Below, piece by piece: positions 1 to 40,558 of a stretch of 40,558 nucleotides of DNA (positions within the stretch are counted from its first letter, which is position 1; each line of letters starts with the position of its first letter). The notes below the pieces were generated by a model. It had not been told where the DNA came from and did no database searches. It worked only from the letters and a program-made list of their open reading frames with translations. Made by a program: the position numbers and the translations under genes. Source of the DNA: an uncultured Reyranella sp. (GTDB taxonomy: Bacteria > Pseudomonadota > Alphaproteobacteria > Reyranellales > Reyranellaceae); the NCBI GenBank assembly GCA_937915145.1, contig CALDNT010000020.1, positions 1 through 40,558 of the forward strand, written 5' to 3'.

Positions 1-1
1 G

Positions 2-652
2 TGGACCACCCGGGGCCCGGTGACATTCGACGGCAAGTTCTATCAACTGAAAGGCGCGCAGATCAGGCCCTATCCGCTGCAGCAGCCCTATCCACGCTTC
101 TATCTCGGTGGCGGCTCCATGCAGGCCTGGGAGATCTCGGCCAAGCACTCCGACGTGCATTTGTTCTGGGGCGACACCTACGAACGCATTCGTGCCAACA
201 TGGCCGAGATCAAGGGGATGGCGGCGCGCCACGGCCGCGAGAACGACATCGGCTTCGGCATGCGTCTGCAGGTCGTGTGCCGGCCGACCGAGAAGGAGGC
301 CTGGGATTTCGCGCACGGGCTGGTGGCCCATGCCAGCGAAGCCCAGAAGGCCTTCGTGAAGGAGCGCTTTGCCACGTCGGAAGCCAATCGCCGCGTGCGC
401 GAGCTGGCGGCAATCGGCGAGACCATCGAGCCGCATCTGTGGACCGGCATCACCCAGGTCCGGCCGGGCGCCGGCATCGCTGTGGTCGGCGATCCCGAGC
501 AGTGCGCCGACACGCTGCAGAAATTCATCGATCTCGGTTGCCATTCCTTCTGCCTGTCGGGTTACCTGCATGATGAGGAAGCCGAGCGTTTCGGCAAATG
601 GGTCATGCCGATCCTGCGCGAGCGCAACCGCGGGCGCATGCTGGCGGCCTGA
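2..652 (+). CDS. Luciferase-like (LLM class) flavin-dependent oxidoreductase, 3' part only
   Basis: The frame is open from the left edge, so the start and the N-terminal part of the barrel lie outside the window; about 216 residues remain. The segment with F-D-G-K-F-Y followed by a proline-rich stretch and Y-L-G-G-G-S is typical of the C-terminal half of SsuD/bacterial-luciferase-type monooxygenases. These use reduced flavin and oxygen on small organic substrates in the cytoplasm. A second conserved stretch (V-V-G-D-P-E-Q-C-A-D) is the usual G-(D/S)-P-E-x-V element near the C terminus. Its TGA shares one base with the ATG of the following LysR gene (TGATG), so the two are probably co-transcribed. 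The family is clear; the substrate cannot be read from this fragment. Confidence 0.85.
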   Translation, partial: WTTRGPVTFDGKFYQLKGAQIRPYPLQQPYPRFYLGGGSMQAWEISAKHSDVHLFWGDTYERIRANMAEIKGMAARHGRENDIGFGMRLQVVCRPTEKEAWDFAHGLVAHASEAQKAFVKERFATSEANRRVRELAAIGETIEPHLWTGITQVRPGAGIAVVGDPEQCADTLQKFIDLGCHSFCLSGYLHDEEAERFGKWVMPILRERNRGRMLAA

Positions 653-1566
653 TGGCCCGCGTCGCGCTGCCCGATGTCGGCGCCCGCCAGCTCGAGGCGG
701 TGCTGGCGCTGGCCGAATACGGCAGCTTCGTCGCCGCCGCGGCGCGCCTCAGGATTTCCCAGCCGGCGCTGACCCGCATGCTGAAGCGGCTTGAGTCACA
801 GCTCGGCGTGCGGCTGTTCGAGCGCAGCACGCGGCGGGTCCAGATCACCGCGGCGGGACGCGAGTTCGCAGCCGTTGCCGAGCGCATGCTGAACGATCTC
901 GGCATCACGGTGCAAAGCGTGCGTGAAGTGGCGCAGGAACGGCGCGGTCTCGTGGTGATCTCGTGTGTCATGTCGGTCGCGGTCGGCCGGTTGCCGCGGA
1001 TGATCGCCACCTATCGCGGCGACCGGCCGGGCGTCGAGATCCATGTGCGCGAGGGCGTGTATGCCTCGATCCTCGACGATGTGCGCAGCGGCGTCGCCGA
1101 TTTCGGCATCAGCTATGTCGATGAGCTGCCCGACTTCGCGGTCGGAACCGCCCTGGGCCGCGAGACCTTCCATGCCGTCGTGCCGGCCCGCCACAAGCTT
1201 GCCGGCAGGCGCAGCGTCAGCCTTGCCGAGCTTGCCGCGCATCCGATCGTCGCCCTGCCGACCGAGTCGCGCACGCGCCGCACGGTCGATGCGGCGGCCG
1301 TGACGGCGGGCCTGCAACTTCGCCAGAGGGTGGTGGTGAACCAGATCGCCACTCTTCTGGCCCTGGTCGGCGCCGGCGTCGGCGTCGGGGTCGTGCCGGG
1401 AGGCGCCACCCGCGGGCCGCTGGTCCGCGGACTGCGTTTCATTCCGTTGGCCGAGCCGAAGCTGGTGCGCCGCCTCGGCCTGATCACGCTCCGCGAACGC
1501 GAACCGACGCCCGTCGCGTCAGGTTTCATGGCGTTGTTGCGCCGCGACTGGCCGAGATCGGATTGA
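652..1566 (+). CDS. LysR-family transcriptional regulator
   Basis: This is a 304-residue protein, the usual LysR length. Residues about 10-69 form the winged helix-turn-helix, with A-A-A-R-L-R-I-S-Q-P-A-L-T-R as the recognition part and the typical L-E-x-x-L-G-x-x-L-F-x-R-x-x-R. The remainder is the effector-binding domain. I chose ATG 652 because it overlaps the upstream stop (TGATG) and puts the HTH at the expected place; an in-frame extension to 598 would run inside the upstream gene. LysR proteins usually act as effector-responsive activators of neighbouring genes. Here the next gene downstream is the UGSC-partner gene only 45 bases away on the same strand, so this regulator is a candidate controller of the selenoprotein module or of the upstream oxygenase. 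The effector is unknown. Confidence 0.92.
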   Translation: MARVALPDVGARQLEAVLALAEYGSFVAAAARLRISQPALTRMLKRLESQLGVRLFERSTRRVQITAAGREFAAVAERMLNDLGITVQSVREVAQERRGLVVISCVMSVAVGRLPRMIATYRGDRPGVEIHVREGVYASILDDVRSGVADFGISYVDELPDFAVGTALGRETFHAVVPARHKLAGRRSVSLAELAAHPIVALPTESRTRRTVDAAAVTAGLQLRQRVVVNQIATLLALVGAGVGVGVVPGGATRGPLVRGLRFIPLAEPKLVRRLGLITLREREPTPVASGFMALLRRDWPRSD

Positions 1567-1611
1567 TGCGGATCGTGCAACAATCTCGTCTATCAGGTTG
1601 ATCTTGGCATA

Positions 1612-2703
1612 GTGGCGGAGACGGCTATTCTGGCCGTGGAGGAAATCGTGCAACTGGCATCCAGGACCTACGACGCAAACGACATCTCGGCGGTTCAGGA
1701 GCTGTATCACAGCAGCGGCTGGACCGATGGTCTGCCGATCGTGCCGCCGACGGCCGAGGCCGTCGAAGCCTGTCTCGAGTGGGCGATGATGCCGCCGGAC
1801 CAGTTGATCGGCATCGAGCCGGTGCGCGGGCTGGCGATCACCGCCGAAAAGCTGGCGATCAATGCCGTGATGGCGGGTTGCCTGCCGATGCATTTTCCGG
1901 TCGTGCTGACGGCCTGGACCGCGATGATGCAGGACGAGTTCCTGATGCACGGTGCCACGGCCAGCACCGGCGGTTGCGCCGTCCTGGTGGTGCTCAATGG
2001 TCCGATCCGGCTGGAGCTGGGCGCCAGCGGCACATTCAATGCGCTGGGCAACAGCGACCGCGCCACGGCCGTCATCGGACGTGCGATCCGGCTCTGCCTG
2101 ATCAATCTCATGGATGTACGTCCGGGCGTCATCGACCGCTCGACGCTGGGCCATCCCGGCAAGTTCAGCTTTTGCCTGGCCGAGGATGAGGAGGATTCGG
2201 CCTGGTTGCCGCTGCACGAGCAGCGCGGCATCGAGCGGGCGGCATCGGCTGTTACGGTGATGGCGGCCGGCGCGCCGCGCCAGATCATGAATGAATGGAC
2301 GACCAGGCCCGAAGAGATTCTCGAGACTTTCGCCGCCGAGATGCGCGCCAACCTGCGGCACTACTCGATCTATCCCGGCAACTACGCCATCATCATTCCC
2401 AAGCAGTTGCGTGAGCATCTGCAGGCCGCGGGATGGACCAAGACCGACATCGCCGCTTTCATCCACGAGCGGGCGCGCATTCACCGCCGCGAATGGGCCG
2501 AGGTCGGCAAGGGTGCGGTCGTGCGCGACCGCGGCGACAGCGTCTATCCGGCGATGGAGCGGCCCGACCAGCTTCTGGTGATCGCGGCCGGCGGGCCGGC
2601 CGGCGGCTTCGGCGCGATCGTGCCGCCATGGCTCGGCCACAAGAGCCGTGCCGTGACCCTGGCGGTCGGCGCCTGTGTCGATTGCGAACCCCCCAAGAAG
2701 TGA
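1612..2703 (+). CDS. Conserved protein of unknown function, UGSC-selenoprotein partner
   Basis: The 363-residue protein has no signal peptide or membrane segment. Conserved-looking blocks are G-W-T-D-G-L-P-I-V-P-P-T (about 36-47), A-I-N-A-V-M-A-G-C (Cys90) and a G-H-P-G-K-F-S-F-C-L-A-E-D-E-E stretch (about 170-184, Cys178). I recall this type of protein beside UGSC-type (seleno)proteins in other bacteria, but I cannot name its reaction. The gene ends 10 bases before the selenoprotein start, so the two are almost certainly one transcript and may form a complex. Cys90, Cys122 and Cys178 are candidate redox or thioester residues. The start is uncertain: GTG 1612 has little Shine-Dalgarno, whereas GTG 1648 follows GGAGGA at 1638-1643. 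The frame is firm, the function is not known. Confidence 0.85.
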   Translation: MAETAILAVEEIVQLASRTYDANDISAVQELYHSSGWTDGLPIVPPTAEAVEACLEWAMMPPDQLIGIEPVRGLAITAEKLAINAVMAGCLPMHFPVVLTAWTAMMQDEFLMHGATASTGGCAVLVVLNGPIRLELGASGTFNALGNSDRATAVIGRAIRLCLINLMDVRPGVIDRSTLGHPGKFSFCLAEDEEDSAWLPLHEQRGIERAASAVTVMAAGAPRQIMNEWTTRPEEILETFAAEMRANLRHYSIYPGNYAIIIPKQLREHLQAAGWTKTDIAAFIHERARIHRREWAEVGKGAVVRDRGDSVYPAMERPDQLLVIAAGGPAGGFGAIVPPWLGHKSRAVTLAVGACVDCEPPKK

Positions 2704-2713
2704 GGACCCCGCC

Positions 2714-3238
2714 ATGACCTTCCGTGTTCTCGATCCGACCGCCGAGAAGGCGCCGCCCGCCGGCAAGGCGGCACCGCGGCTCGCCTCGCTCGAAGGCAAG
2801 ACCATCGGGTTCATTTCCAACGGCAAGGAGGGAACCAAGGGGTTCTTTCGCCATCTCGACCGCATGCTGCGCGAGGAGCATGGCGTCGCCAAGGTCGTGA
2901 GCCGGACCAAGTCGAACTACAGTGCGCCGGCCGATGCCGGCATCGTGGCCGAGATCAAGAGCTGGGATGCTGTCGTCTCCGGCATTGGAGATTGAGGAAG
3001 CTGTTCATCATGCAGTCTGCATGACTCAGTGACAGCCGAACGCCTCGGCGTTCCCGCCTTCAGCGTGATGACCACCCGGTTCGTGAGTGCCGCCGAGATG
3101 ATGGGCCGCGTGCTCGGCATGCCGGACCATCCGTTCGCCACCATCGGCCATCCGGTCAGCAGCGCCACCGATGACGACCTGCGCGCCATGGCTGCGGCGG
3201 CGATCGACCAGGGCCGGCGGTTTCTGCTCCGGCCCTGA
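2714..3238 (+). CDS. UGSC-family selenoprotein (in-frame UGA read as selenocysteine)
   Basis: Read through the TGA at 2993-2995, this is one 174-residue protein; without readthrough it would stop at 93 residues. Residue 94 is the predicted selenocysteine in G-I-G-D-U-G-S-C-S-S-C, with Cys97 and Cys100 as partners. The frame is open on both sides of the TGA. Protein-like sequence continues after it: H-D at 103-104, then G-V-P-A-F-S-V-M-T-T, a G-M-P-D stretch and G-H-P-V. This layout resembles the C-terminal domain of glycine-reductase GrdB-type selenoproteins (U-x-x-C, then A-G-I-P, then H-P), so a redox role through a selenenyl sulfide between Sec94 and Cys97 is likely; this is inference. ATG 2714 follows GAGGA at 2702-2706. 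A hairpin fit for SelB lies just after the TGA. selA/B/C/D are not in the window and must be elsewhere. Confidence 0.92.
2993..3036 (+). promoter_or_regulatory. Bacterial SECIS element downstream of the selenocysteine UGA
   Basis: After the UGA (2993-2995), bases 3008-3014 (TCATGCA) pair perfectly with 3018-3024 (TGCATGA) around a GTC tip. A lower helix of 3000-3004 (GCTGT) with 3032-3036 (ACAGC) encloses it with asymmetric internal bulges. The tip starts 19 bases after the UGA, inside the usual window for bacterial SECIS. The apical GCAGTCTGC nearly matches the GCAGGTCTGC tip of the E. coli fdhF element bound by SelB. The segment drops to about half G+C by my count and uses TCA, TCA, AGT and TCA for serine, consistent with codon choice bent to preserve RNA structure. 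Confidence 0.88.
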
Positions 3239-3255
3239 TACCGCCCGCACGGCGA

Positions 3256-3678
3256 TCAACGCGCCAGCGTCAGCGTCTCGCTGCCCGCTGCTGCGGTCTC
3301 GGCGTGAACCCAGGTGCCCTTCAGGACGCCATCGCTGCGACGTCGATAGACGACCAGGTATTCGCCGACGAAGCTTCTGTTGTGATCGCCGCGCAGATGG
3401 TCGCCGATGAAGATCGACAGCGTGTCGCCGGCGGCCAGCCCCTTGCCGGTGTAGGTATGCCGGGTGTCCCGGTTGAAGCAGGAGACCTGGTAGCCCGGCT
3501 CTCCGTGCCGGATCGAGCAGGTTCCACCGTATGCCGTATCGCGCGGACCGAAGCCCTTGCCCTGCATTTCATACTCGCCAGCGAAGTCCCGCGCCGCGGC
3601 GTCCTGTGCCAGCGCCGGTGCGGCAAGCGCCATACTCAAGGCGGTGAAGCCAGCGATCGTCTTGCCGAAGTGCCGCAT
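3256..3678 (-). CDS. Small exported protein of unknown function
   Basis: The protein has 140 residues with a clear Sec signal peptide: a short basic N-terminus, a hydrophobic core, and A-L-A-Q cleavage near residue 25. The mature part is a small soluble periplasmic domain with two cysteines (in G-T-C-S-I and V-S-C-F-N) that could form a disulfide. Its alternating polar and hydrophobic pattern (G-E-Y-E-M-Q-G-K-G, G-T-W-V-H-A) suggests a beta-rich fold. It converges on the selenoprotein gene with 17 bases between the stops and has its own upstream region of 233 bases. No family is recognised with confidence; the signal peptide and coherent codon use support a real gene. Confidence 0.75.
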   Translation of the reverse strand: MRHFGKTIAGFTALSMALAAPALAQDAAARDFAGEYEMQGKGFGPRDTAYGGTCSIRHGEPGYQVSCFNRDTRHTYTGKGLAAGDTLSIFIGDHLRGDHNRSFVGEYLVVYRRRSDGVLKGTWVHAETAAAGSETLTLAR

Positions 3679-3911
3679 TCAACGCTCCTTGTCGCGAATT
3701 GAGGCGCCGCCGAAAGGGGCCGCGACAGCGACCCGCTTCCGGCGGCGCACGGCCATCGCCGACAGGGGGAGCGCCTGCGATGGACGGGGCTTGCGAAAGT
3801 GACGGCTTTACAGTGGCCCGGGCGAGCGCTCGCGCGCACGTCACGAGCCGTTGCTTCACTCGTATGTGAAGGCGCGCGACCGCTGCGTGATCGCGGCCGC
3901 TGGCGGCAGGC
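3679..3911. other. Intergenic gap, 233 bases, no gene seen
   Basis: This lies between the starts of the exported protein gene (reverse strand) and the end of the first Lin0512 gene (also reverse strand). I see no convincing open frame with coding character, tRNA-like fold or T-tract terminator. It should hold the promoter of the 3256-3678 gene, but I could not pick reliable -35/-10 boxes. Confidence 0.5.
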
Positions 3912-4256
3912 TTAGGGCAGGTCCAGCCGCACCGCGACGGCGGCGCTGGCGATCACCGCGACGTCGTTGCCTTCCTGGTCGGGCACGTCGAGTCCGCCCT
4001 TGACCGCCGTCACCGTGACGATGCCGTGCGGCAGCGAGGCCTTGACCTTTTCGAGGTCGACCTTGTCGGGTTGCTGCACGCCGATGGTGACATCGACGAA
4101 CATGCCGGTCTTGGAGTTGACCCCGAGCGTGCGGATCATGGCGAGCGAGCTGTGGTGCAGGGCGTCCTGGACCGCGCGGAGGGCGGCCTTGGTGTAGTCG
4201 CCGCCGTGCAGGTCGTTGCCGGTACCGAGTTCGAGGATGACGCGTCTGGCGGTCAT
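3912..4256 (-). CDS. Lin0512 family protein, copy 1
   Basis: This 114-residue cytosolic protein belongs to the Lin0512 family of small proteins with no assigned biochemical function. Family-like features are the E-L-G-T-G-N-D-L-H-G-G-D-Y-T-K-A-A start, the D-A-L-H-H-S-S helix and the L-P-H-G stretch near residue 76. A longer frame upstream reads through the neighbouring copy and is not real; ATG 4256 gives a protein matching its paralogue end to end. It lies 14 bases after copy 2 (4271-4609), so the two are translated in tandem and probably form a hetero-oligomer or act on the same ligand. That pairing is inference. Confidence 0.85.
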   Translation of the reverse strand: MTARRVILELGTGNDLHGGDYTKAALRAVQDALHHSSLAMIRTLGVNSKTGMFVDVTIGVQQPDKVDLEKVKASLPHGIVTVTAVKGGLDVPDQEGNDVAVIASAAVAVRLDLP

Positions 4257-4270
4257 GCTGTGTGCTCCGC

Positions 4271-4609
4271 TCAAATATCGAGCCGGACGATGGCGGCCGC
4301 CTGGGCGATCACCGTCTTGTCCGTGCCGGCTTCGTTGGCGATTTCCAGCCCGCCCTCGACCACGCTCACCGTGCCGGTGCCGTGCGGCAGCACCGCCAGC
4401 ACCTGGGCCTTGTCGACCTCGGCCGGCCGCGGCACGCCGATCAGCACTTCCACCCGCATGTCGTCGCTCGACTTGCCGAGCGCCGTGGCGACGGTCAGCG
4501 AGTTGTGCCACAGCGCGTCCTTCAAGGCGCGTACCGCGGCCTTGGTGTAGTCGCCGCCGCGGATGTCGGTGCCCATGCCGATCTCGAGGGCCAGACGTTT
4601 CAGTGCCAT
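4271..4609 (-). CDS. Lin0512 family protein, copy 2
   Basis: The 112-residue paralogue of the next gene downstream shares the blueprint G-x-G-T-D-x-x-G-G-D-Y-T-K-A-A, D-A-L-x-H-x-S and L-P-H-G-x-x-T-V. The two copies differ widely in the middle, so the duplication is not recent. ATG 4609 starts five bases after the DoxX stop, indicating translational coupling. Members are often found as adjacent pairs, to my recollection; the molecular role of the family remains open. The sequence shows no secretion signal. Confidence 0.85.
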   Translation of the reverse strand: MALKRLALEIGMGTDIRGGDYTKAAVRALKDALWHNSLTVATALGKSSDDMRVEVLIGVPRPAEVDKAQVLAVLPHGTGTVSVVEGGLEIANEAGTDKTVIAQAAAIVRLDI

Positions 4610-4614
4610 TGCCA

Positions 4615-5013
4615 CTACCTCTTGCGCATCGCGTCGTAGCTCCACGGGCCGGGTCCGGCGGCGGCGATATAGAGGAAGACGAAGCAATAGAGCGCCGCCA
4701 ATTCGCCGGCATTGAGGATCGGAAAGAAGCCGCGCGGCGCGTGGGCGAGGAAGTAGGCGACGGCCATCAGGCCCGACAGCACGAACGCCGTCGTGCGCGT
4801 GAACAGGCCGAGGATCAGCAGCACGCCGCCCACGATCTCGATCACCCCGGCGGCGCCCAGCAGCGACACCGGCTCGAGCTTGGAGAACATCGGCACCGAC
4901 GGAAACTTCAGGTGCTTGGCGGTGCCGTGCTGCAGGAACAGCAGGCCCGCCATGATGCGCAGCACACTGAGCAGCCGTGGCGCCCATGTTGCAGCGATTG
5001 CGTCGAAGTTCAT
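4615..5013 (-). CDS. DoxX family membrane protein
   Basis: This 132-residue inner-membrane protein has about four hydrophobic helices. The DoxX hallmark is present: R-I-M-A-G-L-L-F-L-Q-H-G-T-A-K in the first helix, then G-x-x-E-I-V-G-G-x-x-L-x-L-G-L-F-T-R in the second and third. DoxX proteins relate to the small subunit of thiosulfate:quinone oxidoreductase, but most, this one probably included, have no proven reaction. It opens a three-gene unit with the two Lin0512 genes. The start at ATG 5013 fits the family length. Confidence 0.9.
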   Translation of the reverse strand: MNFDAIAATWAPRLLSVLRIMAGLLFLQHGTAKHLKFPSVPMFSKLEPVSLLGAAGVIEIVGGVLLILGLFTRTTAFVLSGLMAVAYFLAHAPRGFFPILNAGELAALYCFVFLYIAAAGPGPWSYDAMRKR

Positions 5014-5091
5014 CGCATGGTTCCCCCGGAAACGATCAGGCGTCAGTGTGGCGGCGGCGCCCTGTCACGGCAAGGCGCCGCCCGGAGCCGG

Positions 5092-6054
5092 CTACTTCTT
5101 GGCCGCCCCCGCCTTGGCCGCGCCGACCTTGGTCGCGGCGTAGGTCGCGGTGAAGCCGAACAGGTCGACCAGGGCGTTGGGCACCATGATCTTGGCGAGG
5201 TCGTCGATCCCCGCCGTCTTGGCGGGCTTCAGCCCCAGCACCAGCGGTCCCTTGGGTGCCTTCCAGTCGGTGACGAAGGAGGCCACGGCGTCGAGTTGCT
5301 TGTCGGTCGCCGGCCCCTGGAGGGCGGCGAAGCCGGCCAGGGTCATCAGCGCGGTGTTGACGAAATCGTCGGGCTTGACGCCTTCCTCCTTGGCGATGGT
5401 CGGCAGCACCTTGGCGGTCAGCCCGGTGTCGTCGATGGTAAGCGAGGCCACGCGCAGCCGGCCGTCGTCCTTGGCGGTCGACTTGTCGCTGATGCCGTCC
5501 ATCACCAGCGAGAGCGAAAGCTTCGCCTGCCCGCGCAGGCCGATTTCCAAGGTCTTGACCGTCAGCACCTTGGCCTTCTCGTCGATCGTGTAGTCGAGCG
5601 TGATGTCGAACGGCACCTTGGGCACGCCGAACGGCGTCAGCATGGTGAACATCTCGTCGTCGCCGGTCATGCCCTCGAGCTTCAGCTTGGCGAAGCGCGG
5701 CGCCTCGTCGTCCTTAGCGTCGGCCTTCATGCGGTCGAAATCGAACGCCTCGACCGTCACCTTGTCGATCCTGACCGTGCTTTCCTTGTCGCCGGTCGCG
5801 GCGTTGGCCGGCACCACCGCCACCACGTCGTTCAGCACGAAGCCCGAGGTGCCGAGCGGGGCGGGGTTCTTGTAAGTGAAGCTCTTGAACTCGAATTGCG
5901 GCTTCAGTTCCTTCTCGAAGCGCTGCAGCCCGTTCTGTGCCCAGGCGCCGGCCGTCGACCCGGGAACCAGCCCGAAGACTAGTCCGCCCGCCAGCCCGCC
6001 CGTCAGCCCGATTGCCATCAACATCGAGCCGAGTCCTGCCCATATCCGCCGCAT
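5092..6054 (-). CDS. Exported protein of unknown function
   Basis: The 320-residue protein starts M-R-R-I-W-A-G with a long hydrophobic signal segment to about residue 35 (ending near A-G-A-W-A-Q). ATG 6054 is preceded by AGGGGA, so I prefer it to an upstream in-frame start at 6090. The mature protein is charged and beta-rich, with repeated phrases such as D-K-V-T-V-E-A-F-D-F-D and A-S-L-T-I-D-D-T-G-L, resembling lipid- or outer-membrane-associated periplasmic repeats. It ends in an Ala/Lys tail (K-V-G-A-A-K-A-G-A-A-K-K). No enzymatic motif is visible and I do not recognise the family. It is separated by 78 bases from DoxX and is probably its own transcript. Confidence 0.8.
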   Translation of the reverse strand: MRRIWAGLGSMLMAIGLTGGLAGGLVFGLVPGSTAGAWAQNGLQRFEKELKPQFEFKSFTYKNPAPLGTSGFVLNDVVAVVPANAATGDKESTVRIDKVTVEAFDFDRMKADAKDDEAPRFAKLKLEGMTGDDEMFTMLTPFGVPKVPFDITLDYTIDEKAKVLTVKTLEIGLRGQAKLSLSLVMDGISDKSTAKDDGRLRVASLTIDDTGLTAKVLPTIAKEEGVKPDDFVNTALMTLAGFAALQGPATDKQLDAVASFVTDWKAPKGPLVLGLKPAKTAGIDDLAKIMVPNALVDLFGFTATYAATKVGAAKAGAAKK

Positions 6055-6132
6055 CGCATTCCCCTGTTTAGTGGGCGCGGACCCTAACACCGGGGCGATG
6101 CCGCGGCGAGTCAGGGAGACAGTCTCGCGACG

Positions 6133-6498
6133 TCATCGCCAGGACCGGAAGGGAGGGCCCAAGTCATTGAAGTCGCTTGCCGATCCGGCGAAGCCGGCCG
6201 CCGCCGGCGGAGTCGCCAACTGACTCGTTTCAAGCCGCCCGGTACGGCCAAGGACATGGCCCAGGACGCGGCGGCCAAGGATGCGGCGGCGCAGGTTCCG
6301 GCGGCGCGGCCGCGACGCTGCGATCTCGGCCCACACCGCAGCGAACTCCGGATCCTCGAGTTTCCAGCGATAGACCGTGCCGCGGTTGAGATTGGCCCGG
6401 GCGGCCGCCAGGCTGGCGTTGGCGCCGCGCAGAAGCTCGGTCAGGAAGGCGACGCGCTTGGCGTCGCCGGCAAGTCGGAACGACGAGACGGGAGACAT
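6133..6498 (-). CDS. Small HTH DNA-binding protein
   Basis: The protein has 121 residues. Residues about 15-55 read as a helix-turn-helix like those of phage terminase small subunits and transposase-type HTHs (A-S-L-A-A-A-R-A-N-L-N-R-G-T-V-Y-R-W, then D-P-E-F-A-A-V-W). The rest is Arg-rich then low-complexity. ATG 6498 has an excellent AAGGAG six bases upstream. The region in front is strikingly AT-rich with promoter-like boxes and repeated ATAGGA, which suggests autoregulation or recent acquisition. It is not next to any phage or transposase gene, so a stand-alone regulator is a fair reading. Function is not known. Confidence 0.65.
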   Translation of the reverse strand: MSPVSSFRLAGDAKRVAFLTELLRGANASLAAARANLNRGTVYRWKLEDPEFAAVWAEIAASRPRRRNLRRRILGRRVLGHVLGRTGRLETSQLATPPAAAGFAGSASDFNDLGPPFRSWR

Positions 6499-6522
6499 CG
6501 GCAACTCCTTTCGCATCCATCG

Positions 6523-6559
6523 ATAGGAGTATAGGAATAGGATTTACAAGTCAATAGGG
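6523..6559 (-). promoter_or_regulatory. AT-rich promoter with repeated ATAGGA/TCCTAT motif
   Basis: On the reverse strand, TTGACT (6549-6554) and TATACT (6528-6533) are separated by 15 bases, each one mismatch from the sigma-70 consensus but with short spacing. The hexamer ATAGGA occurs on the plus strand at 6523, 6531 and 6537, with ATAGGG at 6554, straddling the putative boxes. This is directly upstream of the small HTH gene, as an operator would be. Confidence 0.45.
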
Positions 6560-6578
6560 TGGCGCCGCACCGCCGGTG

Positions 6579-7106
6579 TCAGCCCCCGACCAGCCGGTTC
6601 CACGACTTTATGGCGCCGCCCCTAGGGTAGATCTTGGTTTCGATGCGGATCGAATCCTCCAGCGCCTCGTGCTGGTGGACCACGCCCATCGGGTGGAAAT
6701 AGGAATCTCCCGCCTTGATGACGAACGTCTCGTCGCCGATCCGCATCCGGGTGCGGCCCCGCTTCTGGTAGACCATCGAATGGTGGTCGGGGTGCTGGTG
6801 GGCGGTGTCGACCGCGCCCTTGGGCCGGAACGCCTCGAAGGCGATCAGCGTGTCGGTGGCCATCAGCACCTTCACGGTGTCGACGCCGTCTTCCATGACC
6901 GAATAGTTGGGCTGCACCTTGGTTCCCTTGCGCCGCGAAGCCGGCACGACGAGGCGGCCGACATCGTCGGGATGCATGAAGGCAACCGGGCCGGTCACCG
7001 CGGTGACGATGGCCTGGCGGGCGCTCTTGCGGGCACGACTGCCGGCCGGGGCCTTGGGGGAGTGCCGGGCAGAATTCTTGGCGGGGGATTTGGCGGTGGT
7101 TGTCAT
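6579..7106 (-). CDS. Cupin domain protein
   Basis: The 175-residue protein has a Lys/Ser/Ala-rich N-terminal tail (about 1-32, resembling a nucleic-acid-binding or disordered tail) and then one cupin beta-barrel. The first cupin motif is H-Q-H-P-D-H-H-S-M-V-Y with downstream G-x-x-x-x-R-I-G. The second is G-D-S-Y-F-H-P-M-G-V-V-H-Q-H-E. The histidine set supports a bound metal. ATG 7106 has AGGAGA upstream. Cupins of this size are sugar, oxidase or regulatory barrels; the ligand cannot be read. The membrane protein gene upstream ends only 23 bases away, so co-transcription is likely. Confidence 0.85.
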   Translation of the reverse strand: MTTTAKSPAKNSARHSPKAPAGSRARKSARQAIVTAVTGPVAFMHPDDVGRLVVPASRRKGTKVQPNYSVMEDGVDTVKVLMATDTLIAFEAFRPKGAVDTAHQHPDHHSMVYQKRGRTRMRIGDETFVIKAGDSYFHPMGVVHQHEALEDSIRIETKIYPRGGAIKSWNRLVGG

Positions 7107-7129
7107 GGGTTTCTCCTGCAGCTTCCAGG

Positions 7130-7828
7130 CTAGCCGTGCCGGGCGTCGATCTGCCGGGCGAGCTGATGTTCGGCCCGTTCGTTGGCCATCAGCACCAGGC
7201 CGAAGGTGACCACCAGCACGCACACGGTGCTGAAGTAGATGCCGTAGTGCCAGGCGATGTCGGCGGTCTGCGGTTCGACGATGTCCCACCAATCCAGCCC
7301 GAGCATGCCCACCCGGACCAGCCGCGCCACGGCGATGCCGGTCAGGGCCACGGCGGCGATGTAGCGGCTCTGCAGCCCGTCGTGGCGGCCGCCGCGCCGA
7401 GTCTCCATGGCGGTAGCCAGCGCCAGGGCGCCGACGAACAGCGAAAACACCAGCGATTGCGCACGCAGCGCAGCGCCCATCTGCCAGCTGAAGGTGACGG
7501 CGAGGGCGAAGGCCGCGGTGATCGCGGCAACGATGGTCGCCATGCGCAGCGCGGAGACCCCCTCGGAATTGAAGCGCCGCATGCTCACCCACATGGTGGC
7601 GAAGCTGGCGACGCACAGGCTGTCGGCGGCCACGAAGAGGACGGCTGACGTCCCCGGGCCGCGCAGGCTGAACAGCAGCGTGCCGGCGCTGCCCAGCACC
7701 AGGGCGGCCGCCCAACTCGGCAGCGCACCGTTGTCGCGGTGGCGATACCAGGCGAGCAACGACACGAAAGCGGCGACCAGGGTCGCGAAAATGCTGACGG
7801 TGTCGAGCGTGGCGGGGTGCAGGTGCAT
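7130..7828 (-). CDS. Multi-pass membrane protein, sensor-like, without output domain
   Basis: The 232-residue protein has about six to seven hydrophobic helices (starting T-V-S-I-F-A-T-L-V-A-A-F-V-S-L-L-A-W-Y, with later A-L-V-L-G-S-A-G-T-L-L-F). It ends in a charged helix, V-L-M-A-N-E-R-A-E-H-Q-L-A-R-Q. This is the layout of the membrane sensor of many diguanylate cyclases, where the charged helix leads into a GGDEF domain, but here the frame stops a few residues later and no GGDEF follows. ATG 7828 is chosen because the upstream extension is Arg/Cys-rich and not membrane-like. I cannot tell whether it is a natural sensor-only protein or a truncated cyclase. Confidence 0.7.
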   Translation of the reverse strand: MHLHPATLDTVSIFATLVAAFVSLLAWYRHRDNGALPSWAAALVLGSAGTLLFSLRGPGTSAVLFVAADSLCVASFATMWVSMRRFNSEGVSALRMATIVAAITAAFALAVTFSWQMGAALRAQSLVFSLFVGALALATAMETRRGGRHDGLQSRYIAAVALTGIAVARLVRVGMLGLDWWDIVEPQTADIAWHYGIYFSTVCVLVVTFGLVLMANERAEHQLARQIDARHG

Positions 7829-7965
7829 CGGTCCGGCGATCCTACGCCGGCGATGGGCGGGGCAACAGGGCGGCTTGCGGCGTCGGCAGACGGCCGTGGA
7901 CTTGGGCATTTGCCCATGATGGTGTGCCGCCGGAAATTCACCGACGGCGGGTTGGAGCAGACATC

Positions 7966-8898
7966 ATGCGTATTGCGATCGTGGCGCCGGGCGGCGTCGG
8001 CGGCTATTTCGGCGGGCTGCTGGCCAAGGCAGGCGAGGATGTCGCGGCGCTGGCCCGCGGCGCCCATCTCGCCGCCATCCGCAAGGACGGGCTGCGGATC
8101 GAGGGGCCGCGCGGCGACGACACCGTGCGCATCGACGCCAGCGACGACGCGGCGACGCTGGGCACCGCCGATGTCGTGGTCTTTGCGGTAAAGCTCTTCC
8201 AGGCCGAGGCGGCGGCCCGCGCGGCAGCGCCGCTGTTCGGCCCGCAGACGTTGGCGGTGTCGCTGCTGAACGGCATCGACGGGCCGGACACGATCGCGCG
8301 CGCCCTGCCGGGCGTCACGGTGCTGCCCGGCTGCGCCTATGTCTCGGCGGTGATCGCCGGCCCCGGGCACGTGCGCTACGTCGGTGAGATGTCGTCGATC
8401 GTGTTCGGCGCGCCCGCGGACGATGGAGGCGCCCACGCTCGCGCGACAGACTTTGTCGAACGTTGCCGCCGCGCCGGCTTCGGCGCCGAGATGCCCGGCG
8501 ACGTGCGCGGCGCGCTGTGGAGCAAGTTCATCGGCCTGGTCACCAACGCAGCCCTTACGTCGGCGTCGCGGCTGCCGGCCGGGCCGCTCTACAGCGATCC
8601 CGATGTGGTCGAGGTCGCGGCCGCGCTGATTGCCGAGGCGACCGCCGTCGCTCGCGCCGCCGGCGTCGCCGTGCCGGCCGACATCGAGCCTGTCAGCGTG
8701 GCGCGCCTGAAGGGCTTTCCGGCCGGCATGTATGCCTCAATGTATCACGACATCGCCAAGGGCGGTCCGATGGAGGTCGACGGCCTGTCGGGTTATCTGG
8801 TGCGCGAAGGCCGCCGGCTGGGCGTGCCGACGCCGCATCACGCCGCGCTCTATGCCGTGCTGAAACCGCACCGCGCGGGCACGCCGACGCTGGGGTGA
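7966..8898 (+). CDS. Ketopantoate reductase (PanE/ApbA)-like oxidoreductase, copy 1
   Basis: The 310-residue protein has an N-terminal NAD(P) Rossmann motif and a C-terminal helical PanE domain. Catalytic-type residues are visible in W-S-K-F-I-G-L-V-T-N-A (about 189-199). The phrase R-G-A-H-L-A-A-I near residue 35-45 is usual for this family. The nucleotide loop reads A-P-G-G-V-G-G, so the first glycine of GxGxxG is replaced by alanine. ATG 7966 follows GGAG; the longer frame from 7924 is discarded. It lies 26 bases before an amidohydrolase, and a second homologue is at 32799-33728 beside a TRAP transporter. PanE-like proteins outside pantothenate clusters often reduce other 2-oxo acids, so I would not call this pantothenate biosynthesis. 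Confidence 0.88.
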   Translation: MRIAIVAPGGVGGYFGGLLAKAGEDVAALARGAHLAAIRKDGLRIEGPRGDDTVRIDASDDAATLGTADVVVFAVKLFQAEAAARAAAPLFGPQTLAVSLLNGIDGPDTIARALPGVTVLPGCAYVSAVIAGPGHVRYVGEMSSIVFGAPADDGGAHARATDFVERCRRAGFGAEMPGDVRGALWSKFIGLVTNAALTSASRLPAGPLYSDPDVVEVAAALIAEATAVARAAGVAVPADIEPVSVARLKGFPAGMYASMYHDIAKGGPMEVDGLSGYLVREGRRLGVPTPHHAALYAVLKPHRAGTPTLG

Positions 8899-8924
8899 AG
8901 AGCGAGCTTTTGGGGGAGTGACGA

Positions 8925-9971
8925 ATGGCGGCGCAAGCGATCGCTACAGGCTTTCTCGCGGTCCGGCCGGACTGGCTGGGCCAACATCACGAGGCGGCGC
9001 TCGAACCCGATCTGCCGATCGTCGACCCGCACCACCATCTCTGGGACCGGCCCGGCAACAGCTATCTGCTGCCCGATCTGCTGGCCGACACCGGCAGCGG
9101 CCACAACATCGTGGCCACGGTGTTCGTCGAATGCCGGGCGATGTATCGCGCCGACGGCGACGAAACCCGGCGCTCGCTGGGCGAGACCGGGTTCGTGAAC
9201 GGCATCGCCGCCGTGAGTGCGAGCGGCGGCTACGGCAGGACGCGCGCCTGTCTCGGCATCGTCGGCAACGTCGATCTGCGGTTCGGCGACCGCGCCAAGG
9301 CCGCCCTCGAGGCGCACGTCGCGCTGGCCGGCGGCCGCTTCAAGGGCATCCGCAACGTGGCGCCGTGGCATTCGAGCGGGCTGCGCGCCAGCACGGCTGC
9401 GCCGCCGGAAGGGCTGCTGCGCGACGCCCAGTTCCGCCGCGGCTTCGCCGCTCTGGGCGAACTGGGCCTCAGTTTCGATGCCTGGCTGCTGCACACCCAG
9501 CTCGACGACCTGATCGACCTGGCGCGCGCCTTTCCCGCGACCGGCATCGTGCTCGACCATGTCGGCGGCCCGATCGGCATCGGTCCCTACGCCGGCCGTC
9601 GCGCCGATGGCTTCGCCGAGTGGAAGCCGAAACTGTTCGAGCTGGCGCGCTGTCCCAACGTCACGGTGAAGCTGGGCGGTCTCGGCATGCATCTGGGCGG
9701 CTTCGACTTTCCCGAACGGCCGAAGCCGCCGACCTCGGCCGAGCTGGCGGCGGCGTGGAAGCCCTATATCGAAACCTCGATCGAGGCCTTCGGGCCGGAC
9801 CGGGCGATGTTCGAGAGCAACTTCCCGGTCGACAAGGGCATGTGCAGCTACGCCGTGCTGTGGAACGCTTTTAAGCGCCTGGCGACGGATTGCTCGGCGG
9901 CCGAGAAGACGGCGCTGTTCAGCGGCACCGCGGCGCGTGTCTACAAACTTGCGCTGGCGCCACCAACCTGA
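8925..9971 (+). CDS. Amidohydrolase family 2 (TIM-barrel) metal hydrolase
   Basis: The 348-residue protein has the amidohydrolase-2 start I-V-D-P-H-H-H-L-W-D (about 32-41), supplying metal-binding histidines. Later motifs are F-K-G-I-R near 144-148, L-D-H-V-G-G-P (about 207-213), V-K-L-G-G-L-G and a closing F-E-S-N-F-P-V-D-K. This subgroup contains hydrolases of lactones and small amides and decarboxylases such as the gamma-resorcylate type; the exact reaction cannot be chosen. It is co-directional with the ketopantoate-reductase-like gene 26 bases upstream, with GGGAG before ATG 8925. Probably they share a transcript and a substrate path. Confidence 0.92.
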   Translation: MAAQAIATGFLAVRPDWLGQHHEAALEPDLPIVDPHHHLWDRPGNSYLLPDLLADTGSGHNIVATVFVECRAMYRADGDETRRSLGETGFVNGIAAVSASGGYGRTRACLGIVGNVDLRFGDRAKAALEAHVALAGGRFKGIRNVAPWHSSGLRASTAAPPEGLLRDAQFRRGFAALGELGLSFDAWLLHTQLDDLIDLARAFPATGIVLDHVGGPIGIGPYAGRRADGFAEWKPKLFELARCPNVTVKLGGLGMHLGGFDFPERPKPPTSAELAAAWKPYIETSIEAFGPDRAMFESNFPVDKGMCSYAVLWNAFKRLATDCSAAEKTALFSGTAARVYKLALAPPT

Positions 9972-9972
9972 G

Positions 9973-9987
9973 CCCGCTTGAGGCGGG
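9973..9987. terminator. Possible bidirectional terminator hairpin
   Basis: CCCGC (9973-9977) and GCGGG (9983-9987) pair around a TTGAG loop, just after the amidohydrolase stop. The lipoprotein gene converges from the other side. No T-tract follows, so only weak support. Confidence 0.3.
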
Positions 9988-10005
9988 GGCATGAGGTGCG
10001 CGCCG

Positions 10006-10752
10006 TCATCCCTTCTGCAAGTCGAAGGCGTAATTGCACGCGGTGGCCGTCTTCGAGCGAAATTGCAAGCTCAGGAGATTGCCCTTAAGCGCGCCGTCGA
10101 CCCTTCCGCTGAAGTAGTTGGCGTTGGTTCCCTTGAATTCGAGGGTGACGACGCCCGAATTGTCGATGGTCCCGGAAATGGTGCTGGTCGTCGCACCGCT
10201 GGAAAGCTCTGAGAGCTGCCCTTCGGCGATGTCGCCTTTCAGGGTGACAGTCATCGTCGGGGCCACGCACCAGGAATCCGTCGTGCCTTTGCCTTTATAC
10301 ACTCCCGCGGCGTCCGCAATCATCGCAGCCGATTCGGGGGTGGGAACCGCGGGGACGCTCGGGGCACCGGGTGCGGGCATGGTGCACTGCCTTGTCCGCG
10401 TCGACAGGTCGACGGCATCGTATTCGCCTTTGAGGCGGCCGAGTTCGTCCTTTCGATCCTTCGTTGCCGCCAGCCCAATCAGCACCGGCCAGAAGACGAT
10501 CACACCGACCGTCATCATCGCTGCATCGGCATTGGCATTTTGGCGTTGCAGGCCCGAAATTCGCTCTACTTCCTTCGTAAGGCGCATTCTTTCATCGACG
10601 AGCTGTCCGCAGCTCCAGTTCTGATACGCGTTCGGACTTACATAACGTGCGTCGACCGATTCGGGGCTGGAAGCACAGCCGACGACTTGTGACGCGCAGA
10701 CGATGACGGCCAGTGAGTTGCGCAAGGAACGCGACAGGCCGCGAACAAGCAT
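10006..10752 (-). CDS. Lipoprotein of unknown function
   Basis: The 248-residue protein has a basic N-terminus, a hydrophobic stretch and a lipobox-type V-V-G-C near residue 26, so it is probably a lipid-anchored envelope protein. It then has a W-S-C-G-Q-L-V-D-E-R-M-R-L helix, and a second hydrophobic stretch (M-M-T-V-G-V-I-V-F-W-P-V-L-I-G-L) that may insert in the membrane. The C-terminal domain is Ser/Thr-rich and beta-like (T-I-S-G-T-I-D-N-S-G-V-V). The ATG is 10752; TTG starts further upstream at 10794 or 10800 are possible after a GGGGGA. Base composition is lower in G+C than the neighbours, hinting at a different history. No enzymatic motif is seen. Confidence 0.75.
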   Translation of the reverse strand: MLVRGLSRSLRNSLAVIVCASQVVGCASSPESVDARYVSPNAYQNWSCGQLVDERMRLTKEVERISGLQRQNANADAAMMTVGVIVFWPVLIGLAATKDRKDELGRLKGEYDAVDLSTRTRQCTMPAPGAPSVPAVPTPESAAMIADAAGVYKGKGTTDSWCVAPTMTVTLKGDIAEGQLSELSSGATTSTISGTIDNSGVVTLEFKGTNANYFSGRVDGALKGNLLSLQFRSKTATACNYAFDLQKG

Positions 10753-10809
10753 CTTCGCGCGCACGGCAGTGCGCTGTGTGACTTCCGCTTTCAATTTCAA
10801 TCCCCCCAA

Positions 10810-11016
10810 AGCAACCGGCCATCTCTGGCCCTTCAGGACGAGCCTGTACCGGCTCTATCCCGCTAGTAGTTGCACGGACACTAAATGTTTCCTCTCGCGT
10901 GATCTACAAACAAAAGACGCAAGGGAGAGGAAAGTGCAACCATGGTGTGCGCGCGTTCAAGTGGCGGCGGGTGACAAAATTCTACTGGGCTGAAGAAACG
11001 ACATGGCTTGCCGCGC
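10810..11016. other. Intergenic gap with a strong imperfect hairpin
   Basis: This lies between the FAD-oxidoreductase stop and the lipoprotein start (both reverse strand). The one structure I see is an inverted repeat: TTTCCTCTCGCGT at 10888-10900 pairs with ACGC (10917-10920) and GAGAGGAAA (10925-10933), with a 4-base bulge between the two right-hand blocks. No coding frame is convincing here. Confidence 0.5.
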
Positions 11017-12333
11017 TCAGCGGATCTTTTCGTCGATGTAATCCAGCGCGCGGAAGGCGCCGCCGATCGCCGGCAGGAACCAGGGATTGCCGGAGTAGAG
11101 CGGGATCGCCGGCAGGGCGGTATCGGCGAACGGCATCCGGCCGTGCAGCTTGCCGGCGATCGACTTGCCCATGGCGTCGCCCAGGAAGGGCATCATCGAC
11201 ACGCCCGAGCCGTTGCAGCCCAGGATGAAGTGCAGCCCGTCGATCTCGCCGGCGTGGGGCAGCGCATCGTAGGTGAAGGCGACGTTGCCCTGCCAGGTGT
11301 GCGTGACCTTGGTGTCCGCGAGTTCGGGAAAGCGTTCGACCATCGCCCGGTGCAGCAGGCGCGCGCGCAGTTCGCCGGGGATTTCGGTGAAGCGGGCACG
11401 GCCGCCGAAGATCACGCGCCGGCCGTCGGGCGAGATGCGATAATAGTGCAGCACGCGGCGCGTCTCGGAGAAGGTGCGGCCCTTGGGACAGAGTTTTTGG
11501 ACAAGGTCGGCGGGCAGTTCCTCGGTCGCGATGATGTGGCTGGCGATCGGCACCAGGCGGCGCTGCAATTGCGGCGTCAGGCCCGAGGTGTAGCCGTTGG
11601 TGGCGATCACGACATGGCGGGCCTCGATGTCGCCCGCGCCCGTGGTGACCCGCCAGCCGTCGCCGCTGCGCGCCAGCCCGGTGGCGCGGCAGTGGCCGGC
11701 CAGGGTGATCGAATTGCGCCGGCGCGCCGCTGCCAGCAGGCCACCGTAGAACAGCGCAGGATGCAGCTTGCCTGCGGTCTCCAGCACCATGCCGCCGTGA
11801 TAGAAATCGCTGCCGATCTCCTGGCGCTGTTCTTCCCGGCTGACCAGGTAGCAGTCGGTGGCGCCGCCGGCGCGCAGCTTGTCGAAACGCGCGCGCAGCC
11901 CGTCATAGTGCGAGACCGCGCAGGCGCCGAGGAAGCGGCCGTGCTGCTCGAGATGGCAGTCGATGTTCTCCTTCTCGACGAGATCGAACAGCCCGCGGTA
12001 GGCCTCGACCGCCCAGCCGACGACGTCGCGCACCAGCTCGGGTGCATAGTCGAGGCTCTTGCCGGCAAAGCTCTTGCCGATGCTGAGGCCGGCGCTGATC
12101 CCGCCGCCGCTGCGCGTGCTGGCGCCCGAACCGAATTCCTCGGCCTCCAGCACCACGCTTTTCACGCCGCCGTCGGCCAGCGCCCGTGCGGTGGCGAGGC
12201 CGGCGTAGCCGCCGCCGACGACGACCACGTCGGTCCGGCCGGGCAGCGACGGCGCCTCGATCGCCTGGGGCCGGAAGGCCTCCCACCAGTAGGGCTCTTC
12301 CTTGAAACTGCTGTCCAGGATCGATGCGGTCAT
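11017..12333 (-). CDS. FAD-dependent amine/amino-acid oxidoreductase (DAO family)
   Basis: The 438-residue protein has an N-terminal dinucleotide-binding loop V-V-V-G-G-G-Y-A-G-L-A-T-A (about 37-49) followed by E-A at the end of the second strand. This is the FAD motif of the D-amino-acid-oxidase/glycine-oxidase superfamily (PuuB-like members oxidise amines such as gamma-glutamylputrescine). A later G-C-N-G-S-G-V-S-M-M-P closes the FAD site. ATG 12333 follows GGAGG; the extension to 12363 is not needed. It is divergent from a LysR gene (12405) with 71 bases between starts, the classic arrangement of a regulator and its target, so the oxidase is probably under control of that LysR. Confidence 0.88.
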   Translation of the reverse strand: MTASILDSSFKEEPYWWEAFRPQAIEAPSLPGRTDVVVVGGGYAGLATARALADGGVKSVVLEAEEFGSGASTRSGGGISAGLSIGKSFAGKSLDYAPELVRDVVGWAVEAYRGLFDLVEKENIDCHLEQHGRFLGACAVSHYDGLRARFDKLRAGGATDCYLVSREEQRQEIGSDFYHGGMVLETAGKLHPALFYGGLLAAARRRNSITLAGHCRATGLARSGDGWRVTTGAGDIEARHVVIATNGYTSGLTPQLQRRLVPIASHIIATEELPADLVQKLCPKGRTFSETRRVLHYYRISPDGRRVIFGGRARFTEIPGELRARLLHRAMVERFPELADTKVTHTWQGNVAFTYDALPHAGEIDGLHFILGCNGSGVSMMPFLGDAMGKSIAGKLHGRMPFADTALPAIPLYSGNPWFLPAIGGAFRALDYIDEKIR

Positions 12334-12404
12334 GACGGCCTCCGGACTTGCTGGAACGGGCATCGGACGCCATGGTCGACGAACGACAATTCCCCGAGGT
12401 TATG

Positions 12405-13301
12405 ATGATCACGTCGCGCCAGCTCGAAGCCTTTCGCGCCATCATGGAACGCGGCACGGTGACGGCGGCGGCCGAGCGGCTGGGCGTGTCGCAGCCGGCG
12501 GTGAGCAAGATCCTGGCCGGCCTCGAGTTCGAGATCGGCTATCCGCTGTTCACCCGGATCAAGCGGCGGCTGGCGCCAACCAGCGAGGCGCGGCTGCTGG
12601 CGGCCGAGGTGACGCGGCTCTATCACAGCCTCGACCAGATCACCCAGGTGGCGCGCGACATCCGCGAGCGGCTGGTCGGCGACCTCCAGATCTATTCGAC
12701 GCCGGCGCTGGGCCGCGCCGTGTTGCCTGACGTGATGGCGGGGTTTCTCAGGCATCACGCCAAGGCCCACATCGCCTTCCATGTGCGCAGCTCGACCTAC
12801 GTCAACCAGAAGATGATCGACCAGCAGATCGATCTCGGCTTCTCGATGATGCCGTTCGAGCATCCCGCGATGATCGCCGAGGAGCTGAGCCGCACCTTCG
12901 CGGTCTGCGTGGTGCCGCGCGAGCACCGGCTGGCGCGGCGCAAGCTGATCCGGCCGGGCGACCTGCGCGGCGAGCGCTTCGTGTCGTTCCCGCTCGACGG
13001 CCGCATGCGCCACCTGATCGATGCCGCCTTCGAGCAGGAGCGCATCGAACGCCGGATGGAGATCGACGTCTACTCCTCGGCCGAGGCCTGCGCCCTGGTG
13101 GCGCGCGGACTCGGTGTGTCGATCGTCGAGCCGTTCACGGCGCGCGACTACCTGCGCGACGGCGTTGCCATCGTGCCGTTCGAACCGCGCATCCGATATC
13201 TGTTCCGTGCCATGCGGCCGCGCCACCGCGAGCCGTCGCGGCTGGCCGGTGCCTTCCTCGACGCGGTGAAGCTTCATCTTCGCACCAAGGGCTGGGCCTG
13301 A
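12405..13301 (+). CDS. LysR-family transcriptional regulator
   Basis: The 298-residue protein has a winged HTH at about residues 3-62 (T-V-T-A-A-A-E-R-L-G-V-S-Q-P-A-V-S-K-I-L) and a LysR effector domain with A-L-V-A-R-G-L-G-V-S-I-V-E-P-F. The frame opens at TTG 12348, but the HTH position and GAGG at 12396-12399 favour ATG 12405 (or ATG 12402). It is divergent from the FAD oxidoreductase and converges on the amidase gene with five bases between stops. Likely target: the oxidoreductase promoter in the 71-base gap. Confidence 0.92.
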   Translation: MITSRQLEAFRAIMERGTVTAAAERLGVSQPAVSKILAGLEFEIGYPLFTRIKRRLAPTSEARLLAAEVTRLYHSLDQITQVARDIRERLVGDLQIYSTPALGRAVLPDVMAGFLRHHAKAHIAFHVRSSTYVNQKMIDQQIDLGFSMMPFEHPAMIAEELSRTFAVCVVPREHRLARRKLIRPGDLRGERFVSFPLDGRMRHLIDAAFEQERIERRMEIDVYSSAEACALVARGLGVSIVEPFTARDYLRDGVAIVPFEPRIRYLFRAMRPRHREPSRLAGAFLDAVKLHLRTKGWA

Positions 13302-13312
13302 GCGGTTCAGGC
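13296..13312. terminator. Hairpin containing both stop codons of convergent genes
   Basis: GCCTGA (13296-13301) and TCAGGC (13307-13312) form a perfect 6-bp inverted repeat around GCGGT. Both genes end with GCC-TGA, so the stops pair. It may act as a bidirectional terminator, or be a coincidence of Ala-stop endings. Confidence 0.35.
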
Positions 13313-14752
13313 GTCGGGCGCGAAGCCGGGCGGAAACTCGCCCGAGGCACCGCTCTCGGCGTCGCACGCCGCGGCGAGCTGGATCAGGTGGGCTTCGGCG
13401 AACCATGGCGCCACGAAATGAATGCCGATCGGCAGGCCGGCCTTCGAGCGGCCCCACGGAATGCTGATCGCCGGATGGCCGGTCATGTTGAAGGGAATGG
13501 CGTAGGCGTACCAGGCCGAGCGCAGATCGCCGATCGGCCTGGCGTCGACCATCAGCGGCGCGAACTGGTCCTGGGTGGCGGGCGGCGCCGGCGTGGCGAC
13601 GGTCGGCGTCAGCAACAGGTCGCACTCGGCGAACAGCTTCTGCACCGAGCGGTAGGCCAGCGTGCGGTCTGCCAGGGCCTTGCGCAGGGTCGCGATATCG
13701 ATCGCCTGGCCTTCTTCGAGCGTCTTGGCGAACGACGGGTCGAGATCGCCGCGGCGCGTCTTCAACAACTCGCCAAAGCGCTCGACCTGGTTGGCGCGCA
13801 GGATCAGGCGGGCGACATCGAGTTTCCAGTCGATCTCGCGGCCGTCGATCTCGCGGATGCGCGCGCCCTTCTTGTCGAGGAAGGCGATGGCGGCGTCGAG
13901 CCGCGCTTCGGTATCGGGATCGAGATAGCCGCCGGTCATGCGGCGGATGACGGTGATGCGCCTGCCGGCGATGGGATCCGCGCCGGCGGCCGGCGGCCAG
14001 GGAAACGGCGTGCGGCCGATCGCGGCGGTCCACGGGTCGTCGCGATGGCCGCGCGACATGGCGGCGAGGCCGGCACCGAGATCGGCGGGATGGCGCGCCA
14101 TGACGCCGAGGTAGGTGAGCTGGCCGAACTGGTCGGGCGCCGCCTCGTGGGGCACGCGGCCGAGCGTGGCCTTCAGCCCATAGACGCCGCAGCAGGCGGC
14201 CGGAATGCGACCCGACCCGGCACCGTCGGTGGTCATGGCGATCGGCCCGAGGCCGAGCGCGATCGACACTGCCGCACCGCCGCTCGAGCCGCCGCTGCTG
14301 TGCTCGCGATTCCACGGATTGCGCGTGATGCCGTGCAGGCGGCTGTCGGTCAGGACCTTGTGGCCGAACTCCGGCGTCGTCGTCTTGGCGAACAGCACGG
14401 CGTCGGCCGCCCGCCACTGGGCGATGGCATCGGCATCGACCGTAGGCACATTGTCCTTCATCGTCAGCGACGCGAAGGCGGTGCGCAGGCCGCGGGTCAG
14501 GATCAGGTCCTTGGCCGAGACCGGCACGGCGGCCAGTGTCCCGAAGCCGTCGCCGCGCTTGCGGCGGCCATCGAGCGCATCGGCGGCGGCGCGGGCACCG
14601 TCGGCATCGAGCGTGGCGATGGGATTGTAGGGCTCGGCCCTGGCGCAGCGCGCCAGCAGACCTTCGACGATGTCGCGCGCGGCGACACGGCCGGTGGTGA
14701 AGGCCTCCACGATAGCGGCGACGGGCCGGCCGGCGAAATCCTGTGCGGACAA
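13307..14752 (-). CDS. Amidase signature family hydrolase
   Basis: The 481-residue protein has the Ser-cisSer-Lys hydrolase core: P-V-S-A-K-D (Lys about 81), then G-G-S-S-G-G (cis-Ser about 156) and T-D-G-A-G-S-G-R-I-P-A (nucleophile Ser about 180). The family hydrolyses amides such as aryl or aliphatic amides in the cytoplasm; substrate is not readable. A longer frame starts at 14809, but a TTG at 14752 with AAGGGGA upstream puts the N-terminus at the usual place. No signal peptide. It is not coupled to the neighbouring LysR except by convergent stops. Confidence 0.92.
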   Translation of the reverse strand: MSAQDFAGRPVAAIVEAFTTGRVAARDIVEGLLARCARAEPYNPIATLDADGARAAADALDGRRKRGDGFGTLAAVPVSAKDLILTRGLRTAFASLTMKDNVPTVDADAIAQWRAADAVLFAKTTTPEFGHKVLTDSRLHGITRNPWNREHSSGGSSGGAAVSIALGLGPIAMTTDGAGSGRIPAACCGVYGLKATLGRVPHEAAPDQFGQLTYLGVMARHPADLGAGLAAMSRGHRDDPWTAAIGRTPFPWPPAAGADPIAGRRITVIRRMTGGYLDPDTEARLDAAIAFLDKKGARIREIDGREIDWKLDVARLILRANQVERFGELLKTRRGDLDPSFAKTLEEGQAIDIATLRKALADRTLAYRSVQKLFAECDLLLTPTVATPAPPATQDQFAPLMVDARPIGDLRSAWYAYAIPFNMTGHPAISIPWGRSKAGLPIGIHFVAPWFAEAHLIQLAAACDAESGASGEFPPGFAPDA

Positions 14753-14957
14753 GTGACGATCCCCTTCCTGATTGCGGGAAATATGCAGCGCGGATCCGCG
14801 ACCAGACAATTCATTCGCCCCGGAATATCATTCCCGCGGGTTATGGTGGGGAATCCCGCTGTTGCCAGGTGGGCCGCCGAATCGCACGACGCCCGAAAGC
14901 TATCGCGCTCACCGCCCATGGCGTAGGATCGCCGTCGAATTGTCCTGGAACATCAAA

Positions 14958-16274
14958 ATGAAACTTCGTTGGTTATCGATTTTTCTCGTTGCCGCGCTGG
15001 GTGCGGCGGCGCCGGCAGTGGCCCAGGTCCCGCCGATCCCGCCGGGCTGGCAGATGGAGCGGGTCATTCTGCTCGCCCGTCACGATGTGCGGGCGCCGGA
15101 CCAGTCGCCCGAGGAACTCGCCAGGTTCGCGGCCTCGCCGTGGCCCGCCTGGCCGGTGGCGCCCGGTGACGTGACGCCGCGTGGTATCGAGCTCGGCCGC
15201 CAGATGGGCCAGTTCTATCGGCTGACCTATGGCGGCCGCGGCCTGATCCAGGCCGACGACTGTCCCGCCCCGGGCATCGTCGTCATATGGGTCGACCTCG
15301 ACAAGCGCACCGAGTATGCGGCGCTGTCGACGCAGGGCGGCCCCTACCTGCGCTGCATCAACCCGATCCTCAAGCACCAGACCGACCTCTCGAAGCCGGA
15401 TCCGCTGTTCCATCCCGCGCCGTCGGCTGCCTGTCCGATGGATGCGGCGGCCAACCGGGACGCGATCCTGGCGCGGATCGGCGGCGACTTCAGTTCGGTG
15501 CTGCGCGAGTATGCGCCGCAGCTTTCGAAACTGCAGGCAACACTCTGCCCGCCCGGCGCGTCGCCCGGCGGCAAGGCTTGCGGTCTCGCCGTCGAGGCGC
15601 CCGCCATCGTGCCCGATCCGCGCGGTGGCGTGATGATGAAGGGGCCGATCGCCATCGGTTCGATGGCGGCAGAACTCTTCCTGACCGAGAGCGCCGAGGG
15701 TTTGCCCGCCGACCAGGTCGCGTGGGGACGCCTCGCAGACAACGCGGCGATCCTCGACGTGATGAAAGTTCATCGGCTGTATGGCGACCTGATGGAGAAG
15801 ACGCGGCAGATCGCCCGGCAGAAGGGATCGAACATGCTGGCCCAGATCGTGGCCGCGCTGCAGGACGGCCACGACTTCCCCGGCGCGCCCGACATCGCCC
15901 AGCCGGTGCGTTTCGGCATGCTGATCGGCCACGATACCAACATCCTCAATGTCGCGGGTCTGCTCAATCTCGGCTGGAAGCTTACGGGCTTCCAGGAAAA
16001 CACTGCACCGCCCGGCAGCGCGCTGGCCTTCGAGTTGTTGAAGGAAGTCCGCACCGGACAGCGTTACGTGCGGCTGGCCTACTACGCCCAGACGTCGGAG
16101 CAGATGCGCCAGGCGACGCGGCTCGATCTGGACCATCTGCCCGACATGGTGGCGGTCCCGCTGGCGGCCTGCAGCGGCCAGGAAACCAACAACGCCTGCC
16201 CGCTGGAGCGCTTCGTCGAGATCGCCAAGACGGCGATCGATCCGGACTGCGTGACGATCGGCAAGCTGCGGTGA
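14958..16274 (+). CDS. Secreted histidine acid phosphatase-like protein
   Basis: The 438-residue protein has a signal peptide (K-L-R-W, hydrophobic core, A-V-A-Q cut near residue 23). The branch-2 histidine phosphatase signature R-H-x-x-R-x-P is at R41-H42-D43-V44-R45-A46-P47, and the partner H-D at H325-D326 in L-I-G-H-D-T-N. These match periplasmic glucose-1-phosphatase/phytase-type enzymes that release phosphate. The longer in-frame extension is excluded because the signal peptide starts at ATG 14958. The stop overlaps the rpiB start (GTGA), so the phosphatase and the sugar-phosphate isomerase are translationally coupled, although one acts outside and the other inside the cytoplasm. Confidence 0.9.
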   Translation: MKLRWLSIFLVAALGAAAPAVAQVPPIPPGWQMERVILLARHDVRAPDQSPEELARFAASPWPAWPVAPGDVTPRGIELGRQMGQFYRLTYGGRGLIQADDCPAPGIVVIWVDLDKRTEYAALSTQGGPYLRCINPILKHQTDLSKPDPLFHPAPSAACPMDAAANRDAILARIGGDFSSVLREYAPQLSKLQATLCPPGASPGGKACGLAVEAPAIVPDPRGGVMMKGPIAIGSMAAELFLTESAEGLPADQVAWGRLADNAAILDVMKVHRLYGDLMEKTRQIARQKGSNMLAQIVAALQDGHDFPGAPDIAQPVRFGMLIGHDTNILNVAGLLNLGWKLTGFQENTAPPGSALAFELLKEVRTGQRYVRLAYYAQTSEQMRQATRLDLDHLPDMVAVPLAACSGQETNNACPLERFVEIAKTAIDPDCVTIGKLR

Positions 16275-16717
16275 AGCTCGTCGTCGGCTCGGACCATGCC
16301 GGCTTTGCGATGAAGGCCGAACTGCTCGGCTTCGTGCGCGGGCTCGGCCACGAGATCGAGGACGTGGGTTCGTTCGATCCGGCGCCGGTCGATTTTCCCG
16401 ATATCGCGCGCAAGGTTGCGGCCGCCATCACGGCGGGCCGTGCTGCGCGCGGCCTGATGGTGTGCGGCACCGGGGTCGGCGCGGCGATCGGCGCCAACAA
16501 GATGAAGGGCATCCGCGCCGCCGTCTGCCACGACGTGCATTCGGCGCATCAGTGTGTCGAGCACGACGACGTCAATGTGATGTGCATCGGCGCCCAGATC
16601 GTCGGGCCGTGGCTCGCCAGGGATCTGGTAGCCGCCTATCTCGCGGCGACCTTCTCGACCGCCGAGGAGTTCCGCCGTCGCGTCGCCAAGCTCGCCGACA
16701 TGGACGCCGGGCGCTAG
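16271..16717 (+). CDS. rpiB: Ribose-5-phosphate isomerase B
   Basis: The 148-residue protein is typical of RpiB: start V-V-G-S-D-H-A-G-F, catalytic Cys65 in C-G-T-G-V-G-A-A-I-G-A-N-K, then H87-D88 and H98 in E-H-D-D-V-N-V. It interconverts ribose-5-phosphate and ribulose-5-phosphate, or related aldoses such as allose-6-phosphate in some members. The usual E-H-N-D reads E-H-D-D here. GTG 16271 overlaps the upstream stop as GTGA. Its place behind a secreted phosphatase, not in a pentose-phosphate cluster, suggests a scavenging role; this is inference. Confidence 0.95.
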   Translation: MKLVVGSDHAGFAMKAELLGFVRGLGHEIEDVGSFDPAPVDFPDIARKVAAAITAGRAARGLMVCGTGVGAAIGANKMKGIRAAVCHDVHSAHQCVEHDDVNVMCIGAQIVGPWLARDLVAAYLAATFSTAEEFRRRVAKLADMDAGR

Positions 16718-16739
16718 CGACGGTTCAGGCGGCTGGCGC
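16711..16739. terminator. Possible terminator hairpin between convergent genes
   Basis: GCGCTAGC (16711-16718) pairs with GCTGGCGC (16732-16739) with one G-T wobble and a 13-base loop. It covers the rpiB stop codon and lies at the end of the convergent binding-protein gene. No T-tract is present. Confidence 0.3.
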
Positions 16740-17450
16740 GACCGACAGGCCCCTGACCTTGTGACGCTCGATCAGTTCGGCGACCAGGCCCGACTTCTTG
16801 GCGGTCTCGACGAAGCCGGCAAGGAAGGCGGCGCCCGCGAGGTTGGCCTTGGCCGTGCCCACCGCCTGTTGCACCGCGGTGAACTTGCCGTCGAGGATTT
16901 TGAGGCCGGGGGCCTTGGCGACGTCCTTCAGAAGTCCGGGGCGGAGGCCGGCCAGCACTTCGAGCTTGTCGGACATGAACTTGTCGTAGGCGGCGTCGAG
17001 CCCGCTCACCTGCACCAGGGTGGCATGCTTGATGTTGTTCACCAGCCAGAGGTCGTAGGCGCTGCGTGCCGAGACGGCGATGCGCACGCCCTTGCGATCG
17101 ACCTCGGCAATCGATTTGATCGCCGAACCCTCGGGCACCATGTAGGTCGCCTCGATCTCGACATAGGCGGCGGAGAAGGCGATCTTCTCGGCGCGCTGCG
17201 GCTCGGCGCCGATCAGGCCGATGTCCCAGATGTTCTTGCCCGCCTGGTCGCCCAGTTCGCCCGGCGTCTTGAACGGCACGTACTTGACCGGCACGCCGAG
17301 TTCGGCCGCGATCGCGCGGGCCATGTCGGGTGCCACGCCCTCGGGATCGCCGGTCGCGCTGCGGCCGGTGACCAGCAGGAAATTGGACAGGTTGATGCCG
17401 GCACGCAGAACGCCGGTCGGCGCAAGTTCGGCTTTTGCTTTGTCGTTCAT
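16725..17450 (-). CDS. Solute-binding domain protein (SBP family 3) without signal peptide
   Basis: The 241-residue protein has the two-lobe extracellular solute-binding family 3 fold of amino-acid ABC systems: L-R-A-G-I-N near 15-20, P-E-G-V-A-P-D-M-A-R near 36-45, W-D-I-G-L-I-G-A-E-P near 75-84 and I-A-V-S-A-R-S-A-Y at the lobe crossover. Unusually the protein starts M-N-D-K-A-K-A-E-L-A with no hydrophobic leader, and I see no upstream in-frame leader. So it may stay in the cytoplasm or be exported by another route. It is divergent from the esterase gene with 34 bases between starts and has no transporter partners here. Confidence 0.8.
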   Translation of the reverse strand: MNDKAKAELAPTGVLRAGINLSNFLLVTGRSATGDPEGVAPDMARAIAAELGVPVKYVPFKTPGELGDQAGKNIWDIGLIGAEPQRAEKIAFSAAYVEIEATYMVPEGSAIKSIAEVDRKGVRIAVSARSAYDLWLVNNIKHATLVQVSGLDAAYDKFMSDKLEVLAGLRPGLLKDVAKAPGLKILDGKFTAVQQAVGTAKANLAGAAFLAGFVETAKKSGLVAELIERHKVRGLSVAPAA

Positions 17451-17484
17451 TGCCCCAGCTTATACTGAAGCGAACGGGAGACAA

Positions 17485-19026
17485 ATGAGTATGACAGCCG
17501 ATATCGTCGTCGAGACCACGGCTGGCCGCGTGCGCGGCGAGACCGACCGTGGCGTCAACCTGTTCAAGGGCATTCCCTACGCCGCCCCGCCGCTCGGCAA
17601 GCAGCGCTTCCGGCCGCCGCAGAAGGTGCAGCCGTGGTCCGGCGTGCGCGACGCCGTGGCCTACGGCAACATGGCGGTGCAGGGCGACAATGTCTTCGGC
17701 CTGCCGCCCGACCTGCTGAAGATATTCACGCTCGGCGGCGTCCAGAAGCGCGACGAGGATTGCCTCTATCTCAACGTCTGGTCGTCCGGCCTGTCGGGTT
17801 CGAAGCGTCCGGTGCTGTTCTGGTGCCATGGCGGCGCCTTCATCACCGGCTCGGGGTCTTCGCCGTGGTCCGACGGCGCCAACCTGTGCCGCGCCGACGA
17901 TGTCGTGGTCGTGTCGTTCAATCACCGCCTCGGCGTGCTGGGCTATCTCCATCTCGAGGACATCGCCGATGATTTCGCCGGCGCCGGCACCGCCGGCATG
18001 ATGGACATCGTCGCCGCCCTCGAATGGGTGCGCGACAACATCGCGGCCTTCGGCGGCGATCCCGGCAACGTCACGATCTTCGGCGAGTCGGGCGGCGGCG
18101 CCAAGGTGAGCGTCCTGATGGCGCTGCCCTGCGCCAAGGGCCTGTTTCACAAGGCCATCATCCAGAGCGGGCCGGCGGTGCAGATGGCCAACCGTGACGA
18201 CGGTACCAGCACGGCGCGCCAGGTGCTGGAGCAGCTCGGCCTCGACGCCGCCCGGGCGGGCGAGCTGCGGCAGATCCCGGCCGCGCGCCTGCTCGAAGCG
18301 CAGGGTGCCGTGCAGGCCAACGCCAGCCGCGCGCCCTTCGCCGAGCGACGGCGCATGGGCTTCAACCCGGTGATCGACGGCAAGGTCTTTCCCGGCGGGC
18401 CGTTCGCGCCCGGCGCGCCCGCGGTTTCGGCCGACGTGCCGCTGATGATCGGCACCAACAAGGATGAGCACACGCTGTTCAGCGGCCATCTGCCGTGGGT
18501 GACCGGCGCCAGCTTCGAGAATCTGCCCGAGGCCCTGAAACCCCAGCTGGGCGCCCGCGCCGCCGAAGTGGTTGCCGCCTACCGGCGGGCACAGCCGGCG
18601 ATGCCCGCCGATCAGGTCGCCATCGCCATCCTGTCCGACGCCGGAGTCCGCGCGATGTCGCTGCAGATCGCCGAACGCAAGCTCGCCCAGAAGGGGGCGC
18701 CGGTATTCGTCTATCTCTTCGCCTGGGAAACGCCGGTGCTGGGCGGCCGGCTGCGGTCCTGCCACACGCTGGAGATTCCCTTCGTGTTCGACAACACCAC
18801 GACGGCAGCCCTTACCGGTGACGATCCGGGACGGTTGGCATTGGCCCGGACGATGAGCCGCGCCTGGTTCGCCTTCGCCCGCAGCGGCACGCCGGGCCAT
18901 GGCGATTTGCCGGCTTGGCCGGTCTATTCGATGGCCGATCGCGCGACGATGATCTTCGACACGACATGCCGGATCGAGAACGATCCCTACGGCTCCGAGC
19001 GACGGGTTTGGGAGACAACGCCATGA
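17485..19026 (+). CDS. Type B carboxylesterase
   Basis: The 513-residue protein is of carboxylesterase/para-nitrobenzyl-esterase type: start G-R-V-R-G, K-G-I-P-Y-A-A-P-P, E-D-C-L-Y-L-N-V-W (about 91-99), oxyanion H-G-G-A-F, and the nucleophile Ser202 in G-E-S-G-G-G. H427 in C-H-T-L-E-I-P-F is the likely catalytic histidine. There is no signal peptide, so it is presumably cytosolic. ATG 17485 follows GGGAG. It overlaps the enolase-superfamily gene downstream (ATGA), suggesting hydrolysis of an ester or lactone whose acid is then handled by the next enzyme. Confidence 0.92.
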   Translation: MSMTADIVVETTAGRVRGETDRGVNLFKGIPYAAPPLGKQRFRPPQKVQPWSGVRDAVAYGNMAVQGDNVFGLPPDLLKIFTLGGVQKRDEDCLYLNVWSSGLSGSKRPVLFWCHGGAFITGSGSSPWSDGANLCRADDVVVVSFNHRLGVLGYLHLEDIADDFAGAGTAGMMDIVAALEWVRDNIAAFGGDPGNVTIFGESGGGAKVSVLMALPCAKGLFHKAIIQSGPAVQMANRDDGTSTARQVLEQLGLDAARAGELRQIPAARLLEAQGAVQANASRAPFAERRRMGFNPVIDGKVFPGGPFAPGAPAVSADVPLMIGTNKDEHTLFSGHLPWVTGASFENLPEALKPQLGARAAEVVAAYRRAQPAMPADQVAIAILSDAGVRAMSLQIAERKLAQKGAPVFVYLFAWETPVLGGRLRSCHTLEIPFVFDNTTTAALTGDDPGRLALARTMSRAWFAFARSGTPGHGDLPAWPVYSMADRATMIFDTTCRIENDPYGSERRVWETTP

Positions 19027-20126
19027 AAATCACCGACGTCACGCTTACGCTTTTTGCCTGGGACGACATTCCGCCGACCACCTACGGGGCACACAGCCGC
19101 TTCTCGGGCTCCAGCGCGCTCGGTCTGCTGCGGATCATAACGGACGAGGGCCTAGAGGGGCACGCCTTCCTGGGCTCCGCCTCCAATTCGGCGGCGACGG
19201 ACGGGCAGGGGCTCATCACCCACCTGAAGCCGATGCTGATGGGCCGCAATCCGCTGCATCGCGAGGCCGTTGTCCAGGATCTGTGGAAGAAGCAGCGGTC
19301 GTGCGGCGTGCGCGCCATCGGCGCCGTCGACGTCGCCCTGTGGGATCTCTTGGGCAAGTCGATGGGCCAGCCGATCCATCGTCTGCTGGGAACCTATCGC
19401 GAATCCGTTCCCGCCTATGCCAGTTCGGCGGTGCTGTCCTCGCCGCAGGCCTATGCCGAGGAGGCACTGGCATTCAAGGAATACGGCTGGGCGGCCTACA
19501 AGATCCATCCGCCGACGCAATGGAAGGAAGACATCAAGGTCTGCGAAGCCGTGCGCCGGGCGGTCGGCGACTACACGATCATGCTCGACTCGACCTGGAG
19601 CTACGACTATCCGGCAGCGGTCCGTGTCGGCCGCGCGGTCGAGGAGATGGATTTTCACTGGTACGAGGATCCGCTCGCCGACCAGGACATCTACAACTAC
19701 GTGAAGCTGAAGCAGCAGCTTTCGATCCCGATCCTCGCCACCGAATATCCCATCACCGGCCTCGATTCCTACCAGCCCTGGATCATGCTGCAGGCAACCG
19801 ATTTTCTGCGCGGCGACGTGGCCGTGAAAGGCGGCATCACGACCCTGGTGAAGACCGCGCATCTCGCCGAGGCCTTCCGCATGAGCTACGAGGTCCACCA
19901 CGGCGGCAATTCCCTGAACAACATCGCCAACCTCCATGTCATCGCCTCGATCAGGAACACGTCGTTCTTCGAGGTGCTGCTGCCGGACGCGGCGCAGAAA
20001 TACGGTCTCGAGCAGGATATCGCCGTCGGACGCGACGGCATGGTGCATGTGCCCAACGGTCCGGGGCTGGGTGCGGCCATCGACTTCAAGCTGATCGAAC
20101 GCAAGAAGGTAGCGGTGCTCGAATGA
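19023..20126 (+). CDS. Mandelate racemase/enolase-superfamily enzyme, KxH variant
   Basis: The 367-residue protein has an N-terminal capping domain and a C-terminal barrel. At the position of the K-x-K acid/base motif it reads K160-I-H162, so the second lysine is replaced by His. Metal-type residues follow in L-D-S-T-W-S, Y-E-D-P and A-T-E-Y-P, and the other face carries V-H-H-G-G-N. Superfamily members racemise or dehydrate acid sugars and other carboxylates after abstracting an alpha-proton. The altered K-x-K points to a dehydratase or less typical reaction; I cannot name the substrate. It is coupled to the carboxylesterase by ATGA. Confidence 0.9.
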
Positions 20127-20172
20127 GGCCCTCGGCGGTGCCGGTGCGGCGCGGCCCCGCAGGACCGAGGGC

Positions 20173-20628
20173 GTGACCGCGATCTATGTCGATGCCGATG
20201 CCTGCCCGGTGAAGGTGGAAATCTATCGCGTCGCCGAGCGCTACGGGCTCAAGGTCTTCATCGTCAGCAACGCCTACATCAACGTACCGCGCGATCCGCG
20301 CATCGAGCGCGTGGTCGTGAGCGACGGCTTCGACGCCGCCGACGACTGGATCGCCGAACGTGCAGGGCCGGGTGACATCGTGGTTACTGCCGACATTCCG
20401 CTCGCCGACCGCAGCCTGAAGAGGGGCGCGGCGGCGATCGGCTCGACCGGGGTGGCCTTCACCACCTCCTCGATCGGCATGGCAATGGCCAGCCGCGAGT
20501 TGATGTCGAACCTGCGGGCCATGGGCGAGGCGACAGGCGGCCCCAAACCGATGAGCCCGCGCGACCGCTCGCGCTTCCTCTCGACGCTCGACGAGACCGT
20601 CCAGAAGCTGCGCCGGCGGGGTCCCTAG
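20173..20628 (+). CDS. YaiI/YqxD family (DUF188) protein
   Basis: The 151-residue protein starts with the family signature [10 protein letters not shown] and contains [13 protein letters not shown] and [14 protein letters not shown]. The YaiI family (UPF0178) is widespread and has a PIN-like set of acidic residues, so a nuclease-type role has been suggested, but no activity is assigned. GTG 20173 is the start. Its stop overlaps the stop of the convergent binding-protein gene by four bases at CCCTAGGG. Confidence 0.93.
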
Positions 20629-22217
20629 GGCCGGTCGAGCCAGACGTCTTCGAGGCGGAAGCCGTTGTACATGCTGTTGACATGGGCGACGAAGCCTTTG
20701 ACGTAGGGCTGCCAGCAGGTGGCCGCGCGGTTCCACATGATGGGCGGCCGCGCGCCGTCGGCCAGAAGCTTGGCGTCGATCTCCCAGACGAGTTGGCGGC
20801 GCTTCTCGGCATCGAGTTCGCCTGACTGGATGTCGAACAGCCGCTCGATCTCCGGATTGCAGTAGCCGTTGTAGTTGCGCTCCGAGCGGCAGGAGAAATT
20901 CTCGTAGAAGGACTGGTCGGGATCGTCGACGCCATTGCCCGTGGTGTTGAGGGCAATGGAATAATCCATGCGGTCGAGCCGGGTGAACCAGTGCGAGGTC
21001 TCGACGACATCGAGCGTGGCCGCGATGTTGATTTCCTTGAGTTGATCGATCAGAAGCTGCGCCGGGTTGTTGTAGAGCGCGACGCTGCGCGTCGAGATCT
21101 TGAGGCGCAACTGGTGGTCCCGGCTGTAGCCAGCCTTGGCCATCAGGGCGCGGGCCTCCTCGCGGTTCTGCTTGACATCGGGACCGAAGCCCGGAACGGC
21201 GGCCAGCATGTCGGATGGTAGGCCCCACAAGCCATCAGGCGGTGGCTGGAGGTGGCCGCCGATCTCGCCTGCGCCCACACCAAGGGCGGCGACGAAGGCC
21301 CGGCGGTCGAGCGCCAGCGCCAGAGCCCGGCGAATGTCGGGATTGTCGAAGGGCGCGGCGCGGTGATTCACCAGCAGGTTGGTGTTGTTGTTCATCGCCG
21401 AGGTCTCGCACACCGTCTTGGATTTGGGCCGTTGTGTCTCCTTGAGCTGCGGAACTGTCACTTCCCAGGGGAATGTCATGTCGAAGCGGCCGGCGCTGAA
21501 GCTCAGGAGTGCCGTCGTGGGACTGGTGACGATGGTGTACTCGATACCGTCGAGGTAGGGCCGTCCGGGCTTCCAGTAATCGGGATTGCGCACCAGCTTG
21601 ATGCGTTCGAACTCCTTGAACGAATGGAACTTGAACGGACCGGTACCGATCGGCTTGAGGCGCATCTGGGCCGGCGGAATGTGGCAGGGGTAGATCGGTG
21701 AATAGCCCGAGGCCAGCAGCGACAGGATCGAGGGCTGTGGCCGGTTGAGGTAGATCGTTACCTCATAGGCGTTGTCGCTGTGGACGTAGTTGATGTTGCG
21801 GTACCACGTCGCGCGCGGATTGCGGCGCAGGTTGTCGCGGGCCCGGCCGGTCAGCAGGTTGAAGGTGCACTCCACGTCGGTGGCGGTGAAGGGCAGGCCG
21901 TCGTGCCACTTCACGCCTTGGCGCAGCTTGAAGGTGAGTTCGGTCCCGTCGTCGTTCCAGCTCCACGACTCGGCGAGGTCGGGAACGATCGATGCCTCGC
22001 TGTTCTGCGCCACCGCCGGGTCGAACAGGACGAGGTTGTTGAACACCGGCATGAAGGGCACGACGGTCGAGATGGTGGCTTCCTCGTGGATCGAGGCGCT
22101 CGGCGGATTGCTGCGATGGTACATGCGGAGCACGCCGCCGCTCTTCTGCGCAAGCGCTGCCCCGGCCGAGCACAGCACCGCGGCGACCACGCAGCCAATC
22201 AGGACCCTCGAACGCAT
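20625..22217 (-). CDS. Oligopeptide/dipeptide-type ABC solute-binding protein
   Basis: The 530-residue protein has a signal peptide ending A-L-A-Q (residue 24) and the family 5 extracellular solute-binding fold, about the usual length. Recognisable stretches are [19 protein letters not shown] and [14 protein letters not shown], the hallmark of DppA/OppA-like proteins. It captures peptides or other ligands in the periplasm for an ABC permease. No permease or ATPase gene is next to it, so its transporter must be elsewhere. The start ATG 22217 is supported by the leader. Confidence 0.9.
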
Positions 22218-22398
22218 GCTCCCGGCCTTTGCGACCCTAACGCCGAAAACTGAACATTCGTGCCCGGCGCGATCGGTGCAGCTTACAGTGTCCTGAGGCC
22301 GTGGATAGTTTCATTCACGCACACCCGATTTTCTCCAGATGCTGTAGCGCATGTCATGGCGCAGCGGCTGTGAAGAAACAATCGATACAATGTGCAGG

Positions 22399-23481
22399 TC
22401 AGGCGGCTTCGTTCCTGCGCATGGCACGCGAGTAGCGTGGACACACTTCGCGCGCGAAGCGGGTCATCATGGCCTGGCGCAATTCGATCGGCGTGCCCGG
22501 CGTGGCGCACGATACCATGAAATAGTTGAAGCCGAGCGCTGCCAGAGCGTCGATGCGGCGGCAGATCGTGGCCGGGCTGCCGACCAGGTTGGAGTCCATG
22601 AACGGCCCGAGTTCACCGGGATCGGTGAGCTTGCGCAGGTTGGCGAACATGCGGCTGAAGTCGCGGTACTCCGGAATATCCGCCCACGGGTTGGCGTCGG
22701 ATTCGTAGTGAGTGCACTGAAGCGCGAAGTAGGGCGGGTAGTAGCGACGGCCAAGGTCGCGTGCTTCCTCGTCGCTGTCGGCGATGAACATCTTGACCGA
22801 GATCGGCAGGATCGCTTCGCGTGCGGCGGCGGCGCTCGCGCGGGCCCGCCAACGTTCGAGGATGCCGGTCAGAAGCTTGTCGGGGAACGTCGACAGGCAG
22901 ATCGGTGCGACACCGAGGTCGCCCATCACCTCGGCGCTGGCCGGACTGCCGATCGCGCCATAGAAATGGACCTTCTTGGCCACCGGTTCGGGACGGATGC
23001 GGATCGGCTGTTTGATTTGCCAGAACGTGCCGTCGTGGGTGAAGGGCTCGCCGGTCAGGCCTTTCTCGACGATGCGGTAGCATTCGGCGAAGCGGGCACG
23101 GGCCTCGTTCATGTCGACGTTGTAGGCGTCGTATTCCATCCTGGCGGTGCCGCGGCCGATGCCGAGATGCAGCGTGCCGTTTGTCATGCTGTTCAGCATG
23201 GCGATCTCCTCGGCCAGCCTGAGCGGATGGTACCACGGCAACACCAGCACCGAGGTGCCGAGCGAGAGGTCGGGAAAGGCCGCAGCAATATGCGCCATGA
23301 ACAGGAGTGGGCTCGGCGTCGGGTAGTAGTCGCTGAAATGGTGCTCCAGCAGCCACGCCGCGTCGTAGCCAAGGCGTTGGCCCAGCGCGCAATCGTCCAT
23401 CACTTCGCGGTAAAGCGCCTGGTCGGACTTGTGGGTATCGCTGGCGGGTGCCGCCTGGAACCCGAACCTGATATCAGCCAT
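22399..23481 (-). CDS. Luciferase-like (LLM class) flavin-dependent monooxygenase
   Basis: The complete 360-residue enzyme has an N-terminal barrel strand R-F-G-F-Q-A, L-E-H-H-F-S-D-Y, P-D-L-S-L-G-T-S-V-L-V-L-P and H-L-G-I-G-R-G, and a closing A-L-G-F-N-Y-F-M-V-S-C-A-T-P-G, as in bacterial-luciferase and alkanesulfonate-monooxygenase relatives. It uses reduced flavin and oxygen in the cytoplasm. ATG 23481 begins at the normal N-terminus. It is followed by 181 bases and then the oligopeptide-type binding protein, so a shared transcript is possible but not shown. Confidence 0.92.
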   Translation of the reverse strand: MADIRFGFQAAPASDTHKSDQALYREVMDDCALGQRLGYDAAWLLEHHFSDYYPTPSPLLFMAHIAAAFPDLSLGTSVLVLPWYHPLRLAEEIAMLNSMTNGTLHLGIGRGTARMEYDAYNVDMNEARARFAECYRIVEKGLTGEPFTHDGTFWQIKQPIRIRPEPVAKKVHFYGAIGSPASAEVMGDLGVAPICLSTFPDKLLTGILERWRARASAAAAREAILPISVKMFIADSDEEARDLGRRYYPPYFALQCTHYESDANPWADIPEYRDFSRMFANLRKLTDPGELGPFMDSNLVGSPATICRRIDALAALGFNYFMVSCATPGTPIELRQAMMTRFAREVCPRYSRAMRRNEAA

Positions 23482-23607
23482 TGGCCGTGCTCCCTGATTT
23501 TATGCGATCCTAGAGCAGGTTTGGCCCTAGAATAGCCCGAGAATATCCGGAAGTTTCGCTGGATAGCATCTTGGCGCGCCCGGACGCGCCCCAAGCGGGC
23601 CATCGTC

Positions 23608-26600
23608 ATGCGATTGCATACCAAGATCGGTTTGATCGCCGCGTCAGTGGTTGGCGTGGCATTGCTCGCGGCGGCAGCGGTGCCGTACGTCGTGGACGTC
23701 GATGCCTACAAGCCGGCCATAGTCAATGCCGTCAAGGAAGCGACCGGGCGCGAGCTGGTGATCGAGGGGCCGATGAAACTCTCGATGTTTCCGCGGCCCC
23801 GGATCAGCGCCCGCCGCGTCCATTTCGCCAATGCCGTCGGCGGCACCGGCGCCCAGATGGTCGACGTGCGCTGGATCGGTGCCTCGCCGTCGTGGTGGGC
23901 GCTGTTGCGCGGCAGCGTCGAGATCGACCGCCTTACCCTCGCCGAGCCCGTCATCGTACTCGAGAGCGACGCCCATGGCCGACCGAACTGGGACTTCGCG
24001 CCGGGCGCAGGCGCCAGCCAACCGGCCGGCGCTCCCGCCAGTGGCCTGCATATGGCGATCGGCCGACTGCGCATCGTGCGGGGAACGATCAGCTACACCG
24101 ATCCGCGCAATGCCAAGACCATTCGGGCCGAGGCCGTCGATCTGACGGCCGCGGTTGGTTCCTTCGAGGGCCCGATTTCGATGACCGGCACGGCGACCGT
24201 CAACGGCGTGCCGCTTGCGCTCGACATCAAAGTGAGCGAGCCCTCGCCGCGAGGTCACGAGGTGGCGGTCAAGCTGAAGGTCGAGAGCGGCACCCTCGAT
24301 TTTTCCGGCCGCGTCGACAAGATCGGCCCCGACGCCGAGGTGACCGGCAAGCTGTCGATCGCGGCCGGCCGACTGTCGAGGTTCATCGCCGTCATCCTTC
24401 GGGCCGTCGGAGAGCAGTCGATCGAGAACGACAGTTCCGCGGTCGGCCGGTTCACCTTCGATGGCGGCATCGAGTATTCGCCACGCCGTCTTGCGCTCTC
24501 GGATTTCCGGATGTCGATGGCGGGTGAGACCGCCTCGGGAACGCTCGCCCTGACGCCAGGGCCGACGCCCAAGTTCGACGGCCACGTCTCGTTGCCCAAG
24601 GTCGATCTGGAGAAGTGGCGTGTCCTGCTGGAACAGCCTGGACTCTTTCAGCCGGAGGCCAAGACACCTGAAGCCAAGACACCTGCGGTCAAGACACCTG
24701 CGGTCAAGACACCTGCGGTCAAGACACCGCCTGCCAACACGCCAGCCGCCAAGGCCGCGTCCGCCAAAGCGCCGCCCGTCAAGGCGCCGGTCGCCGCCGC
24801 GCCGAACTCGAGCGCGGTGCCGTTCGACGCACAGGTGTCGCTCGATATCGCCGAAGTTGTCTACCGCAAGGGCACCGTTCGCGATCTTTCGCTGGTTCTC
24901 GACATTCGCGACGGCGTCGTTGCCGTGCCCCGGGCGCGCGCCATCCTGCCGGGGGACATGGTCCTTCAGGCGTCGTCGTCCGCCATCGGCGATCCGGCCA
25001 AGCCGTTCGCCAATGGCGAGCTCAGCCTGGTCGGTGCCAGGTTTCGCGAGACGCTGGCATGGCTCGATATCGACATATCGGGCGTGCCCGAAGACCGGCT
25101 GCAGGCGCTGGAGCTGCACGGCAAGTTCGTGTCCGCGGCAGGCAAGGTGCAGGTGAGCGATGCCGCAATCGCGGTCGACGGCACAAGCGGGACGGGCAGC
25201 GGCGTCGTGACGTTCGGCAAGTCGCTCGTGGCGTCGGCGCAGATCCAGTTCGAACAGATCGATCTCGATCCCTACGTGCCCTCGAGTCCCGAGCCGTGGA
25301 CATTGCCCGACCTGGCGGCAACTCCTGTTGCGGCGGAGGCGGTGCCGTCCGCCGTGCCGCTGCCCAGCTTCAGCGTGAAGGCCAAGGTGGCCAAGCTCCT
25401 CTACCGTGGCCAGCCGTTGAAGGGCGTCGAAGCCGACCTGGTGGTGCAGGGCAATCATCTCAAGCTGAACGTGGTCAAGGTCGCCGATCTCCTGGGCGCG
25501 AAGTTCAGCCTGAGCGGCTCGGTGAACGATTTCGGCACGGTGCCGCGCTTCGACCTGATGTTCAGCACGACGATGCCCGATGCCGATCGCGTGTTCGACT
25601 ATGCCGGCCTGCCGAAATTCATGAACGGCAAGATCGGCAACGCTGCCGCCACAGGTCATGCGACCGGCACGATGGCGGCGCTCGCCGTGCGCGACGCGAC
25701 CGTGACCATGCTGGGGATCACCGCGCGTGCGGCAGGCAGCGTCGTCCTCGGTTCGGATTTTCGCTTCGACCTTGGGCGCTTCTCGCTGCAGACGGACGAC
25801 GTCAGCCGGCTGGTTTCAGTGGCCACCGGCAGCCCCCAGTCGGGGCTCGGCGCGGTATCGGCCACCGGTACTTTCAAGGGCACTTCATCACGCGCCGCGT
25901 TCAACGGCGAGTTGACGGCACTGGGCAGCGCGATGACCGGTACGATCGACACCACGCTGGGTGCACGGCCCAACATTACCGCGACGTTGCAGGTCCCCGG
26001 CACGATCGACATCGACCAGTGGCTGGGCGTCGCGGCCAGCCCGGTCCCCGCGACCGTGTCGCGCGTCGTGCCCGGGACCGCGCTGCCGGTGGTGGCGCCG
26101 CCCTTGCCGGGTGGTGCGCCGCGCACATCGACCGCCAAGCCCATCGACCTCTCGGGGTTCCGCGCCTTCGACGCTTCGCTCGCGCTTTTCACCCAGTCGA
26201 TCGTGGTCAGCTCGCTGCGAGTCAACTACGGCGACCTCACGGCGACCCTCAGGAACGGCGTTCTCAAGGTTTCCAAGCTCACCGGTCAGTTCTTCGGCGG
26301 CGCGGTCGATTTCACCGGCACGGTCGACGCCTCGAAGGCCAGGCTGGCGGTCGATCTGTCGGGCAGCCTGCAGGGCATTCATTTCGGCGAGATGCTACAG
26401 GGCGCCGGCGGCACGAACGCGTTTGGCAACAGCGACCTCATGGTGGCGATCGACGGTAAGATGAGCGTCATGGAGATCGGGCTCGAGGGCAGCGGCAATT
26501 CGCTCGAGGAAATCCGCGATTCCCTGGTCGGCCGCGGGCAGGTCGAAGGCACGCTCCGTCCCGCGGTCGTCAAGGGTTCGCTCGGTCTGGCGTCGTTCGC

Positions 26601-26913
26601 CGCCGACGTCGGCGGCATTTTCAGCACGCAGATGGCCTTCGGTTCGGCGGTGTTGCAGGGCTTCATCAGAAACCCGAGCTCGGTCAAGGGAGAGCTGGTG
26701 CTCCACGGCGGCACCCTCACCCTGCACGATCACACGGTCCAGAGCGACAACGCCATTGCCACCATCACCAGTCGGACCGACCTCATCCAGGCAATCACCG
26801 ATACGACGATCGCCGTCGACAGCGGTGCCCGGCAGGGGGCGGAATACATCATGACCGTGCGTGGCCCGGTGGACTCGCCCACCATGAACGTCCAGCGCGG
26901 TCCTGGACGCTGA
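23608..26913 (+). CDS. AsmA-family envelope protein with a Pro/Lys/Ala repeat linker
   Basis: The 1101-residue protein has an N-terminal membrane helix (about 7-29) followed by D-V-D-A-Y-K-P-A-I-V and G-R-E-L-V-I-E-G-P, the AsmA start. Long beta-rich segments typical of bridge-like lipid-transfer proteins of the AsmA/TamB group follow, and the C-terminal AsmA-like domain holds the F-F-G-G-A-V-D-F-T-G and F-G-S-A-V-L-Q-G-F segments. AsmA proteins sit in the inner membrane and affect outer-membrane lipid homeostasis. Residues about 352-399 form a low-complexity linker built on K-T-P-A-V, encoded by near-perfect 15-bp repeats. An inverted repeat (23571-23595) sits in the leader. ATG 23608 has a weak Shine-Dalgarno. 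Confidence 0.9.
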   Translation: MRLHTKIGLIAASVVGVALLAAAAVPYVVDVDAYKPAIVNAVKEATGRELVIEGPMKLSMFPRPRISARRVHFANAVGGTGAQMVDVRWIGASPSWWALLRGSVEIDRLTLAEPVIVLESDAHGRPNWDFAPGAGASQPAGAPASGLHMAIGRLRIVRGTISYTDPRNAKTIRAEAVDLTAAVGSFEGPISMTGTATVNGVPLALDIKVSEPSPRGHEVAVKLKVESGTLDFSGRVDKIGPDAEVTGKLSIAAGRLSRFIAVILRAVGEQSIENDSSAVGRFTFDGGIEYSPRRLALSDFRMSMAGETASGTLALTPGPTPKFDGHVSLPKVDLEKWRVLLEQPGLFQPEAKTPEAKTPAVKTPAVKTPAVKTPPANTPAAKAASAKAPPVKAPVAAAPNSSAVPFDAQVSLDIAEVVYRKGTVRDLSLVLDIRDGVVAVPRARAILPGDMVLQASSSAIGDPAKPFANGELSLVGARFRETLAWLDIDISGVPEDRLQALELHGKFVSAAGKVQVSDAAIAVDGTSGTGSGVVTFGKSLVASAQIQFEQIDLDPYVPSSPEPWTLPDLAATPVAAEAVPSAVPLPSFSVKAKVAKLLYRGQPLKGVEADLVVQGNHLKLNVVKVADLLGAKFSLSGSVNDFGTVPRFDLMFSTTMPDADRVFDYAGLPKFMNGKIGNAAATGHATGTMAALAVRDATVTMLGITARAAGSVVLGSDFRFDLGRFSLQTDDVSRLVSVATGSPQSGLGAVSATGTFKGTSSRAAFNGELTALGSAMTGTIDTTLGARPNITATLQVPGTIDIDQWLGVAASPVPATVSRVVPGTALPVVAPPLPGGAPRTSTAKPIDLSGFRAFDASLALFTQSIVVSSLRVNYGDLTATLRNGVLKVSKLTGQFFGGAVDFTGTVDASKARLAVDLSGSLQGIHFGEMLQGAGGTNAFGNSDLMVAIDGKMSVMEIGLEGSGNSLEEIRDSLVGRGQVEGTLRPAVVKGSLGLASFAADVGGIFSTQMAFGSAVLQGFIRNPSSVKGELVLHGGTLTLHDHTVQSDNAIATITSRTDLIQAITDTTIAVDSGARQGAEYIMTVRGPVDSPTMNVQRGPGR
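24661..24735 (+). repeat. 15-bp tandem repeat encoding K-T-P-A-V
   Basis: Five 15-base units are in frame. The three at 24676-24720 are identical (AAGACACCTGCGGTC); the two flanking units are degenerate. They code for a proline/lysine linker in the AsmA protein. Identity at the DNA level suggests recent slippage, so unit number may vary between strains. Confidence 0.9.
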
Positions 26914-26939
26914 GTTTGCGCCCGGCTGGGCCGGCTCAG
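26910..26939. terminator. Possible hairpin between AsmA and DsbA-like genes
   Basis: CCGGC-TGG-GCCGG (26922-26934) forms a stem, extended by CTGAG (26910-26914) with CTCAG (26935-26939). Both stop codons lie in the outer stem. No T-tract; a bidirectional terminator is possible. Confidence 0.3.
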
Positions 26940-27607
26940 GCGGCGCGGTTCTTCAAGGTTTCCCAGGCGCGATGGAACGACTGCGCCATCTCCTCGGCCG
27001 GTACCGCGCCGGAGAACAGGACATGGCCCTGCAGCGCGAAGCTCGGCACACCCTGGATGCCGGCATTGCGCGCCATCTGATCGCCCGCCAGCACTTCCTT
27101 GCGCCCTTCGTCACCGGCCAGCATCGCCAGCACTTCGTCGCGGTCGAGACCGCCCTCGGCGCCGAGCCCGGCCAGGATCTGTGCATCGCCGATATCGGCG
27201 CCATTGCAGAAATAGCCCTTGAACAGGGCCTCGACGACGCCGTCCTGCACGTCTTTCTGGCCGGCGAGGCGGATCACGCGATGGGCGTTCACGGTATTGG
27301 GCGTACGCGTCAGGCGCTCGAAATGAAAGTCGAGGCCGACCGTGGCGGCGGTCTCGGTGAGACGCTGGTCGAGTTGCTGCGAACGTTCGAGGCTGCCGAA
27401 CTTGGCGATCCGGTACTGCTGACGTTCGACGCCCTCAGGCGGCATCTCGGGGTTGAGCTGGAACGGGTGCCAGGCGACGGCGAAGCCCAGTTGCTGCTTT
27501 TCAAGGATATCGAGCGCACGCTCGAGCTGGCGCTTGCCGACGTAGCACCACGGGCAGATCGCGTCGGATATGATGTCGATACGGCCGACAACCGGAGCCT
27601 TGTCCAT
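26936..27607 (-). CDS. DsbA-family (FrnE-like) thioredoxin-fold oxidoreductase
   Basis: The 223-residue protein has C18-P-W-C21 in D-A-I-C-P-W-C-Y-V-G-K, the active-site dithiol of FrnE/2-hydroxychromene-isomerase-like DsbA relatives. Also seen are H-P-F-Q-L-N-P-E-M, A-H-R-V-I-R-L-A and a cis-proline-type G-V-P-S-F-A. There is no signal peptide, so it is cytosolic, and a role in thiol exchange or glutathione-type chemistry is likely. ATG 27607 is chosen since the longer frame to 27910 runs across the start region of the divergent SDR gene. It converges with AsmA. Confidence 0.93.
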   Translation of the reverse strand: MDKAPVVGRIDIISDAICPWCYVGKRQLERALDILEKQQLGFAVAWHPFQLNPEMPPEGVERQQYRIAKFGSLERSQQLDQRLTETAATVGLDFHFERLTRTPNTVNAHRVIRLAGQKDVQDGVVEALFKGYFCNGADIGDAQILAGLGAEGGLDRDEVLAMLAGDEGRKEVLAGDQMARNAGIQGVPSFALQGHVLFSGAVPAEEMAQSFHRAWETLKNRAA

Positions 27608-27677
27608 GGCGTGATCCTTTTTGTTGGGTCGAATTAGCGTATACCTGAGCCCATTTCGGGGCAACGAGGGCAAGCCG

Positions 27678-28379
27678 ATGGACAAGCCGACATATCGTTC
27701 CGCATTGATCGTGGGCACCGGACCGGGGCTCAGCGCCTCACTGGCGCGCCTGTTCACCAGGAACGGTCTCGCCGTAGCGGTGGCCGCGCGCCAGACCGAC
27801 AAGCTCGCGGCCTTGGTCAAGGAGACCGGCGCGGCGGCACATGCCTGCAACGCTGCCGATCCGAAGGACGTCGCCGGGCTCTTCGAGACGCTCGACGCCC
27901 AGGGCCGCACGCCCGACGTCGTGGTCTACAATGCGAGCAACCGGGTGAGGGGCCCGCTGGTCGAGCTGTCGCCCGACGACGTCAGGCGCGCCATCGACAT
28001 CAGCGCGTTCGGCGCCTTCCTGGTCTCGCAGCAGGCCGCACGCCGCATGCTGGCGAAGAACCACGGCGCCATTCTGCTCTCCGGCGCCACCGCGGGCGTA
28101 AAGGGCTTCGCGCTCTCGGCCACCTTCGCCATGGGCAAGTTCGCGCTACGCGGCCTTGCCCAGTCGATGGCGCGCGAACTCAGCCCCAAGGGCATCCACG
28201 TCGCCCATTTCGTGATCGACGGCGGCATCCGCAGTGCGGCGCGCCCGGTGCCGGCCGACGCGCCCGATAGCTTGCTCGATCCCGACGCCATCGCCGAGAC
28301 CTATTGGGCGACGCTGCAGCAGCACCGCAGTGCCTGGAGCTGGGAGATCGAAGTCAGGCCGTGGGTGGAGAAGTTCTAG
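27678..28379 (+). CDS. Atypical short-chain dehydrogenase/reductase (Phe in place of catalytic Tyr)
   Basis: The 233-residue protein has the Rossmann fold start A-L-I-V-G-T-G-P-G-L-S-A-S-L-A-R. In place of Y-x-x-x-K the sequence reads F150-A-M-G-K154, with S about 137 in L-L-S-G-A-T-A-G. Losing the tyrosine usually abolishes or alters reductase activity, so it may be a binding or regulatory SDR, or use another acid. ATG 27678 gives the expected N-terminus. It is divergent from the DsbA-like gene (70 bases between starts) and converges on the HAD gene. Fold is secure, catalysis is doubtful. Confidence 0.88.
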   Translation: MDKPTYRSALIVGTGPGLSASLARLFTRNGLAVAVAARQTDKLAALVKETGAAAHACNAADPKDVAGLFETLDAQGRTPDVVVYNASNRVRGPLVELSPDDVRRAIDISAFGAFLVSQQAARRMLAKNHGAILLSGATAGVKGFALSATFAMGKFALRGLAQSMARELSPKGIHVAHFVIDGGIRSAARPVPADAPDSLLDPDAIAETYWATLQQHRSAWSWEIEVRPWVEKF

Positions 28380-28388
28380 TCGAGAATT

Positions 28389-29051
28389 CTAGAACGCAGC
28401 TTCCAGGAGCCGCCGGGCCTCGTGCAGGTCGCCCAGCACGCGCACGCACTTGCCGCGGACCTCGGGCAGCGGCTGGAGGATGTCGGGCACGAAGAAGGCC
28501 ATGGTGCCGGCGGCGTGTGCGGCGGTGAGGCCGACATTGGAATCCTCGAAGGCGATGCAGCGCCCGGGTGCCACGCCAAGACGGCGGGCGGCCTCGAGAT
28601 AGACATCGGGCTCGGGCTTGGCGTGGACCACGTCGTCGCGCGTCGCCAGCGCCTGGAAGCGGTCGAGAAGCCCGGCGCGGCCGAGATGGTGCTCGGCCGT
28701 GGTGCGACCGGCCGAGGTAGCGACGGCACGCGGGATACCGCGCGCTTCCAGGAAATCCAGCAGTTCGACGGCGCCTGGCTTCACCGGGATACGCTCGTCG
28801 AGCAGTTCGCGGATGTTGGTGGAGAAATGGCCGCGAAAGGTCTCGATGCTGAAGTCCGCGCCATAGAACGCCTGAATCATCAGATTGCATTCGCGCCCCG
28901 GCACGCCAACCATCGCGTGGCAGAGTGTCAGCGGCATCTCGAGGTCGAGCCGCCTTGCCGCCGCCTGCATGGCCTGGATATAGAGCGCCTCGGTATCGAG
29001 CAGCAGACCGTCCATGTCGAAAAGAGCGGCCTCGACGGGTTCCTTGAGCAT
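28389..29051 (-). CDS. HAD-superfamily phosphatase, beta-phosphoglucomutase-like
   Basis: The 220-residue protein shows HAD motif I F-D-M-D-G-L-L-L-D-T (nucleophile Asp12, acid Asp14), motif II in V-A-T-S-A-G-R-T, Lys in H-A-K-P-E-P-D-V-Y and motif IV in F-E-D-S-N-V-G. The small helical cap is typical of phosphatases and sugar-phosphate mutases of the PGMB group. It acts on a small cytosolic phosphomonoester; which one cannot be said. It converges on the SDR gene, with both stop codons in an inverted repeat. Confidence 0.93.
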   Translation of the reverse strand: MLKEPVEAALFDMDGLLLDTEALYIQAMQAAARRLDLEMPLTLCHAMVGVPGRECNLMIQAFYGADFSIETFRGHFSTNIRELLDERIPVKPGAVELLDFLEARGIPRAVATSAGRTTAEHHLGRAGLLDRFQALATRDDVVHAKPEPDVYLEAARRLGVAPGRCIAFEDSNVGLTAAHAAGTMAFFVPDILQPLPEVRGKCVRVLGDLHEARRLLEAAF

Positions 29052-29100
29052 GCTTTCGTTCTAAGCTCCACGCCGCAAACCGCAAGCGGGAGAAAATTTC

Positions 29101-29451
29101 ATGCGCATCCATAACCTATATGTCGACGAAAAAGGCGAAACTCACTTCCGTGACATCGAAGTCGAGTGGAAGAACGAGGGACGCGGCGGCAAGACGTCGG
29201 CGACTCTGCCGGCGACCGGCATCATCTTCCGCGAGACGCCGGGCAGCTATGACTATGAGTGGCATCCCGCCCCGCGGCGGCAATACATCATCAACCTCGA
29301 CGCCGGCGTCTCGATCCAGGCAAGCGACGGCGAGACCCGCATCATCGCCGCCGGCGAGGTCATCCTGGTCGAGGACACGCACGGCAAAGGCCATTGCTCG
29401 AAGGCCATCGAAGGCAAGCTGCGCCACTCCATTTTTGTGCCGATCGAATAG
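29101..29451 (+). CDS. Small cupin-fold protein
   Basis: The 116-residue protein is a one-barrel cupin. Segments are G-S-Y-D-Y-E-W-H-P-A-P-R-R-Q-Y-I-I-N-L and G-E-V-I-L-V-E-D-T-H-G-K-G-H, where the histidines of the classic metal site are only partly present. It lies nine bases before the aminotransferase, so it is probably part of the same transcript, and may bind or protect its substrate or product. No signal peptide; I cannot name the ligand. Confidence 0.85.
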   Translation: MRIHNLYVDEKGETHFRDIEVEWKNEGRGGKTSATLPATGIIFRETPGSYDYEWHPAPRRQYIINLDAGVSIQASDGETRIIAAGEVILVEDTHGKGHCSKAIEGKLRHSIFVPIE

Positions 29452-29460
29452 GGACTCGCC

Positions 29461-30744
29461 ATGAACATCCAGACACCCGTCGACCCGACCAACGATCTCG
29501 TCGAAACCGCCAGGCGCGTGCTGCCCGGCGGCAGCTTCGGCAACATGCCGGCCGAGGTAATCCTGAAGGAGGGCAAGGGCGGCCGGGTCTGGGACGAGGC
29601 CGGCAAGGAATACGTCGACTTCCTGCTGGGTTCGGGGCCGATGTTCGTGGGCCACGCCCATCCCGAGGTGACGGCGGCAGTGCAGGCGCAGGTGCCGCTC
29701 GGCACCACCTTCTTCGGCAACAACCGCCACGGCATCGCGCTGGCCGAGGCGATCGTCGAGGCGGTACCCTGCGCCGAGCAGGTACGCTTCGTCTGCTCCG
29801 GCACCGAGGCCGATCTCTACGCCATGCGGGCGGCACGCGCCTTCCGCAAGCGTGACAAGATCCTGAAGTTCGAGGGCGGCTACCACGGCATGAGCGACTA
29901 TGCGCTGATGTCGCTGGCGCCCAAGAAGCCCGGCAACTTTCCGCGGCCGGCGCCCGATTCGGCCGGCATCCCCAAGTCGGTGCAGGACGAGATGCTGGTG
30001 GCGGCCTTCAACGACATCGAGATGGTCGAGAGCCTGATCCGCGAGCAGAAGGACGAGCTGGCGGGCGTCATCGTCGAGCCGTTTCAGCGCCTGATCCCGC
30101 CGCAGCCGGGTTTCCTGCAGGCGTTGCGCCGCGTCACCGCCGAACACGGAATTCCTCTGATCTTCGACGAGGTCGTGACCGGCTTCCGCTTCGCCTACGG
30201 CGGTGCCCAGGAATACTACGGCGTGACGCCCGATCTCTGCACACTGGGCAAGATCGTGGGCGGCGGCTTTGCGCTGGCCGCCATCGCCGGCCGCGCCGAC
30301 ATCATGGCGCACTTCGACCGCCTCGCCATGGCCGACGAGGATTTCCTGTTCCAGGTCGGCACGCTCTCGGGCAATCCGGTCGCCGCCGTCGCGGGCCTCG
30401 CCACGCTCGACATCCTGAAGCGCCCCGGCACCTACGAGCAGGTGTTCGCCACGGGTCGCGAGTTGATGGGCACGCTGCAGGAGCTGATGAACAAGGCGGG
30501 CATCAAGGCGCAGGTGGTGGGCGAGCCGCCGCTGTTCGACATCGTCTTCACCGACCATCCGATCAAGGATTATCGCGACACGCTGAAGGCCGACACGGCG
30601 ATATTGAAGCGCTTCAACCAGGCGCTGCGCGGCCGCGGCATCATGAAGGGCGAGAGCAAGTACTACGTCAGCGTTGCCCACACCCGCGCCGACATCGACC
30701 ACACGATCGGCGCGTGGAAGGAGGCGATAGAGGAGCTGAAGTGA
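29461..30744 (+). CDS. Class III PLP-dependent aminotransferase (glutamate-1-semialdehyde aminomutase-like)
   Basis: The 427-residue cytosolic enzyme has the PLP lysine K264 in T-L-G-K-I-V-G-G-G-F and the Asp partner in L-I-F-D-E-V-V-T-G-F-R. Also seen are C-S-G-T-E-A-D-L-Y-A-M-R and G-G-Y-H-G-M-S-D-Y. The overall pattern resembles HemL, but the neighbourhood (cupin, GFA protein, methyltransferase) is not that of tetrapyrrole synthesis, so amine or semialdehyde catabolism is equally possible. The stop overlaps the GFA start as GTGA. Confidence 0.92.
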   Translation: MNIQTPVDPTNDLVETARRVLPGGSFGNMPAEVILKEGKGGRVWDEAGKEYVDFLLGSGPMFVGHAHPEVTAAVQAQVPLGTTFFGNNRHGIALAEAIVEAVPCAEQVRFVCSGTEADLYAMRAARAFRKRDKILKFEGGYHGMSDYALMSLAPKKPGNFPRPAPDSAGIPKSVQDEMLVAAFNDIEMVESLIREQKDELAGVIVEPFQRLIPPQPGFLQALRRVTAEHGIPLIFDEVVTGFRFAYGGAQEYYGVTPDLCTLGKIVGGGFALAAIAGRADIMAHFDRLAMADEDFLFQVGTLSGNPVAAVAGLATLDILKRPGTYEQVFATGRELMGTLQELMNKAGIKAQVVGEPPLFDIVFTDHPIKDYRDTLKADTAILKRFNQALRGRGIMKGESKYYVSVAHTRADIDHTIGAWKEAIEELK

Positions 30745-31259
30745 AGAAGGTCACCCTGGCCGATAAGACACGGGCGGCATCTGCAGAGTCCGTGTCGGGT
30801 CAATGTCTTTGCGGCGCCGTGGAGATCGAGATCGAGACCCCGGCGCGATGGGCGTGGCACGATCACTGCGGTGCGACGCGACGGGCTCATGGCGCCGCCT
30901 ATGCGACCTACGTCGGCAGCTGGCGCAAGCGCTTTCGGGTGACCAGGGGCTCCGCCGGGATCACGCGCTTCAAGGACGAGGCGACCGGGACGACCAGAAG
31001 CTTCTGCGCCCGCTGCGGCACGCCGCTCCTCTACGAACGGGCCCGTTCGGCACACATGGTCAATATCCCTCGCGCGCTGTTCACGGGCCGCACGGGCCGG
31101 GAACCTCGCTATCACGTCGCCATCGACGAACTGCAGGATTGGACGTACCTCGGCCAACCGCTGGTTCCCCTCAAGGGCTTTCCCGGGGTCGTGTGGGAGC
31201 GCCCGACGAGGAACCCGACCCGGAAGAAGCGGGGCCCCTTGAGCGGAGGTTGGCCCTGA
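30741..31259 (+). CDS. GFA-family (glutathione-dependent formaldehyde-activating-like) protein with altered zinc sites
   Basis: The 172-residue protein has C-L-C-G-A-V-E-I near 24-31 and C-A-R-C-G-T-P-L-L-Y near residue 92, as in the GFA family of zinc proteins. In the middle, where a C-H-C-x-x-C is usual, it reads H-D-H-C-G-A-T-R-R-A-H-G, so two of the cysteines are replaced by D and T. The structural zinc may be retained with one site altered. GTG 30741 overlaps the aminotransferase stop. The reaction cannot be inferred from family membership. Confidence 0.85.
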   Translation: MKKVTLADKTRAASAESVSGQCLCGAVEIEIETPARWAWHDHCGATRRAHGAAYATYVGSWRKRFRVTRGSAGITRFKDEATGTTRSFCARCGTPLLYERARSAHMVNIPRALFTGRTGREPRYHVAIDELQDWTYLGQPLVPLKGFPGVVWERPTRNPTRKKRGPLSGGWP

Positions 31260-32032
31260 GCATCGACTTTCACGCAGCCGCGAACCGCTACAGCTATGCC
31301 GGCAGGGAGGTGCAGCCCGATTGGGCCGCCCTCATGCGGTCGCTGGTCGACCCTGCGGCCAAGCGAGTGGCCGACATCGGCTGTGGTGGCGGCATCTATA
31401 GTGCGGCATGGACGGATCTCGGCGCGGCGCAAGTCACGGGCGTCGACTTTTCGGCCGAGATGGTGCGCACGGCGACCGAGAAGAACCACGGGCGGGCCAA
31501 TATTGTCTTCAGGCAAGGCGATGCGCTGGCCACCGGACTGCCGTCCGAAAGCGCGGACATCGTATTCGAGCGCGCGCTGATCCATCATCTGACGGACTAT
31601 GACGCCTGCTTCCGCGAAGCCGGGCGGCTTCTGGTCCGGGGCGGCCAGGCGATCGTGCAGGATCGCACGCCGGAGGATGTCGCGCTTCCCGGATCGCCCG
31701 AGCACATCAGGGGCTACTTCTTTGAATGCTTTCCCCGGCTGCTGGAGGCCGAGCGGGCACGACGTCCGGCGAGCCAGGCGGTTGAGCATGCTCTGGGCCG
31801 CTCCGGCTTCGGCGCGCTGCGGACCGTCACTATTTGGGAAACGCGGAAGCGCCACGACGATTTTCGCGGCCTTGGGGCAGATCTCCGCGGTCGCGTCGGG
31901 CGGTCGATCCTGCACGCGCTCACCGATGCGGAACTGAACCAACTGGTCGAGTTCATCGGTCAACGCCTGCCCGCGAACGCGCCCGTCGTGGAAAGGGACC
32001 GGTGGACGGTCTGGTCCGGCACGAAGACCTAG
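31250..32032 (+). CDS. Class I SAM-dependent methyltransferase
   Basis: The protein has about 260 residues. Motif I is V-A-D-I-G-C-G-G-G-I-Y-S-A-A-W, followed by V-T-G-V-D-F-S-A-E-M-V (acidic end of strand 2) and the D-A-L-A-T-G-L-P segment. S-A-D-I-V-F-E-R-A-L-I-H-H-L resembles the post-motif region of UbiE/Methyltransf_11 proteins. It transfers a methyl group from SAM in the cytosol, substrate unknown. Start TTG 31250 directly follows GGAGG and overlaps the GFA gene by 10 bases; the long upstream extension is an out-of-frame shadow of that gene. CTG 31256 is an alternative with better spacing. Confidence 0.9.
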   Translation: MALSIDFHAAANRYSYAGREVQPDWAALMRSLVDPAAKRVADIGCGGGIYSAAWTDLGAAQVTGVDFSAEMVRTATEKNHGRANIVFRQGDALATGLPSESADIVFERALIHHLTDYDACFREAGRLLVRGGQAIVQDRTPEDVALPGSPEHIRGYFFECFPRLLEAERARRPASQAVEHALGRSGFGALRTVTIWETRKRHDDFRGLGADLRGRVGRSILHALTDAELNQLVEFIGQRLPANAPVVERDRWTVWSGTKT

Positions 32033-32047
32033 ACCAGCCCCGGGACT

Positions 32048-32794
32048 TCAGGGCCCGACCATGCCCAACTTCTGTAGGGTGGGCAGATTGCCGGGATCGG
32101 ACAGGGCAAGAAGGAACGCATCGGCGGCGGCGCGGTTGCGCGAGCCGACGGCGACGCCGCCGGAATACGGCGTGAAGTACTGCACGTCGAGCGGGATCGG
32201 CCCGACCAACGCAGCACCCGGTACCGCCAGGATCTCGCTGATCTGATGCAGGGCGATGTCGGCCTGGCCGTCGACCACGCGCTCGGCCACGAGGCCGCCG
32301 GGCACCAGCACGCTCTTGGCTTTGATCTGCTGGGCGATGCCGAGTTTTTCGAACAGCGTGGCGAGATAGACGCCGCTGGAGCCGCCCGCCGCGGGGTCGA
32401 TGTAGGCCACGGCGCGGGCCGCCAGCAGGGTCTTCTTGAAGGCGTCGACGCTGGAAATGTCGGGAACGGCGGCGCCCCGCTTGATGCCGACGCCGATGCC
32501 GACCTGGGCCAGCGGCCTGGCGCTGCTTTCGACCACGCGGCCGCCGAGAAACTGCCCCAGCACCATCGGCGGCATGACGACGACGTCGAAATACTCGCCC
32601 GCCGCGATGCGCTTCTGCAGCGCGCCCGCCGTGGCGTTCTCGACCGTCACCTTGTGGCCGGTACGCTTCTCGAATTCGGGAATCAGTGCCAGCGCCACCG
32701 GCTTGTAGGCGCCGGCGGTCAGCAATTTCAGGTCGGCGGCGGTGGCACTGCCGATGCCGGCGAGGACGAACAGGACGACGAGGAAGATGCGCAT
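32048..32794 (-). CDS. Molybdate-type (ModA-like) solute-binding protein, orphan
   Basis: The 248-residue protein has a signal peptide (M-R-I-F-L-V-V-L-F, ending A-T-A-A-D near residue 21). The mature part reads L-K-L-L-T-A-G-A-Y-K-P-V, V-E-N-A-T-A-G-A-L-Q-K-R-I, D-V-V-V-M-P-P and Y-I-D-P-A-A-G-G-S-S-G-V-Y, the layout of ModA/family 1-type oxyanion binding proteins. No ModB/ModC is beside it, so either it uses a distant transporter or binds another ligand. It starts four bases after the ketopantoate-reductase-like gene, as the last gene of the reverse-strand run. Confidence 0.88.
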   Translation of the reverse strand: MRIFLVVLFVLAGIGSATAADLKLLTAGAYKPVALALIPEFEKRTGHKVTVENATAGALQKRIAAGEYFDVVVMPPMVLGQFLGGRVVESSARPLAQVGIGVGIKRGAAVPDISSVDAFKKTLLAARAVAYIDPAAGGSSGVYLATLFEKLGIAQQIKAKSVLVPGGLVAERVVDGQADIALHQISEILAVPGAALVGPIPLDVQYFTPYSGGVAVGSRNRAAADAFLLALSDPGNLPTLQKLGMVGP

Positions 32795-32798
32795 GGCC

Positions 32799-33728
32799 TT
32801 ATCCTTGGCTCGGGGTACCCATGACGAACGGCTTTAGCATTGCATACATGAAGGCATGTGTGGGCGTTGGCACGCCGTGCCTGCGGCCGAGGTCGATCAC
32901 CTTGCCCGAAAGCCACGGCAGTTCGATGCGGTTGCCGCGCAGCAGGTCGGCGCCCATCGACGCCATCAGGTGCGCCGGCGCATTGCGGTTGAAGTTGAGC
33001 GTGCGCTCGACCGCATCGACCGGCAGGGCGATGCCGGAGGCGCGGCCGACCGCCACCACTTCCTCGTAGGCGGCGATGAAATAGGGTGCGATGTCGGGGT
33101 CGTCGCGCAGATGGCCGATCGGCAGGCGGGCAAGCGCCATCATGCCGGCGTTGGAGGCGAGCAGGATGAATTTCATCCAGAGCTCGGTCAGGATTGCCGC
33201 GCTGAAGACACCATCGATGCCGGCCTTGGCGCATTGCGCGGCCAGCGCCTGGCCGCGGGCGCTCGTCGTGCCGTCGAGTTCGCCGAACACCATGCGCATC
33301 ACGATGCCGGTCTGGCGGATCACGCCGGGCGCGGCGATGGTGGCGCTGATGTTGGCGACGCCGGGCATCACCGCCTGCCGGCCGAGGATCGGGATCAGGC
33401 GTTCGTGGGCGTCGATGCCGTTCTGCAGGGTGATGACGGCGGTATCCTTGCCGACCATCGGCTTGACCTGCGCGCCGGCACTTTCGACATCCCACAGTTT
33501 CACACAGAACAGCACGACATCGACCGGACCCACTGTCGCAGGATCGTCGGTCGCCTGCGCCGGCATTATGTGAGTCTCGCCGCGGCCGCCCTCGACCTTG
33601 AGCCCCTTGCTCCTTATGGCGGCAAGATGGGCGCCACGCGCGATGAAGGTGACGTCGGCCCCCGCCGCGGCGAGCGCGGCACCATAGCCGCCGCCGATGC
33701 CACCCGCGCCGACGATTGCGATCCGCAT
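32799..33728 (-). CDS. Ketopantoate reductase (PanE/ApbA)-like oxidoreductase, copy 2
   Basis: The 309-residue protein has the normal nucleotide loop G-A-G-G-I-G-G (compare A-P-G-G-V-G-G in the copy at 7966-8898). Catalytic-type residues fall in W-M-K-F-I-L-L-A-S-N-A. C-terminal domain contains L-N-F-N-R-N-A-P-A-H-L-M-A-S-M. It is near HutD, TRAP genes and a CoA-transferase, so a 2-oxo acid or similar carboxylate imported by the TRAP system is a likely substrate rather than ketopantoate; this is inference. ATG 33728 lies 11 bases from the HutD stop. Confidence 0.9.
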   Translation of the reverse strand: MRIAIVGAGGIGGGYGAALAAAGADVTFIARGAHLAAIRSKGLKVEGGRGETHIMPAQATDDPATVGPVDVVLFCVKLWDVESAGAQVKPMVGKDTAVITLQNGIDAHERLIPILGRQAVMPGVANISATIAAPGVIRQTGIVMRMVFGELDGTTSARGQALAAQCAKAGIDGVFSAAILTELWMKFILLASNAGMMALARLPIGHLRDDPDIAPYFIAAYEEVVAVGRASGIALPVDAVERTLNFNRNAPAHLMASMGADLLRGNRIELPWLSGKVIDLGRRHGVPTPTHAFMYAMLKPFVMGTPSQG

Positions 33729-33739
33729 GAAGCGCGCTC

Positions 33740-34309
33740 CTAGATACTGACGATGCTGGCCACCAGCAGGCAGCCGCTCTTGCCGACGAGAACCGTGGAT
33801 GTGGCTGCCTCGATCCGCAAGGCATGATCGACCGCCAGGAGATGTCGCGCGCCGTCGATCTCGAGCGAACTTCTGCCCAGCGGATTGTAGACGATATGCG
33901 TGCCGGGCTCGACGCGGCGCGTGCTGCCCGCGTCGAGGACCTTGAGGTCGATGCGCACCCGCGCGCGATCGCCGATCAGGTTGACCACTTCGACCGGCCC
34001 GGCCTCGAGCCGGCTCACGATCGGGATTTCGCCGGCGAAACGCACCGGGCGGAACGGTTCGCGGACGTCGATCTCCCCGCCCGGTGTCTTCAGCACCAGA
34101 CCGCTTCCGGCCACCAGCACCTGGATGCGGTCGAAGCCGGCGTAGTCGGAGAAGGCGCCGGCAGCGACGATCGGCGTGCGGCCGAACCGCCAGATCTCGC
34201 CGGCCGCATCGCTCGCGACGGCGATGTCGACCGTGACGCCGCCGCCGTTTTTCCACGGCGTGGTGAGATACTGGTCGGGATCCAGCGGGGTGACGAGGAC
34301 TGGGGTCAC
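33740..34309 (-). CDS. HutD-family protein
   Basis: The 189-residue protein has the HutD signature T-P-W-K-N-G-G-G-V-T-V-D-I near residues 17-29 followed by E-I-W-R-F-G-R. HutD is a bicupin-like protein found mostly in histidine-utilisation operons and of uncertain function. No other hut gene is nearby; here it overlaps the TRAP DctP gene (GTGA), so this copy has been recruited to a transport cluster. GTG 34309 is supported by the overlap. Confidence 0.93.
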   Translation of the reverse strand: MTPVLVTPLDPDQYLTTPWKNGGGVTVDIAVASDAAGEIWRFGRTPIVAAGAFSDYAGFDRIQVLVAGSGLVLKTPGGEIDVREPFRPVRFAGEIPIVSRLEAGPVEVVNLIGDRARVRIDLKVLDAGSTRRVEPGTHIVYNPLGRSSLEIDGARHLLAVDHALRIEAATSTVLVGKSGCLLVASIVSI

Positions 34310-35358
34310 TGGCCGATCTTGATGCCCAGCGACTGGCCGACGGTGCCGTTCCAGGTCTGCACGCAGTCCGGGCCGCAGCGCGTGGCGAAGGACGGCAGGA
34401 TCGCCTTGGTCAGAGCATCCTTGCGCAGCGCCTCGTCATCCTCGGTCACGGGAACGAGCTTCATGCTGGCGGGCGCTCCTTCGCTGCACGGGCCGGTGCC
34501 GGTGTTGCAGTTGATGCCGGTCTGCGTCTCGGTCTTGGCCTGCTCGAAGATTGCCAGCTCGAGCTTGCGCAATTCTTTTTCGAGGAAGGCCTGCACCTTG
34601 GGATCAAGCGTGTTCCACCACTTGAGGTTGGCCAGCTGGGCAGCGACGCCGAAATTGATGGGCAGCGGCGAGATGAACTTCGCCGACTCGTGCCACTTCG
34701 ACTTGTAGCCCGAAAGCGCGCCCGTGATGGCGCAGTCGATTACGCCGCTGGCCAGCGCCGGCTGGACCTCGGCGAAGGCGATGGTGAGCGGCGAGCCGCC
34801 GATGTGCGAGACGAAGGCCTGCTGGGAGGCGCCCGAGGCACGGACCTTCCGGCCCTTGAGGTCGGCGATCTTGGTGAAGGCATCGCGGCAGTAGATGACC
34901 TGGGCCTGGTAGCTGCCGAAGCCCAGCAGCTTGATGCCGTACTTCTCCTCGAGGAACTTGGTGTAGGCAGGGCGCAGCACGTCGAGGACCTTCTGCAACT
35001 CTTCGACCGAGCCGACGAGGCCGACGAGATCGCCGGCCTCGTTCATCGGCACCTCGCCGGAATTGTAGTTCAGCACCGTGGTCGCGAACTGCAGCGTGCC
35101 GGCCGAGACCAGACGGAAGATTTCCGGACCCTTGAAGCCGAGTTCGGTGAACGGCTTGACCTGTACCTTCACGGCACCGCCGGATTCCTTGGGCACGGTT
35201 TCGGTCCAAAACGGCAGTTCCTGCTTTTGGTACATCGACAGGGCGCCGATGCTGCCGACGGCATTGAACGACGTCGAGGGCAGGGCCTGCCCCAGAGCCG
35301 TCCCGGCGCCAGCGGCCAGCGCACCGGCAATGGCGAGGGAAATCAGATGTTTCTTCAC
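34306..35358 (-). CDS. TRAP transporter solute-binding protein (DctP-type)
   Basis: The 350-residue protein has a signal peptide (K-K-H-L-I-S-L-A-I-A-G-A-L, ending A-L-G-Q). The mature part has P-F-T-E-L-G-F-K-G-P-E-I-F-R-L and D-L-K-G-R-K-V-R-A-S-G-A-S-Q, with the conserved Arg that grips the carboxylate of TRAP ligands. It binds a carboxylate in the periplasm and passes it to DctQ/DctM. The start is GTG 35358 with AAGGAG upstream; a longer frame to 35436 lacks leader character. The permeases lie upstream in the same direction. Confidence 0.93.
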   Translation of the reverse strand: MKKHLISLAIAGALAAGAGTALGQALPSTSFNAVGSIGALSMYQKQELPFWTETVPKESGGAVKVQVKPFTELGFKGPEIFRLVSAGTLQFATTVLNYNSGEVPMNEAGDLVGLVGSVEELQKVLDVLRPAYTKFLEEKYGIKLLGFGSYQAQVIYCRDAFTKIADLKGRKVRASGASQQAFVSHIGGSPLTIAFAEVQPALASGVIDCAITGALSGYKSKWHESAKFISPLPINFGVAAQLANLKWWNTLDPKVQAFLEKELRKLELAIFEQAKTETQTGINCNTGTGPCSEGAPASMKLVPVTEDDEALRKDALTKAILPSFATRCGPDCVQTWNGTVGQSLGIKIGQ

Positions 35359-35389
35359 GAGCAGACTCCTTGGGGCGGTCGGGAAAAGT

Positions 35390-36694
35390 TCAGCCGGTTG
35401 ACTTGGGATTGAGAACGCTCGGCAGCCAAAGTGCAAGCTCCGGAAAGGCGATTAGGACGGCGATCATGGCCAGCATCATCGCCACGAAGGGCAGTGCGCC
35501 GACACAGAGATCGGCAAAGGCACCGCCTCGCCGGACGGCCTGGACGACATAGAGGTTGAGGCCGACCGGCGGTGTGATCAGTGCGGCCTCCATCAGGATC
35601 ACGAAGACGATGCCCCACCAGACCGGGCTGTACCCCAGAGCCACCACCACGGGCACGATGACCGGAGTGGTCGCGATCATCATGGAAAGCGTTTCCATGA
35701 AGCAGCCCAGGACGAGGTAGAAAATCACGATCGCCAGCAGCATGCCGAGAGGCGGCCAGCCCAGCGCCAGCACGAAGCCGGTGATCGCCTGCACGAGGCC
35801 GATCGAGACCATGACGAAATTGAGGAAGAAGGCGGCAATGACGATCAGCATGACCATGCAGGTCGTCCGCACCGTGCCTTCGAAGGCGCGTACCAGCACG
35901 ACGATCGAGAGCTGTCCGTTGGCCGCGACCAGCCCGACCGTCGCCATCAGGCCGAGCGCGGCGGCCTCCGTCGGCGTGGCGATACCAGCATAGATCGAAC
36001 CCACGACGACGAGGAAAAGCCCGAGGGGCGGCAGCAGGTTTTTCAGGCCGCCGAGGCGTGCGCGCCACAGTCCCGCGGTTTCGACGCGGGGTCCCGCCCA
36101 GGCCGGGCGATAGAGGCAGAGCGCCAGCACCATCAGCGAGAACAGGCCGGCCAGCAGAAAGCCCGGGATGAAGCCGGCGGCATAGAGGTCGGCCACCGAC
36201 GTGTCGGTGAGGACTGCATAGATGATCATGTTGATCGACGGCGGAATCAGGATTCCGAGCGTGCCGCCGGCGGCGATCGAGCCGAGAAACAGCGGCCTGT
36301 TGTAGCCGCCCTTGTCCATGTTGGGGATGGCGACGGTGCCGATCGTGGCCGCGGTCGCGACTGAGGAACCCGAGGTCGCGGCGAACACCGCACTGGCGGC
36401 GATGTTGGTGTGAATCAGGCGCCCCGGCACGCGTGCAAACCACGGCGCCAGTGCTGCGAACAGCCGCTCGCTTACGCCCGAGCGGTGCATCAGCTCGCCC
36501 ATCATGATGAACATCGGCGCGGCGATCAGGATGAAGTCGTTCGACGAATTCCACGCGAGTTCGCCCAGTGCGCCGGTCATCGGAAAGAAGGCGAAGCGCT
36601 CGGACAGCACGTAGCCCATCAGGCCGAGTGCTGCCGCGACCGGCAGGCTGATCGCCACGAAGACGAACAGCAGCAGCAAGGCGGTCAGAATCAT
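35390..36694 (-). CDS. TRAP transporter large permease (DctM-type)
   Basis: The 434-residue, about 12-helix inner-membrane protein has the family pieces L-I-A-A-P-M-F-I-M-M-G-E-L-M, T-S-G-S-S-V-A-T-A-A-T-I-G and G-I-L-I-P-P-S-I-N-M. It is the sodium-coupled transport subunit. ATG 36694 overlaps the DctQ stop by four bases. It is followed 31 bases later by the binding protein. Ligand is not readable from the permease. Confidence 0.93.
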   Translation of the reverse strand: MILTALLLLFVFVAISLPVAAALGLMGYVLSERFAFFPMTGALGELAWNSSNDFILIAAPMFIMMGELMHRSGVSERLFAALAPWFARVPGRLIHTNIAASAVFAATSGSSVATAATIGTVAIPNMDKGGYNRPLFLGSIAAGGTLGILIPPSINMIIYAVLTDTSVADLYAAGFIPGFLLAGLFSLMVLALCLYRPAWAGPRVETAGLWRARLGGLKNLLPPLGLFLVVVGSIYAGIATPTEAAALGLMATVGLVAANGQLSIVVLVRAFEGTVRTTCMVMLIVIAAFFLNFVMVSIGLVQAITGFVLALGWPPLGMLLAIVIFYLVLGCFMETLSMMIATTPVIVPVVVALGYSPVWWGIVFVILMEAALITPPVGLNLYVVQAVRRGGAFADLCVGALPFVAMMLAMIAVLIAFPELALWLPSVLNPKSTG

Positions 36695-37305
36695 GGCGCC
36701 GGCTCGTCCGTCGGCCGTTCCACGCCGGCCTGCGATATCTCGTCGGTCACGCGCAGGCTGCCGATCAGGGCATCGAAACCCGAGCCGTCGCCGGCGAACA
36801 GGCGCATGACCGCCTGGATCGGCAGCAGCACGGCCATGCAGGCGAACCAGAAGATCCCGATCCACCACACCGCCTGGGGAACGACCATCGGCACCTGCAG
36901 CATCGAAATCGACTTGGCGTTCATGCTCCAGGATTGCGCCAGGGTTCCCCAGCAGAACCAGGCCAGCGCGACGGCGATCAGGGCGAGCGAAGCCGAGGCC
37001 AGGAGATCGCAGACTACGCGTACCCGGCGGGGGAAGGCATCGAGCAGGATATCGACGCGGATGTTGGACTTGGAGGTGACGGTGAAGGCAAGGCCGAGAC
37101 CGATGCAGGCCGCCAGTGCATAGCCGGAAATTTCGAAGCTCTCGACCATTCCGCGCTTGAACAGGAAGCGCGTGATAACATCGATGGTGATGAGACCGCT
37201 GCAGCCGACCAGGACGACGGCGCCGGCAACCCAGGCAAGAATGCGCGACACGCGCTGTGGCCATGGTTCGGGCGGCAGCAGGCGGGGTCGATCGCTCATC
37301 GCCAT
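36691..37305 (-). CDS. TRAP transporter small permease (DctQ-type)
   Basis: The 204-residue protein has four membrane helices, with V-D-I-L-L-D-A-F-P and A-W-F-C-W-G-T-L as in DctQ. It pairs with DctM in the inner membrane. The start is ATG 37305, or 37299 (second Met); both lack a clear Shine-Dalgarno. The C-terminal tail is charged and may be cytosolic. It opens the TRAP trio; 101 bases separate it from the CoA-transferase gene upstream. Confidence 0.9.
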   Translation of the reverse strand: MAMSDRPRLLPPEPWPQRVSRILAWVAGAVVLVGCSGLITIDVITRFLFKRGMVESFEISGYALAACIGLGLAFTVTSKSNIRVDILLDAFPRRVRVVCDLLASASLALIAVALAWFCWGTLAQSWSMNAKSISMLQVPMVVPQAVWWIGIFWFACMAVLLPIQAVMRLFAGDGSGFDALIGSLRVTDEISQAGVERPTDEPAP

Positions 37306-37406
37306 GTCGACCGGTCAACTCCCTGCATGCGGCCCGCCTTCCTGGCCCATCCGGAGCAATTCCCGGGCCATGCGATGGTTCACCTAGGGCTTCCTGCGCA
37401 TGCCGT

Positions 37407-38594
37407 CTATCCCGTCGTGGAGACGGTTCCGTCCGCAATGAGGGTCGCAATGTCGTGCGGAGAAAAGCCGTGCTCGGCGAGGATCGCCTGCGTGTGCTGG
37501 CCGGGCAGCGGTGCTTCGGCACGCAGCGTCCCGGCGGCCGGCGGTGGCGTGCCGGGCAACGCCGGCACCGGAACCGGTTGCGGCACGCCAGCCTGTTCGA
37601 GCCATTGCATCAGCCCGGTTTCGCGGACATGGGGTTGGTCGATGAACTCGGCGTAGCTGTTCAGCCGTTCGTGCATGATGCGGGCTTCGGTGAGGCGCAG
37701 GGTCCACTCCGCGCACGGCCGTGCCGCGAGCGCCGGCCGGACGATGGCGTAAAGCGCTACGTCATTGGCGAGCCTCGATCGTGGATCGGCGAAGCGCGGG
37801 TCGGTCGCGAGAGCAGGCATGTCCATCGCGGCACAGAGACTCTTCCAGTCGCGGTCGTTGATGGCCACGATCGACATCCAGCCGTCGGCGGTCTGGAAGA
37901 CGCCGCCGGGCACGCCGCCAGGTTTCATCGTGCCGCCCTCGAGATGGCAGGCCATGAGGCGGATCGACTGCAGGGCCGCGGCGGATTGCATAAGGCTCAC
38001 GTCGATGTGGCGGCCACGCGCTTCGTCGCGCCGGGCGTAGAGCGCCGAAGCGAGCGCTTGGTAGGCGTAGAGCGCCGTCGACATGTCGACCACGATCACC
38101 GGCACACGGTGCGGGATGCCGTCCTCACCGCGGTTCTCCGACATCAGGCCGGTATAGGCCTGAAGCACCGGATCCATCGCCGGCCGTTCGGCCAGCGGTC
38201 CGGTCTGGCCGAAGCCGGAGATCGACAGATACAGAATGCGCGGCACGCGAGCGGAGACCTGCACATAGTCAAAGCCCAGGCGCCCGATGACGCCGGGCCT
38301 GAAACCCTCGAGGAAGACGTCGGCGCCTTCGAGCAGGCGCCACAGCACCTGCTTGCCGGCCTCGGTCTTGAGGTCGACAGCGATGCTGCGCTTGCCCAGG
38401 TTGCCGATGATCGAGAAGGCGGTATGGCTGCCGTAGCGGGCGCCCAGCGCGCGGGCCCAGTCGCCTTCGCCCGGAGTCTCGACCTTGATCACATTGGCAC
38501 CATGCTGCGCCAGCAGCATCGCGCAGTAGGGCCCGGCGATGCCCTGGCTGAGATCGACCACCTTTAGCCCGGCGAAGGGTGCCTCGTAACTCAT
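37407..38594 (-). CDS. Family III CoA-transferase (CaiB/Frc-like)
   Basis: The 395-residue protein has the family start G-L-K-V-V-D-L-S-Q-G-I-A-G-P-Y-C and L-A-Q-H-G-A-N-V-I-K-V-E. The catalytic Asp is probably D170 in V-I-V-V-D-M-S-T-A-L. Other features are V-F-L-E-G-F-R-P-G-V and D-V-S-L-M-Q-S. It moves CoA between carboxylic acids in the cytoplasm. It lies 10 bases behind the oxidoreductase and 101 bases before the TRAP genes, fitting activation of an imported acid to its CoA ester; that link is inference. Confidence 0.93.
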   Translation of the reverse strand: MSYEAPFAGLKVVDLSQGIAGPYCAMLLAQHGANVIKVETPGEGDWARALGARYGSHTAFSIIGNLGKRSIAVDLKTEAGKQVLWRLLEGADVFLEGFRPGVIGRLGFDYVQVSARVPRILYLSISGFGQTGPLAERPAMDPVLQAYTGLMSENRGEDGIPHRVPVIVVDMSTALYAYQALASALYARRDEARGRHIDVSLMQSAAALQSIRLMACHLEGGTMKPGGVPGGVFQTADGWMSIVAINDRDWKSLCAAMDMPALATDPRFADPRSRLANDVALYAIVRPALAARPCAEWTLRLTEARIMHERLNSYAEFIDQPHVRETGLMQWLEQAGVPQPVPVPALPGTPPPAAGTLRAEAPLPGQHTQAILAEHGFSPHDIATLIADGTVSTTG

Positions 38595-38604
38595 GCTTCC
38601 AGGC

Positions 38605-39618
38605 TCATGCCATCTTGACCAGCAGCTTGCCGAAGTTCTCGCCGCGCAACAGGCCGATGAAGGCGCGCGGCGCCTTGTCGATGCCGTCTACGATGTCCTC
38701 GCGGTACTTCAGCTTGCCGCTCCTGATCCAGTCGCCCATCTGGCGCATCGCCGGCCCGTAGTGTTGCGCGAAGTCGGTGACGATGAAGCCGCGCATGTTT
38801 ACGCGCTTGCCGACGAAGGTGCCGAACAGGCGCGGCCCCATCTCGGCGGCCGTGGCGTTATACTGCGAAATCGAGCCGCACAGCGCCACGCGGGCGAAGA
38901 AATTGAGGTTGCGCAGCACCGAATCGGTGATCGTGCCGCCGACATTGTCGAAGTAGACATCGATGCCGTTGGGGCAGGCGGTGCGCAACGCCGCATCGAG
39001 GTCCTTCTCGGATTTGTAGTCTAGGCAGGCGTCGAAGCCGAGTTCGTCCTTCACGAAGGCGCACTTCTTGGGGCCACCGGCGATGCCGACCGTGCGGCAA
39101 CCCATGATCCGGGCGATCTGGCCGACAACCTGGCCGACCGCGCCGGAGGCGGCGGATACCACGACCGTCTCGCCGGGCTTGGGCTGGCCGACATGAAGCA
39201 GGCCGAAATAGGCGGTCATGCCCGGCATGCCGAGCACGCCGTTGGCGGTCGAGATCGGTGCGATCGCCGGATCGACCTTGCGCAGTGTCGGGCCGCCGCC
39301 GATGGCGTACTCCTGCCAGCCGAGCCGGTCCTCGACGATATCGCCCACCTTGAAACCGGGATGCTGCGACTTCACGACATCGCCGACAATGCCACCGGTC
39401 ATGACCTCACCCAGGCCGACGGGCGCGGCGTAGGAAGCGGCATCGCGCATGCGGCCGCGCTGGTAGGGATCGAGCGAGAGATAGTGCACTTTTACCAGCA
39501 CTTCGCCGTGTTTCGGTTCGGGCATCGGCACTTCCTCGACACTAAAGTCCGACTCGGCAGGTTCGCCCGGCGGGCGGCGGACGAGAACGACGCGGCGATA
39601 GGTCTTGGGGATGGCCAT
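38605..39618 (-). CDS. NADP-dependent oxidoreductase of the MDR/leukotriene-B4-dehydrogenase type
   Basis: The 337-residue, zinc-free medium-chain dehydrogenase has G-L-G-E-V-M-T-G-G near residue 68, the G-M-P-G-M-T-A-Y-F-G-L block and the nucleotide loop S-A-A-S-G-A-V-G-Q-V-V-G. The family reduces enones and prostaglandin-like or curcumin-type double bonds with NADPH. ATG 39618 has GGAGA at good spacing, preferred over ATG 39624 (too close) and a longer frame to 39675. It may be the reductive step for the CoA-transferase substrate; it is divergent from the enolase gene with 59 bases between starts. Confidence 0.93.
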   Translation of the reverse strand: MAIPKTYRRVVLVRRPPGEPAESDFSVEEVPMPEPKHGEVLVKVHYLSLDPYQRGRMRDAASYAAPVGLGEVMTGGIVGDVVKSQHPGFKVGDIVEDRLGWQEYAIGGGPTLRKVDPAIAPISTANGVLGMPGMTAYFGLLHVGQPKPGETVVVSAASGAVGQVVGQIARIMGCRTVGIAGGPKKCAFVKDELGFDACLDYKSEKDLDAALRTACPNGIDVYFDNVGGTITDSVLRNLNFFARVALCGSISQYNATAAEMGPRLFGTFVGKRVNMRGFIVTDFAQHYGPAMRQMGDWIRSGKLKYREDIVDGIDKAPRAFIGLLRGENFGKLLVKMA

Positions 39619-39677
39619 GGGCATTGTCTCCGAACCGGTTTGGCGCGCACCATAGACCGAGAGGAGAGGGAGCATCC

Positions 39678-40558
39678 ATGCCCACGATCAAGCGTCTGGC
39701 CTTCATCGGCCTCGAATACGCCTTCGCGCCGGAAAAGGCCTACGGCATGTCACGCGGCGGAGGCCATCGCCGCCAGGGCGGGCTGATCGAGATCGAGACC
39801 GATGCCGGTGTGCGCGGCATTGGCGAGGCCTTCGGCAACCCGTTCGTGACCCGCGAGTATTTCCGCATGGTCGAGCCGATGTTCGTCGGCCGCAGCGTCT
39901 TCGACTTCGACCATGTCGAGGCCCGCATCCGCAATTCAATGTATCACTTGGGGGTCGGCAATCAGCTCACGGCCTGCCTGGCCGGCATAAATGTCGCTCT
40001 CTACGACGCCATTGCGCGCGGTTTCGGTGTGCGGGTCTGCGACCTGATCGGCGGCTGCGGCACGAGCCGCATCCCCGCCTATGCCTCGACGGGCTTCTTT
40101 TCCGACGATCCCGACCGGCAGCTCGGTCACATGCTGGCCGAAGCGGCGGGTCATCCTTTCGCCGGGGCCAAGATCAAGATCGGCCGTGGCGTGCGCAACG
40201 ACGTGGCGCGCGTGCGCGAGGCGCGCGAGGCGCTGGGTCCGGACAAGCTTCTGATCGTTGACATCAACGGCGCCTACACCGCCGACGTGGCGCTGGAATG
40301 CGCCCATGCCATCGCGCCGTTCGGCATCCACTGGATCGAGGAGCCGTTGCCTCCCGGCGACCTGCGCGGCTATGCCGAACTGCGGGGGCGTTCGCCGATC
40401 CCGATTGCGGCGGGCGAAGCACATTACACAGTGCGGGATTTTCACGCCCTGATCGACGGGCGGTGTCTCGACATCGTGCAGCCTTCCATCCCGACCGTCG
40501 GCGGCCTCACGGAGGCCCGCCGCATCGCGACGCTGGCCTCGGCGGCCCACCTGCGCGT
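39678..40558 (+). CDS. Mandelate racemase/enolase-superfamily enzyme, cut by the right edge
   Basis: The frame is open to the end of the window with about 293 codons, so the C-terminus is missing. It has a cap domain and barrel with an intact K165-I-K167 motif (G-A-K-I-K-I-G-R-G), V-D-I-N-G at the metal site, I-E-E-P-L-P and A-G-E-A-H-Y. These match muconate-lactonising/mandelate-racemase-type members that abstract an alpha-proton from a carboxylate. ATG 39678 follows GAGGGAG. It is divergent from the oxidoreductase, hence possibly co-regulated with the TRAP/CoA-transferase set; substrate not known. Confidence 0.92.
   Translation, partial: MPTIKRLAFIGLEYAFAPEKAYGMSRGGGHRRQGGLIEIETDAGVRGIGEAFGNPFVTREYFRMVEPMFVGRSVFDFDHVEARIRNSMYHLGVGNQLTACLAGINVALYDAIARGFGVRVCDLIGGCGTSRIPAYASTGFFSDDPDRQLGHMLAEAAGHPFAGAKIKIGRGVRNDVARVREAREALGPDKLLIVDINGAYTADVALECAHAIAPFGIHWIEEPLPPGDLRGYAELRGRSPIPIAAGEAHYTVRDFHALIDGRCLDIVQPSIPTVGGLTEARRIATLASAAHLR

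What the first reader, a model, noticed from the sequence alone, without database searches (positions are those of the whole stretch)
2714..3238. UGSC-type selenoprotein hidden by an in-frame UGA
The sequence directly shows one open frame split only by TGA 2993-2995, with G-I-G-D before it and G-S-C-S-S-C after it, followed by about 80 residues of coherent sequence in the same frame. The U-x-x-C ... G-V-P ... H-P layout is like the GrdB-type C-terminal domain (established family pattern), and the core matches UGSC-type (seleno)proteins. Standard gene calling would report a 93-residue protein plus a 69-residue fragment, or a pseudogene. Function is unknown.
Basis: partly seen in the sequence, partly recalled or inferred. 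Interest (0 to 1): 0.96.

Follow-up and report, generated by a model that had tools for sequence, protein, structure and literature searches.

The report
Known selenoprotein with an unnamed partner
A bacterial gene that ordinary annotation would cut in two at a stop codon very probably encodes a selenium-containing protein of a known but functionally uncharacterised family, and in the genomes examined it nearly always sits beside the same unnamed partner gene, which makes its function testable.

Summary
Window 2714-3238 is one gene with a single in-frame UGA at 2993-2995; the finding holds. Read through, the protein matches Pfam PF24696 (UGSC) across the UGA, E=1.1e-47. The genome has selA, selB and a UCA-anticodon tRNA-Sec in one cluster, plus selD, and four UGSC copies, each with one TGA. 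Cys homologues exist. A bSECIS-type hairpin (3008-3024) follows the UGA. In loci not used to define it, 20 of 20 TGA members have such a hairpin and 0 of 4 Cys members do. So this is a new member of a known family of unknown function.

What goes further: the gene just upstream (1612-2703), with no Pfam, NCBIfam or PDB sequence match, belongs to a family lying beside UGSC at 128 of 140 places in related genomes and 24 of 24 in another phylum, and fused to it in three loci. UGSC is predicted as a Rossmann/flavodoxin-like fold, and its Sec aligns with that of PrdB/GrdB-type reductases. Some modules carry a thioredoxin-reductase-like gene. Best mechanism (inferred): a two-component, Sec-dependent reductase; substrate unknown.

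The parts
2714..3238 (+). UGSC-family selenoprotein gene, 174 codons with Sec at 94, stop TGA 3236-3238
2993..2995 (+). Sec codon (UGA), first residue of the U-G-S-C motif
   Evidence: TGA in 46 and TGC in 13 of 59 family members with a readable motif; TGA in 20 and a Cys codon in 4 of 24 members from the phylum of G458
3008..3024 (+). predicted bacterial SECIS hairpin: 7 bp UCAUGCA / UGCAUGA, loop GUC 3015-3017, 19 nt between UGA and loop
   Evidence: meets the loop, stem, G and spacing rules of the bSECIS model quoted in PMC13188914; energy of the bare hairpin, -7.4 kcal/mol, is just short of the model's limit of -7.5
2702..2706 (+). Shine-Dalgarno-like GAGGA, overlapping the stop codon of the upstream gene
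   Evidence: read directly
1612..2703 (+). partner gene P0002, 363 aa, unnamed family (no Pfam, NCBIfam or PDB sequence match); 10 nt lie between its stop and the UGSC start
   Evidence: the family is fused to a UGSC domain in L055, L056 and L057
598..1566 (+). LysR-type regulator, same strand, 45 nt before the partner gene
   Evidence: a LysR gene also lies near the UGSC module in L070, L072 and L074

Best explanation
Window 2714-3238 encodes a UGSC-family selenoprotein. UGA 2993-2995 is decoded as selenocysteine by the genome's own SelA/SelB/SelC/SelD, directed by the hairpin at 3008-3024. The protein is one half of a two-gene module: the gene just upstream (1612-2703) encodes its partner subunit. 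Shown by sequence: the frame, the family, the Sec machinery, the hairpin and its link to TGA rather than to Cys codons, and the pairing or fusion with the partner at nearly every place examined. Inferred: Sec94 and Cys97 form a selenenylsulfide redox pair at the start of a helix in a Rossmann/flavodoxin-like domain; electrons come from NAD(P)H through a thioredoxin-reductase-like flavoprotein (encoded beside some modules) or the general thioredoxin system; the partner holds the substrate, which Sec attacks and cleaves reductively as PrdB/GrdB do in proline and glycine reductase. I put the selenoprotein reading at about 0.97, the two-subunit module at about 0.85, and the PrdB-like reductive chemistry at about 0.4. 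The substrate is unknown; CoA-transferase, acyl-CoA dehydrogenase and Liv-type transporter genes near some modules suggest an organic or amino acid.
For: Family match across the UGA. Sec machinery complete. 138 of 140 UGSC places in 38 genomes hold one TGA. Cys homologues in named genomes. Hairpin: of 46 TGA members 32 form all 7 pairs, 11 form 6, and 43 have a loop starting GU; of 13 Cys members 1 forms all 7 and 0 have a loop starting GU. The three TGA members outside that register (in L056, L057, L071) fold a different hairpin at nearly the same place. Covariation score 0.159, shuffles 0.078, 0 of 500 as high. Loci not used to define it: 20 of 20 TGA against 0 of 4 Cys. A both-side change C-G to G-C in the SSW paralogues goes with Cys to Trp and Leu to Phe. 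Purifying selection after the TGA. Partner: present in exactly the same 38 of 61 genomes as UGSC; within 207 nt on the same strand at 128 of 140 places and within 150 nt at 24 of 24 in another phylum; in 35 of 35 longer stretches, 20 of which cover places of that 24 and 15 do not; fused in L055, L056, L057. Profile link to PrdB-like proteins with Sec on Sec. TrxR-like gene with CxxC in 8 of 28 stretches and a TrxR-like gene in 2 of 35.
Against: No experiment shows Sec in the protein. The NCBIfam equivalog cut-off is not met (116.6 against 125). Three of 38 UGSC genomes show no selA; of these G018 has a full selB, but G019 and G048 (89% and 77% complete) show no selB above cut-off. The selA/UGSC link is nearly all one genus: outside it 0 of 1 UGSC genomes has selA and 2 selA genomes lack UGSC. 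RNAalifold on all 34 distinct TGA sequences gave no pair; it gave the hairpin only after 3 differently placed ones were removed. Random synonymous recoding reaches the observed pairing in about 5-16% of draws for a single sequence in the common register, so one sequence alone proves little and orthologues are not independent. Cys members also pair more than recoding predicts (mean 5.1 of 7 against 3.9), and one, in L079, keeps all 7 pairs. The folded 61-nt stretch is no more stable than shuffles, z 0.12. No TrxR-like gene was found in 20 of 28 and 33 of 35 stretches, the first 9 kb of the window among them. The hhalign E-value is for one comparison, not a database.
Confidence: 0.88

Rival explanations
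1. Pseudogene or sequencing error: the TGA is a nonsense mutation and the two halves are decaying.
For: Standard gene calling would report two fragments. A copy that looks decayed exists elsewhere: L081 (G334) has an in-frame TGA away from the Sec site, a TGC at the Sec site, and no selB above cut-off in its genome.
Against: TGA at the same codon in 46 of 59 family members with a readable motif and in 20 of 24 in another phylum; purifying selection after the TGA; the hairpin goes with TGA, not with Cys codons.
Confidence: 0.01
2. UGSC is a general thiol/selenol oxidoreductase (peroxidase or disulfide reductase of the thioredoxin-fold kind, as the 2008 GOS paper supposed) and the partner is its dedicated redox client or carrier.
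For: UxxC motif; TrxR-like flavoproteins beside some modules; [quoted passage not shown]
Against: The confident model (pLDDT 92.1) has order b-a-b-a-b-a-b-a-b-a with the UxxC at the start of the third helix; the best structural matches are Rossmann/flavodoxin/receiver-like and none of the 50 rows shown is a thioredoxin, though an unlisted fold is not excluded. A general oxidoreductase would not need so constant a partner.
Confidence: 0.3
3. The module is sensory or regulatory (redox or selenium status signalled to LysR), not metabolic.
For: LysR gene immediately upstream in the window and near UGSC in L070, L072, L074.
Against: Four diverged paralogues in the genome, and acyl-CoA, CoA-transferase and transporter genes near some modules, fit metabolism better. 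Pfam was run only on chosen neighbours, so how many modules have a LysR gene was not counted.
Confidence: 0.08
4. The partner is a maturation or chaperone factor for UGSC, not a catalytic subunit.
For: Constant pairing; no recognisable enzyme family.
Against: The partner has invariant D, R, E and G and nearly invariant Cys positions, is fused to UGSC in three loci, and occurs in two diverged copies beside one UGSC (L052, L058, L066, L068), which suits substrate-binding subunits better.
Confidence: 0.15

Closest known systems
UGSC family (Pfam PF24696; NCBIfam NF041046 'UGSC family (seleno)protein')
   Same: Full-length match across the Sec site, U-G-S-C motif, G-V-P, H-P; family has both Sec and Cys members.
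   Different: Scores below the NCBIfam equivalog cut-off (116.6 against 125, with Cys in place of Sec). The paper passages that I saw give no function.
PrdB / GrdB selenoprotein reductases (Pfam PF07355, TIGR04483, TIGR01918)
   Same: Sec in UxxC, followed by G-I/V-P; profile match of 72 columns with Sec on Sec, 71.5%. The same genome has three PrdB-like genes with TGA at that codon.
   Different: Only the stretch around the Sec site is matched; no hit of P0001 to PF07355 at E up to 10; the partner P0002 matches no Pfam family, thus none of those of the PrdA/GrdE subunits (that those subunits are the PrdB/GrdB partners is recalled).
'Unknown_1' domain fused to UGSC (Figure S1A of PMC2398784)
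   Same: A conserved domain fused to UGSC, reported in 2008 (passages); probably the family I call the partner.
   Different: The figure is not held, so identity of the two was not tested. The passages report a fusion; here the family is mostly a separate neighbouring gene.
UGSC-motif selenoproteins of Geodermatophilaceae with tRNA-Sec of anticodon CUA (passage of PMC5330540)
   Same: Same kind of protein by name.
   Different: There the Sec codon is UAG; here it is UGA with a UCA-anticodon tRNA-Sec.

Membership tests
UGSC family (PF24696) | Score above Pfam's curated cut-off over the whole domain | tested here: met
   162.8 bits against 25, profile 1-169 of 172
UGSC family (NF041046, equivalog) | Score above NCBI's curated cut-off of 125 bits | tested here: not met
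   116.6 bits, profile 1-141 of 147, with C in place of U
Selenoprotein decoded by bacterial Sec machinery | selA, selB, selC, selD in the genome | tested here: met
[quoted passage not shown]
   loop GUC, 7 bp, 19 nt
Selenoprotein decoded by bacterial Sec machinery | bSECIS energy of at most -7.5 kcal/mol (same model) | tested here: inconclusive
   -7.4 for the 23-nt hairpin, -14.9 for 61 nt; the passage does not say over what length
Selenoprotein decoded by bacterial Sec machinery | Selenium in the protein | not testable with these tools
   needs 75Se labelling or mass spectrometry
PrdB/GrdB (PF07355) | Pfam match | tested here: not met
   only PF24696 is listed for P0001 at E up to 10 (HMMER's filters drop most weak matches)
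PrdB/GrdB (PF07355) | Homology of the Sec domain with Sec aligned on Sec | tested here: inconclusive
   hhalign 71.5%, E 3.6e-5 for one comparison; control A4 against A3 0.15%
Thioredoxin-fold selenoprotein (as supposed in PMC2398784) | Thioredoxin fold | tested here: inconclusive
   model order and top matches are Rossmann/flavodoxin-like; a family that is not listed is not excluded

The most novel reading that the evidence does not exclude
UGSC and its unnamed partner form a new class of two-subunit selenoenzyme: a PrdB-like Sec domain that has swapped the pyruvoyl subunit of classical Stickland reductases for an unrelated partner, carries out Sec-dependent reductive cleavage in Sec-using lineages of at least two phyla, and has diversified into several paralogous modules per genome, each with its own partner and presumably its own substrate.
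Probability: 0.3. Interest if true: 0.75.

Novelty: new member of a known kind. Interest (0 to 1): 0.5.

Why it matters
UGSC proteins are prominent among selenoproteins in aquatic metagenomes (8.2% of the selenoprotein genes of one marine survey, passage of PMC9402790), yet of the eight papers that hold both 'UGSC' and 'selenoprotein' in the held library the seven whose passages I saw gave no function. If the partner gene is an obligate subunit, the family can be expressed and assayed as a pair, and the thioredoxin-reductase-like genes beside some modules suggest the electron donor. The gene is also a clean example of what annotation can lose: the whole second half, including Cys97.

Tried and rejected
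Rejected: pseudogene or sequencing error (conservation, selection, hairpin); reassignment of UGA to a standard amino acid (the gene itself and its upstream neighbour end in TGA).

Led nowhere or weaker than hoped: a family search with PF25266, a wrong guess of accession. Rfam on the window: no match at the gathering scores. PDB sequence searches with P0001 and P0002: no match at E up to 10; with their profiles: best E 0.41 and 0.53. Foldseek and VIA on the partner model (pLDDT 87.6): only weak partial matches, best Z 5.7, rmsd 2.4 over 86 residues to chorismate mutase, and TM about 0.2 to fumarases and cyclic amide hydrolases, so I name no fold. UGSC model: best Z 11.3, rmsd 3.0 over 131 residues, to a chain of the methyl-coenzyme M reductase activation complex, 11.2 to a designed protein, and many Rossmann-like rows at 8-9, so I claim only the broad fold. 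RNAalifold on all 34 sequences found no pairs. The idea that Cys-type genomes lack the Sec machinery failed: 4 of 9 named genomes with a Cys copy have selB above cut-off. A fused UGSC-partner model was not run because MAFFT laid UGSC-only rows on the partner domain. The genome-contig scan was made with Cys in place of Sec, so it could find Cys forms only at the motif.

Limits and dropped rows: neighbour genes were chosen by an ORF-and-similarity script, not a gene caller, and the 11 window ORFs used for codon usage were picked by me; 3 of 62 rows without a readable motif (one of L071, L080, L081) were dropped; L080 has TGA and L081 TGC at the site. One search read 29 of the 30 loci returned, which listed 45 places; L099 was left out beforehand because it repeats L074. 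Of the 29, 27 gave a UGSC hit, and 3 of these without a readable motif (L121, L122, L123) are not in the count of 24. The profiles used there contain members of that phylum, and one TGA copy of that phylum (in L071) is among the 34 hairpin sequences; the 24 loci themselves are not; 12 of 140 places had no listed partner within 500 bp, and the partner list was cut off. Seven of the 12 are the fused form (L055, L056, L057) or look like it (four more, with the next listed partner 1.3-1.5 kb on); L032 has the partner broken over two frames; four were not looked at.

Full report
Observation. The frame 2714-3238 is open except for TGA 2993-2995, with GIGD before and GSCSSCSLHD after it. Both halves look coding in the same frame: third-position GC is 0.82 before and 0.80 after the TGA, and omega against 11 chosen orthologues is 0.11-0.30 before and 0.15-0.36 after. 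The gene follows the upstream gene by 10 nt, with GAGGA 7 nt before the ATG.

Family. Read through with Cys in place of Sec, the protein matches Pfam PF24696 (UGSC) at 162.8 bits, E 1.1e-47, residues 4-170, and NCBIfam NF041046 at 116.6 bits, below its cut-off of 125. Homologues have TGA or TGC at this codon: 46 and 13 of 59 sequences with a readable motif, the window's own copy counted. Nine Cys loci come from named genomes, among them Actinophytocola, Nonomuraea, Conexibacter and a Candidatus Binatia bacterium.

Machinery. The window's genome (98% complete, 317 contigs) has selA, selB and selC together on contig C277 and selD on C71, all above the curated cut-offs; ARAGORN gives tRNA-Sec with anticodon TCA. 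It has four UGSC copies, each with one TGA, and three PrdB-like genes that also have a TGA at the UxxC or corresponding site (L089, two in L096). That makes at least seven predicted selenoprotein genes.

Distribution. UGSC was found in 38 of 61 related genomes, among them all 37 of the genus that were searched, in 5 of 398 genomes sampled from the phylum and in 29 of 396 sampled from the phylum of G458, a Nocardioidaceae genome. selA was found in 35 of the 38. Fisher's test gives 3.6e-11, but the pattern is nearly one genus; outside it 0 of 1 UGSC genomes shows selA, and 2 selA genomes lack UGSC. Of the three exceptions, G018 has a complete selB; G019 and G048, 89% and 77% complete, show none above cut-off. 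Of nine named genomes with a Cys copy, 4 have selB above cut-off. In G368 selB lies beside the UGSC module on the same contig and strand.

Hairpin. In the window the RNA after the UGA can form UCAUGCA-GUC-UGCAUGA at 3008-3024 with 19 nt between UGA and loop. The bSECIS model quoted in a 2026 review asks for a loop of 3-9 nt with G in its first two positions, a stem of 4-16 bp, 16-37 nt spacing and at most -7.5 kcal/mol (passages of PMC13188914). The bare hairpin folds at -7.4 (z -2.27) and the 61-nt stretch at -14.9 (z 0.12). Among 46 TGA members 32 form all seven pairs at these positions, 11 form six, and 43 have a loop starting GU; among 13 Cys members 1 forms all seven and 0 have a loop starting GU. 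Against this, random synonymous recoding reaches the observed pairing in 5-16% of draws for a sequence in the common register, and Cys members average 5.1 pairs against 3.9 expected. The loop G-U comes from a Ser codon AGT, which is 13 of 253 Ser codons in the window ORFs counted. Over 34 distinct sequences 92.9% of cells pair (shuffled mean 86.9%) and the covariation score is 0.159 (shuffled 0.078, none of 500 as high; slid versions up to 0.084). Two pairs change on both sides; one of them turns C-G to G-C in paralogues where Cys becomes Trp and Leu becomes Phe, so the protein appears to follow the RNA. RNAalifold found nothing on all 34 and six pairs on the 31 in one register. The best test is the set of loci from the phylum of G458 that had no part in defining the hairpin: 20 of 20 TGA members have a compliant hairpin of at least 6 bp, 0 of 4 Cys members do.

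Partner. The gene at 1612-2703 (P0002) has no Pfam match at E up to 10, no NCBIfam match and no PDB sequence match. Its family is found in exactly the 38 of 61 genomes that have UGSC, within 207 nt on the same strand at 128 of 140 UGSC places, within 150 nt at 24 of 24 places from the phylum of G458, and in 35 of 35 longer stretches, 15 of which are places not among those 24. In L055, L056 and L057 the two are one protein. A UGSC fusion with a domain called Unknown_1 was reported in 2008 (passages of PMC2398784); the figure is not held, so I could not test that it is the same family. Some modules carry two diverged partners (L052, L058, L066, L068). Invariant or nearly invariant positions, in the numbering of alignment A3, include D38, G39, P41, C89, T118, R156, D174, C187 and E190.

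Fold and relatives. The UGSC model is confident (pLDDT 92.1) and is a Rossmann/flavodoxin-like a/b domain with Sec between the third strand and the third helix; the best structural Z is 11.3, rmsd 3.0 over 131 residues. This differs from the thioredoxin-like fold supposed in PMC2398784, though a missing thioredoxin row excludes nothing. The UGSC profile matches the PrdB-like profile over 72 columns at 71.5% with Sec on Sec and Cys97 on the second Cys of UxxC; a control gave 0.15%. The partner model (pLDDT 87.6) has only weak partial matches.

Neighbours. A thioredoxin-reductase-like flavoprotein with a CxxC lies near the module in 8 of 28 stretches (nearest solved relatives of two of them are thioredoxin reductases), and a TrxR-like gene in 2 of 35 (in L161 on the other strand about 3.8 kb away); none in the first 9 kb of the window. 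Pfam on chosen neighbours gave CoA-transferase III (L071, L127, L131, L144, L153), acyl-CoA dehydrogenase (L052, L127, L142, L154), SDR (L139, L142, L143), enoyl-CoA hydratase (L151) and Liv-type ABC transporter genes (L052, L055). LysR genes lie beside the window's module and near those of L070, L072 and L074.

Mechanism. Shown: Sec decoding is strongly supported and the pairing with the partner is near constant. Inferred: Sec94-Cys97 cycles between selenol/thiol and selenenylsulfide; a TrxR-like or general thioredoxin system reduces it; the partner presents a substrate for Sec-dependent reductive cleavage, by analogy with PrdB and GrdB. I give this chemistry about 0.4.

Novelty. The family is known: eight papers in the held library hold both UGSC and selenoprotein; I saw passages of seven, not PMC7435645. 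None of those passages gives a function, and the 2026 review says that functions of the group that includes UGSC remain largely uncharacterised. A search for the single word UGSC gave 15 papers, the other seven unrelated by title. What seems new here, within those searches, is the partner family as a nearly constant neighbour, the fold and PrdB link, and the codon-level coupling of protein to hairpin.

Noticed in passing
L089:1441-2400 (+) and L096:211-1119, 1150-1965 (-), own genome contigs C256 and C114: Three PrdB-like genes with an in-frame TGA (ILVPV-U-PAC, ILVPV-U-PVCHQ, FVAIPA-U-PLDHQ), all below the TIGR04483 cut-off. The two in L096 are 30 nt apart on one strand, possibly two halves of one enzyme.
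   Followed up: partly
L054:3077-3173 with selB match C277:3277-5124: selC lies just beyond the selB match on the same strand, and the selB open frame (728 aa) is longer than the match; selC may overlap selB, as the 2026 review says of some lineages such as Alphaproteobacteria.
   Followed up: no
window 15813-15907 (-): ARAGORN calls a 95-nt tRNA-His inside long open frames; its length is unusual for tRNA-His and it is probably a false call.
   Followed up: no
window 3915-4712 (-): Lin0512-family gene (conserved, unknown function), also near the UGSC locus L067.
   Followed up: no
L071:10674-11186 and L123: UGSC-like domains without the UGSC motif at the active site (MCDTGVS, LGDMGTS), possible catalytically dead paralogues.
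   Followed up: no
L121, L122: TGA-type relatives with altered motifs (N-U-G-G-C and G-U-D-G-C), so the family's motif is wider than UGSC.
   Followed up: no
L081 (G334): A UGSC relative with Cys at the site and an in-frame TGA elsewhere, in a genome without selB above cut-off: probably decaying.
   Followed up: partly
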